A DNA stretch of 64,000 nt from assembly GCA_902557655.1 (NCBI GenBank), contig CACEAZ010000002.1, forward strand, positions 42,501 through 106,500, read 5' to 3'. Numbering within the stretch: position 1 is the stretch's first letter; every line of letters begins with the position of its first letter. The notes under the pieces were generated by a model. It was not told the DNA's origin and did not search any database. It worked only from the letters and a program-made list of their open reading frames with translations. The position numbers and the translations under genes were made by a program. Shown here in pieces: positions 1 to 64,000 of this stretch. Source of the DNA: an uncultured Bacteroidota bacterium. Its GTDB lineage: Bacteria; Bacteroidota; Bacteroidia; Flavobacteriales; Flavobacteriaceae.

Positions 1-1250
1 CATTGAGTTTGAACAGTTTTGATACTTGGTTCAACCCTGCCACACATTCACTTGTTGACGGATTTGGAGGAATGTCGATAGATGATAAAACTCATCTGAT
101 GGAAGAAACCCTTTTACATCATTTGGGAAAAACAGCAGAAATATTAGTATTTCTGATTGGTGCAATGACTATTGTTGAGATAGTTGACTATTTTAACGGA
201 TTTAGTGTATTCCAAAACATAATAAATTTCAAAACTAAAAAAGCTATTTTATGGGTGTTTAGTGGGTTGGCATTTATATTGTCTGCAATCATAGACAACT
301 TAACAGCTACCATTGTTCTAATATCAATTCTTCAAAAAGTTGTTTCTGATAAAAATTTAAGGATTTGGTATGCTGCATTAATCGTTATTGCTGCAAATGC
401 TGGGGGTGCATGGTCACCTATTGGAGATGTTACAACAACAATGCTATGGATTGGCAAAAAGGTTTCAACTCCCATGTTAATTCAGTATTTACTACTTCCC
501 TCAATAGCATGTGCTGTTGTTGCAACTGGAGTAGCATCCTTACTTCCTGCTTTTAAAGGAGAAATTAAATTAAATCCTGTTACTGATCAAGGCAATAAGT
601 ATTCGTTTAGAATGTTAGTTTTAGGTTTAACTTCAATTGTATGTGTTCCAGTATTCAAAATTATTACACATTTACCTCCATATGTAGGTATGATGTTAGC
701 ACTTGGGGTAGTTTCCATTTTTGCTGAAATATATAGCAATAGAGAATTTGCATTGTCTCAAGCCACAGGCCCAAATCCAGACGGGAATGCTAACGAATCA
801 AAACATCATGAGAGTCCAGTTCACAATGCTTTAACCAAAATTGAATTACCAAGTATTTTATTTTTCTTAGGAATTCTACTAGCTGTAGCTGCTCTTGAAT
901 CTCTAGGATTGTTATTCGTATTTGCAACAATCTTAAAGGAAACAATATCTCTTGATCTTCTAATGGTATTATTTGGTTTTGCATCTGCAGTAATTGACAA
1001 TGTTCCTTTGGTTGCAGCAAGTTTAGGAATGTTTACCGAATTTGCTCCTGACGATCAATTATGGCATTTTTTAGCATACTGTGCAGGAACAGGAGGAAGT
1101 ATGTTAATTATTGGATCGGCAGCTGGAGTGGTTGCAATGGGTATGGAAAAAATAACCTTTGGCTGGTATTTAAAGAAAATTCTATGGATTGCTCTTATTG
1201 GTTATTTTGCTGGAATAGCTGTATTCCTACTCATGAGAAATTTAATCTAA
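1..1250 (+). CDS. nhaD: NhaD-type Na+/H+ antiporter, 5' end cut by window
   Basis: Inner-membrane sodium/proton antiporter of the NhaD (ion transporter superfamily) type, which exports Na+ in exchange for protons. The reading frame is open at base 1, so the first helices lie outside the window; about 415 residues remain of a family usually near 450-480. Visible family blocks include NAGGAWSPIGDVTTTMLW (about residue 131) and its inverted-topology counterpart SAVIDNVPLVAASLGMF followed by CAGTGGSMLIIGSAAGV. At least nine hydrophobic helices can be counted, with a charged loop near residues 245-275 (His- and Asn-rich). A Na+ antiporter fits a marine host. folC starts 3 bases after the stop, so the two are probably co-transcribed. 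Confidence 0.9.
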   Translation, partial: LSLNSFDTWFNPATHSLVDGFGGMSIDDKTHLMEETLLHHLGKTAEILVFLIGAMTIVEIVDYFNGFSVFQNIINFKTKKAILWVFSGLAFILSAIIDNLTATIVLISILQKVVSDKNLRIWYAALIVIAANAGGAWSPIGDVTTTMLWIGKKVSTPMLIQYLLLPSIACAVVATGVASLLPAFKGEIKLNPVTDQGNKYSFRMLVLGLTSIVCVPVFKIITHLPPYVGMMLALGVVSIFAEIYSNREFALSQATGPNPDGNANESKHHESPVHNALTKIELPSILFFLGILLAVAALESLGLLFVFATILKETISLDLLMVLFGFASAVIDNVPLVAASLGMFTEFAPDDQLWHFLAYCAGTGGSMLIIGSAAGVVAMGMEKITFGWYLKKILWIALIGYFAGIAVFLLMRNLI

Positions 1251-1253
1251 TCA

Positions 1254-2471
1254 TTGGATTACAATTCGCTACTTGATTGGATGTTTGCAAAACTTCCGAT
1301 GTATCAAAACATTGGGGCTTCTGCATATAAAGAAGATATTTCTAATATTATTTCTATTTGTAATCACTTAGATAATCCGCAAAACAAATTTAAATCTATA
1401 CATGTTGGTGGTACAAATGGTAAGGGATCTACTTCTCATATGCTTAGCTCTATATTGCAAGAATCTGGTTACAAGGTAGGACTGTATACTTCACCTCATT
1501 TGGTTGATTTTAGGGAACGAATTAGGGTTAACGGAGAAATGATTTCAAAAGAATCTGTTGAAGATTTTATGAATCAATACCTCAATTTTTTTAACATAAA
1601 TAATTTTTCCTTTTTTGAAATGACTGTGGGTCTAGCTTTCAATTATTTTAATAATCAAAATGTTGATATTGCTATTATTGAAGTTGGAATGGGCGGAAGA
1701 CTAGATTCTACAAATATTATTAATCCAATATTATCAATTATTACAAATATAAGTTTCGATCACACCAAGTTTTTAGGAAATAATATCACTGATATTGCTT
1801 ACGAAAAGGCCGGTATAATAAAACCTGGTATTCCAGTAGTTATAGGGGAAACTCAAGAGGAAATAAAAGATGTATTTATTGAAAATGCTCGAGAAAATAA
1901 CTCAGAAATTTCTTTTGCTGATAATTTTAAAACAAAAAAATTTGATTGCGATTTAAAAGGGGAGTATCAAAGCAAAAATATAGTTACGGTTCAGCATGCT
2001 GTCACAAAATTGCAAACTTTGGGATATAAAATCAATGATTTAAATATTGAAAAAGGCCTTTCCCATGTTGTAAAAAACACTTCATTAATGGGTAGATGGC
2101 AGATTATTCAAACTAACCCTTTAGTTGTATGTGATACGGGTCACAATGAGGCTGCATTAAAGGAGTTAGTATCTCAGATAATTAGCTCAAATCATTCAAA
2201 ATATCATTTTATTTTGGGTTTCAGTAATGATAAGGATATTGAAAAAATTTCTAAAATTTTCCCAAAAGATGGAAGGTATTATTTTGTAAAACCAAATGTA
2301 GTTAGAGGAATGGATACTAATGAAGTAAAAAAAATATTTTCTTTAAATAATAGAGTAGGTGAAGCCTTTAAGTCCTCAAAAGAGGCCCTATCTGAAGCTT
2401 ATAGATATGCTAAACAAAATGATTTTGTATTTATTGGTGGAAGTACATTTGTTGTTTCTGAAGTTATTTAA
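1254..2471 (+). CDS. folC: Folylpolyglutamate synthase / dihydrofolate synthase
   Basis: Cytoplasmic Mur-ligase-fold enzyme that adds glutamate to dihydropteroate and folates using ATP. The 405-residue product has the ATP-binding loop GGTNGKGST near residue 52, the downstream block YTSPHLVDFRERIRVNG, the central VGMGGRLDSTN block, and the C-terminal domain opening with DTGHN. Length is normal for FolC. Translation is taken from TTG at 1254, three bases after the nhaD stop; there is no in-frame ATG before the conserved N-terminal region LDWMFAKLPMYQNIG, so the rare start is needed. Short spacing points to an operon with the antiporter. Whether both synthase activities are present cannot be read from motifs alone. 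Confidence 0.93.
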   Translation: MDYNSLLDWMFAKLPMYQNIGASAYKEDISNIISICNHLDNPQNKFKSIHVGGTNGKGSTSHMLSSILQESGYKVGLYTSPHLVDFRERIRVNGEMISKESVEDFMNQYLNFFNINNFSFFEMTVGLAFNYFNNQNVDIAIIEVGMGGRLDSTNIINPILSIITNISFDHTKFLGNNITDIAYEKAGIIKPGIPVVIGETQEEIKDVFIENARENNSEISFADNFKTKKFDCDLKGEYQSKNIVTVQHAVTKLQTLGYKINDLNIEKGLSHVVKNTSLMGRWQIIQTNPLVVCDTGHNEAALKELVSQIISSNHSKYHFILGFSNDKDIEKISKIFPKDGRYYFVKPNVVRGMDTNEVKKIFSLNNRVGEAFKSSKEALSEAYRYAKQNDFVFIGGSTFVVSEVI

Positions 2472-2508
2472 ACATAATATAATCAGTAAATAATATCTTA
2501 TTTAATTT

Positions 2509-2540
2509 TTTGCTCATTTACAATAACTAATATATATTTG
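2509..2540 (+). promoter_or_regulatory. Promoter of tRNA-Val(UAC)
   Basis: A TTTG at 2509-2512 and TATATTTG at 2533-2540 match the Bacteroidota sigma consensus (TTTG, about 17-23 bases, TAnnTTTG) with a 20-base spacer. The -7 element ends 14 bases before the tRNA, which leaves room for a short 5' leader. Confidence 0.6.
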
Positions 2541-2554
2541 CACACCTACTTATA

Positions 2555-2629
2555 GGGCGCGTAGCTCAGTTGGTTCAGAGCACTTGGTTTACACCCAAGG
2601 GGTCAGGGGTTCGAATCCCTTCGCGCCCA
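2555..2629 (+). tRNA. tRNA-Val, anticodon UAC
   Basis: Full cloverleaf: acceptor GGGCGCG pairs with CGCGCCC, D-stem GCTC/GAGC, anticodon stem CTTGG/CCAAG around loop TTTACAC (anticodon TAC at 2590-2592, reading GUA and GUN by wobble), T-stem AGGGG/CCCTT with loop TTCGAAT, discriminator A. The CCA end is not encoded. A rho-independent terminator follows 8 bases later. Confidence 0.97.
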
Positions 2630-2636
2630 CATTTTT

Positions 2637-2663
2637 AACCTCAACTTTAGTTGGGGTTTTTTT
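2637..2663 (+). terminator. Terminator of tRNA-Val(UAC)
   Basis: AACCTCAAC (2637-2645), loop TTTA and GTTGGGGTT (2650-2658) form a 9-bp stem with one G-U pair, followed by a T tract to 2663. The stop codon of the minus-strand gene that ends at 2647 lies in the hairpin loop, so the same DNA ends two converging units. Confidence 0.8.
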
Positions 2664-3021
2664 GTGGAAAAGATTTTACAAAGGAAACTATGAATGCTGG
2701 AAATGATACAATTAATGCTAGGATCAAAACCTTAAATTGTAAGGTTTCATAATTTGGAAGTTCTTCAACCCATATTGCTTCCATTCTCCAAATAAATGCC
2801 CTATACATTATACAAGATGTATACCCCCATGCTCCACATAATAAACCTATCCCTTTTTTTGATTTTAAGTTTACTATGCCAGCGATTAATAATAAGAGAA
2901 CACCTATGTAATCTGCTGTTAGTGCTAGAATAGATTGACTATATGAAATATGATACCAAGTCTCATAAATAAAATATATAATACCAAATATAATTGCTAA
3001 CCAACTCAAGAAATATTTCAT
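2647..3021 (-). CDS. Small four-helix membrane protein, unknown
   Basis: No family recognised. The 124-residue product has four hydrophobic segments (about residues 4-20, 35-50, 58-72 and 97-114), which suggests a small integral inner-membrane protein with short polar loops. The gene lies 6 bases downstream of a 64-residue minus-strand gene, so the two look like a pair. Its stop codon (2647-2649) lies in the loop of the terminator that serves the opposing tRNA gene. Starts at ATG. There is no charged-residue signature to suggest a transporter or enzyme. Coding status is supported by compact packing with neighbours rather than by homology I can name. Confidence 0.6.
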   Translation of the reverse strand: MKYFLSWLAIIFGIIYFIYETWYHISYSQSILALTADYIGVLLLLIAGIVNLKSKKGIGLLCGAWGYTSCIMYRAFIWRMEAIWVEELPNYETLQFKVLILALIVSFPAFIVSFVKSFPQKNPN

Positions 3022-3027
3022 GTGATA

Positions 3028-3222
3028 CTATTTAAAATTTGACATGTAATAATCTTCTCTATCTTTTTTAAGCATCCCAACAGTCTCATCCATGAATTTA
3101 TTTCTATCCCTCCTAGATTTAAAGACCCAAATACAAACAGAATCACTACTGTGATATATTGCCTTTAATTCATCATCAATTTCACATATTTCTTTAGGAA
3201 TTTTGGTTTTTATACAGATCAT
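3028..3222 (-). CDS. Small charged protein, unknown
   Basis: A 64-residue soluble, charged protein (acidic N-terminal half, Lys/Arg-rich SRRDRNKF segment near residue 36, basic C-terminal half). No signal peptide, membrane segment or known motif is visible. It starts at ATG and ends 6 bases upstream of the small membrane-protein gene, so the two are probably co-transcribed. An oppositely oriented twin of the tRNA-Val terminator sits just upstream of its start. Possibly a regulator or partner of the membrane protein, but that is only inference from position. Confidence 0.5.
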   Translation of the reverse strand: MICIKTKIPKEICEIDDELKAIYHSSDSVCIWVFKSRRDRNKFMDETVGMLKKDREDYYMSNFK

Positions 3223-3233
3223 ATTTTAAAAAT

Positions 3234-3266
3234 AAAAAAACCCCAACATTAGATGAGGTTTTTTTT
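3234..3266 (-). terminator. Terminator of the SnoaL-like lipoprotein gene, possibly bidirectional
   Basis: Stem arms AACCCCAAC (3239-3247) and GATGAGGTT (3252-3260) around ATTA, with an A tract on the left and a T tract on the right, so it can end transcripts from either side. In minus-strand reading it is nearly the same sequence as the tRNA-Val terminator at 2637. Confidence 0.75.
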
Positions 3267-3280
3267 AAAAGATTAATATA

Positions 3281-3808
3281 TTATTCTTCTTCGATTTCTG
3301 AAGTAGGAGCTGGTTTAGAATAAACAAAGATTGTTCTAATCTTACCATTTTCAAACATTATGTCATGAACGTGATTTTCAACCACTTCATTTCCTTCTTC
3401 ATCAATAAATGTAATGTCATTTCCAGTTGTTAAGAATTCTTGCATATTACCTTCAGCATCAGCACCTTTATTAGCAATCATCCATTTAACAGTCCATTGT
3501 GGATTTGCAGATGACTTAAACCACTCATCTAAGAATTCAATATGAGCTTCATTTCCTCTTATTACATTTCCGTTAGGTGGGTATCCAACCCAGTTATCAG
3601 TGTTAATTTCCGCAATTTTTTCTAAATCTCTTTTATTATGTGCATCAATGTAATCAACCCAAACTTGTTGGTTAGATGTATCACCAACAACAATTTCACT
3701 AGATTCACCGTCGTTTCCAAGAGTTGAACCTATAACTAAATCTGTTGCTTTATTTTCACAAGAAATGATAAAAGCAGATAGAATAGTTAGTAATAATAAT
3801 TTTTTCAT
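3281..3808 (-). CDS. Lipoprotein with SnoaL/NTF2-like domain
   Basis: Predicted lipoprotein of 175 residues. A hydrophobic leader ends in the lipobox SAFIISC, with the lipidated Cys at residue 17. The rest (from about residue 48, WVDYIDAHNKRDLEKI...) has the look of the SnoaL/NTF2-like alpha+beta barrel: an N-terminal helix with a HNKRDLE-type turn, then strands ending in HDIMFENGKIRTIFVYS. Such domains often bind small hydrophobic ligands or are catalytically inert, so no reaction is proposed. The tail is acidic (SEIEEE). It is a single-gene unit with its own terminator at 3234. Family assignment is by pattern, not by search. Confidence 0.65.
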   Translation of the reverse strand: MKKLLLLTILSAFIISCENKATDLVIGSTLGNDGESSEIVVGDTSNQQVWVDYIDAHNKRDLEKIAEINTDNWVGYPPNGNVIRGNEAHIEFLDEWFKSSANPQWTVKWMIANKGADAEGNMQEFLTTGNDITFIDEEGNEVVENHVHDIMFENGKIRTIFVYSKPAPTSEIEEE

Positions 3809-3959
3809 TTGTTTAATTTTATAGTTAGTTATGTTAATATACTAAAAATACACTTTTAGTTTAAAATATTCTCAAGCGCATTATAAATCAATTTCCTTAG
3901 ATGGTTTCTGTGGACATTTGATGAAATATTACCACTTTTATTATTTTTAACATATTTCA

Positions 3960-4670
3960 TTATTTTTTTCTTTTAGTCCATATTTCGTGCAACGGAGCTC
4001 CTTTGCTTGTTTTACCCTGATGAATCCAATCACCGTTTTCTATACCAAAATTAAATTCTAAAGACATTCCAACACGAGAAATATCTCTAGAAAAAAACTC
4101 TATTTTTTCAGAGTATTTTCCATCAACAGTAGTATAAGTTCCCCCACCAGTTCCCTTAAATTCCTTCTTTTCCGTATCATAAGCAATCCATTGAAATCTA
4201 GTCCCAGATAAAATTTTCATTGTTTTTCTGGGTCTATCAGTGTTTCTAACCTGTTTCTCTCCGTTTTTATATCTTCCGGACATTAGCCAGGCACCACTAA
4301 GTTTTCCAGGTGAACCATCGTCTATTCTGTGAAAGTCCCAGTTTGAATCAGGAAGAGATAATTTATTCTTAGAAATTTCCACTCTAAAGGTTACTATTTC
4401 CCCAACTCTTTCTGAATTTTGTGTATCAAATTCAACTTTTTCAGTCATCATATTTCCATTTAATTCCCAAGTTCCACCGTTTGAATATATAAATTCTCCA
4501 GATTCAGAATTGAACATAGATATTGCTTGAAACTTTTCAGAAAAAATGACAACACTCCTTATTTCAGTTCCATTATCATCCATATATAATCTCTCCCAAG
4601 CTCCCACAGGATTTTGTGAATAAATTCCTGATGTGGTTAAAAATGTAATTAAAATTAAAATATTTTTCAT
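3960..4670 (-). CDS. Secreted protein with two similar beta-rich domains
   Basis: A 236-residue protein with an N-terminal signal peptide (cleavage probably after IYSQ, residue 19). Two parallel halves are visible: residues about 21-110 (VGAWERLY..., FQAISMF..., GGTWELNG..., EKVEF..., RVGEIVTFRVEI) and about 124-232 (LSGAWLMSG..., FQWIAYD..., GGGTYTTVDG..., EKIEFF..., RVGMSLEFNFGI). Such GxW-starting repeats suggest tandem lipocalin-like barrels, but no ligand is known. The gene starts one base after the oligopeptidase stop and is the last gene of a three-gene minus-strand operon, so it is probably made together with a surface peptidase. Confidence 0.65.
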   Translation of the reverse strand: MKNILILITFLTTSGIYSQNPVGAWERLYMDDNGTEIRSVVIFSEKFQAISMFNSESGEFIYSNGGTWELNGNMMTEKVEFDTQNSERVGEIVTFRVEISKNKLSLPDSNWDFHRIDDGSPGKLSGAWLMSGRYKNGEKQVRNTDRPRKTMKILSGTRFQWIAYDTEKKEFKGTGGGTYTTVDGKYSEKIEFFSRDISRVGMSLEFNFGIENGDWIHQGKTSKGAPLHEIWTKRKK

Positions 4671-4671
4671 A

Positions 4672-6777
4672 TCATTTATTTTCGGTCAATGAAATCAAAA
4701 ATGCATATTCCATTGCGGTTTCCTTATAAGCTTCAAATCTTCCTGATGCCCCTCCGTGGCCTGCATCCATATTACAATACATAAGAAGAGGTTCTTTATT
4801 TGTTCTTTTATCTCTTAATCTGGCTATCCATTTTGCAGGCTCAAAATATTGAACTTGAGAATCATGATATCCAGTGGTTATAAATATTGCCGGATAGTCT
4901 TTTTCTTCTACCTGATCATATGGAGAATATGATAACATGTAATAGTATGAATCTTCATCCTTGGGATCTCCCCATTCATCAAACTCAAATGTTGTTAGCG
5001 GAATTGTTTCGTCTAGCATAGTTGTAACAACATCAACAAATGGAACAGCAGCCACTATACCTTTAAAAACTTCAGGTTCCATATTAGCTATCGCACCCAT
5101 CAAAAGTCCACCTGCACTACCACCCATTGCAAAAATATGATCTTTATCTACGAAACTGTTATTGCCTAGATATTTTGCGCTATCAATAAAGTCCCAAAAT
5201 GTATTTTTCTTATTAAACATTTTTCCATCTTCATACCATTCTCTACCTAAATATTGGCTCCCCCTAATATGTGCAATAGCATAAACAAATCCTCTGTCCA
5301 ATAAACTTAATCTCACTGAACTAAATCCAGCGCTATTTGTTGAGCCATAAGATCCATAACCATAAAGTAAAAGAGGGTTTTTACCTTTTTTATAAGTATC
5401 TTTTCTAAAGACTAATGAAATAGGAACTTTTTTCCCGTCTCGGGCATCTGCCCAAACTAGCATAGATTCATAGTTGTTTTTATCAAAAGTACCACCTAAA
5501 ATTTCAGCTTCCTTTAAGACAGTTTTTGTTTTTTTAATTAAATTATATTCAATTGTAGAATTAGGAGTAGTCATTGACGAATAACCATATCTAAATGTTT
5601 TAGAATTAATTTCTGAATTTACACTGGAGTATGCTGAAAACACTTCCTCTTCATAATCGATATAATGACTTTCACCATCTTTATTTGAAATCACATTAAA
5701 TCTTCTTTGTCCATTTTCTCTTTCAGTAATTACAAAAAAATCATTAAAAACCTCAACCCCTTCTAATAAAACGTTTTTTCTGTGCTTGATAAATTCTTTC
5801 CAATTATCAGACGAAGTTTTATCTTCATCGCATACCATCAGTTTAAAATTTTTAGAATCGTTTATATTCGTTCTAACATACCACTTGTCATTTAAGTGAT
5901 CAATTGAATATTCAAGTCCATCAACTCTTTTTTGAAAAATTTTAAAATCTCCGTCTGGTTCATTGGCATTGAGAAATCTAATTTCATCTGAAATTGTTTT
6001 TCCGCTAACAATAATTATATATTTTCCAGATTTTGATTTGTATGAATATAAATTGAATTCGTCATCTTTTTCAAAATATACTTCCTCATCTTTTTGATTT
6101 TGATTAAAAGAATGCCTCATCACTTTTTCAGTTCTTAAGGTTTTGGTATTTTTTTGATTATAAAACAGTGTCATATTATCATTTGCCCAACTAACTCCAC
6201 CGGATGTATTAGAAATAGTATGAGTGTTTTTTTTACCTGTTTCTAAGTTTTTGAAATGAACTGTATATAATCTTCTGCTTATTGTATCAACTGAGTAAGC
6301 CATAATTTTATTGTTGGGGCTAATATCAATACCACCGATTCTAAAATATTCGTGACCTTGAGACATTTTATTTACATCGATAAGAATTTCCTCATCATTT
6401 TTTAAATTATCTTTTTTTCTGCAATATATTGGGTATTGTTTCCCTTTTTCAAAACGGGTATAATAATAATATCCATTATCTAAATAGGGCACACTTGAGT
6501 CATCCTCTTTAATTCTTGATTTTATTTCTTCGAATAATTCATTCTCCAGGCCTTTGTAATCTTCCATATAAGAGTTTCGGTAATCATTTTCCGAATTCAA
6601 ATAATCAATCACTTTTGGATTACCTCTTTCATTTAACCAATAAAACTCGTCAATCCTTTCGTGATTATGCGCTGTAATAATCTTACTTATTTTCTCTGCC
6701 CTTGGTTCAATTATTTCATTTTTTTTCATATCACAAGAATGTAGGAGTATAATCATTAACAGTAATGACTTCTTCAT
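4672..6777 (-). CDS. ptrB: Oligopeptidase B-like S9A serine peptidase, lipoprotein
   Basis: Peptidase of the prolyl oligopeptidase family, closest by motif to oligopeptidase B, which cleaves short peptides after basic residues. The 701-residue protein has a lipobox ending at Cys15 (LLHSC), an N-terminal beta-propeller (about residues 60-420) and a C-terminal alpha/beta-hydrolase domain. The catalytic triad is visible: Ser554 in GGSAGGLLMG, Asp639 in GYHDSQVQYFEP and His674 in DAGHGGASGRFE, the last block being typical of oligopeptidase B. Lipidation implies a periplasmic or membrane-anchored role in peptide breakdown. It lies between the DUF1295 gene (6 bases away) and the secreted-protein gene (1 base away). 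Confidence 0.88.
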   Translation of the reverse strand: MKKSLLLMIILLHSCDMKKNEIIEPRAEKISKIITAHNHERIDEFYWLNERGNPKVIDYLNSENDYRNSYMEDYKGLENELFEEIKSRIKEDDSSVPYLDNGYYYYTRFEKGKQYPIYCRKKDNLKNDEEILIDVNKMSQGHEYFRIGGIDISPNNKIMAYSVDTISRRLYTVHFKNLETGKKNTHTISNTSGGVSWANDNMTLFYNQKNTKTLRTEKVMRHSFNQNQKDEEVYFEKDDEFNLYSYKSKSGKYIIIVSGKTISDEIRFLNANEPDGDFKIFQKRVDGLEYSIDHLNDKWYVRTNINDSKNFKLMVCDEDKTSSDNWKEFIKHRKNVLLEGVEVFNDFFVITERENGQRRFNVISNKDGESHYIDYEEEVFSAYSSVNSEINSKTFRYGYSSMTTPNSTIEYNLIKKTKTVLKEAEILGGTFDKNNYESMLVWADARDGKKVPISLVFRKDTYKKGKNPLLLYGYGSYGSTNSAGFSSVRLSLLDRGFVYAIAHIRGSQYLGREWYEDGKMFNKKNTFWDFIDSAKYLGNNSFVDKDHIFAMGGSAGGLLMGAIANMEPEVFKGIVAAVPFVDVVTTMLDETIPLTTFEFDEWGDPKDEDSYYYMLSYSPYDQVEEKDYPAIFITTGYHDSQVQYFEPAKWIARLRDKRTNKEPLLMYCNMDAGHGGASGRFEAYKETAMEYAFLISLTENK

Positions 6778-6783
6778 AATTTT

Positions 6784-7707
6784 TTATTTTATTCCAATAA
6801 ACATTGGAGTATTATTTTGATAATCTTTGTATTCTGGGTATTTTTTAGCGCTTATACCTTCGCTAAATTTCGCGCTAAAATAGAATAGAACCACAAGAAG
6901 AATACATCCAATAATGGACCAGTTTAATAATTTTCCACTAGCACTTACACTAAAGAAATAGAATGTTATCCAAATTAACTGCTCACAGGTATAGTTTGGA
7001 TGCCTTGAAAATTTCCACAAACCTGTATCAATAAATCCTTTTTTATAATCTCCAGAAATTTCATGATTTCCGTTAATTAGTGCATATTTTTTTGTCTGAT
7101 ATTTATGTTGTTGTTCGTCTGCTGTGGTTTGGATTATTATCAAAAGAAGCATAATTGCTCCGATAATTATATCTAAATCAGAAAATTCTTTTTCACCTTG
7201 CCATGCAGCAAGTATTGGAAGAGAAAAAAGAAAAATTAACCCCATTTGATAAAAACATATAAAAAGTAAATTGAAAAGAGACCAGTTTAATTTAGTCTTT
7301 AAAGTGGGAACTTCTTTTTGTAAAACACTCCATCTATAATCTTCCTCACCTTTCCAAGGTAGTATTGAAAAACCTCCTTTTCTTGCAAAATTAAAGGAGA
7401 GTCTAAGCCCCCATATTGTAACCAAACATGACATCATTATTAGTCTGTTGTCCATTCCAGCTGAATAAGTAAAGTACCAGCAATAGACAATTGGAATTGT
7501 ACTCCAAAGTCTATCAACTTGACTGTAATTTTTAGTTAATTCTCCAGCAATAAAACAGTAGGATGCAGCGGCTAAATACAAAAATAACATATCATAAAAT
7601 GCAAGCCTTTGAAGTGAATTTAATTCAAACTCTAATATATTTGAATAGAAGACAAAGTATACTCCAATACAAATTGTAATAATTAATAAAATTATTTGTC
7701 TAATCAT
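6784..7707 (-). CDS. DUF1295 membrane protein, steroid 5-alpha-reductase-like
   Basis: A 307-residue polytopic membrane protein of the DUF1295 family, related to steroid 5-alpha reductases and isoprenylcysteine methyltransferases. Typical blocks are QVDRLWSTIPIVYCW (about residues 63-77), WGLRLSFNFARKGGFS, EDYRWSVLQ and, near the C-terminus, GLWKFSRHPNYTCEQ, the NAD(P)H-binding signature of this superfamily. About seven to nine helices are visible. The substrate is unknown; lipid or sterol-like reduction is the family guess. First gene of the minus-strand operon with the oligopeptidase and the secreted protein, and divergent from the Ste24 protease gene. Confidence 0.85.
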   Translation of the reverse strand: MIRQIILLIITICIGVYFVFYSNILEFELNSLQRLAFYDMLFLYLAAASYCFIAGELTKNYSQVDRLWSTIPIVYCWYFTYSAGMDNRLIMMSCLVTIWGLRLSFNFARKGGFSILPWKGEEDYRWSVLQKEVPTLKTKLNWSLFNLLFICFYQMGLIFLFSLPILAAWQGEKEFSDLDIIIGAIMLLLIIIQTTADEQQHKYQTKKYALINGNHEISGDYKKGFIDTGLWKFSRHPNYTCEQLIWITFYFFSVSASGKLLNWSIIGCILLVVLFYFSAKFSEGISAKKYPEYKDYQNNTPMFIGIK

Positions 7708-7741
7708 ATAACTAATTTATGAAAATAAGCTTCATTTTAAC

Positions 7742-7749
7742 TATTTTTG
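7742..7749 (+). promoter_or_regulatory. -7 element upstream of Ste24-type protease gene
   Basis: TATTTTTG is an exact TAnnTTTG match and ends 20 bases before the ATG at 7770. No clear TTTG lies at the -33 position, so the call rests on the -7 element and its place in a divergent intergenic gap. Confidence 0.4.
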
Positions 7750-7769
7750 TTTACCTAAATTAGGTCATT

Positions 7770-9002
7770 ATGGACTCTCAAAGTGTACTGTTTATATTCA
7801 TAGGGTTAACAATATTTAATTTTCTTTTTACTACAGTTTTAGAATATTTAAATGATAAAAATTGGAAAGAAAATATTCCTAATGATTTAGAAGGTTTTTA
7901 TGATTCTAATAAATACCAAAAAGCTAAAAATTATAAAATTGAAAGAGGAAAAATATCATTATTAAATAGTTCTATTAGCTTTGTAATTACACTTCTAATG
8001 TTGTTTTTCTTTGGTTTTGGATTAATAAGCGAATATTCTGTTTCATTATCAGATTCTATTATTGTTCAATCATGTATTTTTTTTATGATATTTCATTTAC
8101 TAACTACTTTTTTAGGCATGCCTTTTAGTTATTATTCAACATTTTTTATCGAGGAAAAATATGGTTTCAATAAAACAACCTTAAAAACTTTTATAGTTGA
8201 CAAGATCAAGGGACTTTTTATTTCGTCTTTATTTATTATTGTATTAACATCACTTGCCATAGTATTGATTGAATATTTTAGTACAGGTTTTTGGATATGG
8301 CTTTGGATTGGATTGTCCTTATTTATGGTTTTTTTAAATATGTTTTATGCTGATTTGATTGTACCGATTTTTAATAAACTTACCCCTTTAGAAAATGGGG
8401 AATTAAGATCAAAAATTGAGTCGTACTCAAAAAAAGTAGGTTATTCGCTTAAAAACATTTTTGTTATCGATGGTTCTAAAAGATCTACCAAGGCCAATGC
8501 ATTTTTTAGCGGCCTTGGCCCTAGAAAAACAATTGCTTTATACGATACACTAATCGAAAAGCATACAGATGAAGAATTAGTTTCTGTTTTGGCTCATGAG
8601 GTTGGTCATTTTAAGAAAAAACACATTCTTGTTTCAATGTTTCTTACCATTTTACAATTAGGTATAATGTGCTATTTGTTTGAATTATGTATGAATGTGG
8701 AAGTAATTGCAAGTTCTTTGGGATCTTCAAAAATGAATTTTCATATAGGAATTATTGCATTTAATTTTTTGTATTCTCCAATTGGATTAATAACGGGCAT
8801 ATTGATGAACATTTTAAGTAGAAAAAATGAATACGAAGCTGATAAATTTGCAAAAGACACTTACAACGGAAATTTTTTGGAACTTGCTTTAAAGAAATTA
8901 TCTGTAGACTCTTTAAGCAATCTATATCCACATCCTTTATATGTTTTTGTTCACTATTCTCATCCGCCTTTGCTAAAAAGATTAGCTAGGCTTAAAGATT
9001 AG
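7770..9002 (+). CDS. M48 family Ste24/CaaX-type metallopeptidase
   Basis: Membrane-embedded zinc peptidase of 410 residues, in the Ste24 (CaaX prenyl protease 1) branch of family M48. The zinc motif HEVGH is at residues 276-280 and the third ligand is in NEYEAD at residues 353-358. The N-terminal half carries several helices and the family block MPFSYYSTFFIEEKYGFNKTT, and the segment GSKRSTKANAFFSGLGPRKTIALYDTL is typical. In bacteria such enzymes work in membrane-protein quality control; prenylated substrates are not expected. The gene ends directly against the convergent asparaginase gene with no gap. Confidence 0.92.
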   Translation: MDSQSVLFIFIGLTIFNFLFTTVLEYLNDKNWKENIPNDLEGFYDSNKYQKAKNYKIERGKISLLNSSISFVITLLMLFFFGFGLISEYSVSLSDSIIVQSCIFFMIFHLLTTFLGMPFSYYSTFFIEEKYGFNKTTLKTFIVDKIKGLFISSLFIIVLTSLAIVLIEYFSTGFWIWLWIGLSLFMVFLNMFYADLIVPIFNKLTPLENGELRSKIESYSKKVGYSLKNIFVIDGSKRSTKANAFFSGLGPRKTIALYDTLIEKHTDEELVSVLAHEVGHFKKKHILVSMFLTILQLGIMCYLFELCMNVEVIASSLGSSKMNFHIGIIAFNFLYSPIGLITGILMNILSRKNEYEADKFAKDTYNGNFLELALKKLSVDSLSNLYPHPLYVFVHYSHPPLLKRLARLKD

Positions 9003-9488
9003 TTATAGACTTTTGAAATACCCCTTTTCTTTATCTTTAATTACATTGTTATAATTAAAATATTGTCCATTCATGGCAATATATATACCCCTCTCTAAGG
9101 TCTGAACAAATGACAAAGCACTTCCCAAATTAAAAAAACCGTCTGAAGAACTACCGAATGCATAGGGAATCATTGCACCGGTTAAGACAATGGTTTTATC
9201 ATTAATTTTTTTCGCAATTTTACAGGCAGTATTAACCATTGTATCTGTCCCATGTGTAATGACAATTCTTTTAGATTTTGAATCCTTACATTCCTTAATA
9301 ATTTTGTTAATATCACTTTCTGTCATTTCCAGACTATCAATCATCATCAAAGTTTTTACTTCAACATTAAGTCTTGATTTACTTCTTTTCAACATTTCGG
9401 GAATATGTGTTTTTTCAAAAAATAAATCTCCACTTAAATGATTATAGCTTTTATCAAAGGTTCCTCCGGTAATAAAGATTTGAATCAT
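9003..9488 (-). CDS. Single-domain asparaginase-like protein
   Basis: A 161-residue protein matching only the N-terminal domain of L-asparaginases (usually 320-350 residues). The first catalytic motif GGTFDK (Thr10) and the second, HGTDTMV (Thr81-Asp82), are both present, followed by VLTGAMIPYAFGSSSDGFFNLGSAL. The C-terminal domain of classical enzymes is absent and the frame ends with a normal stop, so this looks like a complete short family member rather than a fragment. Asparagine hydrolysis is plausible but unproven; an oligomer could supply the missing active-site contributions. Convergent with and directly abutting the Ste24 gene. Confidence 0.8.
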   Translation of the reverse strand: MIQIFITGGTFDKSYNHLSGDLFFEKTHIPEMLKRSKSRLNVEVKTLMMIDSLEMTESDINKIIKECKDSKSKRIVITHGTDTMVNTACKIAKKINDKTIVLTGAMIPYAFGSSSDGFFNLGSALSFVQTLERGIYIAMNGQYFNYNNVIKDKEKGYFKSL

Positions 9489-9544
9489 TAATTTTGAATT
9501 AATTATATTTTTATAAAGATATTATTTATTTTAGGAATTATAAC

Positions 9545-9619
9545 GGGTCATTAACTCAGTTGGTTCAGAGTGTTACCTTGACAGGGTAGAAGTCACTGGT
9601 TCGAATCCAGTATGACCCA
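9545..9619 (+). tRNA. tRNA-Val, anticodon GAC
   Basis: Cloverleaf complete: acceptor GGGTCAT/ATGACCC, D-stem ACTC/GAGT, anticodon stem TTACC/GGTAG around TTGACAG (anticodon GAC at 9580-9582), T-stem ACTGG/CCAGT with TTCGAAT, discriminator A; no encoded CCA. Its last 21 bases plus two following bases are repeated 985 bases downstream (10584-10606), so this gene is the attachment end of a small insertion. Its likely original terminator lies beyond the insertion, at 10625. Confidence 0.96.
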
Positions 9620-9621
9620 CA
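9599..9621 (+). repeat. Left direct repeat (tRNA-Val 3' end), att-like
   Basis: A 23-base segment from the T-loop through the discriminator, repeated at 10584-10606 with one difference (A to G at the seventh base). It is the usual place for tyrosine-recombinase integration at a tRNA 3' end. Confidence 0.75.
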
Positions 9622-9630
9622 AAAAAAATT

Positions 9631-9647
9631 GTGTTGATTATCAACAC
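9631..9647. repeat. Palindrome near left end of mini-island
   Basis: GTGTTGATTATCAACAC has perfect 8-base arms around a single central base. A related palindrome lies at 10557-10569 near the other end. The two cores, TTGATTATCAA and TTGATAATCAA, are reverse complements of each other. Confidence 0.6.
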
Positions 9648-9716
9648 TTTACAAAACTAAAAAGTGTTCCCAAATGTTCGATTCGAACTAGTGAAAAACT
9701 AAATAAGATTTATTCA

Positions 9717-10424
9717 ATGAAAAATAAATTTTTATTACTTCTTGTCATATTAATCTCCATATCATCGTGCTCTACAGATGATGAAGACTTACCAGAATTA
9801 GAACTGAGTGAATATGAAATTGATGTTATCAATTACTTCAAAGATGTTGCTTTAGGCTTTGAATTTGGAAATGCAAGTAGCATAACTAGAAAATGGAATT
9901 CTGAACTGAAAATATTCGTTGGCGGAGAACCAAGTACTGAATTAATAGATGAACTGGAGGAGATAATATTGGAAATTAATGGATTAACAACAGACGGATT
10001 TCAGATAAATGTTGTAGATCAATTTTCACAATCAAATTATTATATCTTTTTTGGTACAGGTGCTGAATATGCTCAATTATATCCAAGTCAAACTAATTTA
10101 GTTGATTCTAATTGGGGGCTTTTTTCAGTTTTTTGGAATGGTCAAAATGAATTTACAACAGGACATATGTATGTAGATATATCTAGAGCGAATTTAACTG
10201 AACAAAAACATTTGCTACGTGAAGAATTGACACAGTCATTGGGGTTGGCCAGAGATTCAGAAGAGTATTTAGAGAGCATTTTCCAATCAGCATGGACTAC
10301 TACCAACGAATATGCTGAAATCGATAAAGATTTAATCAGATTATTGTACCATCCAGACGTAAATATTGGACTAAACGAAAATCAATTAGATGAAGTCTTG
10401 AGAGAAATTTTAATCAATGAATAA
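9717..10424 (+). CDS. DUF2927 family lipoprotein (mini-island cargo)
   Basis: A 235-residue lipoprotein. From ATG 9717 the leader ends in SISSC with the lipidated Cys at residue 18, followed by acidic linker STDDEDLPE. The frame is open further upstream into the tRNA, but only this ATG gives a signal peptide. The body has the DUF2927 pattern: WNSELKIFVGG near the N-terminus, a GTGAEYAQLYP segment, and the C-terminal LREELTQSLGLARDSEEYLESIFQ block. The function of DUF2927 is not known to me; the EExTQ block resembles a degenerate metallopeptidase helix. It is the only gene in the tRNA-bounded insert and looks like acquired surface cargo. Confidence 0.75.
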   Translation: MKNKFLLLLVILISISSCSTDDEDLPELELSEYEIDVINYFKDVALGFEFGNASSITRKWNSELKIFVGGEPSTELIDELEEIILEINGLTTDGFQINVVDQFSQSNYYIFFGTGAEYAQLYPSQTNLVDSNWGLFSVFWNGQNEFTTGHMYVDISRANLTEQKHLLREELTQSLGLARDSEEYLESIFQSAWTTTNEYAEIDKDLIRLLYHPDVNIGLNENQLDEVLREILINE

Positions 10425-10521
10425 ACAGTGTCTGCCTTTAAAAAATAATTTGGACAGAATCTGTCCACATTATTTTTCATTAGTTCTGTATCAAAAAAAG
10501 TGATACCAATGGGAACATAAA

Positions 10522-10540
10522 GTGTTCCCTTCGGGAACAC
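10522..10540 (+). terminator. Hairpin after the DUF2927 gene
   Basis: GTGTTCCC, loop TTC, GGGAACAC: a perfect 8-bp stem 98 bases after the stop codon. There is no strong T tract (CCTAAAATTTTAAG follows), so it may be a weak terminator or an element-end structure. Its left arm repeats the AAAGTGTTCCC at 9661. Confidence 0.45.
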
Positions 10541-10583
10541 CCTAAAATTTTAAGTTATTGATAATCAATTACTTAAAAGGTTA

Positions 10584-10606
10584 GTTCGAGTCCAGTATGA
10601 CCCACA
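10584..10606 (+). repeat. Right direct repeat (partial tRNA-Val copy), att-like
   Basis: Copy of bases 9599-9621 with one mismatch. The bases upstream (AAAGGTTA) do not complement CCAGT, so no T-stem forms and the copy is not a functional tRNA. The terminator at 10625 follows within 20 bases, as expected if it once followed the intact tRNA. Confidence 0.75.
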
Positions 10607-10624
10607 TTATAATAATTGAATAAG

Positions 10625-10649
10625 AAAAGCGCCGTTTGGCGCTTTTTTT
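10625..10649 (+). terminator. Terminator, probably the original one of tRNA-Val(GAC)
   Basis: AAAAGCGCC (10625-10633), loop GTTT and GGCGCTTTT form a strong GC-rich stem ending in a run of T to 10649. Its place just after the right-hand tRNA repeat suggests it served the tRNA before the insertion. Confidence 0.85.
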
Positions 10650-10664
10650 GTTTTGTAAAGAATA

Positions 10665-11072
10665 ATGGAGTTTTTATTTATCGCAGCATTATTTTTCTGT
10701 AATCTTTTAATGATTGGTATTTCACTGGTAACACATTTTATAACATACCCGTCATTTCAACTTATTGATATAAAGCAATTTTCGAAATTTCATAAAGCTT
10801 ATACAAAGAAAATGTTATTTATTGTGGGGCCAATAATGACAATTGAATTTTTTGTTACCGTTACAGTATTTTTCATTAATACAAATTTTCACTTCTTCAT
10901 TCAATTTGTTTTAGTTTCCCTAATATGGATTTTAACTTTCTTTTTAATAGTACCCATTCATAATGAGCTAGAAAATCAATTTGATAATAAATTGAATAAT
11001 AAATTGATAAAGCTTAATGGTTTTCGAACCTCTATTTGGATCTTAAAGCTTTTTTTTCTTTGTGTTATTTAA
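10665..11072 (+). CDS. Conserved small membrane protein, possibly DUF1772-like
   Basis: A 135-residue protein with four hydrophobic helices (about residues 4-26, 50-72, 78-96 and 120-134). The polar blocks THFITYPSFQLIDIKQFSKFHKAYTKKM and VPIHNELENQFDNKL...GFRTSIW resemble small membrane proteins of the DUF1772 / anthrone-oxygenase-like group, which share a Y-P-x-F, H-x-x-Y-T and V-P-x-H-N layout. No activity is proposed. ATG start 16 bases after the tRNA-region terminator. Its 3' end overlaps the end of the convergent TolC-like gene by 8 bases. Confidence 0.65.
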   Translation: MEFLFIAALFFCNLLMIGISLVTHFITYPSFQLIDIKQFSKFHKAYTKKMLFIVGPIMTIEFFVTVTVFFINTNFHFFIQFVLVSLIWILTFFLIVPIHNELENQFDNKLNNKLIKLNGFRTSIWILKLFFLCVI

Positions 11073-12384
11073 ATTTTGAAATTATTTCTCCTGAAATTTT
11101 TAAAAAATAGGCCTCTGAAATTTTTGCCTGATATTTAGAAGAATTTTTAGATAGCTCAGCATTGAGAAGATTTAATTGGGCTCTTCTAAATTCTATTGAA
11201 CTAACTTGTCCAATTTTGTACCTCTCAATGTTTCTGTCAAAGTTATTTTTATTTGTATTGAGATTTTTTCTTTGAACTTCTAAAATAAACAAATTATTTA
11301 GGTGAGTTTGATAGGCATTTCTTAATTCTTTCTTTAATTCTAAAATTGTTTTCTTTTTTGTTAATTCAGAGTTTTCTAGATTAATTTTAGCATTTTTATT
11401 CGCAATAATTTTTTTACCTCCTCTAAAAATATCCCATCTCATATTTATTCCTGCAGAGAAACCATCAGAAATGCTTTTGTTGTAAAAAGCATATGGGTTG
11501 TCGTTAATGCTTTCATTCCATCCATAGGATCCTATTAATCCTATTGTAGGTAAGTATGAAGATTTAGCAATTTTTTTGTCAAGATTGGAAATAGCAATAT
11601 CCTTCTCAACAATTAAAAGCCTAGTATTTTTATTAATATCATAAGAAAAAATATTGTCTATCTCCTGTTGACTCAAGAAATCAATATTTGTATTGATGTT
11701 AAATTTACTTTCTAAGTCAACATTCATAATCAAATTTAAATCACTCTTTGCATTAAATAATTTTTTTGAAGTATTTAATAATTTTATACTATCAGAATTT
11801 ACATCAACCTCTGCATTTAAAACCTCAAGGTTATTAGTTTGACCATATTCAAACTCAAGTAGTCGTCTTTCATATCTGCTTTTTGAGATATCTAAAGAAT
11901 TTTTTAAAATTTCTTTTTCTTCAGTTAATCGTCCGACTTCAAAAAATACTGTAAATAATTGTAATATGGTATTTTCAATTATTTCCTGGACCTCTAAATT
12001 TGACTTAGAATATAGCTCTTTAGATTTTTTGTAATTATATTTTCTGCCAGAAGCATCAATGATATTATAATCGATTGATAATAATGCAGAGCTATTATCT
12101 GTTTGAGTATCGTCCAATGTGCCAGAAATTCCACTAGGGGTTTCAATTTCAATGCTTTGAATATTGGTGTTTATTTCAGAACCAAGCTGAATATTAGGGA
12201 GATAATTATTATTTAGAATACTAGAATTATTTTTTGCAATTCTTTTAAAGTTTTCTGAAACTTCAATATCAAGATTATTTTCAAGTGTTTTTTTAATTGC
12301 TGATGAAATTGTAAGTTCCTCTTGAGCAGTAACATTAGTTGCTATTAGAAAAAGGATTAACAAAATATTTAAAATTTTCTTCAT
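11065..12384 (-). CDS. TolC-like outer membrane efflux protein
   Basis: Outer-membrane channel of a tripartite exporter, 439 residues with signal peptide (cleavage after about NVTAQ, residue 21). The sequence shows the internal two-fold repeat of the outer membrane factor family: long Lys/Asn/Leu-rich coiled-coil helices (about residues 95-215 and 290-420) separated by short beta segments, with SAGINMRWDIFRGGKKI marking a barrel strand. It is the third gene of an adaptor-pump-channel operon and overlaps the pump gene by 4 bases (TGA within ATGA), indicating translational coupling. The exported compound cannot be told from sequence. Confidence 0.9.
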   Translation of the reverse strand: MKKILNILLILFLIATNVTAQEELTISSAIKKTLENNLDIEVSENFKRIAKNNSSILNNNYLPNIQLGSEINTNIQSIEIETPSGISGTLDDTQTDNSSALLSIDYNIIDASGRKYNYKKSKELYSKSNLEVQEIIENTILQLFTVFFEVGRLTEEKEILKNSLDISKSRYERRLLEFEYGQTNNLEVLNAEVDVNSDSIKLLNTSKKLFNAKSDLNLIMNVDLESKFNINTNIDFLSQQEIDNIFSYDINKNTRLLIVEKDIAISNLDKKIAKSSYLPTIGLIGSYGWNESINDNPYAFYNKSISDGFSAGINMRWDIFRGGKKIIANKNAKINLENSELTKKKTILELKKELRNAYQTHLNNLFILEVQRKNLNTNKNNFDRNIERYKIGQVSSIEFRRAQLNLLNAELSKNSSKYQAKISEAYFLKISGEIISKFK

Positions 12385-15300
12385 CTTCGTACTTTATTTT
12401 GTTCTACAATTGGTGCTTCAACATCTCTTTTGTTTGGCTTTTTACCCTTTACAATCCATGCAAAATTAACCTTTAACGAATTTGTAAATGATATTAGTAT
12501 TGGAAGTAAAATGAGTGTTAAAAATGTAGCATATCCAATACCATATGCAATTGAAATAGCCATAGGTTTTAGTAGTTGAGCCTGAAAGCTTTTTTCCAAA
12601 ATGATCGGAGCCAAACCTGCAATTGTTGTTATAGAGGTAAGAAAAATTGCTCTAAATCTTTCCTTGCCAGCATTGAAAATAGAATCATCAAAACTCAAAC
12701 CTTCTCTAAGATTCGAGTTGAATTTTGATATTAGTACTAAACCGTCATTAACTAAAATTCCTATCAGGGCAATTACACCTAATAACGAAATTACGTTTAT
12801 CGGAAATCCATGTATTAAATGACCCCAGGCTACTGTTGTTAAACTAAATGGTATTAGCATAAGCAATAAAAACGGTTGACTGTATGTTCTAAATACAAAA
12901 CCAATTGTACAGAATATTAAAAATAATGCTAACGGGAAAACTACTTTAGAAGATTCAATAGTTTTATTTGCTTCTCTATATTGACCTTCAAAAGAGACCT
13001 TAATTGAAGGATATTTCTCTTTAATTGCAGGAATGATATTATTTTGAACACTAAATACAATATCTGATGCACTATCCGTTGGGTCAAGCAGATTTGCATT
13101 TACCTGAATCTCTCTGCTACCATCAAGGTGATTAATAGAAACTTCTCCTCGTTTAACAGAGTAGCTGGCGATTTCATTTAACGGAATTCTAGCACCACTT
13201 GGAGCTAAAATTCTCATTTCTTCAAGCCTTTTAATAAGGGATCTTGAGTTTTTATCATATCTAACCCATACCCTTATTTCATCCTCTCCTCTTTGAAATC
13301 TTTGAGCTTCAATTCCAAAAAATGCTGATCTTACTTGTCTCATAACATAGGCATAGGATAAACCAAGCATATATGCATTGTCATTTAACTTAATATCGAT
13401 CTCTTTTATACCTTCAGGATCATTACTTATAATATCGGTAAGCTTAGGGTTTGTCTTTAACTTTTGCATCAACTCAGACTTTGCATTTTTTAGTTCTGAA
13501 ATATTGTCACTAAGTAGTGAGATTGCAACTGGACTTCCTCCAAAATTAGCACCACCATCAACCACAAATTTTTCTGAACCAATAATTTCTCCTGTTCGTT
13601 CCCTAATCATATTTGCCATTTCAGGAGCTCTTATTTCTTGGGGTCTGTTTTCACTATCAAGAAGAAAAATTTCTAGTGATGCAGTGGAAGATCCACCAAT
13701 ATCTCCAAATCCTTTGACCATTGACATATTATCTGCTGAAGAACCAATATTTTTCTGAATATGCTCTATTAAATCTCTTTCATCGTCTTTCATGTACTTT
13801 TCTTCAAATTCTTTTCCAATTTCAATTGCATGATTTTCAATTACACTGATGATAGAATCTGTAACTTTTACATTTGTACCCATGGGCATCTTCAAATCAA
13901 CCGTTACTGCATCACTATCGATCATAGGAAAGAATGTAACTCCAATTATACCTCCAAATACTGAGCTTATGGTAAGGTAAAGTGCAGCTATGAATCCAGA
14001 AAAACTTAAAAACCTATATTTTAAAGCAAATTTTAATGTTGGACTGTAAACTGTATCTCTTAGCCATCTCATTAATTGAAAACCTTTGTCATTGACGGTT
14101 CTCATATACTTAAAAAACCTGAATATTATATTCTTTTTGATTTCATCTTTTTTGTGAAGTGCTTTTGAATGAGCTAAATGAGAAGGTAATATTATAAGAG
14201 CCTCAACTAGAGAAACAATTAGCGTTAATATTACTATCATTGCAACCTCACCAAAAAAGTTTCCAACATCACCAGCAAGAAGTAGTAATGTTGAAAATGC
14301 GATTAAGGTTGTTATTATAGCCGAAACAATAGCGGGTAAAACTTCCATAGTACCATCTACGGCTGCCTGCTCGGGTGTCTTTCCCTCTTCATAATGCCTA
14401 AATATGTTTTCAGCAATAACAATTCCATCATCAACCAAAATCCCGATAACAACAATCATCCCAAAAAGTGACATCAGATTTATTGTTATGTCAAATTCAC
14501 CTGCAAAAATTAGCATACCAAGAAACGAAATAGGTAATCCAAAGGCAACCCAAAAGGCAAGTCTTATGTTTAGAAATAGAGACAGAAAAATTAGAACCAA
14601 CAAGATACCTAAGCCTCCGTTTTCTAGTAAAAGATTCGTTCTTTGACGTAAGGCTATTGAGTAATCCTTTAAGGATGTTAATTTTAAGTCTGTATTAATA
14701 CTATTAAATTTGTCAATGTATTGATTGATTCGTTTTGCAGAATCCATCATATCTTCGTTATTGGTACTTGTAACCGACAAAATTATAGCCGAATCGTTAT
14801 TTACAGAAGACGAAAGAGGAGTTTCAGAAAACTTATCCCTAATTTTAGCGACATCATTTAATCTTATCTTTTTACCGTCAGGGGTTGATCTTACAATTAT
14901 ATTTTGAAGGTCGTTTGAATAATAATTCTTGTTGCTTGCCCTAATTAAAAATTCCTCCTCATTGGTTTTAATATTTCCGCCAGTTGCCAGGATATTTGTC
15001 CTTGAAACCGAATTTAAAACTTCATCAAATGATAAGTTATATCTTAATAAATCTTCTTCTGTTATTGAAATTTCAATTTCTTCTTCAGGAAAACCTGAAA
15101 CAGAAATCTGTGAAATACCTTCAATATTCCTAATGTCTTTTTCAATATTTTTTGAAATATTTTTTAACGACTTTAGGTCAATATTTTTACCCGTTAAAGA
15201 GAATATAACCGTAGGTTGTTGTTCTTCAATTTTGGTAATAACAATAGGTTCTAGGTCTAATGGAAACGACGGAACTTTATCTACTGCATTTTTTACCTCA

Positions 15301-15620
15301 AACAATATTGCATCAAGTTCAAAATCCTCGTCAGTTTCAACTAATATGGTACCAGAATTTTCTCTTGAAGTAGATGTTACTCTTACTATTCCTGTAACAC
15401 CCTTTAAATTTTCCTCTATCTTATATATAACTCCCTCTTCAACTTCTTGAGGTGAAGCACCCGGATAAGTTGCATTAATTGAAATGAATTTAGAATCTAT
15501 TAAAGGGAAGAAGGATGACTTTAATGCAAGCACACCTGAAATTCCAAAAACAATAAAAAACATTACAAGAATATTTACAGCTTTTGGATACTTAACAAAA
15601 TAGGCTATAATTTTCCTCAC
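12381..15620 (-). CDS. RND family efflux pump, AcrB/HAE-like
   Basis: Inner-membrane proton-driven pump of 1079 residues, normal for RND transporters. The twelve-helix layout with two large periplasmic loops is visible. The proton-relay helix carries the acidic pair in VVIGILVDDGIVIAENIFRHYEEG (about residue 394), and the second half has the matching GVIALIGILVNDGLVLISKF block. Starts from GTG at 15620, which overlaps the adaptor stop by one base. The sequence resembles the hydrophobe/amphiphile branch more than heavy-metal CusA types, because the metal-relay methionines are not evident. Works with the neighbouring adaptor and TolC-like channel. Confidence 0.92.
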   Translation of the reverse strand: MRKIIAYFVKYPKAVNILVMFFIVFGISGVLALKSSFFPLIDSKFISINATYPGASPQEVEEGVIYKIEENLKGVTGIVRVTSTSRENSGTILVETDEDFELDAILFEVKNAVDKVPSFPLDLEPIVITKIEEQQPTVIFSLTGKNIDLKSLKNISKNIEKDIRNIEGISQISVSGFPEEEIEISITEEDLLRYNLSFDEVLNSVSRTNILATGGNIKTNEEEFLIRASNKNYYSNDLQNIIVRSTPDGKKIRLNDVAKIRDKFSETPLSSSVNNDSAIILSVTSTNNEDMMDSAKRINQYIDKFNSINTDLKLTSLKDYSIALRQRTNLLLENGGLGILLVLIFLSLFLNIRLAFWVAFGLPISFLGMLIFAGEFDITINLMSLFGMIVVIGILVDDGIVIAENIFRHYEEGKTPEQAAVDGTMEVLPAIVSAIITTLIAFSTLLLLAGDVGNFFGEVAMIVILTLIVSLVEALIILPSHLAHSKALHKKDEIKKNIIFRFFKYMRTVNDKGFQLMRWLRDTVYSPTLKFALKYRFLSFSGFIAALYLTISSVFGGIIGVTFFPMIDSDAVTVDLKMPMGTNVKVTDSIISVIENHAIEIGKEFEEKYMKDDERDLIEHIQKNIGSSADNMSMVKGFGDIGGSSTASLEIFLLDSENRPQEIRAPEMANMIRERTGEIIGSEKFVVDGGANFGGSPVAISLLSDNISELKNAKSELMQKLKTNPKLTDIISNDPEGIKEIDIKLNDNAYMLGLSYAYVMRQVRSAFFGIEAQRFQRGEDEIRVWVRYDKNSRSLIKRLEEMRILAPSGARIPLNEIASYSVKRGEVSINHLDGSREIQVNANLLDPTDSASDIVFSVQNNIIPAIKEKYPSIKVSFEGQYREANKTIESSKVVFPLALFLIFCTIGFVFRTYSQPFLLLMLIPFSLTTVAWGHLIHGFPINVISLLGVIALIGILVNDGLVLISKFNSNLREGLSFDDSIFNAGKERFRAIFLTSITTIAGLAPIILEKSFQAQLLKPMAISIAYGIGYATFLTLILLPILISFTNSLKVNFAWIVKGKKPNKRDVEAPIVEQNKVRR

Positions 15621-16726
15621 TAATCAGAAATTTTAATCTTCATTCCTTTATAAATTCCAGGAATGTATGATGAAATTATTTTTTCGCCATCCTTTAAACC
15701 TGAAATTATTACCGAATCCTCATCATAATAGATTGGTTTAACATTTCTAATTCCAACAACGTTATTGTTTTCAGCAACATAAACGAAGGAGTCATTTATT
15801 AGTATTGATCTCGAAACAGAAAATCCTTCACTATTAAGATTTAAGGGTATTTTTGTATTTACGTACAAACCATCTTTTAAATCCCTGCTAGTAAATTCAA
15901 TATGAATACTAATGGTTTGAGACTGTTCATCTATGTTTTTGTTAATTCTTTTAATTAAACCATTAATTTTTTTGTTGTTAAAAGTGATCTCGACCTTGTC
16001 ATTAATCAATACAAAGTCAGCATATTTTGAAGGTATATTAACCGTTAATTCAAAATTTGAATCACTGATAAAAGACCCCAGAATCATTCCAGGATTTATA
16101 AGAGTCCCCTCGTTTATGTAGGTTTTTGAAATTGAACCGTCAAAAGGAGCATTAATAATAAATTTCTTGAGTCTTTCTTCTAAACTCTTGACTTTATAGT
16201 ACATTGATTGTATTCCTTTCCCAACTATATAAAATTTTTCTTTATCACTTTTTGGTATTGGTAATTCAGATATTTCATTTTCTACGTTAAATTCTTGAAA
16301 ATAATTATTCCATGAATTGAAGTTTTTATTGAAATCAATTTTGACATCTGGAAGTGTCGATGCGATTAAATTTTGGAATTCACTTCTAGCTTGTTTGACT
16401 GATGTTGAGAATTCATCAGATTTTATTGACAGAATTTTATCATTTTTTTTAAATGTTTTTCCTTCCTTAAATATATTACCATTTATGTTTACAATTCCCT
16501 GTACTTCGCTGTATATGTCAATTTTATTTTTAGAATTAATTCTGCCATCGACAGGCAAATTAATGGGGCTAACATTATTTTTAACTTCTTTTACTGCTAC
16601 TAATTTTGATACTTCAGACACACTAGATACTTTATTTTTTTCAGAATCTAAAATTAGATTAGATAACAGATAAGCCAAAAATAATATTGTAAGTCCAGCT
16701 CCAACGGAAATTGTATATTTTTTCAT
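15620..16726 (-). CDS. RND efflux periplasmic adaptor (HlyD/MFP family)
   Basis: Membrane-fusion protein linking the RND pump to the TolC-like channel. From ATG 16726 the 368-residue product has an N-terminal anchor (about residues 5-22), a barrel-sandwich hybrid half starting GRINSKNKIDIYSEVQGIV, a helical hairpin region of moderate length, then FIINAPFDGSISKTYINEGTLINPGMIL, which is the second lipoyl-like half, and a C-terminal beta-barrel. An upstream in-frame TTG at 16756 would add ten residues before the anchor; the ATG gives the more usual n-region. First gene of the operon; no regulator gene is adjacent. Confidence 0.9.
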   Translation of the reverse strand: MKKYTISVGAGLTILFLAYLLSNLILDSEKNKVSSVSEVSKLVAVKEVKNNVSPINLPVDGRINSKNKIDIYSEVQGIVNINGNIFKEGKTFKKNDKILSIKSDEFSTSVKQARSEFQNLIASTLPDVKIDFNKNFNSWNNYFQEFNVENEISELPIPKSDKEKFYIVGKGIQSMYYKVKSLEERLKKFIINAPFDGSISKTYINEGTLINPGMILGSFISDSNFELTVNIPSKYADFVLINDKVEITFNNKKINGLIKRINKNIDEQSQTISIHIEFTSRDLKDGLYVNTKIPLNLNSEGFSVSRSILINDSFVYVAENNNVVGIRNVKPIYYDEDSVIISGLKDGEKIISSYIPGIYKGMKIKISD

Positions 16727-16816
16727 AGATTTAAATAATGGCAAATTTAATACCAAAATGTATACTAATTTTCTTCTCGTTGTTAATTATTACTTAAATT
16801 TTATTTTTTCGATTTT

Positions 16817-17224
16817 ATGAATTTTCAAAAAGAAATTAATGTAGGCCCATATCCCAGAGGATTTCATATTATTTCCAGTGAAATCGTTAATGAACTTCCT
16901 GTTCTAACTGGATTAGTGCATGTTTTCATTAAGCATACATCTGCAAGTCTAACCATTAATGAAAATGCTGATCCCGACGTTAGAGAAGATTTTGAATCTC
17001 ATTTTAATTTGATGGTTTCGGAAGACGGCAACTATTTTAAACATACCATAGAGGGACCTGACGACATGACCTCTCACATAAAAAGTAGTTTACTGGGTTC
17101 ATCTGTTAGTTTTCCGATAAAAAATGGAATTCCTCAATTAGGAGTTTGGCAGGGCATTTATTTATGTGAGCATAGAAATAAGGCAAGTAAAAGAAAAATT
17201 GTAATAACTGTTATCGGAAATTAG
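16817..17224 (+). CDS. yjbQ: YjbQ/UPF0047 family protein
   Basis: A 135-residue cytoplasmic protein with the complete UPF0047/YjbQ signature: HTSASLTINENADPDVREDFE (about residues 40-60), GPDDMTSHIKSSLLG (about 81-95) and the C-terminal GVWQGIYLCEHR. The histidines and acidic residues in these blocks form the pocket of this small trimeric family. Some members have secondary thiamine-phosphate synthase activity in genetic tests, but the native role is unclear. Starts at ATG; the stop overlaps the end of the convergent murF gene by 4 bases. Confidence 0.92.
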   Translation: MNFQKEINVGPYPRGFHIISSEIVNELPVLTGLVHVFIKHTSASLTINENADPDVREDFESHFNLMVSEDGNYFKHTIEGPDDMTSHIKSSLLGSSVSFPIKNGIPQLGVWQGIYLCEHRNKASKRKIVITVIGN

Positions 17225-18501
17225 GTTAAATTATCTATTACCTTCTCAAGTTTTATTCCCCTTGATCCTTTAATAAATAGATAGGAGTTTTTGATTTTTG
17301 ACAAATCTCCTTTTGAAATTAAATTTTCAATATTTAAACTGTAATTAAACTCCTTAAATCTAGTGGTATTACAGAATAATTCCCCGACAAGAAATATTTT
17401 CGTGTTTTTAATATTTCTGCAATATTCTGCAATTTCTTGATGATATGTATTTGAATCTTTACCCAATTCAAACATATCGCCTAAAATTAAAATTTTATTT
17501 TTTTCTGAAAATTCTTCAAAGAATTTGATTGCTGCATACATGCTTGATGGATTTGCATTGTATGCATCTAACATTATTTTATTTGACCCTATACTTATTA
17601 TTTGTGATCTGTTGTTTGAAGGGATATAAGCTTCAATTCCAGTTTTAATTTTTTCTATATCAATTTTAAAATATTTGCCAATTGCAACGGCTGCCATAAT
17701 ATTTTCAACATTATGATTTCCAAAAAGAGAACTATGAATTAAGGTTTCATTCACTTTGATTTTAATTTCAGGATTCACTGATTTAACTAAATATTTGATG
17801 TCACCTTTAGATTTGCCAAAAGAAAATACATTTTGATAATCCCCAACACATTTTATCTGTTTTTCATCGTCACTATTTTGAAAAATCAATCCTTTTTTTC
17901 TCTTAATTTGATCATATAGTTCTTTTTTTCCTTTCATGACCCCCTCTTCGTCACCAAATCCCTCTAAATGTGCCTTTCCAAAATTTGTTATATATCCAAA
18001 ATCTGGATTGCTAATTCTAGACAAAAGAGCAATTTCTCCAATGTGATTAGCGCCCATTTCAATTATGGCAATTTCAGTCTCAGAGCGTATTTTTAATAAT
18101 GTTAGCGGAACACCAATGTGGTTATTAAGGTTTCCATGAGTATAAATAGTTTTAAAGTTGGTTTTTAAAACACTGTTTATCAATTCTTTTGAAGTAGTTT
18201 TCCCGTTGCTTCCAGTAATCCCAATAACTTTTACCTTCAACTTGTTTCTATGATAATTAGAAATTTCCTGTAGACTTTCTAAACAATTTTTAACTAAAAT
18301 ATATCTATTATCAATTGCAAACTCTTTTTCATCTACAACTGCATATTTTGCTCCATTTTCAACAGCTTTTTGAGCGTATTTATTTCCGTTAAAATTAGGC
18401 CCCTTGAGGCTAAAAAATAGTTCATCTTTTCTAATGAATCTAGAATCTGTTGAAATACCAGAGCACTTTAAATATAGATTATATAAATTTTCAATTGACA
18501 T
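17221..18501 (-). CDS. murF: UDP-MurNAc-tripeptide--D-Ala-D-Ala ligase
   Basis: Cytoplasmic ligase that adds D-Ala-D-Ala to UDP-MurNAc-tripeptide, the last cytoplasmic step in making the peptidoglycan pentapeptide. The 426-residue protein has the N-terminal substrate domain (STDSRFIRKDELFFSLKGPNFNGN), the ATP loop GITGSNGKTTSKE (about residues 96-108), the central IEMGANHIGEI block and the C-terminal LDAYNANPSSM and ILGDMFELG motifs typical of MurF. It lies apart from the dcw cluster, downstream of gldJ in the same orientation, although a terminator-like hairpin separates the two. Confidence 0.95.
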   Translation of the reverse strand: MSIENLYNLYLKCSGISTDSRFIRKDELFFSLKGPNFNGNKYAQKAVENGAKYAVVDEKEFAIDNRYILVKNCLESLQEISNYHRNKLKVKVIGITGSNGKTTSKELINSVLKTNFKTIYTHGNLNNHIGVPLTLLKIRSETEIAIIEMGANHIGEIALLSRISNPDFGYITNFGKAHLEGFGDEEGVMKGKKELYDQIKRKKGLIFQNSDDEKQIKCVGDYQNVFSFGKSKGDIKYLVKSVNPEIKIKVNETLIHSSLFGNHNVENIMAAVAIGKYFKIDIEKIKTGIEAYIPSNNRSQIISIGSNKIMLDAYNANPSSMYAAIKFFEEFSEKNKILILGDMFELGKDSNTYHQEIAEYCRNIKNTKIFLVGELFCNTTRFKEFNYSLNIENLISKGDLSKIKNSYLFIKGSRGIKLEKVIDNLT

Positions 18502-18512
18502 AATATAAAAGT

Positions 18513-18547
18513 ATAAAAAAAGCCCTGAATCGATATGATTAGGGCTT
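18513..18547 (-). terminator. Terminator between gldJ and murF
   Basis: Read on the minus strand: AAGCCCT, a 14-base loop containing a further ATC/GAT pair, AGGGCTT, then a run of T. It follows the gldJ stop by about 20 bases, so murF is probably expressed by readthrough or from a start inside this short gap. Confidence 0.7.
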
Positions 18548-18567
18548 ATTTATTAGTTGTTCTGTAA

Positions 18568-20244
18568 TTAGTTTCTTGATTTTTTTGTATCGAGAGTAGG
18601 AGATCCAAGTCTAGACATTGCATTCCTAAAACCAATAAAATCAGTTGCCTGATCTTGTGGGTAATATCTCCTTTGAGCTGGATCTAGCCAATACGCCCTG
18701 TCTTTCCATGAGCCACCCTTATATACTCTTGACTGATCATTAACCAATGTGGTAAGGGTAGGATCAGAATCGTAGTCAAATTCATCGTTCGTGTCATCAG
18801 AATCTTCAAAACTGGGAGATTTATACATCATTCTTGTTTCACCTTTTTCCTCATCAGCTCTACTGTATCTTCTGTTTTCAGAATTGAAATTTCTAGAGGA
18901 TAGGTAATCTCCGTCTCTAAAATTAACATTATAACCTTTATCAAATTGTGTTCTGAATCTAACATCACTATCTTCTAATTCAGTGGTTTCAAGCTCACCT
19001 GGAAGAATTACTGCTATTTTTTTTCCGTTGGAAAGGGTTTCGTAAACCGCTTCTGTAGCAACTACTGCTTTCCCGTCTTCACCAATTTTGAATTTTTTGT
19101 AGTCGTTTCCTCTAAAATAATTAAAGTCGTTAAATTCATCGTCAACGATTGGTCTATATACATCTGCAACCCATTCAGCTACATTACCTGCCATATCATA
19201 AAGCCCAAAAGAATTTTGGTCATAAGAACCAACTTTATTTGTAATTGCAGCTCCGTCATCGGACCATCCAGCAATTCCACCATAATCACCGTCACTATTT
19301 TTAAAGTTTGCAAGTTGATCACCTAAATTTTGACGTTTTCCTGTTCTAGTGTAAGGACCTTTCCAGGGATATTTTTTTCGTCCCTTATAATTATTGAATT
19401 CTCTAACTTCACCTAAACCTAAAGCTGCATATTCCCATTCTGATTCGGTTGGTAGCCTAAACTTTGGGGTTATGTACCCAGTTTCCCGATTTGCTGCCCT
19501 GGGAGCAATTGAATCAGGTACCCTTGAAGATTTTCCTCTCCTAACGTTATCATTTCCACCATATGTTGAATTTGGATTTAAAACATATGTGTCTATATTA
19601 AATGTACTTTTACTATTAACACTATCCACTTTAGCATCTCTAGCTAAATAACCTTCTCTTTCTAATATTAATTCTTGATACCTGTCAGATCTCCACTCAG
19701 AAAACTCATAGGCTTGAATCCAACTTACTCCAACAACTGGATATTCTCCAAATGCAGGGTGTCTCAGATAATTATTAACCATATCCTCTCCATATCCCAA
19801 TTTATTTCTCCACACCAATGTATCCGGAAGAGCGTTGGTATATATATTTCTATAAATAGATTCCTCAGGTGGAAAGTTCTTTTTTAACCAATCTAAATAC
19901 TCACAATACATTTTGTTGGTAACCTCGGTTATGTCCATGTAGAAGGATTGAACATGTTGTTGGTTTGCTGAATTATTCCAATCTCTCATTGGATCATCCT
20001 GAACCTTTCCTTTAGTGTAAGTACCGCCTTCAACCAAGACCATATTGGGAGGGGTTTCTTGACCTTTGAAACCAATATTGTACTGGAATCCAGATTTTTT
20101 AGAATTTATAGGTTGGATATTCCAGCCTGTGGCTGAAGAGATATTTCTGTTTTTTGAAAAAGGAGATTTACTACAACTTCCTGTAGAAAACAGAAGAATT
20201 ACACTAAAAAGTGATAACAAGTAAAATTTATAATTTCTTTTCAT
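18568..20244 (-). CDS. gldJ: Gliding motility lipoprotein GldJ
   Basis: Outer-membrane lipoprotein needed for gliding and for stable type IX secretion in Bacteroidota. The 558-residue product (from ATG 20244; a TTG two codons upstream is also in frame) has a lipobox FSTGSC with Cys24. The body has the formylglycine-generating-enzyme (FGE-sulfatase) fold pattern: MVLVEGGTYTKG, FYMDITEVTNKMYCEYLDW, YPVVGVSWIQAYEFSEWRS, FRLPTESEWEYAALG, FGLYDMAGNVAEWVADVY and KGGSWKDRAYWLDPAQRRY, ending FIGFRNAMSRLG. GldJ is structural, not a sulfatase activator. Divergent from porU. Confidence 0.93.
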   Translation of the reverse strand: MKRNYKFYLLSLFSVILLFSTGSCSKSPFSKNRNISSATGWNIQPINSKKSGFQYNIGFKGQETPPNMVLVEGGTYTKGKVQDDPMRDWNNSANQQHVQSFYMDITEVTNKMYCEYLDWLKKNFPPEESIYRNIYTNALPDTLVWRNKLGYGEDMVNNYLRHPAFGEYPVVGVSWIQAYEFSEWRSDRYQELILEREGYLARDAKVDSVNSKSTFNIDTYVLNPNSTYGGNDNVRRGKSSRVPDSIAPRAANRETGYITPKFRLPTESEWEYAALGLGEVREFNNYKGRKKYPWKGPYTRTGKRQNLGDQLANFKNSDGDYGGIAGWSDDGAAITNKVGSYDQNSFGLYDMAGNVAEWVADVYRPIVDDEFNDFNYFRGNDYKKFKIGEDGKAVVATEAVYETLSNGKKIAVILPGELETTELEDSDVRFRTQFDKGYNVNFRDGDYLSSRNFNSENRRYSRADEEKGETRMMYKSPSFEDSDDTNDEFDYDSDPTLTTLVNDQSRVYKGGSWKDRAYWLDPAQRRYYPQDQATDFIGFRNAMSRLGSPTLDTKKSRN

Positions 20245-20273
20245 ATTCAATAATTTTTTTCTTGAACAGCACC

Positions 20274-20281
20274 CAAATATA
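20274..20281 (-). promoter_or_regulatory. -7 element of gldJ
   Basis: On the minus strand the sequence reads TATATTTG, an exact TAnnTTTG match, 29 bases upstream of the gldJ ATG. A TTTG lies upstream but only 13 bases away, closer than the usual spacing. Confidence 0.5.
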
Positions 20282-20356
20282 ACAATTAATACTCAAATGC
20301 AATTTTCAATCATATTGATTTACTCTAAAAACGTAGTGATCATTGTATTATTATAT

Positions 20357-20364
20357 TATTTTTG
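20357..20364 (+). promoter_or_regulatory. -7 element of porU
   Basis: TATTTTTG fits TAnnTTTG exactly, 47 bases upstream of the porU ATG, in the 167-base divergent gap with gldJ. A clear -33 TTTG was not found. Confidence 0.45.
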
Positions 20365-20411
20365 ACAATTAAATTTTATAATATTAAGTTTTTCATATCG
20401 TTAATAGTTTT

Positions 20412-23400
20412 ATGAGATTATTTTTTTTCATTTCCCTTATAATTACGAGCGTTAATATTCATGCTCAATACATAGAATATGATATTAATTGGATAGATGG
20501 TATTGAATATGAAATTGACGATAATAAAGTTTATGTTCCTCAAATTGAAAACTTTGAAAACAACTATTCTTTTAATCAATCTTACTCAGTTGTAAAGCAG
20601 TGGAAAGACTCTCAATTAATTGACATTAATTCTGTCAAAATCGTAAATACTGAATTTTCTAATATAAATATTGATAATTTTTCAGGTCTAAAAAAAATAA
20701 ATTTTCCTCAAGAAATTGAGTTTTATTTAAACACTTCAATTTCAAGAAATGAAATGTTTTCATTTCTTGAAATTACACCCATTATTTTCCAAGATGGAGT
20801 ATATAAAAAACTTATAAAATTTGCAGTTGAATATAAATATTTAAAAGGCAGAAATATACAAAAGTCAATTATTCAGCCCTCGGTGATGAAAAGTGGCAAT
20901 TGGTATAAATTTTACGTTGAAAACACGGGTATTCATAAAATTGATAAAGATTTTTTAGAAGATTTGGGGATTAATACCTCTAATTTGGACCCAAGAAAAT
21001 TAAAGATATATGGTCACGGAGGATCTATGCTACCAATGCTTAACTCTGAAGAATTTCCTTCGGATCCAATTGAGAACTCCATTAAATTTATGGGTCAAAA
21101 TGAAAGTAGCTTTAACAATGAAGATTACATCCTTTTTTATGCGCAAGGCCCGACCGGATTTAATTCTGAAAGTAATACAAACTTGAATCTCTATGAAGAT
21201 AGAGCCTCTTATTTTATCTCCGTAGGACAATCAGACGGGCAAAGAATTTTTAATTATTCTGAGCCAAATAATCCTCCTGATCTAATAATTGATTATTATA
21301 CTAATTATCAGTTTCATGAAATTGATCAGTATAATATTGCTCAAATTGGTAGAAGATGGTTTGGAGATAGATTTGATTTTGAAAACACAAAAACTTTTGA
21401 ATTTAATATTGAAAATTTGCGTACTGATCTTCCTATTGATTTCAAAATATATACCGCCGCGACATCTGAAATTCCAACCTCAATGTCAGTAAGGTTAAAC
21501 GGTCAGCAACTAACAAATTTATATTTTGGATCTATCGGAGAGCCAATACTGGCTACAGGGTCTAGTTATCAGTCTCAAGTTAATTCACAATCTGAAATTA
21601 TTGACGTTACTTTAGATTACAATAACAACGGGAATCCAAGTTCAATTGCTTATTTAGATTATATTTCCCTAAAAGGAACATCCTCATTGATTTTTAACGA
21701 TAGTCAATTGATTTTTTATAATGATAATTTAATAACTGAATCTGATATCGTAAGTTATCAAATAGACAACTCTGAAAATATAAATGCTATTTGGGATATT
21801 TCAAATATTTCAAATATTTCAGAAATTATTACTGAAAGTTCAAATAATTTTAGTTTTAATTCAGCTTACAGCCCAAATAATAAATTTATAGCCTTTAATT
21901 ATGAAAATGTATTTGAACCTGTAATTGATGGCCAATCTCAAATCGAGAATCAAAATTTGAAGGAAGATATTTTTTTAGATGAATCTGGTTTAATCCAGGC
22001 TCCAAATTATATTATTATTAGCAATCCGGATATGATCTTTCAAGCTGAAAGACTAGCTCAAATTAACAGGGAAAAAAACAACCTACACGTCAAAGTTGTA
22101 AATGTTGAAAAAATTTATAACGAATTTAGCTCTGGTAATCAGGATATTTCTGCAATTAGGAATTTTATTAGATACGTTTACAATAATCAAAATAATAATG
22201 AAAATTTTACTTATTTATGTCTGTTTGGAGATGCTTCATTTGATTATAAGGACAGGATCCCATTTAATACAAATATAATTCCTTCATGGAACTCGTTAAA
22301 CAGTTTTAGCTTATCTAGCTCATATATTTCTGATGACTTCTTTGGTATGATGGATTCAAATGAAGGGGGAATGACTAATTTTAATAAGCTTGATATTGCT
22401 GTTGGAAGAATTTTAGCAGATTCAAATGAAAGGGCGAGAGATTTAGTTGATAAAATTGAATCCTATTATTCTGAGAGTTCATTTGGAGACTGGCGAAACA
22501 AAATTATGGTTATTTCAGATGATGTTGATGAGCCCTGGGAAAACATTATTCAATCAACATCGAACGACATTGCTGATTTAATACAAGAAAACAAACCTTT
22601 TTTTAACACAAGTAAAATCTTATCTGATGCGTTTCAGCAAGAAACTTCATCAGGTGGTGAGAGGTATCCTGAGGTGAAAAACCAAATAATCAACGGAATA
22701 AAAAAAGGTGCCTTGGTTGTAAATTATTTTGGTCATGGAGGGGAGGATGGTATAGCTAGAGAACGAATTTTTGGTAAGATTGATGCTGCAGAACTAGTTA
22801 ATTCTGATAAGCTGAACTGTTTTGTTTCGGTAACATGTGAGTTTACGAAATTTGATAATCCAAATAGACAAACAGCAGGTGAATTTTTATATTGGAATAA
22901 AAATGGCGGTGCAATTGCATTAATTACAACAACTAGACAGATTTTTGTTTCTGTTGGGGTTAATTTCAATTTAACATTGGAAGAGTATCTTTTTTCATTA
23001 AATTCTGACACCTATACTACAATGGCTGAAGCACTGCGATTAACAAAAATAGACCCTTCAATTTCAAATTCTGATCAAAGAAGACTTGTTTTTTTTATTG
23101 GAGATCCTGCTATGAAACTTTCAATTCCAAAACCAGATGTAAAAATTACAAGTATAAACGACGTTCCAATTCAGGATTTTGATTCTTCACTGAGGGGTTT
23201 GGACTTGATTAATGTAAAAGGTGAGGTTCAAGACGACAATGGTTTAAGAATAGAGTCTTATCAGGGGGAGTTAACAGTAACAGTATTTGATAAAGAGATC
23301 GAGAGATCAACACTTGGAAATGATGGTACAACAGATAACAGTGGAAATCCAATAATATTAAATTTTAACACTCTAGGAGAGGTGTTATTCAGAGGAAAGT

Positions 23401-24239
23401 CTTCTGTTTTAAACGGTTCCTTTGAATTTAACTTTGTTGTTCCAAAGGATGTGGGTATGGAAGTTGACAATGGTAAATTTAGTTTTTATTCTAAACAAAA
23501 TTCCGGTCTTGAGGATAGAAATGGTTACGATTTATCTGTTTTGATTGGTGGTATAAATGAAAATGCCCAAGAAGATAATATAGGGCCAGAAATTGATCTT
23601 TATATGAATGACGAGTCATTTATTAGTGGAGGTATTACGAACGAAAATCCAAATTTAATTGTAAAATTATTTGACGAGAATGGAATAAATACATCCAGTG
23701 GAGTTGGTCATGATATAATAGCTGTTTTAGACAATGATGATGTTAATTCTTATAGACTTAATGAATATTATCAGGCAGATCTTGATGATTATAAAAACGG
23801 CACGATAAACTTCCCCTTTAATAACTTGACCCCTGGTGTTCATAACTTACGACTAAAGGCTTGGGATGTTTATAATAATTCGTCTGAAACTGAAATTGAC
23901 TTTCTAGTTTTTGACCAAAACGAGGATATTGTTATTGAAAACTTATTAAATTATCCAAATCCCTTTATAAATTTTACAGAATTTTGGTTTAATCACAATA
24001 GTTCTACCCCTTTGAACGTTACAATACAAATATTTACTATTTCTGGAAGATTGGTTAAAACAATTAATGGGATTACCCAATCAACTACTGGGAGTAATTT
24101 TTCAAGAGATTTTTCTTGGGACGGAAGGGATGATTTTGGAGATAAAGTTGCCAAAGGAGTATACATATACAAAATCAATGTTAGATCTGAAACTTTAAAT
24201 AAACAAGTGTCAAAAACCGAAAAATTAGTTATACTTTAA
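20412..24239 (+). CDS. porU: Type IX secretion sortase PorU
   Basis: Outer-membrane-associated cysteine peptidase of the gingipain family (C25) that removes the C-terminal sorting domain of type IX substrates and attaches them to the cell surface. The 1275-residue protein has a signal peptide (to about HAQ, residue 19), a long N-terminal beta region and a C25 domain (about residues 535-900). The catalytic pair is visible: His775 in NYFGHGGEDG and Cys809 in SVTCEFTKFDN. The C-terminal segment (from NYPNPFINFTEF, about residue 1179) is a T9SS-type C-terminal domain, which PorU keeps. porV follows 20 bases downstream and gldJ is divergent upstream. Confidence 0.94.
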   Translation: MRLFFFISLIITSVNIHAQYIEYDINWIDGIEYEIDDNKVYVPQIENFENNYSFNQSYSVVKQWKDSQLIDINSVKIVNTEFSNINIDNFSGLKKINFPQEIEFYLNTSISRNEMFSFLEITPIIFQDGVYKKLIKFAVEYKYLKGRNIQKSIIQPSVMKSGNWYKFYVENTGIHKIDKDFLEDLGINTSNLDPRKLKIYGHGGSMLPMLNSEEFPSDPIENSIKFMGQNESSFNNEDYILFYAQGPTGFNSESNTNLNLYEDRASYFISVGQSDGQRIFNYSEPNNPPDLIIDYYTNYQFHEIDQYNIAQIGRRWFGDRFDFENTKTFEFNIENLRTDLPIDFKIYTAATSEIPTSMSVRLNGQQLTNLYFGSIGEPILATGSSYQSQVNSQSEIIDVTLDYNNNGNPSSIAYLDYISLKGTSSLIFNDSQLIFYNDNLITESDIVSYQIDNSENINAIWDISNISNISEIITESSNNFSFNSAYSPNNKFIAFNYENVFEPVIDGQSQIENQNLKEDIFLDESGLIQAPNYIIISNPDMIFQAERLAQINREKNNLHVKVVNVEKIYNEFSSGNQDISAIRNFIRYVYNNQNNNENFTYLCLFGDASFDYKDRIPFNTNIIPSWNSLNSFSLSSSYISDDFFGMMDSNEGGMTNFNKLDIAVGRILADSNERARDLVDKIESYYSESSFGDWRNKIMVISDDVDEPWENIIQSTSNDIADLIQENKPFFNTSKILSDAFQQETSSGGERYPEVKNQIINGIKKGALVVNYFGHGGEDGIARERIFGKIDAAELVNSDKLNCFVSVTCEFTKFDNPNRQTAGEFLYWNKNGGAIALITTTRQIFVSVGVNFNLTLEEYLFSLNSDTYTTMAEALRLTKIDPSISNSDQRRLVFFIGDPAMKLSIPKPDVKITSINDVPIQDFDSSLRGLDLINVKGEVQDDNGLRIESYQGELTVTVFDKEIERSTLGNDGTTDNSGNPIILNFNTLGEVLFRGKSSVLNGSFEFNFVVPKDVGMEVDNGKFSFYSKQNSGLEDRNGYDLSVLIGGINENAQEDNIGPEIDLYMNDESFISGGITNENPNLIVKLFDENGINTSSGVGHDIIAVLDNDDVNSYRLNEYYQADLDDYKNGTINFPFNNLTPGVHNLRLKAWDVYNNSSETEIDFLVFDQNEDIVIENLLNYPNPFINFTEFWFNHNSSTPLNVTIQIFTISGRLVKTINGITQSTTGSNFSRDFSWDGRDDFGDKVAKGVYIYKINVRSETLNKQVSKTEKLVIL

Positions 24240-24244
24240 AATAT

Positions 24245-24252
24245 TATATTTG
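24245..24252 (+). promoter_or_regulatory. -7 element directly upstream of porV
   Basis: TATATTTG, an exact TAnnTTTG match, ends only 7 bases before the porV ATG. If used it would give a leaderless or nearly leaderless mRNA. porV is also likely to be read through from porU. Confidence 0.4.
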
Positions 24253-24259
24253 TAATCTT

Positions 24260-25513
24260 ATGAATTTGAAAAAAATTATTTTATTCTTTATTGCAGTATT
24301 TACTTTGCAATTAAATGCTCAAACTTCATCAACCGTTATTATACCGAATTCATCGGACAGTAGAGTAATTACTACTGGAGTACCTTTCCTGTTAATTGCT
24401 TCTGATGCCAGAGCTGCTAGTATGGGTGACATGGGAGTTGCAACATCTGTTGATGCATATTCCCAATATTGGAACCCCTCAAAGTATGTTTTTTCAGAAA
24501 ATAAATCAGGTTTTGGTCTTAGTTACACTCCGTATTTGAGTAAGCTTGTAAATGACATATCTCTTGGAAACCTAACTTACTTTAATAGGATTAATGAAAG
24601 AAGTGCATTTGCAGTAAGTTTACGATATTTTTCATTAGGTGAAATCGAAATTATTCAGGATGAATTTTCTCAGGCACTAATTGAAAAACCTAACGAGATG
24701 ACAATGGATATTTCCTACTCATTAAGATTGGCAGATGAATTTTCCATGGGAGTAGCATTGAGATATCTGAGATCAGATTTGAGAATTCAGGCTGTTGATG
24801 AAACCGCAAAAGCTGCTAGTTCTTTTGCAGTTGATTTATCTGCTTATTATCAAGGAGAAGAGCAGAGCTTTGGAGACATAGACGGTAGAATTAGAGGAGG
24901 TGCAATAATTCAAAATCTTGGTCCGAAAATTAAATATGATGAATCAGGCTCTGAAACATTTATACCAACAAATTTAAAATTAGGAGGTGGATTTGATTTT
25001 CTTTTAGATCAGTACAATACAGTTTCGGTAACTGCTGAGGTTTCAAAGATGTTAGTGCCTACCCCTCCAATTCTAGGTAGAGAATACAATTATAGCGACA
25101 TTAACGAAAATGGAGTATATGATGATGGTGTGGATGAATTGGGTGAGCTGGTTTCAACTGATAATATTATCTATCAAGGTCAGAGTACAGATGTTGATTT
25201 TATGAGTGGTATTTTTCAATCATTTTCTGATGCACCCGGTGGTTTTAATGAAGAATTAAAGGAGTTTACTTGGGCACTAGGCGCTGAATACAAATATGAT
25301 GATTCATTTGCTTTAAGAGCGGGTTATTTTAATGAAAGTGAAGAAAAAGGTGCAAGAAAATTTTTGGCTTTAGGTGCTGGTTTTAAATTCTCTGGGACTA
25401 AAGTTGATCTTTCATATCTTTTTTCTGCATCCAAAGTTCCAAGTCCTCTAGAAAACACTCTTAGGTTTTCCTTAACCTTTGATTTCGGCAGTAATCAATA
25501 CTTAGAGTATTAA
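24260..25513 (+). CDS. porV: Type IX secretion outer membrane protein PorV
   Basis: Outer-membrane beta-barrel protein of the PorV (LptO) family, part of the attachment complex with PorU; it carries type IX substrates from the translocon to the sortase. The 417-residue product has a signal peptide (to about LNAQ, residue 20), the family opening VITTGVPFLLIASDARAASMGDMGVATSVDAYSQ split over residues 36-70, repeated amphipathic strands, and a terminal aromatic strand (LRFSLTFDFG). The directly preceding porU supports the assignment, as the two act together. Confidence 0.94.
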   Translation: MNLKKIILFFIAVFTLQLNAQTSSTVIIPNSSDSRVITTGVPFLLIASDARAASMGDMGVATSVDAYSQYWNPSKYVFSENKSGFGLSYTPYLSKLVNDISLGNLTYFNRINERSAFAVSLRYFSLGEIEIIQDEFSQALIEKPNEMTMDISYSLRLADEFSMGVALRYLRSDLRIQAVDETAKAASSFAVDLSAYYQGEEQSFGDIDGRIRGGAIIQNLGPKIKYDESGSETFIPTNLKLGGGFDFLLDQYNTVSVTAEVSKMLVPTPPILGREYNYSDINENGVYDDGVDELGELVSTDNIIYQGQSTDVDFMSGIFQSFSDAPGGFNEELKEFTWALGAEYKYDDSFALRAGYFNESEEKGARKFLALGAGFKFSGTKVDLSYLFSASKVPSPLENTLRFSLTFDFGSNQYLEY

Positions 25514-25522
25514 AACCTGATT

Positions 25523-26005
25523 ATGAAAGAAATTAAGGTTTGTTCTAATTTTAAAGTCTATGATACAATAGATGAATTAAACGATCAAACCAAAAATTTA
25601 TTCAAAGAGGCCATTTCAATCAGAAAATCTGCATATTCTGCATATTCAAACTTTAGCGTTGGTGCTTCCGTTTTATTAGAAAACGGTGAAATATTAAGTG
25701 GATCTAATCAGGAAAACTCTTCATATCCCTCGGGGCTTTGTGCTGAAAGAACAGTTTTGTTCTATGCAAATTCCAAATATCCAGACACAAAAGTTAAAGA
25801 AATTGTAGTAGTGGCTGGATCTAACGAAAAAATTAATGAAATTCCTGTTGCGCCATGCGGGGCTTGTAGACAGGTGATTTCTGAATATGAAACAAAGCAA
25901 AAATCTAATATTGGCTTGTATTTTATGGGTGAAAAAGGTAAAATCGTATATACAGACTCTATTAATAATCTTCTCCCTTTTAAATTTGACAAGACTTTTT
26001 TATAA
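25523..26005 (+). CDS. cdd: Cytidine deaminase
   Basis: Zinc enzyme that converts cytidine and deoxycytidine to uridine forms in pyrimidine salvage. The 160-residue protein has the two zinc motifs of the tetrameric class: CAE (Cys73, Glu75, the proton shuttle) and PCGAC (Cys112, Cys115). The substrate-binding block YSAYSNFSVGASVL lies at about residues 38-51. The N-terminal extension of about 25 residues is slightly longer than in minimal Cdd proteins. Starts 9 bases after porV and is followed after 69 bases by pdhA, an arrangement of unrelated housekeeping functions on one strand. Confidence 0.94.
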   Translation: MKEIKVCSNFKVYDTIDELNDQTKNLFKEAISIRKSAYSAYSNFSVGASVLLENGEILSGSNQENSSYPSGLCAERTVLFYANSKYPDTKVKEIVVVAGSNEKINEIPVAPCGACRQVISEYETKQKSNIGLYFMGEKGKIVYTDSINNLLPFKFDKTFL

Positions 26006-26074
26006 AAATTATAAAATTAACTTTCTACAATAGAAAACATTGTCTTATTTTTACAGATCACTTTTAATGTCGTA

Positions 26075-27073
26075 ATGAAGAAAATAACAAAAGAGACTTA
26101 TTTGTCTTGGTATGAAGACATGCTATTTTGGAGAAAGTTTGAAGATAAACTTGCTGCTGTATACATTCAGCAAAAGGTTAGAGGTTTCTTACATCTTTAT
26201 AACGGTCAGGAAGCTGTTTTAGCGGGTTCCTTGCATGCTATGGATTTATCCAAAGATAAAATGATAACTGCATACAGAAATCATGTACAGCCCATAGGAA
26301 TGGGAGTAGATCCAAAGAAAGTAATGGCTGAATTATATGGTAAGTCAACAGGTACTTCTCAAGGACTGGGAGGTTCAATGCATATTTTTTCAAAAGAACA
26401 CAGATTTTATGGAGGTCATGGAATTGTTGGTGGTCAAATTCCACTAGGAGCAGGAATTGCATTCGGAGATAAGTATCACGGAAGTGATGCAGCGACACTG
26501 TGCTGTTTTGGAGATGGTGCTGCGAGGCAAGGTTCACTTCATGAAACCTTCAACTTAGCAATGCTTTGGAAATTACCGGTTGTATTTATTTGTGAAAATA
26601 ATGGATATGCTATGGGTACTTCTGTTGAAAGAACTTCTAATACCACAGATATTTGGAAATTAGGATTAGGTTATGAAATGCCGTGTGGACCTGTTGATGG
26701 TATGGACCCAGTAAAAGTTGCCAAAGCTTTAGATGAAGCTATTCTAAGAGCTAGAAATGGTGATGGTCCAACATTTTTAGAAATGAAAACTTACAGATAC
26801 AGGGGTCATTCAATGAGCGATGCGCAACATTATAGAACAAAAGATGAGGTTGGAGAATACAAGAAAATAGATCCAATTACCAAAGTTAAAGAACTAATCT
26901 TATCTAAAAAGTATGCTTCAAAGAAACAAATTGAAGAAATTGATGCAAGTGTAAAAGCTAAAGTGAAAGAATGTGAAGAGTTTGCAGAAAATTCCCCATA
27001 TCCTGAAAAAAGTTTAATGTACGATGCTGTATACGAACAAGTTAATTATCCATTTTTAAAGCATAAAATTTAA
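26075..27073 (+). CDS. pdhA: Pyruvate dehydrogenase E1 component, alpha subunit
   Basis: Alpha subunit of the thiamine-diphosphate E1 enzyme, which decarboxylates pyruvate and passes the acetyl group to E2. The 332-residue protein has the TPP/Mg motif starting GDGAARQGSLHE (about residue 147) and closing with CENNGYAMGT, the phosphorylation-loop region YRGHSMSDAQHYR, and the N-terminal RNHVQPIGMGVDP block. Length is normal. Two bases separate it from the E2 gene. The E1 beta subunit, with which it must pair, is not encoded in this window. Confidence 0.95.
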   Translation: MKKITKETYLSWYEDMLFWRKFEDKLAAVYIQQKVRGFLHLYNGQEAVLAGSLHAMDLSKDKMITAYRNHVQPIGMGVDPKKVMAELYGKSTGTSQGLGGSMHIFSKEHRFYGGHGIVGGQIPLGAGIAFGDKYHGSDAATLCCFGDGAARQGSLHETFNLAMLWKLPVVFICENNGYAMGTSVERTSNTTDIWKLGLGYEMPCGPVDGMDPVKVAKALDEAILRARNGDGPTFLEMKTYRYRGHSMSDAQHYRTKDEVGEYKKIDPITKVKELILSKKYASKKQIEEIDASVKAKVKECEEFAENSPYPEKSLMYDAVYEQVNYPFLKHKI

Positions 27074-27075
27074 CT

Positions 27076-28665
27076 ATGGCTGAATTAATTAAAATGCCAC
27101 GCTTGAGTGACACAATGGAGGAAGGTACTGTTGCTACTTGGTTCAAGAAAGTTGGTGATAAGGTAGAAGAGGGTGAAATTTTAGCTGAAATTGAAACGGA
27201 TAAAGCGACAATGGAGTTTGAATCTTTTTATGAAGGTACACTTCTTTATATTGGTATTAATGAAAACGAAACTGCCAAAGTAGATGCACCATTAGCTATC
27301 ATAGGTGAGCCTGGAGAAGATATTGATTCAATTTTAGGTAATAGCCCTAAAAATGAAATCAAAAATGAAACAGTTACAGAGGAAGATAAAACCATTCAAA
27401 TAGAACAAGCTGAAACAGAGGTTGACGAAGATGTGCATGTCATATCAATGCCTCGTTTGAGTGATACTATGGAGGAAGGTACCGTAGCAACCTGGTTTAA
27501 AAAAGTTGGAGATCAAGTTGAGGAAGGAGAAATTTTAGCCGAAATCGAAACTGATAAAGCTACAATGGAATTTGAGGCTTTTTACTCTGGTAATTTGCTA
27601 CATGTTGGCCTAAAAGAAGGTGATTCTGCAAAAGTGGATTCTTTATTGGCAATTATTGGTCCTAAAGGAAAGGATATTTCAAGATATCTTAATGTTCCTA
27701 CAAAGAAAGTTGAAGTAACAAAAGAAAATGTAGTTGCTGAGTCAAAACCAGAAATAAAAAAAGCCGATCAAGCTATTCAAAATACTTCAGAAGTTATTAA
27801 AAGTAATGACAGGATTTTTATATCGCCTTTGGCAAAAAAATTGGCCAATGAAAGGGGTATCGACATTAACCAATTAAAAGGTTCTGGAGAAAATGGAAGA
27901 ATTATTAAATCCGACATAGAGAATTTCAAAGCACCTGTTCAGAGTAGCATAGCTAAGATGCCATCGTCTACCCAATCAAGTATAGAAGATTATTATGAGG
28001 TAAATCATTCTCAAATGAGAAAAGTTATAGCTAAGAGACTTTCTGAATCAAAATTCTCAGCGCCTCATTATTACTTAAATATTGAACTTGATATGTCAGA
28101 AACAATTGCGTTTAGAAAACAATGTAATTCTATTCCTGACACTAAAATTTCATTTAACGATATAATAGTTAAGGCTTGTGCCGTTGCTTTGAAAAATAAT
28201 CCTAGTGTTAATTCTCAATGGTTTGATGACAAAATAAGGTATAATAATTTTGTTAATATTGGTGTTGCTGTTGGTGTTGAAGATGGTTTAATCGTACCTG
28301 TATTAAAAAATGCAGATAAAATGTCAGTTGCAGATATAAGTAGATCTGTCAAAGAAATGGCCGGTATGGCAAGAGACAAAAAATTAACTCCAGAAATGAT
28401 GCAAGGGAGTACTTTTACAATTTCTAATTTAGGTATGTTTGGTATAGAGAGTTTTACTTCAATTATCAACTCTCCAAACTCTGTTATTCTTTCCGTAGGA
28501 TCCATAGTAGAAAAACCTGTTGTAAAAGATGGTTCAATCGTTGTTGGAAATACGATGAAATTAACTCTGGCTTGTGATCACAGGGTTGTTGATGGTTTAA
28601 CCGGAGCAAAATTTTTACAATCATTGAAGCCTTTAATAGAAAACCCACTTTCTATGCTTATTTAG
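27076..28665 (+). CDS. pdhC: Pyruvate dehydrogenase E2, dihydrolipoyl acetyltransferase
   Basis: Core acetyltransferase of the pyruvate dehydrogenase complex, 529 residues. Two N-terminal lipoyl domains (about residues 1-80 and 122-200) each carry the lipoylation site ETDKATMEFE and are almost identical over some 45 residues. An acidic linker follows, then the peripheral subunit-binding domain (ISPLAKKLANERGIDINQLKGS, split, about residues 252-285) and the catalytic domain ending in the active-site motif DHRVVDG (about residue 502). Acts in the cytoplasm with PdhA, PdhB and E3. The lipoyl copies differ at many silent positions in the DNA, so the similarity is kept by selection. Confidence 0.95.
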   Translation: MAELIKMPRLSDTMEEGTVATWFKKVGDKVEEGEILAEIETDKATMEFESFYEGTLLYIGINENETAKVDAPLAIIGEPGEDIDSILGNSPKNEIKNETVTEEDKTIQIEQAETEVDEDVHVISMPRLSDTMEEGTVATWFKKVGDQVEEGEILAEIETDKATMEFEAFYSGNLLHVGLKEGDSAKVDSLLAIIGPKGKDISRYLNVPTKKVEVTKENVVAESKPEIKKADQAIQNTSEVIKSNDRIFISPLAKKLANERGIDINQLKGSGENGRIIKSDIENFKAPVQSSIAKMPSSTQSSIEDYYEVNHSQMRKVIAKRLSESKFSAPHYYLNIELDMSETIAFRKQCNSIPDTKISFNDIIVKACAVALKNNPSVNSQWFDDKIRYNNFVNIGVAVGVEDGLIVPVLKNADKMSVADISRSVKEMAGMARDKKLTPEMMQGSTFTISNLGMFGIESFTSIINSPNSVILSVGSIVEKPVVKDGSIVVGNTMKLTLACDHRVVDGLTGAKFLQSLKPLIENPLSMLI

Positions 28666-28684
28666 CATAAATAATATTTATTCA

Positions 28685-29365
28685 ATGTCAAAAAATGTTA
28701 TTATTACTGGTACAAGTTCTGGGATTGGTTTTGAGCTCGTAAAATTATTTTCAGAAAATAATAATAATATTTTAGCAATATCCAGAAATAACAATAATCT
28801 TAGATTGTTAGATTTACCTGGAGTTACCTCAATAGATCTTGATCTTACTGAGTCAGAGGATCTTGGTTTACTTGATAAGTATCTAAAGTCATTTAAAAAT
28901 GTAGACATACTGATAAATAATGCAGGACATTTAGTTAATAAATCTTTTGAAGAAACAACTCTTAAGGACTTCCAAGATGTCTATTCAACCAATGTTTTTT
29001 CTGTAGCTATGCTGATTAAAAAAGTCATAAAATTTATGAGTGCTTCATCTAACGTCGTGAATATTAGTTCAATTGGTGGTGTGCAGGGAAGTGTTAAGTT
29101 TTCTGGTTTATCAGCATATAGTTCAAGCAAAGCAGCATTAAACATTTTAACAGAAATGTTAGCTGAGGAATTTAAAGAAAGAAAAATTCATTTCAATTCA
29201 TTAGCATTAGGATCTGTTGAAACAAAAATGTTGAAAAAGGCATTTCCAGATTTCAAAGCATCGACCACAGCACAAGAAATGGCAAATTATATTTATGAAT
29301 TTTCAACTGCTGGTTATAAATTTTTAAACGGAAAAATAGTTTCTGTATCATCAAGTACTCCTTAA
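28685..29365 (+). CDS. Short-chain dehydrogenase/reductase
   Basis: NAD(P)-dependent oxidoreductase of the SDR family, 226 residues. The Rossmann glycine motif TGTSSGIG is at residues 8-15, the NNAG motif near residue 79, the catalytic Ser in NISSIGGVQGS and the Tyr-x-x-x-Lys in YSSSKAALN (about residue 149). The substrate cannot be inferred. It lies 20 bases after pdhC and its stop is directly followed by the SprT-like gene, so it probably belongs to the same transcription unit as pdhA and pdhC. Confidence 0.9.
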   Translation: MSKNVIITGTSSGIGFELVKLFSENNNNILAISRNNNNLRLLDLPGVTSIDLDLTESEDLGLLDKYLKSFKNVDILINNAGHLVNKSFEETTLKDFQDVYSTNVFSVAMLIKKVIKFMSASSNVVNISSIGGVQGSVKFSGLSAYSSSKAALNILTEMLAEEFKERKIHFNSLALGSVETKMLKKAFPDFKASTTAQEMANYIYEFSTAGYKFLNGKIVSVSSSTP

Positions 29366-29965
29366 ATGTCTTTTGTATTAGATAAAATTCCTAAATCTTC
29401 TATAGAATATGTTAATTCAATTATTCAAGATGAAGAGGTTACAATTCATTTAAAAAAAAACAGAAAAACAAAACATGGAGATTTTTCTGTAAATAAAAAC
29501 GGAACAAGAAAAATCACAATCAATTCTGATTTAAATCCTTACCGATTCCTAATAACACTTTTGCATGAGATATCCCATCTATTTGTTTTTAAGATTTATG
29601 GCTTTAAAGTTAAGCCTCATGGCATTGAGTGGAAGACTCAGTTTAAAAATTTACTCTTACCAGTTTTAAATAACCACACTTTCCCTGAACAAATTTTAAA
29701 GCCTCTTGCTCGCTATACTCTTAACCCAAAAGCAAGTACAGATTCGGACGCTAAATTAAGTTATGCTTTGAATCAGTTTAATATTGAGAAGAAAAACTAT
29801 GTTTCAGATTTAAAAATAAATTCAAGGTTTACCGCAACAAACGGAAGAGAATATGTTTTTTTAAAAAAACTAAGGAAAAGATATCAATGCGTAGAAATTC
29901 AAACTAATAAGATATATTTGTTTAACCCAAATGCTGAAATTATAACCGCTTATGAAAAAAAATAA
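29366..29965 (+). CDS. SprT-like zinc metallopeptidase domain protein
   Basis: A 199-residue protein with a SprT-type domain. The zinc motif HEISH is at residues 67-71 and a third histidine lies in KPHGIEW (His85), the usual SprT spacing. The C-terminal part (RYQCVEIQTNKIYLFNP) resembles the zinc-ribbon half of SprT but shows no clear cysteine pairs, so that module may be reduced. The eukaryotic relative Spartan cleaves DNA-protein crosslinks; the bacterial role is not settled. Starts on the base after the SDR stop and overlaps the next gene by 14 bases. Confidence 0.85.
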   Translation: MSFVLDKIPKSSIEYVNSIIQDEEVTIHLKKNRKTKHGDFSVNKNGTRKITINSDLNPYRFLITLLHEISHLFVFKIYGFKVKPHGIEWKTQFKNLLLPVLNNHTFPEQILKPLARYTLNPKASTDSDAKLSYALNQFNIEKKNYVSDLKINSRFTATNGREYVFLKKLRKRYQCVEIQTNKIYLFNPNAEIITAYEKK

Positions 29966-30371
29966 TATTAGAGTCGCTGTCAGTGGTTATTTTGACCCGA
30001 TTCATGTAGGTCATTTGGAATACCTCGAAATGGCTAAATCTTTAGGTGATTCACTTGTTGTTATTGTAAATAACAATGATCAGTGTAAATTAAAGAAAGG
30101 CAAATATTTTATGGATGAAAATGATCGTGTTAAGATTGTTAAAGCCTTGAGATGTGTAGATGAGGTTTTTCTTTCTGTAGACACCGATAGAACAGTTTGT
30201 AAGTCTTTAGAAGCAGTTAATCCAGATATTTTTGCTAATGGTGGGGATCGATCTACTAAAGAAGTTCCTGAAACTCCTGTTTGTAAAAAGAATAACATTA
30301 GAATGATTGATGGACTCGGAGAAAAAATAAGAAGTTCTTCTTCACTTACGGGACTAAAGGAAATTAAATAA
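29952..30371 (+). CDS. Cytidylyltransferase-like nucleotidyltransferase
   Basis: A 139-residue member of the HxGH nucleotidyltransferase superfamily. The motif HVGH is at residues 18-21 after SGYFDPI, and FANGGDR (about residues 96-102) resembles the heptose-1-phosphate adenylyltransferase (RfaE C-terminal domain) and glycerol-3-phosphate cytidylyltransferase group. The closing segment KIRSSSSL matches the usual substrate/phosphate-binding end. Which sugar or alcohol phosphate it activates is not shown. Overlaps the SprT-like gene by 14 bases and converges on the MlaF-type gene with a one-base gap. Confidence 0.8.
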   Translation: MKKNNIRVAVSGYFDPIHVGHLEYLEMAKSLGDSLVVIVNNNDQCKLKKGKYFMDENDRVKIVKALRCVDEVFLSVDTDRTVCKSLEAVNPDIFANGGDRSTKEVPETPVCKKNNIRMIDGLGEKIRSSSSLTGLKEIK

Positions 30372-30372
30372 T

Positions 30373-31134
30373 TTATTTCTTTAAATACATTTTTCTTACT
30401 TTCTTATATAGTTCAGAGGAATAAACAAAATCTGTAACAGCTTCATTTTCGGTTTGAAAAATATTTTTTTTACTCCCTTCCCATTCTAATTTTCCATTTC
30501 TTAGAAAAATTATTTTTTCACCTATCTCCATAACTGAGTTCATGTCATGAGAATTAATAATCGTAGTTATATTTAATTCTTCTGTAATTTCTTTAATTAA
30601 GTTATCTATTACAATCGCAGTTTTTGGGTCAAGCCCAGAATTTGGTTCATCACAAAATAAATATTTTGGTTCATTTACAATTGCTCTTGCAATTGCAACT
30701 CTTTTTTGCATTCCTCCTGAAGCCTCACTTGGCATTTTTTTATTGCTATTTTCTAATTCTACTCTTTTTAGAACTAAATTCACTCGGTCATACATTTCAT
30801 CTAGTGGTATGTTTTTAAACATCTTAAGAGGAAACATCACATTTTCTTCAATATTCATGGAATCGAATAAAGCACTTCCTTGAAAAACAGTACCTATATT
30901 AGATTTTAGTGACATCTTTTCTAGCTCAGTCATGGAGTTCAGGTTGATTTTGTCAAATAATACCTCACCCTTATCGTATTTGTGTAATCCCAGTAAACAT
31001 TTTAAAAACACGGTTTTTCCAGAGCCAGTTTGTCCAATTATTAAACTTGTTTTTCCTTTTTCAAATTCACAGGAAATTCCTTTAAGTACAGGTTTGTTAT
31101 CAAATGATTTTTTAAGATTTTTAACTTTTATCAT
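30373..31134 (-). CDS. ABC transporter ATPase, MlaF-like
   Basis: ATP-binding subunit of 253 residues for a phospholipid-trafficking (Mla-type) ABC transporter. Walker A is GQTGSGKT (residues 34-41); the signature is ASGGMQKRVAIARAI in place of the usual LSGGQ, as is typical for this subfamily; Walker B is YLFCDEPNSGLDP; the switch histidine lies in INSHDMNSV. Its ATG overlaps the permease stop by one base, so the pair is coupled. The substrate-binding MlaD partner is not next to it in this window. Confidence 0.9.
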   Translation of the reverse strand: MIKVKNLKKSFDNKPVLKGISCEFEKGKTSLIIGQTGSGKTVFLKCLLGLHKYDKGEVLFDKINLNSMTELEKMSLKSNIGTVFQGSALFDSMNIEENVMFPLKMFKNIPLDEMYDRVNLVLKRVELENSNKKMPSEASGGMQKRVAIARAIVNEPKYLFCDEPNSGLDPKTAIVIDNLIKEITEELNITTIINSHDMNSVMEIGEKIIFLRNGKLEWEGSKKNIFQTENEAVTDFVYSSELYKKVRKMYLKK

Positions 31135-31871
31135 TATCCAAGAAGCATTTGGGTTATTAAAAAATTAAAAATGATAATCGTTACACACGTCCATATAAAT
31201 GAAGTTGTACTAGCTTTACCGACTTCTAAGGCTCCCCCTTTCATATAATATCCATGAAAAGACGGAACTGTAGCTAAGATAAAAGCAAAAACAAAAGTTT
31301 TTATAAACGCATATGTCATGTGAAAAGGAATAAAATCTGTTTGAATTCCGTCAATAAAATCACTCATTGTACTATATCCTCCGTAAACACATGCTGCCAT
31401 TCCGCCTAAAATTCCTAGAAACATTGCGATTGAAATTAAAAATGGATATAACAGAAGGGCAATAACTTTTGGAAAAACAAGATAGTTTATCGAATTAATA
31501 CCCATCACCTCCAAAGCATCAATTTGTTCTGTCACTCTCATCGATCCGATACTAGAGGTTATAAAGGAGCCAACTTTTCCGGCCATAATAATTGATATAA
31601 TGGTCGGGGCAAATTCAAGAATTATCGTCTCTCGGGTTGCATATCCTACCAGATAATTTGGATAAAAAGATCCAGTGGTGCTTAGAGCAAGCTGAATTGT
31701 AATTACACCTCCAATGAAAAAAGATACAAATGAAATTATTCCAAGTGAATTGATTACTGTATCTTCTGTATCTTTTAGAATTAGCTCTTTCATCACCTCC
31801 CATTTGGTAGGTTTTTGAAACATTTTTTGTAGCATAATTATATAGAGTCCGATATTATGTAAAAAAGTCAT
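31134..31871 (-). CDS. ABC transporter permease, MlaE family
   Basis: Permease of 245 residues with the MlaE pattern: an N-terminal amphipathic interface helix, then about five membrane helices with family blocks GGVITIQLALSTTGSF, EFAPTIISIIMAGKVGSFITSSIGSM (split, about residues 90-112), RVTEQIDALEVMGINSINYLV and PKVIALLLYPFL. It probably moves phospholipids between the inner and outer membranes with the coupled MlaF-like ATPase. First gene of the two-gene minus-strand unit, divergent from the phosphatase gene. Confidence 0.9.
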   Translation of the reverse strand: MTFLHNIGLYIIMLQKMFQKPTKWEVMKELILKDTEDTVINSLGIISFVSFFIGGVITIQLALSTTGSFYPNYLVGYATRETIILEFAPTIISIIMAGKVGSFITSSIGSMRVTEQIDALEVMGINSINYLVFPKVIALLLYPFLISIAMFLGILGGMAACVYGGYSTMSDFIDGIQTDFIPFHMTYAFIKTFVFAFILATVPSFHGYYMKGGALEVGKASTTSFIWTCVTIIIFNFLITQMLLG

Positions 31872-31936
31872 TTTCCTTCTATAATTTGAATATTTAATTT
31901 ACGATAAAATATTAATAAAAATAGATTATAAATTGT

Positions 31937-31944
31937 TATTTTTG
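31937..31944 (+). promoter_or_regulatory. -7 element of the purple acid phosphatase-like gene
   Basis: TATTTTTG, an exact TAnnTTTG match, ends 22 bases before the ATG at 31967, in the divergent gap with the MlaE-like gene. No clear -33 TTTG. Confidence 0.4.
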
Positions 31945-31966
31945 ATTGCATCATAAATACTTAAAG

Positions 31967-33319
31967 ATGATTAAATTCTTTTACGTTTCAATACTTTCAT
32001 TGGTTTTTTTATTTAATCTAAATGCTCAAAAACATTCACATTCTCATGAACATAAACATGATGGTTTACATCATTGGGAAATTCCAAGTAAAGATCCGGA
32101 CAGAATTATTTTAACTTTTAACGGTGATCCATCTACAACAAGAGCTGTAACGTGGAGAACAGATTCCTCAATAAAAAAAGCTGAAGCTCAGATAGCCATT
32201 GCTGGAGTCAATTCTGGATTTTCAAACAAAGCCATTTCTTATAATGCATCAACAGAGGAATTTGATTTAGGTATATATAAATCGAATAAATCTTTGATTG
32301 TAAATTATCATAGTGTAATATTTGAAAATTTAAAGCCAAACACATTATATGCTTACAGAGTAGGTTCTGATGAAAATTGGTCTGAGTGGATTCAGTTCAA
32401 AACAGCCAATAATTATTACAGCCCTACTCAATTTGTTTATTTTGGTGACGCGCAAAACGATATTTTAAATCACTGGTCAAGGGTCATTAGAATGGCTTAT
32501 CAAACTGCTCCAAACGCATCATTTGTCATACATGCTGGAGATTTAGTTGACACTGCTCATAAAGATAATGAGTGGGCTCAATGGTTTAAAGCAGGAGGCT
32601 TTATTCATAGCCAATGGACAGCAATTCCTGTGGTGGGAAATCACGAATTTCAAAGATTTGACGGATACGGAGGATCATTACCCAGAAGATTGTCTATCCA
32701 GTGGAGACCTCAATTTACCTTGCCAGTAGAAGAAACTTTAGACGGTAGCCTACATGAAACTGTTTATTCGGTTGAGTACCAAGACATACTTATCATTGTA
32801 CTTAATTCTACCGGTCATTTAGAAAAGCAAACTGAATATATTAAAGAAAAGTTAAGTAATACCGATGCGAAATGGAAAATAGTTACCAGTCATCATTCTG
32901 TTTTTTCTCCAGCTGAGGGAAGAGATTTTGAATATGCCAGAAAGGTATGGAAGCCATTGTTTGATAAGTATGGAGTAGATCTGGTACTTAACGGTCATGA
33001 CCATACATATGCAAGGGGTCATATCCCTGTAAAATCTCCAAATATTGACCAATCTGGAAATTTTAAAACTTTGTATGTTACATCTGTAAGTGGTCCAAAA
33101 CAATACGAATTGGATAAAGATCAAATTGAAAATTATCAAGCTGACGGTTATCAAGCTGATAAACTGGGGGAACAAACCCAGTTTTTCCAAGTAATTAGCG
33201 TTGAGAATGACAAATTGATTTATAGCGCCTATACAACTCTAGGAACTTTGTATGATAAAGCGATTATTACAAAAGAATTCTCAACGGGTTCTAAAACTAT
33301 CTCTAATATTACTAAATAA
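31967..33319 (+). CDS. Secreted purple acid phosphatase-like metallophosphoesterase
   Basis: Exported phosphoesterase of 450 residues. From ATG 31967 there is a clear signal peptide (to about LNAQ, residue 20), followed by the His-rich stretch KHSHSHEHKHDGLHH, then a fibronectin-like N-terminal domain (PDRIILTFNGDPSTTRAVTW) as in purple acid phosphatases. The five metal-binding blocks are present: YFGDAQND, HAGDLVD, VVGNHEF, TSHHSVFS and NGHDHTYAR. It probably frees phosphate from organic phosphate outside the cytoplasm. No T9SS sorting tail is obvious. The in-frame TTG at 31946 is less likely because it delays the signal peptide. Confidence 0.88.
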   Translation: MIKFFYVSILSLVFLFNLNAQKHSHSHEHKHDGLHHWEIPSKDPDRIILTFNGDPSTTRAVTWRTDSSIKKAEAQIAIAGVNSGFSNKAISYNASTEEFDLGIYKSNKSLIVNYHSVIFENLKPNTLYAYRVGSDENWSEWIQFKTANNYYSPTQFVYFGDAQNDILNHWSRVIRMAYQTAPNASFVIHAGDLVDTAHKDNEWAQWFKAGGFIHSQWTAIPVVGNHEFQRFDGYGGSLPRRLSIQWRPQFTLPVEETLDGSLHETVYSVEYQDILIIVLNSTGHLEKQTEYIKEKLSNTDAKWKIVTSHHSVFSPAEGRDFEYARKVWKPLFDKYGVDLVLNGHDHTYARGHIPVKSPNIDQSGNFKTLYVTSVSGPKQYELDKDQIENYQADGYQADKLGEQTQFFQVISVENDKLIYSAYTTLGTLYDKAIITKEFSTGSKTISNITK

Positions 33320-33337
33320 TCTTAAAAACATTAGAAT

Positions 33338-33958
33338 TTATTTTTGAGAAATTGATTGGTTTAAGTTATTTATATATCCTATAATATTTTCTTTTCCAAT
33401 ATGTTTAACACTTGATGTTAAAAATATTTTTGGTAAAAACTCCCAATTTTCCAGTAGAACTTTTTTGTATTCTTCTATTTTGAATTCTACTCCTTCGTTT
33501 GGATTTCCATTCTGTTTTAATTTATCAATCTTTGTAAAAATAATTGAAAAGGCTATGTCATTAGTTGTAAGCCATCTCATAAATTCTATATCTATTTTTT
33601 GTGCCTCATGCCTGATGTCTACTAGGATAAAGGCATTAATAAGTTGTTTTCTGTAGATAAAATAATCTGTTATTAATTTTTGAAATTCTTTTTTTTCAGT
33701 CTTTGATGCTTTTGCATATCCGTAGCCAGGGAGATCTACCAGATGCCAAAAGGAATCAATTTTAAAATGATTAATAAGTCTTGTTTTTCCAGGTTTAGAG
33801 GAGGTTTTAGCTAATTTTTTATTATTAGCTAGCATGTTTATTAATGAAGATTTGCCAACATTACTTCTGCCAATAAAGGCATATTCTGGGATGTTCTCTT
33901 TTGGGCAATCATTGACATTTTGATTGCTAACTACAAATTTTGCAGTTTTAATATTCAT
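33338..33958 (-). CDS. engB: Ribosome biogenesis GTPase EngB (YsxC/YihA)
   Basis: Essential small GTPase of 206 residues that assists assembly of the large ribosomal subunit. The G1 loop GRSNVGKS is at residues 30-37, the G2 region in TSSKPGKTRLINHF, G3 is DLPGYGYAKASK, G4 is TKIDKL and G5 is TSSVKHIGKE. Length and motif order match EngB fully. Its ATG overlaps the stop of the alpha/beta-hydrolase gene by one base (TAATG), so the two are translated as a coupled pair. Confidence 0.95.
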   Translation of the reverse strand: MNIKTAKFVVSNQNVNDCPKENIPEYAFIGRSNVGKSSLINMLANNKKLAKTSSKPGKTRLINHFKIDSFWHLVDLPGYGYAKASKTEKKEFQKLITDYFIYRKQLINAFILVDIRHEAQKIDIEFMRWLTTNDIAFSIIFTKIDKLKQNGNPNEGVEFKIEEYKKVLLENWEFLPKIFLTSSVKHIGKENIIGYINNLNQSISQK

Positions 33959-34725
33959 TATTTATCTAAAATTTTTGTGGAAAGCCAGTCAAATAAAATA
34001 GAATTAAATTCTGACGGATGTTCCATCATAGGGGCATGTCCGCATTTTTTTATCCAGTATAGCGATGAATTAGGTAGTAATTTATGAAATTCATCAGCTA
34101 CTTCAGGGGGTGTAACATTGTCATTTTCCCCCCAAATTATGCAGGTTGGAAGTTTCATATTAGGCAGATCATCAGACATATTGTGTCTTATTGCGCTTTT
34201 AGCCATAGCTAAAATTTTTATTAGCTTACTTCTGTCATTCACTGTCTGAAATACTTCGTCAACTAATTCTTTGGTAGCTACTATGGGGTTATAAAAAACT
34301 TCTTCAACTTTCTTTTTAATAACTTCATAATCGCCTCTTTTCGTATAACCGCTTCCCATCCCTTTTTCATAAAGTCCAGAGCTGCCAGTCAATACTAGCC
34401 CTTTAGCTTTATTGAACATCTTGGTGTAATAAAGTCCAATATGTCCACCTAAAGAATTTCCCATCAACACAAATTCTTTAATTTTTTTATGTATAATAAA
34501 TTTATCTAAAAATTTAGCAAGTTCTTTTACAGATGTTTTTAGCAAAGGCATGTCATATATAGGAAGAACAGGCATAATTACCTTAAAGTTTCTATTTTTA
34601 AAAAAATCTGTAACCTCGTTGAAATTACTTAGGTTGCCCATTAGCCCATGAAGAATAATAATCGGAAACCCTTCACCTTCTTCAATGTATTTGTATTCAC
34701 TGTCTTCTACTAAATTGAATTTCAT
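33958..34725 (-). CDS. Alpha/beta-hydrolase
   Basis: A 255-residue cytoplasmic hydrolase with the usual triad: nucleophile Ser91 in GNSLGGH, Asp202 in GENDNVTPPEV and His230 in CGHAPMMEHP. The oxyanion block LHGLMGNLSNF is near residue 25. This layout is common in MhpC/BioH-like esterases and C-C hydrolases; the substrate is unknown. It is the first gene of a two-gene unit with engB. The 216 bases between it and mraZ hold the divergent promoters, including the MraZ operator. Confidence 0.88.
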   Translation of the reverse strand: MKFNLVEDSEYKYIEEGEGFPIIILHGLMGNLSNFNEVTDFFKNRNFKVIMPVLPIYDMPLLKTSVKELAKFLDKFIIHKKIKEFVLMGNSLGGHIGLYYTKMFNKAKGLVLTGSSGLYEKGMGSGYTKRGDYEVIKKKVEEVFYNPIVATKELVDEVFQTVNDRSKLIKILAMAKSAIRHNMSDDLPNMKLPTCIIWGENDNVTPPEVADEFHKLLPNSSLYWIKKCGHAPMMEHPSEFNSILFDWLSTKILDK

Positions 34726-34771
34726 ATACGTTTATCTGATTGTCAAAAGTAATCATTTTTGTCCATTATTC

Positions 34772-34822
34772 ATTAATTAACAGTATTCATTAACAATTAA
34801 TCAACACATAATGTTAATTAAT
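34772..34822. repeat. AT-rich inverted repeat upstream of mraZ
   Basis: ATTAATTAAC (34772-34781) and GTTAATTAAT (34813-34822) are perfect 10-base inverted arms with a 31-base spacer, in the gap between the hydrolase gene and mraZ. Function unknown; base composition makes chance occurrence possible. Confidence 0.4.
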
Positions 34823-34894
34823 TCAAAAATATAATTAACCACTTAATAATCAGACAATTACAATATAAATAGGTCAGTTTTATAGCTTAAAATA

Positions 34895-34902
34895 TAGCTT
34901 TG
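34895..34902 (+). promoter_or_regulatory. -7 element of the dcw cluster
   Basis: TAGCTTTG matches TAnnTTTG and lies 20 bases upstream of the triple MraZ box, which places the operator at the start of the transcript. The -33 match is weak. Confidence 0.45.
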
Positions 34903-34921
34903 ACTGAATTTTATTAACAAA

Positions 34922-34951
34922 GTGGTAAAATGTGGTAAAATGTGGTAATAT
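34922..34951 (+). promoter_or_regulatory. MraZ operator, three 10-bp repeats
   Basis: GTGGTAAAAT, GTGGTAAAAT and GTGGTAATAT in direct tandem with an exact 10-bp period, one face of the helix. MraZ in other bacteria binds tandem direct repeats with a TGGG-like core at 10-bp spacing upstream of its own gene. The array lies 39-68 bases before the mraZ start. Confidence 0.85.
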
Positions 34952-34989
34952 TTTTATTAAATTTGAGATTATCTAAACTGTTATTGAAG

Positions 34990-35445
34990 TTGAATTATTT
35001 AATTGGAACATACGAATGTAAAGTTGATGTAAAAGGCAGGGTCTTAATTCCCTCTGCTTTCAAAAAGCAACTAGCTGCTGTAATTAACAAAGGATTTGTC
35101 CTAAAACGCGCTGTATTTCAGAGTTGCTTAGAGCTATATCCCATTTCTGAATGGGAAGAATTGATTTCAAAAGTTAATTCACTTAACAGATTTAAGAAAA
35201 AGAATAATGATTTTATTAGAAGGTTTACTGCTGGTGTAAAATTCATTGAACTAGACAGTAACGGTAGACTATTGATACCTAAAGATCTAATTGAATTTTC
35301 AAATATCAAAAGGGAAATTGTGTTGTCATCGTCGGTTAATATAATCGAGATATGGGATAAGGATAGTTATGAAAGCTCAATTGTTGATTCAAGAGATGAT
35401 TTTGCAAAACTAGCTGAAGAAGTTATGGGTGAAGATGATGAATAA
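34990..35445 (+). CDS. mraZ: Transcriptional regulator MraZ
   Basis: First gene of the dcw cluster, a DNA-binding protein with two SpoVT-AbrB-like domains that represses the cluster through tandem repeats in its own promoter. The product is 151 residues when started from TTG at 34990 (first residues are Met in place of Leu, then NYLIGTYECKVDVKGRVLIP). The frame is open upstream to a GTG at 34942, but that start lies inside the operator array and adds a hydrophobic stretch not seen in the family. The second domain is visible at LDSNGRLLIPKDL. Overlaps rsmH by 8 bases. Confidence 0.93.
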   Translation: MNYLIGTYECKVDVKGRVLIPSAFKKQLAAVINKGFVLKRAVFQSCLELYPISEWEELISKVNSLNRFKKKNNDFIRRFTAGVKFIELDSNGRLLIPKDLIEFSNIKREIVLSSSVNIIEIWDKDSYESSIVDSRDDFAKLAEEVMGEDDE

Positions 35446-36337
35446 TTATCACAATCCAGTTTTGCTAAGAGAATCTATTAAGGGGTTAAATATTAATAAT
35501 GAAGGGATTTATGTTGATGTAACATTTGGAGGAGGAGGTCATAGTAAAGAGATTTTAGAAAATCTTTCAGAAAAAGGAAAACTGATTTCATTTGACCAAG
35601 ACCCAGATGCGATTGCAAATATTTTTGAAGACAAAAGATTTCATTTTATAAATGAAAATTTTACATACATGAAAAAATTTTTAAAAAACATAGGATTCAA
35701 TAAAGTTGACGGAATTCTTGCTGATTTAGGAATTTCTTCTTTCCAGATTAATGAACCTAAAAGAGGATTTTCCTATAGGTATGATTCAAACTTAGATATG
35801 AGAATGGATAAAGAAAGTTCAATTGATGCTTTTCATGTGATAAACAAATACTCTGAAGAAAACTTATCGAATGTATTATTTGATTTTGGAGATTTAAAAA
35901 ACTCAAAGAGAATTTCGAAAGAGATATGTACTGGAAGAAAAGAGAAGGAAATTAAGACAACCTTTCAACTTAACTCTTTACTCAAACCTCTTTTCCCAAG
36001 TAGTTATTTAAATAAAAATCTTTCAAGAATTTATCAAGCAATAAGAATTGAGGTAAACAATGAAATCGATGTTTTAAAATCATTTTTACAGCAATCTAGT
36101 GATTTATTAAAACCAGGCGGAAGGCTGGCTATAATATCCTATCATTCGTTAGAAGATAGGCTTGTCAAGCGGTTTATTAAAACTGGCAGTTTTTCAAATG
36201 AAATTGAGAAAGATTTTTATGGAAATTTTTCAGTACCGCTCAAGAAAATAGGGTCGTTGATTTGCCCGAGTTCAGAAGAAATAAAGTCTAATAAAAGATC
36301 AAGGAGTGCAAAACTCAGAATAGCTGAAAAAAATTAG
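35438..36337 (+). CDS. rsmH: 16S rRNA (cytosine-1402-N4)-methyltransferase
   Basis: SAM-dependent enzyme that methylates C1402 of 16S rRNA in the decoding centre. The 299-residue protein has the N-terminal HNPVLLRESIKGL block, SAM motif DVTFGGGGHSKEIL (about residues 28-41), the ADLGISSFQ block and the C-terminal RLAIISYHSLEDRLVKRF signature. Start taken at ATG 35438; ATG 35435 and GTG 35429 are also in frame, and all lie within the end of mraZ. In Bacteroidota, as elsewhere, it is the second dcw gene. Confidence 0.95.
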   Translation: MNNYHNPVLLRESIKGLNINNEGIYVDVTFGGGGHSKEILENLSEKGKLISFDQDPDAIANIFEDKRFHFINENFTYMKKFLKNIGFNKVDGILADLGISSFQINEPKRGFSYRYDSNLDMRMDKESSIDAFHVINKYSEENLSNVLFDFGDLKNSKRISKEICTGRKEKEIKTTFQLNSLLKPLFPSSYLNKNLSRIYQAIRIEVNNEIDVLKSFLQQSSDLLKPGGRLAIISYHSLEDRLVKRFIKTGSFSNEIEKDFYGNFSVPLKKIGSLICPSSEEIKSNKRSRSAKLRIAEKN

Positions 36338-36340
36338 CCA

Positions 36341-36658
36341 ATGAAGAATAAGATTATAAATATAATTAGAGGATCATTTTTAGTTGATGAAAAATCTACC
36401 TCTAATTGGCTTTATATCTTTCTTTTTTTGGTCTTATCTATTGTTATGATTTCATCATCCCATTCGGTTGATAAAAAGGTATATGAAATTGCAGCACTCA
36501 ATGAACAAATTAAATCGTTGAGGTCTGAGTTTGTAGATACCAGAACGTTACTAATGACCCTAAAAATGGAGTCAACAGTAAAGAATAAACTATTTGAAAA
36601 AGGGATAAAAACATCTAAAAAACCACCCGTTAAAATTGTAATAAATGTCGGTAACTAA
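36341..36658 (+). CDS. ftsL: FtsL-like division protein
   Basis: A 105-residue bitopic membrane protein with one transmembrane helix (about residues 22-40), followed by a coiled-coil heptad segment (VYEIAALNEQIKSLRSEFVDTRTLLMTL) outside the membrane. Size, topology and position between rsmH and ftsI identify it as the FtsL equivalent, although sequence conservation in this family is low. Acts in the septal ring by joining FtsB/FtsQ and activating FtsWI. Overlaps ftsI by 14 bases. Confidence 0.85.
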   Translation: MKNKIINIIRGSFLVDEKSTSNWLYIFLFLVLSIVMISSSHSVDKKVYEIAALNEQIKSLRSEFVDTRTLLMTLKMESTVKNKLFEKGIKTSKKPPVKIVINVGN

Positions 36659-38639
36659 AAAAAATATAACAACAAGACTCTATGTAATTAGCTTAATGCT
36701 TATTGTTGTCGTATTTGCTGTCATTTTTAAATTAATAGACTTACAATTTTTTCAAGGTGACCATTACATAAATATTTCTGAGGAGAGAGAATTTAAAAAT
36801 ATTGAAATACCTGCAAACAGAGGAAATATATATTCAGATTCTGGAAAACTTCTGGCTAGTTCAGTGCCTAAATACAATATACGATTTGATGCATTGGCAC
36901 CCTCCCAAAAGAATTTTGAGAATTATGTGGATTTATTAGCAGCTGAATTATCAAAATATTTTGATAAGCCATCCGAATTTTACTCAAATAAGTTGAGGCA
37001 AGCCAGACAAGATAAAAACAGATACCTGTTAATTGCAAGAAATCTAGGATATCTAGACTATAAGAAATTTAAAGAATTTCCATTATTTAATCTTGGTGGA
37101 TACAAGGGTGGACTAATTAGCGAACAATATACAAAACGTGATTATCCTATTGGTGGAATTGCTCAAAGAACTGTGGGTTATGAAAGATATGACGACTTTG
37201 GCAACGCAATGCGTCCAGGATTGGATGGAGCCTTTGGACCCAAATACTTAAAAGGTAAAAACGGGATTAGATTTTCTCAAAAAATTGGTCTTGGCCAATG
37301 GAAGCCAGTATTAGATTATAATGAGAAAGAACCTAGGGATGGATATGATTTACATACAACTTTAAATATAGAAATTCAGGATGTTGCCCATCATGCGCTT
37401 TTAAAACAACTTGAGTTTTATGAAGCAGAGCACGGTAGTGTTGTAGTTATGGAAACCAAAACAGGTAAGATTAAAGCAATTTCAAATTTAGGAAGAACCT
37501 CAGAAGGAAAATATTATGAAAAATTAAATTATGCTGTAGGGGAGTCTCATGAACCTGGATCGACATTCAAGTTAATGGCAATGGTAAGAGCTTTAGAGGA
37601 TAAGGTTATAGACACTTCTGATATTATTGACACAAAGAGCGGAATCTTGAGTTTTTATGGTAGAAAAGTAAGAGATTCCAAAAAAGGAGGATACGGAAAA
37701 ATTTCTGCAGCAAGGGCATTCGAAGTTTCATCTAACACAGCACTTGTTCAAATTATTAATGACAACTATAAAGAAAACCCTGAAAAATTTGTAGAAGGAT
37801 TGTTTGATATGAAAATTAACGAGCCTTTAGGTTTACCAATTTTAGGAGAGGGCAATCCAGTTTTTACACATCCAAGTGATAAAATAAATTGGGATGGTTT
37901 GGATCTTCCGTGGATGGCATTTGGATATGGTATTTCATTAACTCCATTGCAAACTTTGACATTTTACAATGCAATAGCTAACAACGGTGTAATGGTTAAG
38001 CCAAGATTTATTAATCAGGTAAAACAATTTGATCAAGTTATCGAACAATTTAACACTGAGATCATCTCGGAATCAATATGCAGTATCGAAACAATTAATG
38101 TGGTAAAAAATATGATGAAAAATGTTGTTGAGAAAAAACATGGTACAGCACATAATATTTATTCTGAAGATTTTTCAATGGCAGGAAAAACGGGTACTTG
38201 TCAAACGGAATACTGGAAATCATCGGGTTTATATATCTCTTCTTTTGCCGGTTATTTCCCTGCAGATAAACCAAAATATTCATGCATTGTAGTTATTCAT
38301 AAACCCAACAAATCTAAGGGATATTATGGTAATGTAGTGGCAGCACCTGTTTTCAAAGAGATAGCACAAAAAATATATTCTGAAATCCCTTCTGTTGAAA
38401 TATTTAACAGAGATGATTTTGATTGGAAAAGTAAAAGTATTGATTCCAAAGTCTTAACCCAATTAGAAAATATGATAATGCCTGACCTGAGTGATTATGA
38501 ATTAATGGATATAATTCCGCTCTTAGAAAATGTAGGATGTAAAGTTTTAGTTGAGGGTTACGGAAATAAAATTAGGCAATCTGTTAGGGCAGGATCAACA
38601 ATTAATAAAGGACAAACGATAAAAATAAAATTGATTTGA
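36645..38639 (+). CDS. ftsI: Division transpeptidase (PBP3-like) with PASTA domain
   Basis: Septal peptidoglycan transpeptidase anchored by one N-terminal helix (about residues 11-30). The 664-residue protein has the class B dimerisation domain, then the catalytic motifs STFK (Ser306, Lys309), SSN (362-364) and KTGT (515-518). A single PASTA domain ends the chain (from about residue 610, MPDLSDYELMDIIPLLENV). A C-terminal PASTA on FtsI is usual in Bacteroidota and is also seen in SpoVD-type proteins. Works with FtsW, encoded five genes downstream. Confidence 0.95.
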   Translation: MSVTKKNITTRLYVISLMLIVVVFAVIFKLIDLQFFQGDHYINISEEREFKNIEIPANRGNIYSDSGKLLASSVPKYNIRFDALAPSQKNFENYVDLLAAELSKYFDKPSEFYSNKLRQARQDKNRYLLIARNLGYLDYKKFKEFPLFNLGGYKGGLISEQYTKRDYPIGGIAQRTVGYERYDDFGNAMRPGLDGAFGPKYLKGKNGIRFSQKIGLGQWKPVLDYNEKEPRDGYDLHTTLNIEIQDVAHHALLKQLEFYEAEHGSVVVMETKTGKIKAISNLGRTSEGKYYEKLNYAVGESHEPGSTFKLMAMVRALEDKVIDTSDIIDTKSGILSFYGRKVRDSKKGGYGKISAARAFEVSSNTALVQIINDNYKENPEKFVEGLFDMKINEPLGLPILGEGNPVFTHPSDKINWDGLDLPWMAFGYGISLTPLQTLTFYNAIANNGVMVKPRFINQVKQFDQVIEQFNTEIISESICSIETINVVKNMMKNVVEKKHGTAHNIYSEDFSMAGKTGTCQTEYWKSSGLYISSFAGYFPADKPKYSCIVVIHKPNKSKGYYGNVVAAPVFKEIAQKIYSEIPSVEIFNRDDFDWKSKSIDSKVLTQLENMIMPDLSDYELMDIIPLLENVGCKVLVEGYGNKIRQSVRAGSTINKGQTIKIKLI

Positions 38640-40093
38640 AATTAATTAGAGAGATTTTATACAAAGTAGATATAAATCGTGTTTTTGGAAACACCTCATT
38701 ATTTATAGAAAAAGTTGAGTTTGATTCAAGGCTAGTTTCAAGATCAGATATGTATGTCGCTATAAATGGAGTAAATGTTAACGGACATGATTATATAAGT
38801 CAAGCTATTGAAAATGGTGCTAACTGTATCATTTGTGAAGAAATGCCAGAAGATAAAATTGATGATATTGTTTATATAAATGTTCCTTGTTCTAGAGAAG
38901 CATTAGCTATAATTTGCTCGAATTATTTTGATAATCCCTCCTCAAAATTAAACCTTATAGGGGTTACTGGCACTAACGGAAAAACTACGATCACAACTCT
39001 TTTATTTGAATTATATAAAAACTTAGGAATTAAATCTGGATTAATTTCTACAGTTAAGATTGTAATCGATAAAGACGAATTTGAGGCCAATCAAACAACT
39101 CCAGATTCTCTTTCGATTAACAGATATTTAAACGAAATGGTCCTTAAAAATGTAAGGTATTGCTTTATGGAAGTTAGTTCACATGGAATTGATCAAAATA
39201 GAATTAAAGGATTGGATTTTAAAGGGGGAATTTATACAAATTTAACCCATGACCATTTAGATTATCACAAAACTTTTGAAAGCTACAGAGATGTCAAAAA
39301 AACTTTCTTTGACCAACTGGGTAAGTATTCTTTTGCACTGACAAATAATGATGATAAAAACGGTTTATTTATGCTTCAAAATACAAAAGCAGCTAAATAT
39401 ACGTATTCACTTAACTCGGTTTCAGATTTTAAGACCAAAATTTTGGAATCATCCTTTGATGGAATGCTTTTAAAAATTAATAGTTCAGAGGTTTGGAGTA
39501 AACTAGTTGGAAGATTTAATGCGTACAACATATTAGCTGTCTATTCAACCGCTTCAATATTAGGTGTTCCAGAGGATGAGATTTTGATGTCAATAAGTAA
39601 TTTACAAGCTGTTGATGGTAGATTTCAGTTTTATAAAAAGAATAAAATTACAGCTATTGTTGATTATGCTCATACCCCTGACGCACTAGAAAACATTCTT
39701 AATTCTATAAATGAAATTAAGTCGATTGACAATAATTTGATTACAGTCGTTGGTTGTGGAGGAAACAGAGACAAATCAAAAAGACCTTTGATGGGTGATA
39801 TAGCTACCTCACTAAGTTCTAAAGTAATTTTTACAAGTGATAACCCGAGAAATGAGGATCCAGAATCAATAATTGAAGAAATGGCTAAGGGAGTAAAGCC
39901 TTTTCATTCAAACAAATCCATTTCAATTACAAATAGAAAAGAAGCAATAAAAGCAGCATGTCAGTTTGCTAAATCAAATGATATTATTCTGGTTGCTGGC
40001 AAAGGACACGAAACCTACCAGGAGATTAAGGGTGTAAAATCTGATTTTGATGACTTTGACATTGTTAAGAACCTTTTAAATCAAAAAAACTAA
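38636..40093 (+). CDS. murE: UDP-MurNAc-tripeptide synthetase (meso-DAP adding)
   Basis: Adds the third amino acid to UDP-MurNAc-L-Ala-D-Glu. The 485-residue protein has [22 protein letters not shown] at the N-terminus (split), ATP loop [10 protein letters not shown] (about residues 110-119) and the motif DNPRNEDP near residue 403. The DNPR form is the marker for meso-diaminopimelate specificity, as expected for a Gram-negative. Starts at TTG 38636, overlapping the ftsI stop by 4 bases (TTGA), so translation is coupled. Confidence 0.95.
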
Positions 40094-40097
40094 AACT

Positions 40098-41309
40098 ATG
40101 CTGTACTATCTTTTTGAATATTTAGAAAATCAATACCAGATCCCTGGAGCTTCTTTGTTTACCTATATTTCTTTCAGAGCCGCTGCAGCTGTCATTACAT
40201 CTTTACTCATTTCTACAATTTTTGGAAGGAAGATTATCAATTTTCTAAAAACAAAACAAATAGGGGAATCAATAAGAGATTTGGGGCTTTCAGGACAAAA
40301 TGAAAAGCAAGGGACTCCTACAATGGGAGGTTTAATAATACTTCTTTCTACGCTTATACCTGTTTTATTATTTGCTAAACTTGATAACATATATATTATT
40401 TTATTGATTATTACCCTATTATGGATGGGAGTAATTGGATTTATTGATGACTATATTAAATTATCCAAAAACAACAAGACAGGCCTTAGGGGAGCTTATA
40501 AAATAATAGGTCAAGTAATTCTTGGGATAGTTGTTGGTGCAACTCTCTTTTTTCATCCAGAAGTTACTGTCAAAGATCAAGGACCATTCACAGATCAAAT
40601 ACAGGTTGTTGATAACCTATCAGAATATAAATCGACTGAGACAACCATACCCTTTGTCAAAGATAATGTATTTAATTATTCAGATTTAATCACCTGGATA
40701 GATCCAAGTTTACAATCCTACACATGGATTGTATTTATTTTTTTTGTTGTACTAATTATTGCAGCTGTTTCAAATGGAGCTAATCTAACCGATGGCTTAG
40801 ACGGGCTTGCTGCTGGTTCATCTGCAATAATTGTTTTAACACTTGGTGTTTTTTCATGGGTTTCTGGAAATATAATTTTTTCTGATTATTTAAATATCAT
40901 GTACATACCAAGAGTAGGTGAAATTACAATCTTTATCGGAGCTTTTGTTGGTGCTCTCGTTGGTTTTCTTTGGTATAATACATATCCCGCTCAGGTTTTT
41001 ATGGGGGATACGGGAAGTTTAACCATCGGGGGGATTATTGCGGTTATTTCAATTGCGGTAAGAAAAGAATGGTTAATACCACTTATATGTGGAATCTTTT
41101 TGATTGAGAATTTATCTGTGATTCTGCAGGTATTTTATTTTAAGTATACAAGAAAAAAATTCGGAGTAGGAAAAAGAATCTTTTTAATGTCTCCATTACA
41201 TCATCATTTTCAGAAAAAAGGATATCACGAAAGTAAAATTGTCACAAGGTTTTGGATTGTGGGGATCGTACTTGCAATACTATCAATAATAACTCTTAAA
41301 ATCAGATAA
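40098..41309 (+). CDS. mraY: Phospho-MurNAc-pentapeptide transferase
   Basis: Integral membrane enzyme that transfers phospho-MurNAc-pentapeptide to undecaprenyl phosphate, making lipid I. The 403-residue protein has about ten helices, the catalytic [14 protein letters not shown] block (about residues 116-129), the [16 protein letters not shown] block and the C-terminal [19 protein letters not shown] block. The loop at about residues 153-205 is longer than in Escherichia coli, which is common in Bacteroidota. Lies 4 bases after murE. Confidence 0.96.
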
Positions 41310-42638
41310 TTGAAAAAAATAGTAATTCTTGGTGCTGGAGAGAGTGGAAAAGGTAGTGCGATACTGGCTAGGAAAAATTCTTATGAGGTATTTGTTTCTG
41401 ATAACGGTTTGATTGATATGGAAACCAAAAAGAAATTTAACGAATTAAATATAGATTTTGAAGAAAACTCGCATGAATTGGCAAAATGTAAAGACATAGA
41501 TATTGTTATAAAAAGCCCAGGTATTTCTGATGATCTGGAAATAATTGATTTTTATCGAAACAATGGCATTAAAGTGATTTCTGAAATTGAATTTGCATTT
41601 AATTTTTCAAAATCAAAAATTATTGGAATTACTGGAAGTAACGGTAAGACAACAACTACAACATTGGTTCACAAATTAATTTCTGATGCAAATATCAGTT
41701 GCTCAATTTCAGGAAACATTGGAAATAGTTTTTCAAAAGTTTGTGAAGATTCTGTTCAATACAGTACGGTTGAGCTAAGTAGTTTTCAGTTGGATGGTGT
41801 GGAAAAATTTAGACCCCATATAGCAATATTAACCGGAATTAGTCCAGATCATTTAGACAGATATAAAAATTATAATGCCTATATCAAAGCCAAATTTAAA
41901 ATAACAAAGAATCAAACTGAAAATGATTATTTAATCTATAATTCAGATTGCGATGAAACTAATAAATACATAAAGAAAAATAATATTAATTCAATATTGC
42001 TTCCTTTTTCGATTAAAAAAAAAGTCGATCAGGGAGCATATTATTTAAACAAAGAAATAAATATCATAATTGATAAAAATAAAATAACTATGCCTACAGA
42101 TAAATTTTTAGTAAAAGGGAATCATAACATAAGAAATGCAATGGCTGCCGCTACAGTTGCAAATTTATTAAAGATTCGAAAAGAGACCATTAGAAAAAGT
42201 TTAGAGCATTTTCAGGGAGTTGAACATAGGCTTGAGAATGTTTTAACAATTAACAAGGTAAAGTATATTAATGACTCTAAAGCAACAAATATAAATGCAG
42301 CTTATTATGCATTGGAGTCAATGGAATCACCAACTATTTGGATAGTTGGAGGAATTGATAAAGGAAATGATTATTCAGAATTGACAAAATTAGTTTCAAA
42401 AAAGGTTAAAGCAATTATTTGTCTAGGAGCTAATAACATGAAAATCATTGATCATTTTGAAAATATTGTTGAATATATTATTGAAACCAAATCAATGAAT
42501 GAAGCTGTTAGTGCGGCATATAAAGTTTCAACTTCTGGCGATACCGTTCTTCTCTCTCCGGCCTGTGCAAGTTTTGATTTATTCGATGATTATGAAGATA
42601 GGGGAAGACAATTTAAATCAGCTGTTAGAAAATTATAA
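41310..42638 (+). CDS. murD: UDP-MurNAc-L-alanine--D-glutamate ligase
   Basis: Adds D-glutamate to UDP-MurNAc-L-Ala. The 442-residue protein has the Rossmann-like N-terminal domain (ILGAGESGKGSAILA), ATP loop GITGSNGKTTTT (about residues 106-117), SSFQLDGVEKFRPHIAILTGISPDHLDRY (split) and the C-terminal LSPACASFDLFDDYEDRG signature of MurD. Translation begins at TTG directly after the mraY stop. Its stop overlaps the ftsW ATG by one base (TAATG). Confidence 0.95.
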   Translation: MKKIVILGAGESGKGSAILARKNSYEVFVSDNGLIDMETKKKFNELNIDFEENSHELAKCKDIDIVIKSPGISDDLEIIDFYRNNGIKVISEIEFAFNFSKSKIIGITGSNGKTTTTTLVHKLISDANISCSISGNIGNSFSKVCEDSVQYSTVELSSFQLDGVEKFRPHIAILTGISPDHLDRYKNYNAYIKAKFKITKNQTENDYLIYNSDCDETNKYIKKNNINSILLPFSIKKKVDQGAYYLNKEINIIIDKNKITMPTDKFLVKGNHNIRNAMAAATVANLLKIRKETIRKSLEHFQGVEHRLENVLTINKVKYINDSKATNINAAYYALESMESPTIWIVGGIDKGNDYSELTKLVSKKVKAIICLGANNMKIIDHFENIVEYIIETKSMNEAVSAAYKVSTSGDTVLLSPACASFDLFDDYEDRGRQFKSAVRKL

Positions 42639-43834
42639 TGAATAAAATTTTAGAAAACATACAAGGAGACAAAACTTTGTGGGCAGTATTATTATTGCTT
42701 GCAGGATTTTCCTTTTTACCTGTGTATAGCGCCGCAAGTAATCTAGCTTATGTTTCTGGCGGGGGTAATACAATTGGTTTTCTATTTAAGCATTTTATTC
42801 ATTTGTCAGTTGGATTTACTTTCATGTATTTTATTCAAAAAATTCCCTATAGATATTTTAGAGGAATTTCCATCCTAATGATCCCTGTTGTAATGGTATT
42901 ATTATTATATACTTTATTTCAGCCTACAATTACAGATTCATTGACAAATACAAGTCGATGGATAAAAATTCCCTTTGTTGGCTTTACTTTCCAACCGTCA
43001 ACTTTAGCTGGAGTTATTTTAATGATTTATGTTTCTCGATATCTTGCAAAAATTAAAGATCAAGAGATACGTTTTGGTAGCTCTATTATCCCTTTGTGGT
43101 TTCCAATTTTGTCAATATTAGTATTGATTTTACCAGCTAATTTTTCAACCACTGCAATCTTATTTTGCATGGTCGTTTTATTGTGTTTTATAGGAGGCTA
43201 TCCTAAAAGATATTTAGCAGGGATTGTTTTGTCAGGTCTTTTTATTTTGACACTATTCATATTGGTTGTCAAGGCATATCCAGGATTATTTCCGAATCGA
43301 GTTGATACATGGAAAAGTAGAGTTGAAAATTTTGTAGATAAAGAAAATTCTAAAGAAAATTATCAAATAGAAAAAGCTAAGATTGCAATAGCAACTGGAG
43401 GGGTAAAAGGATTAGGACCTGGTAAAAGTGTACAAAAGAATTTTTTACCTCAATCTTCATCAGACTTTATTTTTGCAATAATTGTTGAAGAGTATGGTTT
43501 AATTGGTGGACTTTCCATTCTATTAGCATACTTACTTTTCTTATTTAGAATAATAATAATTTCTAACAAATCAGAAACTATTTTTGGATCTCTGTTAGTG
43601 ATAGGACTGGGTGTCCCCATAGTCTTTCAAGCGTTAATAAATATTGGTGTCTCGGTTGAATTATTTCCGATCACTGGTCAACCCTTGCCGTTAATTAGTA
43701 GTGGGGGTACATCAATATGGATGACTTGTATTGCAATTGGAATCATACAAAGTGTTAAGTGTGGATCAAATCAAAATGAGTTAGAGGATAATAATAGTGA
43801 AAGTCCATTAGAAATATTAAAAGAGACAATATAA
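42638..43834 (+). CDS. ftsW: Division glycosyltransferase FtsW
   Basis: SEDS-family membrane protein that polymerises lipid II at the septum together with FtsI. The 398-residue protein has about ten helices and the conserved blocks WIKIPFVGFTFQPSTLAGVI, GLGPGKSVQKNFLPQSSSDFIFAIIVEEYGLIGG (split) and FPITGQPLPLISSGGTS. The last is the SEDS signature, here at about residues 347-363. Joined to murD by a one-base overlap and followed directly by murG. Confidence 0.95.
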   Translation: MNKILENIQGDKTLWAVLLLLAGFSFLPVYSAASNLAYVSGGGNTIGFLFKHFIHLSVGFTFMYFIQKIPYRYFRGISILMIPVVMVLLLYTLFQPTITDSLTNTSRWIKIPFVGFTFQPSTLAGVILMIYVSRYLAKIKDQEIRFGSSIIPLWFPILSILVLILPANFSTTAILFCMVVLLCFIGGYPKRYLAGIVLSGLFILTLFILVVKAYPGLFPNRVDTWKSRVENFVDKENSKENYQIEKAKIAIATGGVKGLGPGKSVQKNFLPQSSSDFIFAIIVEEYGLIGGLSILLAYLLFLFRIIIISNKSETIFGSLLVIGLGVPIVFQALINIGVSVELFPITGQPLPLISSGGTSIWMTCIAIGIIQSVKCGSNQNELEDNNSESPLEILKETI

Positions 43835-44926
43835 ATGGGAAGAAATAGAATCATATTATCTGGTGGAGGGACAGGAGGTCATATTTATCCTGCAATTTCA
43901 ATTGCTAACGAGTTAAAAAGCAGAGATAATAATTCTGAAATTTTATTTGTGGGAGCAAGAGGTAAGATGGAAATGAAAATTGTTCCAAAATATGGTTTCG
44001 AAATTTTAGGTCTATGGATTTCTGGATTTAATCGTGGTAAAATATTTAATAATTTACTGTTTCCTTTAAAGTTATTGGTTAGTGTTTTTCAATCCATAAT
44101 TCTTATTAAAAAATTTAAACCCGATGTGGTAGTAGGTACTGGTGGATATGCTAGTGGGCCTACTCTATATATTGCAAACTTATTTAACATACCTACTCTT
44201 ATCCAAGAGCAGAATTCATGTCCTGGTATAACCAATAAAATTCTTTCTAAACGTGTAAATACCGTTTGTGTAGCATATAGAAATTTAGACAAATTTTTCC
44301 CAAAAGATAAGCTTGTACTCACGGGGAATCCTGTCAGATCATCAATTTCTTCAAATGCAGATTATTTTGATAAAGGAATTAGTCATTTTAAACTAGATAG
44401 CAATAAAAAAACTTTGCTTGTTATAGGTGGAAGTCTTGGATCAAGGGAGATCAATAAATCTATATACTCCATAATTGATTATTTAAAATATCTGAATCTT
44501 CAGGTGATTTGGCAGTGTGGAAAGTTATACTATAATCAATACAAATCCATGGTAGATTCTAAAAATATAAAATTAGTTGATTTTTTAGACGAAATAAATT
44601 TAGCTTTTTCTGTTTCCGATTTCATTATTTCAAGGGCTGGTGCAAGTTCTGTTTCAGAGTTATCAATAATTGGAAAGCCCGTAATTTTTATTCCTTCCCC
44701 AAATGTAGCCGAAGATCATCAATTGAAAAATGCACAGGCGATTGTTGAAAATGATGCTGCAATATTGGTTGAAGAGAAGAATTTGGAAGAGGATTTAAAG
44801 AAGAAGATAAATATGCTTAATTCTTCATCTGAGTTGAGAAATAAATTATCTAAAAATATTAAAAAGTTAGCATTTGTTAACGCTACAAATGATATCGTAA
44901 ATGAAATAAAAAAAATAATGAATTAA
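43835..44926 (+). CDS. murG: UDP-GlcNAc:lipid I GlcNAc transferase
   Basis: Peripheral membrane GT-B glycosyltransferase that turns lipid I into lipid II. The 363-residue protein has the N-terminal G-loop GGGTGGHIYPAISIANEL (about residues 10-27), a second G-loop VVGTGGYASGPTL, the hinge block VIGGSLGSREIN and the UDP-GlcNAc-binding ISRAGASSVSELSIIGKPVIFIP (split). Starts on the base after the ftsW stop and shares TAATG with murC. Confidence 0.96.
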   Translation: MGRNRIILSGGGTGGHIYPAISIANELKSRDNNSEILFVGARGKMEMKIVPKYGFEILGLWISGFNRGKIFNNLLFPLKLLVSVFQSIILIKKFKPDVVVGTGGYASGPTLYIANLFNIPTLIQEQNSCPGITNKILSKRVNTVCVAYRNLDKFFPKDKLVLTGNPVRSSISSNADYFDKGISHFKLDSNKKTLLVIGGSLGSREINKSIYSIIDYLKYLNLQVIWQCGKLYYNQYKSMVDSKNIKLVDFLDEINLAFSVSDFIISRAGASSVSELSIIGKPVIFIPSPNVAEDHQLKNAQAIVENDAAILVEEKNLEEDLKKKINMLNSSSELRNKLSKNIKKLAFVNATNDIVNEIKKIMN

Positions 44927-46278
44927 TGAATTTAAGTTCTAAACATAATGTTTTTTTAATTGGTATTGGCGGGATTGGAATGAGTGGTCTTGCAAAATAT
45001 TTTATTGAAAAAAATAAAAATGTGTCTGGATACGATAGAGAAAAATCAATCATAACGATTGATCTAACAAAAATGGGAGCAAAAATAGATTATAATCTTG
45101 AAAATATTACAGTGAAATATAATGCTTTAGCAAAAGATGATACAGTTGTTGTATACACTCCTGCAATTCCTAATAATCATATTCTTTTGAATTATTTTAA
45201 AGATAATGATTTTGATATTTATAAGAGGGCTGATATTTTAGAAAACATATCTAGAAAAAGTAAGTGCATTGCTATAGCAGGTACTCACGGAAAAACAACA
45301 ACAACATCAATTTTAGCTCACATTCTGAAATGTGCAGACGTATCCTTTACTGCATTTGTTGGAGGTATTATGGAAAATTATAATTCTAATTTTTTACACA
45401 ATGGAGATGAATTTATTTTGGTTGAAGCAGATGAATTTGATAAGTCGTTTTTAAAATTAAATCCAGATTTTGCGTGCATTACCTCTATGGATGTAGATCA
45501 TTTAGATATATACCGAAATAAGGAAAGTTTATCTCAGGCATTTTATGATTTTGCTGATAATATTAAGTTTGGAGGTTTGTTAATTACACATGAAAACTTG
45601 GAATTTAACTCTTCTAAGTATGGTGAAAGAAATGATTCCGATTTTAAAGTGTTGAATATAAACTGTAAAAGTGAACTTAGTATTTTTGATTTTGAATCAA
45701 AGAAATCAACCATTGAAAATATTAAATTACCTTTAACTGGTCATTATAATGTATTAAATGCTACATGCGCCATTGCATTAGCATTAAAGTTAGGGATTTC
45801 TGAAAATCAAATTATTAGTTCTTTAATCTCTTTTAAGGGAATAAAAAGAAGGTTTTCATATCAAATTGATAATGAAAATATAATATACATTGATGATTAT
45901 GCTCATCATCCAGAAGAAATAAACAAGGTATTTGATTCATTAAAGAATATCTATCCAAATGACAAATTAACCGTTGTTTTTCAGCCTCATTTATATTCAA
46001 GAACTAGAGATTTAGCAGAGGATTTTGCAAAAGCTTTATCTCAATTTGATGCTGTGATTCTTTTAGAAATTTATCCAGCTAGAGAAATTCCAATTAAGGG
46101 AATTAGTTCAGAATGGTTGTTAGAAAAAATTGATTCTAACCATAAAACTATTTCAAGAAAGTCTGACATTTCAGATCATATTAAAAATATAGGATATAGG
46201 GTAAACATAACATTAGGTGCTGGTGATATTGCAAACGAAGTTGAACACATAAAACAAGAACTTGAATATGCGTATTAA
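44926..46278 (+). CDS. murC: UDP-MurNAc--L-alanine ligase
   Basis: First amino-acid ligase of the peptidoglycan precursor pathway, adding L-Ala to UDP-MurNAc. The 450-residue protein has the UDP-binding N-terminal GIGGIGMSGLAKYF, ATP loop GTHGKTTTT (about residues 119-127), EADEFDKSFLKLNPDFACITSMDVDHLD (split) and the C-terminal DDYAHHPEEINKVF and QPHLYSRTRD motifs. It overlaps the likely ftsQ start by 11 bases. Confidence 0.96.
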   Translation: MNLSSKHNVFLIGIGGIGMSGLAKYFIEKNKNVSGYDREKSIITIDLTKMGAKIDYNLENITVKYNALAKDDTVVVYTPAIPNNHILLNYFKDNDFDIYKRADILENISRKSKCIAIAGTHGKTTTTSILAHILKCADVSFTAFVGGIMENYNSNFLHNGDEFILVEADEFDKSFLKLNPDFACITSMDVDHLDIYRNKESLSQAFYDFADNIKFGGLLITHENLEFNSSKYGERNDSDFKVLNINCKSELSIFDFESKKSTIENIKLPLTGHYNVLNATCAIALALKLGISENQIISSLISFKGIKRRFSYQIDNENIIYIDDYAHHPEEINKVFDSLKNIYPNDKLTVVFQPHLYSRTRDLAEDFAKALSQFDAVILLEIYPAREIPIKGISSEWLLEKIDSNHKTISRKSDISDHIKNIGYRVNITLGAGDIANEVEHIKQELEYAY

Positions 46279-46975
46279 CTGGGTTAACATATTATTTGTG
46301 TTGATTTTAATATTATCAATCGGGCTATTTTATGGTTCTAATTTAAAAAATAATGACAGAATTATTTCTGACGTAATTGTTTCAATAGAGCCAAATACAA
46401 GTTACTTTATCTCAGCTGATTCTATTAAAAATTTGGTTTTAAAACATATTAATTCTTCAAAAGATTCTATTGCGCTTGTCAAAATAGAAAATGAAATTGA
46501 TAATAACACTTACGTTGAGAAATCTCAAGTATTTAAAACAGTGGGTGAGCAATTACATGTAGCTGTGAATCAAAAGGACCCTATTGCTAGATTAATTACT
46601 AAGGACAGTTCTTTTTATTTAGATAAAAATTCAAATTTTATGTCTCTTTCAAAACTTCAATCTGTAAAAGTTCCTGTTGTTTTTGGATATAATTCTGAAA
46701 CTAATTTAGATTTCTTAACTAAAGTTTCCTTATTTATTAAGAAGGATGATTTTTTGAAAAAAAACGTATCTCAAATCATGGTTAACAATAATAAAATAAG
46801 TTTAAAATTAAGAGACTATAGGGCTTCAATTCTGATTGGAGATAATAACAGATTAAAAAGTAAGATTACAAATTTGAAGGCCTTTTTTATAAGAGCTAAA
46901 GAAGAAGGTGATTTAAAGAATTATAATATGATAAATCTACAATTTGAGAATCAGGTTGTAGGGGTAAAAAAATAA
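46268..46975 (+). CDS. ftsQ: Division protein FtsQ-like
   Basis: Bitopic inner-membrane division protein, 235 residues from ATG 46268 (a TTG six bases earlier is also in frame). One helix near residues 5-22 is followed by a POTRA-like beta domain and the FtsQ region (DSIKNLVLKHINSSK..., ARLITKDSSFYLDKNSNFMSL). Sequence identity in FtsQ is generally low; the assignment rests on topology, length and its place between murC and ftsA. Links FtsL and downstream division proteins to the septal ring. Confidence 0.88.
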   Translation: MRINWVNILFVLILILSIGLFYGSNLKNNDRIISDVIVSIEPNTSYFISADSIKNLVLKHINSSKDSIALVKIENEIDNNTYVEKSQVFKTVGEQLHVAVNQKDPIARLITKDSSFYLDKNSNFMSLSKLQSVKVPVVFGYNSETNLDFLTKVSLFIKKDDFLKKNVSQIMVNNNKISLKLRDYRASILIGDNNRLKSKITNLKAFFIRAKEEGDLKNYNMINLQFENQVVGVKK

Positions 46976-46980
46976 ATGTT

Positions 46981-48330
46981 ATGAAAGAAAATATGATATC
47001 AATTGGTTTAGACATAGGAACAACAAAGATTGTTGCGATGATTGGACAAACAAATGAATACAATAAAATGAAAATTTTAGGTGTAGGAAAATCTATTAGC
47101 TTGGGTGTTCACAGAGGAGTTGTTAATAATATTACACAAACAATACAATCCATTCAGCAAGCAGTTTCAGAGGCTGAAGAAATTTCAGGATTCAAAGTTG
47201 ATGCAGTTACTGTAGGGATTGCTGGGCAACACATAAGAAGCTTACAGCATAGTGATTACATAACAAGAAATAATTCAGAGCAGGTAATCGATGAAAATGA
47301 TATTGAAAGGTTAATTAATCAAGTTCACAAGTTGGTAATGTTGCCGGGAGAAGAAATTATACATGTTTTGCCTCAGGAATTCAAAGTTGACGGTCAAGCT
47401 GAAATCAAAGAGCCTATTGGAATGTATGGAGGAAGGTTAGAAGCAAATTTTCATGTCGTTGTGGGTCAGGTTTCTTCAATCAGAAATATTGGAAGGTGTA
47501 TAAAGAGTGCAGGGCTAGATCTTGACGGAATTACACTTGAACCCTTAGCTTCTGCAAATGCTGTCTTAAGTCATGAAGAAAAAGAGGCTGGAGTAGCACT
47601 CATTGATATTGGTGGTGGAACAACCGATTTAGCCATATTTAAAGACGGAATAATAAGACATACGGCTGTAATTCCTTTTGGAGGAAATGTAGTCACAGAG
47701 GATATAAAAGAAGGATGTTCAATCATAGAAAAACAAGCTGAACTGCTAAAGGTAAAATTTGGTTCTGCATGGCCTGGAGAAAATAAAGAAAATGAAATTG
47801 TTTCAATTCCCGGTCTAAGAGGTAGAGATCCAAAGGAGATATCATTAAAGAATTTATCAAAAATAATTCATGCTAGAACAGTGGAAATTATCGAACAAGT
47901 TTATTTAGAAATAAAAAATTATGGTCATGAAGATCAAAAGAAAAAACTAATTGCTGGTATTGTTTTAACTGGTGGAGGAAGTCAATTAAAACATTTAAAA
48001 CAATTGGTAGAATATGTAACGGGTATGGATACAAGAGTAGGATACCCAAATGAACATCTAGCTGGTGATACCGATAAGTCTGTAACAAGCCCACTTTATG
48101 CAACTGCTGTTGGCTTAGTAATGGACGGATTGCACAGATTAAGAAAAAATGAACCAGAAAATATTGAAGGTGAATTATTTAATAATGATCCACAAAACGA
48201 AGAAGGATCAAATGATGATAATGAATCATCTTCGAATGAATTAAAAAAAGAAAATAAAAAAATTGAAAGAGAGTCTTTTTTAGATAAGCTAACTAAAAAT
48301 TTACAAGATTTTCTAGACAATGCTGAATAA
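46981..48330 (+). CDS. ftsA: Cell division protein FtsA
   Basis: Actin-like ATPase that tethers FtsZ filaments to the membrane. The 449-residue protein opens ISIGLDIGTTKIVAMIG (phosphate-1 loop), has the SHS2 (1C) insertion at about residues 88-165, phosphate-2 loop LIDIGGGTTDLAIFKDG and adenosine motif GIVLTGGGSQLKHL. The C-terminus ends in an amphipathic helix (SFLDKLTKNLQDFLDNAE) as the membrane-targeting sequence, after an acidic, Asn-rich linker (about residues 395-430). Lies 24 bases before ftsZ. Confidence 0.96.
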   Translation: MKENMISIGLDIGTTKIVAMIGQTNEYNKMKILGVGKSISLGVHRGVVNNITQTIQSIQQAVSEAEEISGFKVDAVTVGIAGQHIRSLQHSDYITRNNSEQVIDENDIERLINQVHKLVMLPGEEIIHVLPQEFKVDGQAEIKEPIGMYGGRLEANFHVVVGQVSSIRNIGRCIKSAGLDLDGITLEPLASANAVLSHEEKEAGVALIDIGGGTTDLAIFKDGIIRHTAVIPFGGNVVTEDIKEGCSIIEKQAELLKVKFGSAWPGENKENEIVSIPGLRGRDPKEISLKNLSKIIHARTVEIIEQVYLEIKNYGHEDQKKKLIAGIVLTGGGSQLKHLKQLVEYVTGMDTRVGYPNEHLAGDTDKSVTSPLYATAVGLVMDGLHRLRKNEPENIEGELFNNDPQNEEGSNDDNESSSNELKKENKKIERESFLDKLTKNLQDFLDNAE

Positions 48331-48354
48331 TAATTAAAATTTTAAAACTGTACC

Positions 48355-50379
48355 ATGGATGAAAATTTAGATTTAGGAATTAGTTTTGATTTACCTAAAA
48401 ATCAATCAAATGTAATTAAAGCCATTGGAGTAGGTGGCGGAGGAAGTAATGCAATTAATCATATGTATAAGCAAGGAATAAAAGGAGTCGACTTTGTAAT
48501 ATGTAATACTGATGCACAAGCTTTAAATAATAGTGGGGTTCCAAATAAAATACAATTAGGAGTAAATCTAACTGAAGGATTAGGGGCTGGAGCAAACCCT
48601 GAAGTTGGAGAGAAAGCGGCACTTGAAAGTTCTGAAGATATAATGTCAATGTTAAACGTAAATACAAAAATGGTATTTATAACTGCTGGAATGGGAGGAG
48701 GAACAGGAACGGGTGCAGCTCCCGTTATTGCAAAAATGGCAAGAGACATGAATATTCTAACTGTTGGGATTGTAACAACTCCGTTTGGTTTTGAGGGTAA
48801 AATTAGAAATGAGCAAGCTCAAATAGGGATTGAAAAACTAAGAGATCAAGTTGACTCATTAATCATCATAAATAATAATAAGCTTAGAGAAGTTTATGGT
48901 AATTTAGGTTTTAAAGCAGGTTTCTCCAAGGCAGATGAGGTATTGTCAACAGCTTCCAAAGGAATTGCTGAGGTAATTACACATCACTATACTCAAAACA
49001 TTGATTTAAAGGACGCAAAAACTGTATTAAGTAATAGTGGTACAGCTATTATGGGTGCAGCTTCTTCATCCGGAAGTAATAGAGCTTATGATGCAATATC
49101 AAAAGCGCTTGACTCTCCACTGTTGAATGATAATAGGATTTCTGGAGCCAAGAATGTTTTATTATTAATTGTTTCAGGTAATGAGGAAATTACAATTGAC
49201 GAAATTGGTGAAATTAACGATTATATTCAAGAGCAAGCTGGATACGGTGCAAATATCATAATGGGTGTAGGTGAAGATTATGAGTTGCAAGATTCAATTT
49301 CTGTTACGGTAATAGCTACAGGATTTGATGTAGATCAACAAAATGAAATTTCAAACACAGAGCCTGAAAAAATCGTTCATGAACTAGGTGAAGATAATTT
49401 GTTTTCCCAAATTCAAGTTGAAGAAAATCCACTAGAAAAAGAGGTGGCTAATTCCGAACAAACGGATATTATTGAAGACAAAATAGTTCATGTTTTAGAG
49501 GATGATAATTGTGAAGAAACCCCATCAGATGAAGTTTCTGATGATGTTGAAGATTTAAATTCAGATGAAAAAATAATTCACGTATTGGATGAGTTTGAAG
49601 ACGGGGATAGAAAATCATTTGATCTTTTAGAAAATAGTAAGAAAGATTTTAATTCGAGCGACGAAAATGAAGAGATTTTAGATATTGAAACCCCTTTTGA
49701 TATGAGTGAAGATGTCCTAAATATAGAATCACCTATTGTAGATGTCATGGATATTGATGTGATTGACCCGAAAGAGATAACAAATGAAAATAATCAAATT
49801 TATCATCCAGAAATAAATGAGAATGAGGATGAAAATTCGATAGAGTGGTCTTTGTTTGATTCAGATGATAATAAAACGATCGATGACTTAAATAAAAAAA
49901 TTGAGGTAATGGATATTGAGGTAAATGATTACTCTGAGGTTATTCCAGAAAATAATTCTGTTGATGATCAAGAACTTATACATGAAATCAAAGATGATAT
50001 TTTGTTTGAACAAACAATTGAGATCGAAAGTAAACTAAATAGCAGTGATTTTAAGGTTGAAACCCAAACCATTGAAGCGACCATTGAAAATGATAAGGAG
50101 AATGAAAGTCAAGATCCAATTAATACTTCTATTTCCGATTTCCAAAAACAAAGATCAAAGGAAAGAAGGTTACGTATGAAAGAATTTAATTATAAGTTTA
50201 ATAAGTCAAAAATTGATGACATTGAAAATGAACCAGCATATAAGAGAAAGGGAATTGAATTAGAGGATAAGAATTATTCATCAGAAAATAATATTTCTAG
50301 AATCTCAGTTGGTTTAGACGAGAATGATGATATGAAAATTCGAAAAAACAATTCCTTTCTTCACGATAATGTAGATTAA
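48355..50379 (+). CDS. ftsZ: Cell division protein FtsZ with long acidic C-terminal tail
   Basis: Tubulin-like GTPase that forms the division ring. The GTPase and activation domains fill about residues 1-327 (GGGGSNAINHM, GMGGGTGTGAAP as the tubulin signature, NNNKLREVYG for the T7 region). Instead of a 50-100 residue linker there is a tail of about 340 residues, mostly acidic and disordered. It carries three similar motifs, EKIVHELGEDN (about 338), DKIVHVLEDDN (about 375) and EKIIHVLDEFED (about 404), then a basic stretch (QKQRSKERRLRMKEFNYKF) and the closing peptide NNSFLHDNVD. Long tails are common in Flavobacteriia. Last dcw gene. Confidence 0.96.
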   Translation: MDENLDLGISFDLPKNQSNVIKAIGVGGGGSNAINHMYKQGIKGVDFVICNTDAQALNNSGVPNKIQLGVNLTEGLGAGANPEVGEKAALESSEDIMSMLNVNTKMVFITAGMGGGTGTGAAPVIAKMARDMNILTVGIVTTPFGFEGKIRNEQAQIGIEKLRDQVDSLIIINNNKLREVYGNLGFKAGFSKADEVLSTASKGIAEVITHHYTQNIDLKDAKTVLSNSGTAIMGAASSSGSNRAYDAISKALDSPLLNDNRISGAKNVLLLIVSGNEEITIDEIGEINDYIQEQAGYGANIIMGVGEDYELQDSISVTVIATGFDVDQQNEISNTEPEKIVHELGEDNLFSQIQVEENPLEKEVANSEQTDIIEDKIVHVLEDDNCEETPSDEVSDDVEDLNSDEKIIHVLDEFEDGDRKSFDLLENSKKDFNSSDENEEILDIETPFDMSEDVLNIESPIVDVMDIDVIDPKEITNENNQIYHPEINENEDENSIEWSLFDSDDNKTIDDLNKKIEVMDIEVNDYSEVIPENNSVDDQELIHEIKDDILFEQTIEIESKLNSSDFKVETQTIEATIENDKENESQDPINTSISDFQKQRSKERRLRMKEFNYKFNKSKIDDIENEPAYKRKGIELEDKNYSSENNISRISVGLDENDDMKIRKNNSFLHDNVD

Positions 50380-50390
50380 CAATATCTTTT

Positions 50391-50398
50391 TAAATTTG
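50391..50398 (+). promoter_or_regulatory. -7 element of the galE-like gene
   Basis: TAAATTTG fits TAnnTTTG and ends 29 bases before the ATG at 50428, in the 48-base gap after ftsZ. No clear -33 element; the region is very AT-rich. Confidence 0.3.
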
Positions 50399-50427
50399 AA
50401 TTATAAAATATTAATAGAGCTTTTTTG

Positions 50428-51432
50428 ATGAAAAAAAAAGACATTTTAGTAACAGGAGGTGCTGGTTACATAGGTTCACATACTTTAGTAGAGTTATATA
50501 ATTCAGGATATAGACCTATTGTAGTTGACAATCTTTCTAATAGTTCTATAAATAATATAAAGGGTGCTGAACAAATAATCAAAACTAAGATTGAATTTTA
50601 TCAGGTTGATTGCACAGATTTTGATCAAATGGATAAAATATTCATTGAGCATAATAACATAGTAGCAGTTATACATTTTGCTGCCTATAAATCCGTTGAG
50701 GAATCTGTTAGACAACCAAATAAATATTTCTCTAATAACATTGGTTCATTGGAAATATTAATAGATTTAGCGAATAAGCATAATGTTAATAATATTATTT
50801 TTTCTTCCTCTTGTACCGTCTATGGAACCCCAGAATTTTTACCTGTAAATGAGTTGGCACCTTTTGGAAAAGCTGAATCGCCTTACGGTGAAACAAAACA
50901 ATTATGTGAAAAATTAATTGAAGAGTCTGGAATTAATAGTATATCACTCAGATATTTTAACCCTGTTGGCTCCCATCCTTCTAATTTGATCGGAGATTGC
51001 TCAGCTGACAAACCAAATAATCTAGTTCCAATTATTTGTGAGGTGGCAAGTGGAAAAAGAAAGTCTATGCAAATATTTGGTAATAATTATAAAACTCATG
51101 ATGGCACATGTGTTAGAGATTATATTCACGTTGTTGACTTAGCAAAAGCACATACAATGGCTTTAAATCATATTTTGAATAATACTAAAATAAAAACTGC
51201 TTTTAATCTTGGAGTAGGCAAAGGAGTAAGTGTTCTTGAGGTTATTGATTCATTCGAAAAAGTTAATGAATTAAAAATATCTCATGAAATAGGCCCAAGA
51301 AGGTCTGGTGATGTTGAACAAATCTATTCAGATAATAATAAGATCAACACCGAACTGGGTTGGTTCCCAGTTATGACTTTTGAGTCTGCTCTTGAGTCCG
51401 CTTGGAACTGGGAAAAATTAAAGAATTTATAA
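50428..51432 (+). CDS. galE: UDP-glucose 4-epimerase
   Basis: NAD-dependent extended SDR enzyme that interconverts UDP-glucose and UDP-galactose (or the N-acetyl forms). The 334-residue product from ATG 50428 has the Rossmann motif GGAGYIGSHTLVEL, FAAYKSVEESV, the catalytic region SSSCTVYGTP and YGETKQLCEKL (Tyr-x-x-x-Lys), and RDYIHVVDLAKAH near the C-terminus. A TTG one codon upstream is also possible. Stand-alone gene between ftsZ and yqeY; it could feed the polysaccharide locus 6 kb downstream. Confidence 0.93.
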   Translation: MKKKDILVTGGAGYIGSHTLVELYNSGYRPIVVDNLSNSSINNIKGAEQIIKTKIEFYQVDCTDFDQMDKIFIEHNNIVAVIHFAAYKSVEESVRQPNKYFSNNIGSLEILIDLANKHNVNNIIFSSSCTVYGTPEFLPVNELAPFGKAESPYGETKQLCEKLIEESGINSISLRYFNPVGSHPSNLIGDCSADKPNNLVPIICEVASGKRKSMQIFGNNYKTHDGTCVRDYIHVVDLAKAHTMALNHILNNTKIKTAFNLGVGKGVSVLEVIDSFEKVNELKISHEIGPRRSGDVEQIYSDNNKINTELGWFPVMTFESALESAWNWEKLKNL

Positions 51433-51503
51433 ATAGTATATTTAAAGGATAATGAGAGAATAATAGAAAAATAAATTTTTCTTAAAATTTAATATAAATC
51501 AAT

Positions 51504-51953
51504 ATGAGTTTAGAATTAAAAATTACCACTGCCCTAAAAGAGGCGATGAAGAGTAAAAATAAAATGGCATTGACTGCTCTTCGAGCTGTTAAGTCAGCTA
51601 TTCTGCTGCACAAAACACAGAAGTCTTCTGATGGGGGATTATCTAATGAAGATGAAATGAAAATACTACAAAAGTTGGTTAAACAAAGAAAAGATAGTGC
51701 TGCTATTTATACTGGTCAAGGAAGAAATGATTTAGCCGATCCTGAATTAAAAGAAGCCGAGCTAATACAGCAATTCTTACCCAAAGCACTTTCTGAAGAT
51801 GAGGTAAAGGAGGTGATAAAATCCATTATTGATGAAATAGGAGCTGAGGGTATGAAAGATATGGGTAAAGTAATGGGTTTTTCAACAAAGAAACTCATGG
51901 GAAAAGCTGACGGAAAGATGATATCAACAATAGTTAGGGGATTTTTATCGTGA
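51504..51953 (+). CDS. yqeY: GatB/YqeY domain protein
   Basis: A 149-residue all-helical protein of the GatB/YqeY family, related to the tRNA-binding tail of the GatB amidotransferase subunit. Typical blocks are LKEAMKSKNKMALTALRAVKSAI (split, about residues 10-33), LQKLVKQRKDSAAIYTGQGR, LIQQFLPKALSEDEV and the closing GKADGKMISTIVRGFLS. It may act on tRNA-dependent processes, but its role is not settled. The tRNA-Arg gene starts 8 bases after its stop, so gene and tRNA probably share a transcript. Confidence 0.93.
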   Translation: MSLELKITTALKEAMKSKNKMALTALRAVKSAILLHKTQKSSDGGLSNEDEMKILQKLVKQRKDSAAIYTGQGRNDLADPELKEAELIQQFLPKALSEDEVKEVIKSIIDEIGAEGMKDMGKVMGFSTKKLMGKADGKMISTIVRGFLS

Positions 51954-52840
51954 AAAAAAAAGGCTCAGTAGTTCAACTGGATAGAATATCAGATTTCGGC
52001 TCTGAGGGTTGGGGGTTCGAATCCTCCCTGGGCCACTTATTTCTACTCTTTTTTGTTATAACAAATCTTGAGGCTCAAACTATTGTTTCTGAAATAGAGC
52101 TCCCAAGTTCCGTATATGAAACATCAGGATTAGAGAAAGTTGAAAATAATTTAATTACACTCAATGATTCTGGAAATCAACCACTTCTTTATTATTTAAA
52201 TGAAATTGGTGAATTGATTATTGAAAGAAACTTTAGTCAACTACAAAATAACGATTGGGAGGATTTAACAGTTGATGATGAATATATTTACATAGCTGAT
52301 ATAGGAAATAACTTTGATACAAGAAAAAACTTAAGAATAATTAAAGCTCCTTTGGACAGTGCAGATAACTCATTTGAAATAATCAATTTTTATTATCCGG
52401 AACAAGAAGACTTTAGTTTCAAACAGAATTCTAAGTATGACGCTGAAGGTATAATTTCTGTTAAGAATAAGCTTTTAATATTCACAAAGAACCGAGCCAA
52501 AAAAATCACGGAAATATATAAGTTGCCAAAAAATCCGGGTAATTACAAAGCAGAATTAATAGGGGAAATTAACATTGAGTCAATAGTAACAGGAGCTGAC
52601 TACAATAAAAAATTGAAGTTATTAGTTTTAACTTCAACAAAAGATTTTAACGAATATTATATTCACAAGATTAAAAATTTTAATATTTCAAAACTTAAAA
52701 ATTTAAAAATTGACACATTTAAAATTCCAATTGGGAAAACTCAGGTTGAATCAATTAAAATAATCGATAAAAATAATTTTTGGATTACTTCAGAAGCAGA
52801 GTTTATGGGAAGTCCTTATCTCTATAAGATTTCTTTATAA
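51950..52840 (+). CDS. Beta-propeller-like exported protein read through tRNA-Arg; start uncertain
   Basis: The mature part (from about AQTIVSEIELPSSVYETSGLE) looks like a beta-propeller, with recurring blocks such as NDSGNQPLLYYL, WEDLTVDDEYIYIADIGNN, DAEGIISVKNKLLIFTK, IVTGADYNKKLKLLVLT and VESIKIIDKNNFWITSE. LFLLFFVITNLEAQ just before it looks like a signal-peptide core. However, no ATG, GTG or TTG lies in frame between the tRNA-Arg 3' end (52035) and that core. The only start is GTG 51950, which overlaps the yqeY stop (GTGA) and would translate the whole tRNA. Either the start is unusual, or the 5' end has been damaged, or the gene is decaying. Function unknown. Confidence 0.6.
   Translation: MKKKGSVVQLDRISDFGSEGWGFESSLGHLFLLFFVITNLEAQTIVSEIELPSSVYETSGLEKVENNLITLNDSGNQPLLYYLNEIGELIIERNFSQLQNNDWEDLTVDDEYIYIADIGNNFDTRKNLRIIKAPLDSADNSFEIINFYYPEQEDFSFKQNSKYDAEGIISVKNKLLIFTKNRAKKITEIYKLPKNPGNYKAELIGEINIESIVTGADYNKKLKLLVLTSTKDFNEYYIHKIKNFNISKLKNLKIDTFKIPIGKTQVESIKIIDKNNFWITSEAEFMGSPYLYKISL
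51962..52035 (+). tRNA. tRNA-Arg, anticodon UCG
   Basis: Cloverleaf: acceptor GGCTCAG/CTGGGCC with one G-U pair, D-stem GTTC/GAAT, anticodon stem TCAGA/TCTGA around TTTCGGC (anticodon TCG at 51996-51998), T-stem GGGGG/CCTCC, loop TTCGAAT, discriminator A. No CCA encoded. It is embedded in an open frame that runs from GTG 51950 to 52840. Confidence 0.95.
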
Positions 52841-52880
52841 ATATTTAATTTTTTATATAATTCTCGTATAATATTTTTAT

Positions 52881-52888
52881 TAGATTTG
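52881..52888 (+). promoter_or_regulatory. -7 element of cysC
   Basis: TAGATTTG matches TAnnTTTG and ends 18 bases before the ATG at 52907. No firm -33 match in the AT-rich 66-base gap. Confidence 0.4.
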
Positions 52889-52906
52889 CGTTCATCAAAA
52901 TATAAT

Positions 52907-53479
52907 ATGGCAACTAATCTGACCAAACATAATTTTTCAGTTTCAAGACAACAAAGAGAGAATATTTCTGGTCATAAAGGAAAAGTATTGTGGTTCACTG
53001 GCTTATCTGGTTCTGGAAAATCTACACTGGCTAACTCACTTGACGAAAAGTTGAATAAAAAAAAATATAATACCTATATACTTGACGGAGACAATGTAAG
53101 GATGGGTTTAAATAAAGATCTTGGGTTTTCCCCTGAAGATAGAAAAGAGAATATTAGAAGAATTAGTGAGGTGGCAAAACTTTTTGCAGATTCAGGAAAA
53201 ATAGTCATGACTGCTTTTATTTCACCCTATTCTGATGACAGAGATGAGGCTAGAAAATTGATTGGAGATGATTTTATTGAAATCTTTGTCAACACCTCTA
53301 TTGACAAATGTATTGAAAGAGATCCTAAGGGCCTATATAAAAAAGCTTTAAACGGTGAGATTAAAGGTTTTACCGGAATTGATGCTCCATATCAAGAACC
53401 TGAAGATGCTGAAATAGAAATAAAGAATTTAAGTATAGAAGAGTCAATGGATTTAATAATTAAAAAACTAAAATTTTAA
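52907..53479 (+). CDS. cysC: Adenylylsulfate (APS) kinase
   Basis: Phosphorylates adenylylsulfate to PAPS, the sulfate donor for sulfotransferases. The 190-residue protein (ATG 52907; TTG 52886 is also in frame) has Walker A GLSGSGKST at residues 32-40, LDGDNVRMGLNKDLGFSPEDRKENIRR (split) in the APS-binding region, FISPYSDDRDEARKL, and GFTGIDAPYQEPEDAEIEI near the C-terminus. All are family signatures. No ATP sulfurylase (CysD/CysN or Sat) and no PAPS reductase are next to it; an HxGH nucleotidyltransferase gene follows after 9 bases. PAPS for sulfated surface glycans is one possible use. Confidence 0.94.
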   Translation: MATNLTKHNFSVSRQQRENISGHKGKVLWFTGLSGSGKSTLANSLDEKLNKKKYNTYILDGDNVRMGLNKDLGFSPEDRKENIRRISEVAKLFADSGKIVMTAFISPYSDDRDEARKLIGDDFIEIFVNTSIDKCIERDPKGLYKKALNGEIKGFTGIDAPYQEPEDAEIEIKNLSIEESMDLIIKKLKF

Positions 53480-53488
53480 AAGATAAAT

Positions 53489-53941
53489 ATGTGGAATAAA
53501 ATTAATCACGGGGGTGAACCAACTAAAAATATTGATAAAAAGTATGCAATATTTGTTGGAAGATATCAGCCTTATCATTATGGTCACATCGAGTTAATTA
53601 AACAAAAATTAAATCAAGGTATTCCTGCTCTTATAATGGTAAGAAATATTAAACCTGATGAAAGAAATCCTTTTACCACGGAGCAAACCGTTGGTATGAT
53701 AAAAAAGTATCACGAAGCTCATGGTGATGATGTAGAAGTTATGATGATACCTGATATTGAATCGGTTAATTACGGTAGAGGAGTGGGTTATGAAATTAAT
53801 GAATACCAGCCACCTGCAGATAGTGGAGCAATGTTTATTTCTGCCACAAAAATCAGAGAGTCTATAAAAAATGGTGATAATACCTGGAAGTCTATGGTTG
53901 ACGAATCACTTCATGCTGATATAGAAAACTTCTTGTCTTAA
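53489..53941 (+). CDS. HxGH nucleotidyltransferase paired with cysC
   Basis: A 150-residue nucleotidyltransferase of the HxGH superfamily. GRYQPYHYGH places the motif at residues 30-33, and ISATKIR (117-123) is the ISxTxxR nucleotide-binding motif, closest in pattern to archaeal-type NMN adenylyltransferases (NadM). The middle block ERNPFTTEQTVGMIKKYHEAHG and the VNYGRGVGYE segment give no sure substrate. It follows cysC by 9 bases and is probably co-transcribed. It may adenylate NMN, or serve the APS/PAPS branch in some way not known to me; the second idea rests only on gene order. Confidence 0.75.
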   Translation: MWNKINHGGEPTKNIDKKYAIFVGRYQPYHYGHIELIKQKLNQGIPALIMVRNIKPDERNPFTTEQTVGMIKKYHEAHGDDVEVMMIPDIESVNYGRGVGYEINEYQPPADSGAMFISATKIRESIKNGDNTWKSMVDESLHADIENFLS

Positions 53942-53978
53942 TTTTACATATTTATTTTTTTTTCGCTAGTTTAAGAAG

Positions 53979-53986
53979 TATTTTTG
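53979..53986 (+). promoter_or_regulatory. -7 element of metK, very close to the start codon
   Basis: TATTTTTG, an exact TAnnTTTG match, ends 6 bases before the metK ATG. A TTTC at 53961-53964 could be a weak -33 element. Transcripts would start at or within a few bases of the ATG. Confidence 0.5.
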
Positions 53987-53992
53987 CACTCC

Positions 53993-55249
53993 ATGAGTTA
54001 TTTATTTACATCTGAGTCTGTTAGTGAAGGGCATCCTGATAAAATTGCTGATCAAATAAGTGACGCAATATTGGATAATTTTCTAGCTTTCGACCCACAT
54101 GCCAAGGTAGCCTGTGAGACACTAGTTACCACGGGCCAAGTAATTTTATCTGGTGAAGTAAAATCTAAAACTTATGTTGATGTACAGAGAGTTGCTAGAG
54201 ATGTAATAAAGAAAATTGGATACACTAATAGTGAATATAAGTTTGATTATAAATCATGTGGTATTCTTTCTATGATTCATGAGCAGTCTGAAGACATAAA
54301 TCGTGGAGTAGTCAAAAGAAATAATGAAGACCAAGGAGCTGGTGATCAGGGTATAATGTTTGGTTATGCCACTAATGAGACCAAAAATTATATGCCACTT
54401 GCTTTAGATATTTCAAATAAAATATTGCAAGAATTAGCTGTTCTTAGAAGAGAGAATAAGGAGATAAAATATTTAAGACCTGACTCAAAGTCGCAAGTGA
54501 CAATTGAATATTCCGATGATAATAAACCACAAAAAATAAAAACAATTGTTGTTTCTACTCAACACGATGAGTTTGATATTGAAGACAAGATGCTTAAAAA
54601 AATCAAATCTGATATTATTAATATTCTTATTCCAAGAATATTAAATAAAAACCCTGATTTAAAAAATTTATTCGATGATAATGTAGAATACTTAATTAAT
54701 CCAACGGGTAAGTTTGTAATTGGTGGACCTCATGGAGATACAGGGTTAACAGGAAGAAAAATTATAGTTGATACTTATGGAGGTAAGGGTGCGCATGGAG
54801 GAGGTGCTTTTTCTGGAAAAGATCCCTCTAAAGTTGACAGAAGTGGAGCTTACGCTGCAAGACATATTGCAAAAAATATTGTTGCTGCTGGAATTTGTGA
54901 GGAAGCTCTTGTTCAAATTAGCTATGCAATCGGAGTTGCAGAGCCTGTAGCATTATACGTTAATACATATGGTACTTCAAAAGTAAATTACTCTGACGGT
55001 AAAATTTCAGAGATGATTTTAGACACTTTTGATTTAAGACCATATTCAATTGAAAATTTATTTGATTTAAGAAAGCCAATATATTTAGAAACTGCTGCCT
55101 ATGGTCACGTTGGGAGAGAACCTCAAAAAATTAAAAAAACTTTTGTTAATTCTGAGGGTAAATCAATTGACTTTGATTTAGAATTATTTAACTGGGAAAA
55201 ACTGGATTACGTAAAAAAGATTAAAAAACTTTTTAAATTAGCACAATGA
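53993..55249 (+). CDS. metK: S-adenosylmethionine synthetase
   Basis: Makes S-adenosylmethionine from methionine and ATP. The 418-residue protein from ATG 53993 has [21 protein letters not shown] (split), [15 protein letters not shown], the methionine-binding [21 protein letters not shown] (split) and [19 protein letters not shown]. Upstream TTG 53984 is in frame but would overlap the -7 promoter element. It overlaps ahcY by 4 bases (ATGA), coupling SAM synthesis to breakdown of S-adenosylhomocysteine. Confidence 0.96.
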
Positions 55250-56562
55250 TTAAAAGTAATGTAAAACATATACCATACAGGGTTAAAGATATTAACCAGG
55301 CAAAATGGGGAAGAGAAGAGATTAAATTAGCAGAAGCTGAAATGCCAGGATTAATGGCTTTGAGATCTGAATACAGAAAAGAAAAACCTTTAAAAGGTGC
55401 GAGAATTGCAGGTTGTCTTCATATGACAATTCAAACAGCTGTTTTAATTGAAACTTTGATTGAGCTTGGCGCAGAAGTTACATGGAGTTCATGTAATATA
55501 TTTTCAACGCAGGATCATGCCGCAGCAGCAATTGCAGATAAAGGTATACATGTTTATGCCTGGAAGGGAATGAGTGAAGAAGAGTTTGATTGGTGCATTG
55601 AACAAACTTTATTTTTTGGAGAAGAAAGAAATCCTCTAAATATGATTTTAGATGATGGAGGTGATTTGACAAATATGGTTTTGGATAAATACCCAGAGCT
55701 TGCCCAAAACATAAAAGGATTATCTGAGGAGACCACAACTGGAGTGTTGAGATTGTACGACAGAATGAAAGATGGTACACTTACATTACCGGCGATTAAT
55801 GTTAACGATTCGGTCACTAAAAGCAAGTTTGATAATAAGTATGGTTGTAAGGAAAGTGCAGTTGATGCAGTTAGAAGAGCTACTGATATAATGATGGCTG
55901 GCAAGAGAGTGGTTGTATGTGGCTATGGAGATGTTGGGAAAGGAACAGCTGCTTCATTTAAATCTGCTGGAAGTATAGTCACAATTACCGAAATTGACCC
56001 CATATGTGCTTTACAAGCAGCCATGGATGGATATGAAGTTAAGAAATTAGAAACTGTAATTGGTAATTCAGATATTATTGTATCAGCAACAGGAAACAGA
56101 GATATTGTTAAAGATATTCATTTTAAATCTATGAAGGATAAAGCAATTGTCTGTAATATTGGTCATTTTGATAACGAAATAGATATGGCGTGGTTAAATA
56201 AAAACTATGGTCACACCAAAAAAGAAATAAAACCTCAAGTGGATTTGTACACTGTTAATGGTAATGATATAATCGTTTTAGCCGAAGGAAGACTGGTAAA
56301 TCTAGGCTGTGCAACAGGTCACCCAAGTTTTGTGATGAGTAATTCTTTTACAAATCAGGTTTTGGCCCAAATAGAATTATGGATTCACTCTTCAAAATAT
56401 GAAAATAAGGTTTATACTCTTCCTAAACACTTAGACGAAAAGGTAGCTAAGTTACATCTTGAAAAATTAGGGGTTGAGCTAACAACGCTTGACGATATCC
56501 AGTCTGAATATATTGGAGTAAATAAAGATGGACCATATAAATCTGACGATTACAGGTATTAG
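55246..56562 (+). CDS. ahcY: Adenosylhomocysteinase
   Basis: NAD-dependent enzyme that splits S-adenosylhomocysteine, the inhibitory product of methyl transfer, into homocysteine and adenosine. The 438-residue protein has the substrate blocks [21 protein letters not shown] (split) and [17 protein letters not shown], catalytic [10 protein letters not shown] and [19 protein letters not shown]-binding [16 protein letters not shown] (about residue 219), and the C-terminal [12 protein letters not shown] tail that closes the NAD pocket of the neighbouring subunit. Coupled to metK by an ATGA overlap. Confidence 0.97.
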
Positions 56563-56610
56563 ACATTGTAAATCCGGGTAATTTTTCATCTAAAACAAAT
56601 ATTTTATAAT

Positions 56611-56618
56611 TATTTTTG
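56611..56618 (+). promoter_or_regulatory. -7 element of the polysaccharide-locus regulator
   Basis: TATTTTTG, an exact TAnnTTTG match, lies 52 bases before the regulator's ATG (56670) and just ahead of two tandem palindromic repeats, so the repeats would form most of the 5' leader or an operator at the transcript start. Confidence 0.5.
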
Positions 56619-56624
56619 CATAAT

Positions 56625-56666
56625 AAGTACTTTTTTTACTTAAAGTTAAGTACTTTTGTTACTTAA
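56625..56666 (+). repeat. Two tandem 19-bp palindromic repeats, candidate operator/leader
   Basis: AAGTACTTTTTTTACTTAA (56625-56643) and AAGTACTTTTGTTACTTAA (56648-56666) are direct repeats with one mismatch and a 23-base period. Each has inverted arms AAGTA/TACTT. The middle arms also pair with each other: TACTTAA, AG, TTAAGTA, a perfect 7-base inverted repeat. The second copy ends 3 bases before the ATG of the winged-helix gene. Confidence 0.75.
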
Positions 56667-56669
56667 TAT

Positions 56670-57182
56670 ATGCTAAATTCGTTAATTACATCCAAAACTA
56701 GGCTACGGATGCTCATCAAATTCTTTGTTAGTGCTGCCAATCACGGATATTTAAATGGTCTTGCAAACGAATTCAATGAATCTACCAATTCCATAAGAAA
56801 GGAATTAAATAATCTTTCTAGCGCAGGGTACCTTCTCAAATCAAAAGAAAACAATAGGATTATTTATAATGCAAACACATCTCACCCAATGTTTGAAGTT
56901 TTGCAAAAGATTGTAAGACGTCATTTGGGCTTGGAGGATATTGTTGAAACTGTGATTGATAAAATTGGAGATGTTGATCAAATAGCACTAACTGGTAAAT
57001 ATGCAGAGGGAATTGATAGTGGAAATATTGAGATTATCATTAACGGATCAAAAGTAAACTACGAATATTTAAAAAATATAAAACCAAAAATTAAAAAGAA
57101 AATTGGAAGAGAAGTTAGTTTCCTTTTGAATCAAATACTTGATTCAAATTCAATTATTCTTTATAAGAAGTTAGCGGAATGA
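56670..57182 (+). CDS. Winged-helix regulator of the polysaccharide locus
   Basis: A 170-residue DNA-binding protein. The N-terminal part (about residues 8-65: TSKTRLRMLIKFFVSAANHGYLNGLANEFNESTNSIRKELNNLSSAGYLLK, in segments) is a clear winged helix of the ArsR/MarR-like class. The C-terminal half (VDQIALTGKYAEGIDSGNIEIIING) resembles the nucleotidyltransferase-like domain found on similar regulators in Bacteroidota polysaccharide loci. It is followed by, and overlaps by 4 bases, the UpxY-like antiterminator gene. The tandem palindromes at 56625-56666, directly before its start, suggest autoregulation. Ligand unknown. Confidence 0.8.
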   Translation: MLNSLITSKTRLRMLIKFFVSAANHGYLNGLANEFNESTNSIRKELNNLSSAGYLLKSKENNRIIYNANTSHPMFEVLQKIVRRHLGLEDIVETVIDKIGDVDQIALTGKYAEGIDSGNIEIIINGSKVNYEYLKNIKPKIKKKIGREVSFLLNQILDSNSIILYKKLAE

Positions 57183-57640
57183 ATTGGTACGTTTTACATA
57201 CTAAACCCAGAAACGAGAAAAAAGTTGAAGAGAAACTTTTGTCCATGGGAATTAATGCTTACTGTCCAACTCGTTCTGAAATTAGATTTTGGAGTGATCG
57301 TAAAAAAAGAATACAAGTTCCCGTACTACCTTCAATGGTTTTAGTAAATATAGATGCTAAAGATATGAATAGTGTTTTTGAGTCCTCAGGTGTAATCAGA
57401 TATATGTTTTGGTTAGGTAAGAAGGCAATAGTAAGACAAAACGAGGTTGATATTTTAAAAAAATATTTAAAAGGAGATTACAACTTTGTAAATAGTAAAC
57501 TTTCAGATATAAAAGTTGGTGATAATTTTAGTTTGCCATCTTTTAATAATGAAAGAGGAATTGTTAAAAGAATTTCAAATAATAATATTTGGATTTATTT
57601 GAAATCGATAGGTTATAGTGTTAAGCTAAGTTTAGCTTAA
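57179..57640 (+). CDS. UpxY/RfaH-like transcription antiterminator
   Basis: A NusG paralogue of 153 residues. The NGN domain opens NWYVLHTKPRNEKKVEEKL with the typical YCPTRSEIRFWSDRKKRIQVPVLPSMVLVNID continuation (in segments), and a KOW-like C-terminal part is present from about residue 105 (KVGDNFSLPSFNNERGIVKRI). It is too short and too divergent for the general NusG. UpxY proteins in Bacteroides are encoded first in each capsule operon and let RNA polymerase read through the long operon. It sits at the head of the sugar-nucleotide genes, matching that role. Overlaps the regulator gene by ATGA. Confidence 0.9.
   Translation: MNWYVLHTKPRNEKKVEEKLLSMGINAYCPTRSEIRFWSDRKKRIQVPVLPSMVLVNIDAKDMNSVFESSGVIRYMFWLGKKAIVRQNEVDILKKYLKGDYNFVNSKLSDIKVGDNFSLPSFNNERGIVKRISNNNIWIYLKSIGYSVKLSLA
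57621..57640. repeat. Perfect 20-bp palindrome at end of the antiterminator gene
   Basis: TTAAGCTAAGTTTAGCTTAA: 9-base arms with a 2-base centre. It covers the last codons and stop of the UpxY-like gene and lies 19 bases upstream of the -7 element of the next operon. The position fits an operator or a weak hairpin; there is no T tract directly after it. Confidence 0.6.
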
Positions 57641-57658
57641 TTAACAATAAATATGTAT

Positions 57659-57666
57659 TATTTTTG
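57659..57666 (+). promoter_or_regulatory. -7 element of the sugar-nucleotide operon
   Basis: TATTTTTG matches TAnnTTTG exactly and leaves a leader of about 40 bases before the aminotransferase ATG at 57714. A TTTAG at 57631 is the closest -33-like sequence, at slightly long spacing. Confidence 0.45.
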
Positions 57667-57668
57667 TT

Positions 57669-57700
57669 AGTCATTGTTGTGACTGACGTTGGCGAAGCCG
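57669..57700 (+). promoter_or_regulatory. Candidate antiterminator-loading leader (two small hairpins)
   Basis: AGTCA/TGACT with a 6-base loop (57669-57684), then GGC-GAA-GCC (57691-57699) followed by GTAAAA. It is the most GC-rich patch of the neighbourhood, placed between the antiterminator gene and the long operon it may serve. It resembles E. coli ops only in being a short GC-rich hairpin near the transcript start. Confidence 0.35.
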
Positions 57701-57713
57701 TAAAATATATGAA

Positions 57714-58847
57714 ATGAAAAAAATTAATGTTCAGATGGTTGACTTGATGGGTCAATATGATAAGATAAAATCACAAATTGATAAAAATATAATTAATACA
57801 ATTCGTTCTGGAAAATTGATTAATGGACCAATTGTTAGAGAATTTTCGGGAAACCTTTCAAAATTTTTAGAAGTTAAACACGTTATTCCATGTGCCAATG
57901 GAACAGACGCTCTACAGATTGCATTTATGGCATTAGGGTTAGAACCAGGTGATGAAGTTATTTGTCCAGCATGGACATACGTGGCTACTGCTGAGGCAGC
58001 AGCAATTTTGGGTTTAATTCCCGTCATGTGTGATGTCAATCCAAATACATTTAATGTAACATCTGAATACATTGAGCCATTAATTAGTGAAAAGACAAAA
58101 GCAATTGTTCCGGTTCATTTATACGGCCAATCGTGTGACATGGAACCGATAATGAATCTGGCAAAAAAATATAACTTAAAAGTTGTTGAAGATAATGCAC
58201 AAGCAATCGGATGTAAATATACTTATTCAGATTGTGAAGCCAAATTGACGGGAACAATAGGAGATATTGGCACAACTTCATTTTATCCTTCAAAGAATTT
58301 AGGTGCTTATGGTGATGGAGGAGCTATATTTACAAATGATGATAATTTAGCTGAGAAAATTTATTTAGCAGCTAACCATGGACAGAATAAAAGATACCAT
58401 CATAAAATAATCGGATGCAATTCTCGATTAGATTCGATTCAAGCTGAAATATTAAACGTTAAACTGAAATATTTAAATGAGTATAATAATAACAGAAATA
58501 TTATGGCCAATAATTACAATCTTGCTTTTGAAGCTATTAAAGAAATTCAAACTCCAAAAATTATTAAAAACTCTACTCACGTATACCACCAGTATACATT
58601 AAAGATTTTAAATAATAAAAGAGATGAATTAAAACAATATTTACTTGAAAATGATATTCCCAGCATGATTTATTATCCTATCCCATTATATAAGCAGGAG
58701 GCATTCAGTAAATTTGTTGAACAAGGATTTGAACTAACCAATACTGAAGAATTGTCTAAAAGTGTCATTTCACTCCCAATTCATACTGAATTAGAAAATT
58801 CAAATCAGGATTATATAACAGAAAAAGTTTTAAATTTTTTTAAATGA
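57714..58847 (+). CDS. DegT/DnrJ/EryC1-type sugar aminotransferase
   Basis: PLP-dependent enzyme of 377 residues that transfers an amino group from glutamate to a keto group on a nucleotide sugar. PLP-binding Lys193 lies in SFYPSKNLGAYGDGGA. Other family blocks are PCANGTDALQIAFMALGL (about residue 61), CPAWTYVATAEA, PVHLYGQSCDME, EDNAQAIG and the C-terminal YHQYTLKIL. The sequence is closest in feel to WbpE/WlbC-like or FdtB-like enzymes acting on 3-keto sugars, but the substrate is a guess. First structural gene of the operon; overlaps the dehydrogenase gene by 4 bases (ATGA). Confidence 0.9.
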   Translation: MKKINVQMVDLMGQYDKIKSQIDKNIINTIRSGKLINGPIVREFSGNLSKFLEVKHVIPCANGTDALQIAFMALGLEPGDEVICPAWTYVATAEAAAILGLIPVMCDVNPNTFNVTSEYIEPLISEKTKAIVPVHLYGQSCDMEPIMNLAKKYNLKVVEDNAQAIGCKYTYSDCEAKLTGTIGDIGTTSFYPSKNLGAYGDGGAIFTNDDNLAEKIYLAANHGQNKRYHHKIIGCNSRLDSIQAEILNVKLKYLNEYNNNRNIMANNYNLAFEAIKEIQTPKIIKNSTHVYHQYTLKILNNKRDELKQYLLENDIPSMIYYPIPLYKQEAFSKFVEQGFELTNTEELSKSVISLPIHTELENSNQDYITEKVLNFFK

Positions 58848-60229
58848 AAATTGAAAACATATGTTGTATTGGAGCTGGATATGTTGGTGGTCCAACAATG
58901 TCAATTATAGCTCAAAAGAATCCGCATATTAACGTTAATGTTGTTGATATGAATGCGGATAAAATAAAAGCATGGAACTCTAAAAATTTAAAAAATTTAC
59001 CTGTATATGAACCTGGTTTATCAAAAGTTGTAAAAGAAGCTAGAGGAAGAAATTTATTTTTTTCAACTGATGTAAATAAACATATTGAACAGTCTGACAT
59101 GATATTTATATCGGTAAATACGCCAACAAAGATGTCCGGAAAAGGTAAGGGTTATGCGGCAGATTTAAAATATGTTGAGGCTTGTGCAAAACAAATCGCA
59201 GAAGTTTCAAAAAGCAACAAAATAATTGTAGAAAAATCGACTGTTCCTGTGAGAACATCAGAAAAAATCAAAGAAATTTTGATGTCAAATAATATTGATG
59301 TTGATTTTCAAATACTTTCAAACCCTGAATTTTTAGCTGAGGGCACTGCTATGAGAGATTTAGAAATTCCTGATAGAGTTTTAATAGGAGGAGATAATAC
59401 TATTGAAGGAAAAAGAGCTGTAAATTCATTGGTTGAAATTTATTCCTCATGGGTACCTAAAGAAAATATTTTAACAACAAATTTATGGTCATCTGAACTA
59501 TCTAAGTTAACAGCTAATGCATTTTTAGCTCAAAGAATTTCTTCTATTAATTCTTTATCGGAACTTTGTGAAGCGACTGGAGCTGATATTGAAGAGGTTT
59601 CAAAGGCAATTGGAATGGATTCAAGAATCGGTAGTAGTTTCTTAAAAACATCAGTCGGATTCGGTGGAAGTTGTTTTCAAAAAGATATTTTAAACCTGGT
59701 TTATATAGCTAGGTCCGAAGGCCTTGATAAGGTGGCTGATTACTGGGAACAAATACTTATTATTAACCAACACCAAAGGGATAGGTTTTCCAAAAAGATT
59801 ATTGATGTAATAAGAAAAAAAAATCTAGAGCCTAAAGTATTACTACTTGGATGGGCCTTTAAAAAAGACACAAATGATACCAGGGAATCTGCAGCAATAT
59901 ATGTAGCAAATAATTTGCTGAATAATAATATTAAAATTGACGTTTATGATCCAAAGGTTGCGGAACATCAGATTAATTTTGATTTATCAAATGTAACCCC
60001 TAATTACGAAAAATCATCAGTGAAATTTGTTGAGCAACCATTTTTAAATATTTCTGAATATAATATAATAGCGTTAATGACTGAGTGGGATGAGTTTAAA
60101 GCCTTTGATTGGGATATTATTTACAAAAAAATTAAAAAACCTGCCTATATTTTTGATGGTCGTAATATTTTGGATTCTATAAATATTAAGAAGATAGGCT
60201 TTAATTACATAGGACTTGGCAGGAAATAA
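58844..60229 (+). CDS. ugd: UDP-glucose 6-dehydrogenase, animal-like type
   Basis: Oxidises UDP-glucose to UDP-glucuronate with two NAD+. The 461-residue protein has the NAD motif [27 protein letters not shown]-type block ([21 protein letters not shown] in segments), [52 protein letters not shown] (split) and the catalytic Cys277 in [10 protein letters not shown]. Length and many of these blocks match animal UGDH (catalytic Cys276 in human) much more closely than the shorter E. coli Ugd. It feeds the next gene, UDP-glucuronate decarboxylase, which it overlaps by 14 bases. Confidence 0.93.
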
Positions 60230-61175
60230 ACAAAAAAATATTTTAGTTACTGGTGGAGCAGGATTTATAGGGTCCCACTTGTGTAAATACCTTATTGATT
60301 TGGGTCAAAAAGTTATCTGTTTGGACAACTTATTTACAGGATCATTAAGTAATATTCAGGAAATATATAATCACCCTAACTTTGAATTTGTTAATCATGA
60401 TATTACAGAGCCATATTTTAGAGAAAATATAGATGAAATATATAATTTAGCTTGTCCTGCATCTCCTATACATTATCAATACAACCCCATTAAAACTGTA
60501 AAAACATGTACAATTGGGGTTATTAATATGTTGGGACTTGCAAAAAAAAATAATGCAAAAATTTTACAAGCAAGTACAAGTGAAGTTTATGGAGATCCAA
60601 ATATACATCCCCAGAACGAAATATATAATGGAAATGTTAATCCAATTGGCCCAAGATCATGTTATGATGAAGGAAAAAGGTGCTCGGAGACATTATTTAT
60701 GGATTATAATAGGGAACATAAACTGAAAATTAAAATTATAAGGATATTCAATACATTTGGTCCTAATATGGCCACTAATGACGGTAGGGTTATTTCAAAT
60801 TTTATTTTACAAGCAATCTCAGATAATGATTTAACTATCTATGGTGATGGAACACAAACTAGAAGCTTTCAGTATATTGATGATTTAATTGAAGCAATGA
60901 TAAAAATGATGAATACTGATAATGATTTTTTAGGGCCAATAAATATTGGTAATCCAAATGAAATAACAATGAATAAGTTGGCTTCAATAATTTTGAGCCT
61001 TACAAATTCTAAATCTAAAATTTCCTATAAAGAATTACCGCAAGATGATCCTAAGAGAAGAAGACCCGATATAAAATTAGCAAAAATTAATTTGGGTTGG
61101 GAACCTAATTACAGTTTAGAAGACGGTCTTTACAAAACTATTAATTATTTTAAAAAATTAAATGAAGTCAATTAA
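60216..61175 (+). CDS. UDP-glucuronate decarboxylase (UDP-xylose synthase)
   Basis: Extended SDR enzyme that decarboxylates UDP-glucuronate to UDP-xylose. The 319-residue protein has the Rossmann motif [16 protein letters not shown], the [11 protein letters not shown] block, [18 protein letters not shown] typical of UXS, the catalytic region STSEVYGDP and YDEGKRCSE (Tyr-x-x-x-Lys), and [21 protein letters not shown] (split). Translation starts at TTG 60216, inside the ugd 3' end, since no ATG precedes the Rossmann strand. It overlaps rfbA by 14 bases. Together with ugd it forms a two-step route from UDP-glucose. Confidence 0.93.
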
Positions 61176-62043
61176 GGGTATAATATTAGCTGGTGGAAAC
61201 GGATCTAGACTTTATCCTCTTACTCTTGGAACATCTAAGCAATTACTACCAGTTTATGATAAACCTATGATATATTATCCTCTTTCTGTCTTAATGAAAG
61301 CAGAAATTAAGGATATTTTAATTATTTCATCGAAACAAGATTTGCCAAAATTTAAAAAACTTCTTGGTGATGGTTCTATTTTAGGATTGAATATTTCCTA
61401 TAAAATACAATTAGAGCCAAACGGTATTGCAGAGTCTTTTATAATTGGACAAGATTTTATTGGTTATGACAATGTTTGTTTAATATTAGGAGACAATATT
61501 TTCCATGGAGAAGGTTTTATTTCAAATATTAAGAAAGCTAAAAAAAATTTGAATAAAGGTTATTCATCAATTTTCGGTGTATCAGTTCAGAATCCTGAAA
61601 GCTTCGGAGTAATAGAGTTTGATAATAAAAATAATCTTGTCAGTATTTCCGAAAAACCAGAAAATGCAAAAAGTAATATTATTGTTTCAGGTTTATATTT
61701 TTATACTAATGATGTTGTGAAATACGCTAAGGAATTAAAGCCAAGTAAAAGGGGAGAGAAAGAAATAACCGATATTAACAATTTTTATTTGTCGTCAAAA
61801 AAATTAAAATTAATTATGTTAAATTCCAATATATCTTGGATTGACACTGGAACTTATAGTTCTTTAATAAAAGCATCTAAATATTTTGAGGATTTTGAAA
61901 AGAAAACTGGTAAAAAAGCTTCCTGTGTTGAGGAAATTGCCTACGAGATGGGATACATTGATATTATAAAATTAGGTAAAATTGCCTCTTTGATGAAAAA
62001 TAGTGAATATGGAAATTATTTATTAAATCTAACATTAAGATGA
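61162..62043 (+). CDS. rfbA: Glucose-1-phosphate thymidylyltransferase
   Basis: First step of dTDP-L-rhamnose synthesis: joins glucose-1-phosphate and dTTP. The 293-residue protein has [36 protein letters not shown] (in segments, from residue 7), the substrate block [25 protein letters not shown] with the catalytic Asp, and [18 protein letters not shown]. All are standard for RmlA. It is followed by rfbC (ATGA overlap), rfbD and rfbB in the same direction, giving the complete rhamnose set. Confidence 0.96.
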
Positions 62044-62576
62044 AATTAATTAAAACTCAATTCAAGGATTTAATCATAATAAGACATAATGTATTTAAGG
62101 ACCATAGAGGTTATTTCAAAGAAAAATTCAAAAAGGAAAACCTTGAAAAAATTATTAATGATAAAATAGAATTTTGTCAAGAGAACAGTGTCAAATCAGA
62201 TTTGCATGTACTCAGAGGTTTGCATTTTCAAAATGAACCATTTGCACAATCTAAGCTAGTTTCAGTTCAGGTGGGCAAAATTTTAGATGTTGCTGTTGAT
62301 ATAAGAAAAGATTCAGAAACTTATGGAAAATACTTTTCGTACATTTTGTCCTCTGAAATACATGAATCAGTCTTTATACCGAAGGGATTTGCCCATGGTT
62401 ATTTAACTTTAAGTAGAACAGCAGTGGTAAATTATCTTGTTGATAATTATTATAATAAATCTGAAGAGGATGGAATTTCTTTCGAAGATGAATTTCTAAA
62501 CATTAATTGGGGAATAAAAACAAGCAAAATAATTTGTTCAAAAAAAGATAAAGAGCTAAAACCTTACAGATGGTAG
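62040..62576 (+). CDS. rfbC: dTDP-4-dehydrorhamnose 3,5-epimerase
   Basis: Third enzyme of the dTDP-rhamnose pathway, a cupin-fold epimerase of 178 residues. Visible blocks are DHRGYFKEKF, ENSVKSDLHVLRGLHFQ with the catalytic His62, VGKILDVAVDIRKDSETYGKY, and FIPKGFAHGYLTLS, the usual RmlC signature. The closing segment WGIKTSKIICSKKDKELKPY is also normal. Its stop overlaps the rfbD start by 7 bases. Confidence 0.95.
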   Translation: MKLIKTQFKDLIIIRHNVFKDHRGYFKEKFKKENLEKIINDKIEFCQENSVKSDLHVLRGLHFQNEPFAQSKLVSVQVGKILDVAVDIRKDSETYGKYFSYILSSEIHESVFIPKGFAHGYLTLSRTAVVNYLVDNYYNKSEEDGISFEDEFLNINWGIKTSKIICSKKDKELKPYRW

Positions 62577-63439
62577 AAAATAAAAATATTTTGATTACAG
62601 GATCGGATGGTCAACTGGGGAGTGCTTTAAAAGAAATTTCAGAAAACTATGAGTTTAGATATTTTTTTACGAATCGTAAGTCATTGGATATAACTGACCG
62701 AAACAAATTATATCATTTCCTAAAAGAATTTGAAATTAATACTATAATTAATTGTGCTGCATACACCGATGTAAACAAAGCTGAGAATGAGAGGGATGTT
62801 TGTAATGATATAAATAATATTGCTGTAGGATTATTGTCTGAAATGTGTGAAAAATTTAATATTCAATTGATTCATATATCAACAGATTTTGTGTTCGATG
62901 GAGTTAAGAAAACTGCATATAATGAGGAAGATGAACCCAATCCGTTAAATTATTACGGAATAACAAAATTGGAGGGAGAAAAAAGTATGTTAAAATATAA
63001 TTTAATCAATTCAGCGATAATCAGAACATCTTGGTTATATTATAACTCCAAAAACAATTTTGTGAATAAAATAGTTAAAGATATTCTAAGAAATTCTGAA
63101 ATTAATGTAGTTGATAATGAATTTGGTTCCCCTACTAATGCCAAAGACTTAGCCAAAGCTATATTATATATTATAACAAAACTAAAAAATTCAAAAACAG
63201 AAATATACCATTTCTCCAACGAGGGATTTTGTTCAAGAAATAAATTTGCTCTGAAGATAAATGAATTACTTGACAGAGATGTAATTGTAAATAACTTTTA
63301 TCAAACCAGTGCTAAAACCCTAAGACCTAAATTCTCAGCACTTAATTGTGAGAAAATTTCCACAAATTTCGATTTAAAAATAAATAGCTGGGAAGAAAGT
63401 TTGTTTAACCACTTAAATAAACTGAAAATTAATACATAG
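62570..63439 (+). CDS. rfbD: dTDP-4-dehydrorhamnose reductase
   Basis: Last enzyme of the dTDP-L-rhamnose pathway, reducing the 4-keto group with NAD(P)H. The 289-residue SDR protein has the glycine motif ITGSDGQLGSAL, the block INCAAYTDVNKAENE, ISTDFVFDG, and the catalytic YYGITKLEGE (Tyr-x-x-x-Lys). The C-terminal LRPKFSALNCEKI is the usual RmlD ending. Starts at ATG 62570 within the rfbC end; rfbB begins 3 bases after its stop. Confidence 0.95.
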   Translation: MVENKNILITGSDGQLGSALKEISENYEFRYFFTNRKSLDITDRNKLYHFLKEFEINTIINCAAYTDVNKAENERDVCNDINNIAVGLLSEMCEKFNIQLIHISTDFVFDGVKKTAYNEEDEPNPLNYYGITKLEGEKSMLKYNLINSAIIRTSWLYYNSKNNFVNKIVKDILRNSEINVVDNEFGSPTNAKDLAKAILYIITKLKNSKTEIYHFSNEGFCSRNKFALKINELLDRDVIVNNFYQTSAKTLRPKFSALNCEKISTNFDLKINSWEESLFNHLNKLKINT

Positions 63440-63442
63440 ATA

Positions 63443-64000
63443 ATGAATTTTAGATCAAAAAATTTATTGGTAACAGGAGGTGCGGGGTTTATAGGTTCAA
63501 ATTTCATAGATTTCATACTAAAAAAATATAAAAATGTCAGAATTTTTAATTTAGACTCGCTTACTTACGCAGGAGCTCTTAATAAAACAGAAAAATTTAG
63601 TAGTAACTCAAACTATAAATTTTTCAAAGGAGATATTTGCAACCAAACTCTTTTAAATAAAATTTTTAAAGAATTCCAGATTGATGGTGTAATTAACTTT
63701 GCAGCTGAAACACATGTTGATAATTCGATAACTAACCCAATGCCTTTTATTAAATCTAACATAAATGGAGTATTTAGTCTTTTAAATGTTTGTTATAATA
63801 ACTGGATGAAATCTCCATTTAAATACAATGAAAACTTTCTTCAAGCTAGATTTCATCAAATTTCAACTGATGAGGTTTATGGAAGTATAAGCGAAGGGTC
63901 ATTCTGTGAAAATTCGTTATACAGCCCAAACTCTCCATATTCTGCTTCAAAAGCTAGTGCTGATATGATTGTTAGATCCTTTAACAAAACCTATGGCCTT
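63443..64000 (+). CDS. rfbB: dTDP-glucose 4,6-dehydratase, 3' end cut by window
   Basis: Second enzyme of the dTDP-rhamnose pathway. Translation from ATG 63443 stays open to the last base, giving 186 residues of an enzyme usually near 340-350. The start reads [20 protein letters not shown] (Rossmann motif), followed by LDSLTYAGAL, NFAAETHVDNSI, the catalytic region STDEVYGSI and SPYSASKASAD (Tyr-x-x-x-Lys), all as in RmlB. It completes the rfbA-C-D-B set. Further polysaccharide genes probably continue beyond the window. Confidence 0.95.
   Translation, partial: MNFRSKNLLVTGGAGFIGSNFIDFILKKYKNVRIFNLDSLTYAGALNKTEKFSSNSNYKFFKGDICNQTLLNKIFKEFQIDGVINFAAETHVDNSITNPMPFIKSNINGVFSLLNVCYNNWMKSPFKYNENFLQARFHQISTDEVYGSISEGSFCENSLYSPNSPYSASKASADMIVRSFNKTYGL

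Follow-up and report, generated by a model that had tools for sequence, protein, structure and literature searches.

An intact tRNA-Val(GAC) gene, called by ARAGORN at 9545–9620 of the window (the whole 64,000-nucleotide stretch of DNA analysed here; directional features lie on its forward strand unless stated otherwise), serves as the integration platform for a 985-bp unit bounded by two copies of a 23-nt core. Repeat comparison placed the left copy (attL; GTTCGAATCCAGTATGACCCACA) at 9599–9621, where it forms the 3′ end of the tRNA gene and carries the allele GTTCGAA, and the right copy (attR; GTTCGAGTCCAGTATGACCCACA) at 10584–10606, where the allele is GTTCGAG, the cassette's own. The copies are separated by 962 bases and differ by 1 mismatch in 23, an A-to-G change at position 7. 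Everywhere else in the window the core is matched with at least 6 mismatches, the next-best matches being other tRNA genes (6–7 mismatches), and the best match in 200 Markov-resampled 5-kb stretches always had at least 5, so the repeat is not a product of chance. Coordinates and resampling thus bear out the original prediction of a direct repeat of the tRNA 3′ end with one mismatch. The right copy had also been described as unable to form a T-stem, and it does lack the 5′ strand of that stem, with TTAG replacing CTGG ahead of the T-loop. As predicted, a single lipoprotein gene and no recombinase lie between the repeats.

Anatomy of the cassette

The cargo gene (9717–10424) encodes a 235-aa lipoprotein that matches DUF2927 (PF11150; E = 2.4e-28). 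A defence role was considered for this protein and set aside, because it has no PADLOC match.

On either side of the cargo are sequences shared with other cassettes. The conserved left end (9622–9695), the P′ side of the putative attP, was delimited by aligning 25 left ends, in which conservation ceases after AACTAGTGA. It contains a palindrome, GTGTTGATTATCAACAC (9631–9647), and a single arm-type-like repeat, GTGTTCCC (9664–9671), to which an integrase would be expected to bind. An inverted near-copy of the tRNA T-arm, with 1 mismatch in 15, also lies here on the reverse strand (9680–9694) and is retained in the left ends of most cassettes. The conserved right end (10442–10583; 17 right ends aligned), the P side of the putative attP, begins near a palindrome at its outer edge, TGGACAGAATCTGTCCA (10451–10467), that is terminator-like on both strands. 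Further in come three arm-type-like repeats, GGGAACA (inverted; 10511–10517), GTGTTCCC (direct; 10522–10529) and GGGAACAC (inverted; 10533–10540), followed by a long palindrome that adjoins the core (AAGTTATTGATAATCAATTACTT; 10542–10584). The right end repeats a TTGATAATCAA-like core of the left-end palindrome, such that palindromes with a TTGATAATCAA-like centre stand on either side of the core; GTGTTCCC itself occurs once per left end, and right ends hold up to three copies, inverse ones counted. Closed in a circle, the two ends would give a phage-type attP of about 230 nt.

Outside the cassette, hairpin arms at 10625–10649 form an intrinsic terminator. The original prediction had seen a strong terminator here and assigned it to the tRNA. 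The terminator-like hairpin is real, yet absent from the list of a consensus scanner, and the assigned role probably does not hold: in most relatives the same hairpin comes after an intervening SnoaL-like lipoprotein gene that has been lost in the window's lineage. It is therefore probably the terminator of that lost neighbour and not of the tRNA.

A family of cassettes at tRNA-Val(GAC)

Using the tRNA end first and then a composite of both cassette ends as queries, we found matches in 23 genomes from four genera and two families of small-genome Bacteroidota. The hosts comprise 8 genomes of the window's genus (counting G001, in which only a degenerate left end was seen), 13 of a second genus of the same family, one of a third genus and one, G492, of another family of the order. 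Other tRNA-bounded inserts with the same end repeats thus do occur in relatives, and the reading of the locus as a mobile element gains support; what had been proposed as a single mini-island, by contrast, turns out to belong to a cassette family whose members can form tandem stacks. Cassette-bearing genomes measure 0.9–1.5 Mb. Several of the host assemblies are titled uncultured Bacteroidetes and carry AG-series isolate names; we regard the AG series as single-cell data from the ocean, for which misbinning is less likely.

Of 25 aligned left ends, 22 adjoin tRNA-Val(GAC) and the other 3 adjoin a preceding cassette, and tRNA-Val is the only tRNA used as a site among 44 genomes of two genera. 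The conserved left ends measure about 74 nt and the right ends 140 nt, with nothing further inward common to different cargo types. Cassettes with both ends span 1.0–2.9 kb; the right end is decayed or deleted in G005, G010 and G443. Each carries one or two genes, and nine cargo types were distinguished: the DUF2927 lipoprotein; a MUG113/T5orf172 protein; a CobW GTPase; a glycosyltransferase with a calcineurin-like phosphoesterase; a caspase–TPR protein; a GmrSD_N–HNH protein with PADLOC matches; a protein weakly resembling DUF4344; and two without a Pfam match. Because cargo orientation varies among cassettes, each cargo probably brings its own promoter. The cargo genes that were tested are under purifying selection (dN/dS 0.10–0.26), the value for the DUF2927 cargo against its copy in G005 (about 0.10) being derived from only 7 differences. 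No recombinase, conjugation or packaging gene was found in any cassette. The defence-like cargo, namely the GmrSD_N–HNH and caspase–TPR proteins, occupies two cassettes (L216:1861–4485 and L203:6562–9228).

Empty sites, transfer and the exchange point

Had all relatives carried the insert, the original reading would have been refuted; they do not. Two close relatives of the window with 95% flank identity, G007 and G013, are without the cassette, whereas the more distant G005, of the window's genus, has the DUF2927 cassette at 98.8% DNA identity. Upstream of the G005 tRNA, identity is only 76%, and the G005 copy has lost most of the right end. The G007 site aligns with the left end, and 2 of 300 shuffles align equally well; this site may hold a decayed left end, a point against the explanation favoured below, and G007 is better said to lack the cassette than never to have had one. 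The predicted empty site was found in precise form in G012, in relation to the array of two cassettes carried by the close relative G016: when the tRNA and the downstream flank are joined, 388 of 406 aligned columns are identical. These comparisons also dispose of a non-mobile origin, in which the right repeat would survive from a former tandem tRNA gene, with ordinary chromosomal DNA in between. The truncated tRNA copy, which is all that the right side retains, is what such a history could leave behind, but the explanation is refuted by the empty sites, by the same conserved ends on other, unrelated cargo in several genera and by transfer between distant hosts.

Tandem pairs of cassettes occur in G016, G191 and G450. 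A 2,231-bp glycosyltransferase cassette is second in the array of G191 and first in G450, G449 and G451, and its left end is also present in the third genus (G109, at a contig end). The cassette is 99.3–99.8% identical among G191, G449 and G451, compared with 66–72% for their upstream flanks. Judged by sequence comparison, this combination of changing array position and near-identity is cassette behaviour with recent transfer.

Transformation or transduction followed by homologous recombination could in principle spread the cassettes in this way, with the site-specific recombinase extinct and the ends its relics. The ends are long enough to recombine, no integrase was found, and the decayed or deleted right ends of the three genomes named above fit such a scenario. 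We nevertheless regard it as unlikely: given identities of about 99% inside the cassette and 66–76% upstream, the recombining tract must stop near the border every time; cassette-free recipients offer no right-end homology beyond the 23-nt core; and most end motifs are conserved across several genera.

The arrays bear on a further possibility, that the cassettes are decayed cis-mobilizable elements (CIMEs) of an ICE or prophage that once resided at tRNA-Val, their integrases having been lost independently of one another. As excerpts of a published account describe them, CIMEs keep attL and attR after loss of their integration and transfer genes (PMC5704250). The cassettes resemble them in all these respects and in standing in tandem at a tRNA 3′ end, and tRNA sites are classic targets of ICEs and phages. 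However, whereas CIMEs are decayed ICEs or IMEs that move in cis with an adjacent integrase-bearing element (PMC5704250), the members of the arrays in G016, G191 and G450 are all integrase-less. The cassettes also differ from CIMEs in carrying one or two genes between standardised ends and in having no known parent: no intact ICE or IME with related ends was seen in the viral, phage, plasmid and related-genome collections searched. Nine cargo types that are all devoid of integrase, conjugation and phage genes, and the continuing mobility implied by recent transfer between species, likewise speak against independent decay, and we consider this origin very unlikely.

The two core alleles locate the exchange. 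At position 7, every one of the 22 tRNA copies carries A (GTTCGAA), and 16 of the 17 right copies carry G (GTTCGAG), the exception being a decayed copy in G008; this is the pattern that would be expected for exchange between attB and attP. Cassettes of different hosts whose right ends are related (G018/G191 and G442/G441) share their variants at position 9, which thus seem to move with the element; position 16, either G or C, by contrast mostly follows the acceptor stem of the host's tRNA. The exchange therefore falls between positions 9 and 16. In G449, the attR is GTATGACCC (L204, ~5663) and the host tRNA GTATCACCC; a simple crossover model does not predict this position-16 allele, which counts against the explanation that we favour below.

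Candidate helpers and proposed movement in trans

Matching ends accompanied by an integrase were not found in IMG/VR (exact-pattern scans), in INPHARED or PLSDB (BLAST), in the two genera to which the window and G191 belong, or in samples of the family (397 genomes) and the order (395 genomes). Several partial leads were set aside. The few non-Xer tyrosine integrases of the two genera lie at other sites, tRNA-Asn (G012, G013, G451 and G453) or tRNA-Met (G450), and their att sites are without the arm repeat. One short palindromic match to the arm pattern in IMG/VR is about what chance would yield. The tRNA-Val 3′ ends in that database mostly belong to phage-encoded tRNA genes; besides these, L175 is an attP-like site that is unrelated and L171 a stretch with no tRNA gene, and the arm repeat is missing from all of them. 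The single viral match to the AAGTTATTGATAATCAATTACTT palindrome is an intergenic terminator-like palindrome among phage genes, and a Crocinitomicaceae MAG matches 27 nt of the right end without having the core (L155).

All 44 genomes of the two genera do carry at least one Xer-like recombinase gene, classed as such by its length and because it is nearly universal; other tyrosine recombinases are mostly missing. The host XerC/XerD could accordingly be proposed to recombine the cassette ends, as on mobile pdif modules, which would make a visiting helper unnecessary. Yet a tRNA 3′ end forms the core, and the complex ends of about 230 nt with arm-like repeats resemble a phage-type attP; nor do universal Xer genes account for the restricted host range. 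We think it quite unlikely that Xer moves the cassettes.

Instead, the 985-bp unit is in our assessment likely to be a non-autonomous, site-specific cassette that is moved by an integrase supplied in trans. According to this model, a complete attP would be split between the two conserved ends, with the tRNA-derived core flanked by arm-type repeats. A tyrosine integrase from a different element, for which a visiting phage, plasmid or island is the most likely candidate, would bind these ends in trans and excise the cassette as a circle, which would insert at the tRNA-Val(GAC) 3′ end and so restore the tRNA; passage of the DNA between cells would bring it to new hosts. Repeated insertion beside the tRNA would build tandem arrays, with tRNA-Val playing the part of attI in an integron that lacks its own integrase. 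Since recombinase genes are absent from all cassettes and the searches turned up no helper, the helper, and hence the arrival of the integrase from elsewhere, is something that we infer. The failure to find a helper counts against the model, and so does the fact that no free circular junction was seen for the cassettes. With somewhat less assurance, we favour the broader view that the family constitutes a distributed integron-like system, in which standardised one- and two-gene cassettes with attP ends share an essential-type tRNA platform, form arrays and depend exclusively on an outside integrase across several genera and at least two families.

How far known systems provide precedents can be judged from their features. 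As in elements that integrate into tRNA genes by a phage-type attP, the tRNA 3′ end is duplicated, the tRNA is restored and empty sites exist. Dissimilar left and right ends and a single site, tRNA-Val in the 44 genomes of two genera, set the cassettes apart from MITEs. Phage satellites (PICIs, PICMIs and tycheposons) have their own integrase, which the cassettes do not, and the cassette end motif was not found in IMG/VR (exact patterns) or INPHARED. Integron attC sites have the core consensus GTTRRRY, and by inspection GTTCGAG/GTTCGAA does not fit it. The other comparisons draw on excerpts of the cited papers. Like integron cassettes and CALINs, the present cassettes are small, form arrays at one platform and depend on an integrase encoded away from the array and acting in trans (a dependence that for our cassettes is presumed); unlike them, their site is a tRNA-derived core with arm-like repeats and not a folded attC, and there is no integron integrase (PMC11389934). 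The ssrA islands of Dehalococcoides likewise follow an RNA gene in tandem; their repeats measure 20 bp, one fixed base distinguishes the gene from the repeats, and some members are without an integrase. Sixteen of these islands, however, have an integration module with the integrase DsiB, in contrast to our 1–3-kb cassettes, none of which has one (PMC3146451). The fGI-2 island of 'Ca. Methylopumilus' at tRNA-Lys also comes from streamlined plankton and has tRNA 3′-end repeats, these being 20 nt long and varying in number, with cargo of 330 bp to 42 kb and 1–63 genes (PMC10872708). It differs in phylum and in tRNA, and conserved ends, an exchange point and intergenus transfer are not mentioned in the excerpts of its description (PMC10872708). 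Tycheposons, as presented in the same paper, are cargo elements at tRNAs in marine plankton as well, but measure 4–200 kb and have a tyrosine recombinase, which the cassettes are without (PMC10872708). Tandem islands bounded by RNA genes, some without an integrase, are thus already known from these sources; in the excerpts of open-licence literature consulted, we found no description of an integrase-less family of one- and two-gene elements with standardised attP-like ends that spreads between species and occupies one tRNA in several genera.

Streamlined ocean bacteria exchange genes although few mobile elements are recognised in them. Ends of about 240 bp plus cargo are about the cheapest conceivable mobile unit, and such cassettes would allow surface proteins, enzymes and defence-like genes to be swapped without the burden of carrying a recombinase. 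The family also supplies a searchable end sequence for cassettes, circles and the helper in ocean metagenomes.

Some observations concern other sites and insertions. The tRNA-Asn(GTT) gene is a separate hotspot (L090, L091, L092, L223 and L224), near which G012, G013, G451 and G453 have a gene for a tyrosine integrase of 346–353 aa and G008 only integrase fragments. In the Crocinitomicaceae MAG, a right-end stretch of about 50 nt lies between two genes without the tRNA core (L155, reverse strand, ~833–885). Finally, G002 and G014 carry a 5′ half of tRNA-Val(GAC), reaching to near the anticodon loop, 150–190 bp upstream of the intact gene (L058:53–92; L050, reverse strand, ~2642–2680), which is the trace of a second kind of insertion at tRNA-Val(GAC).
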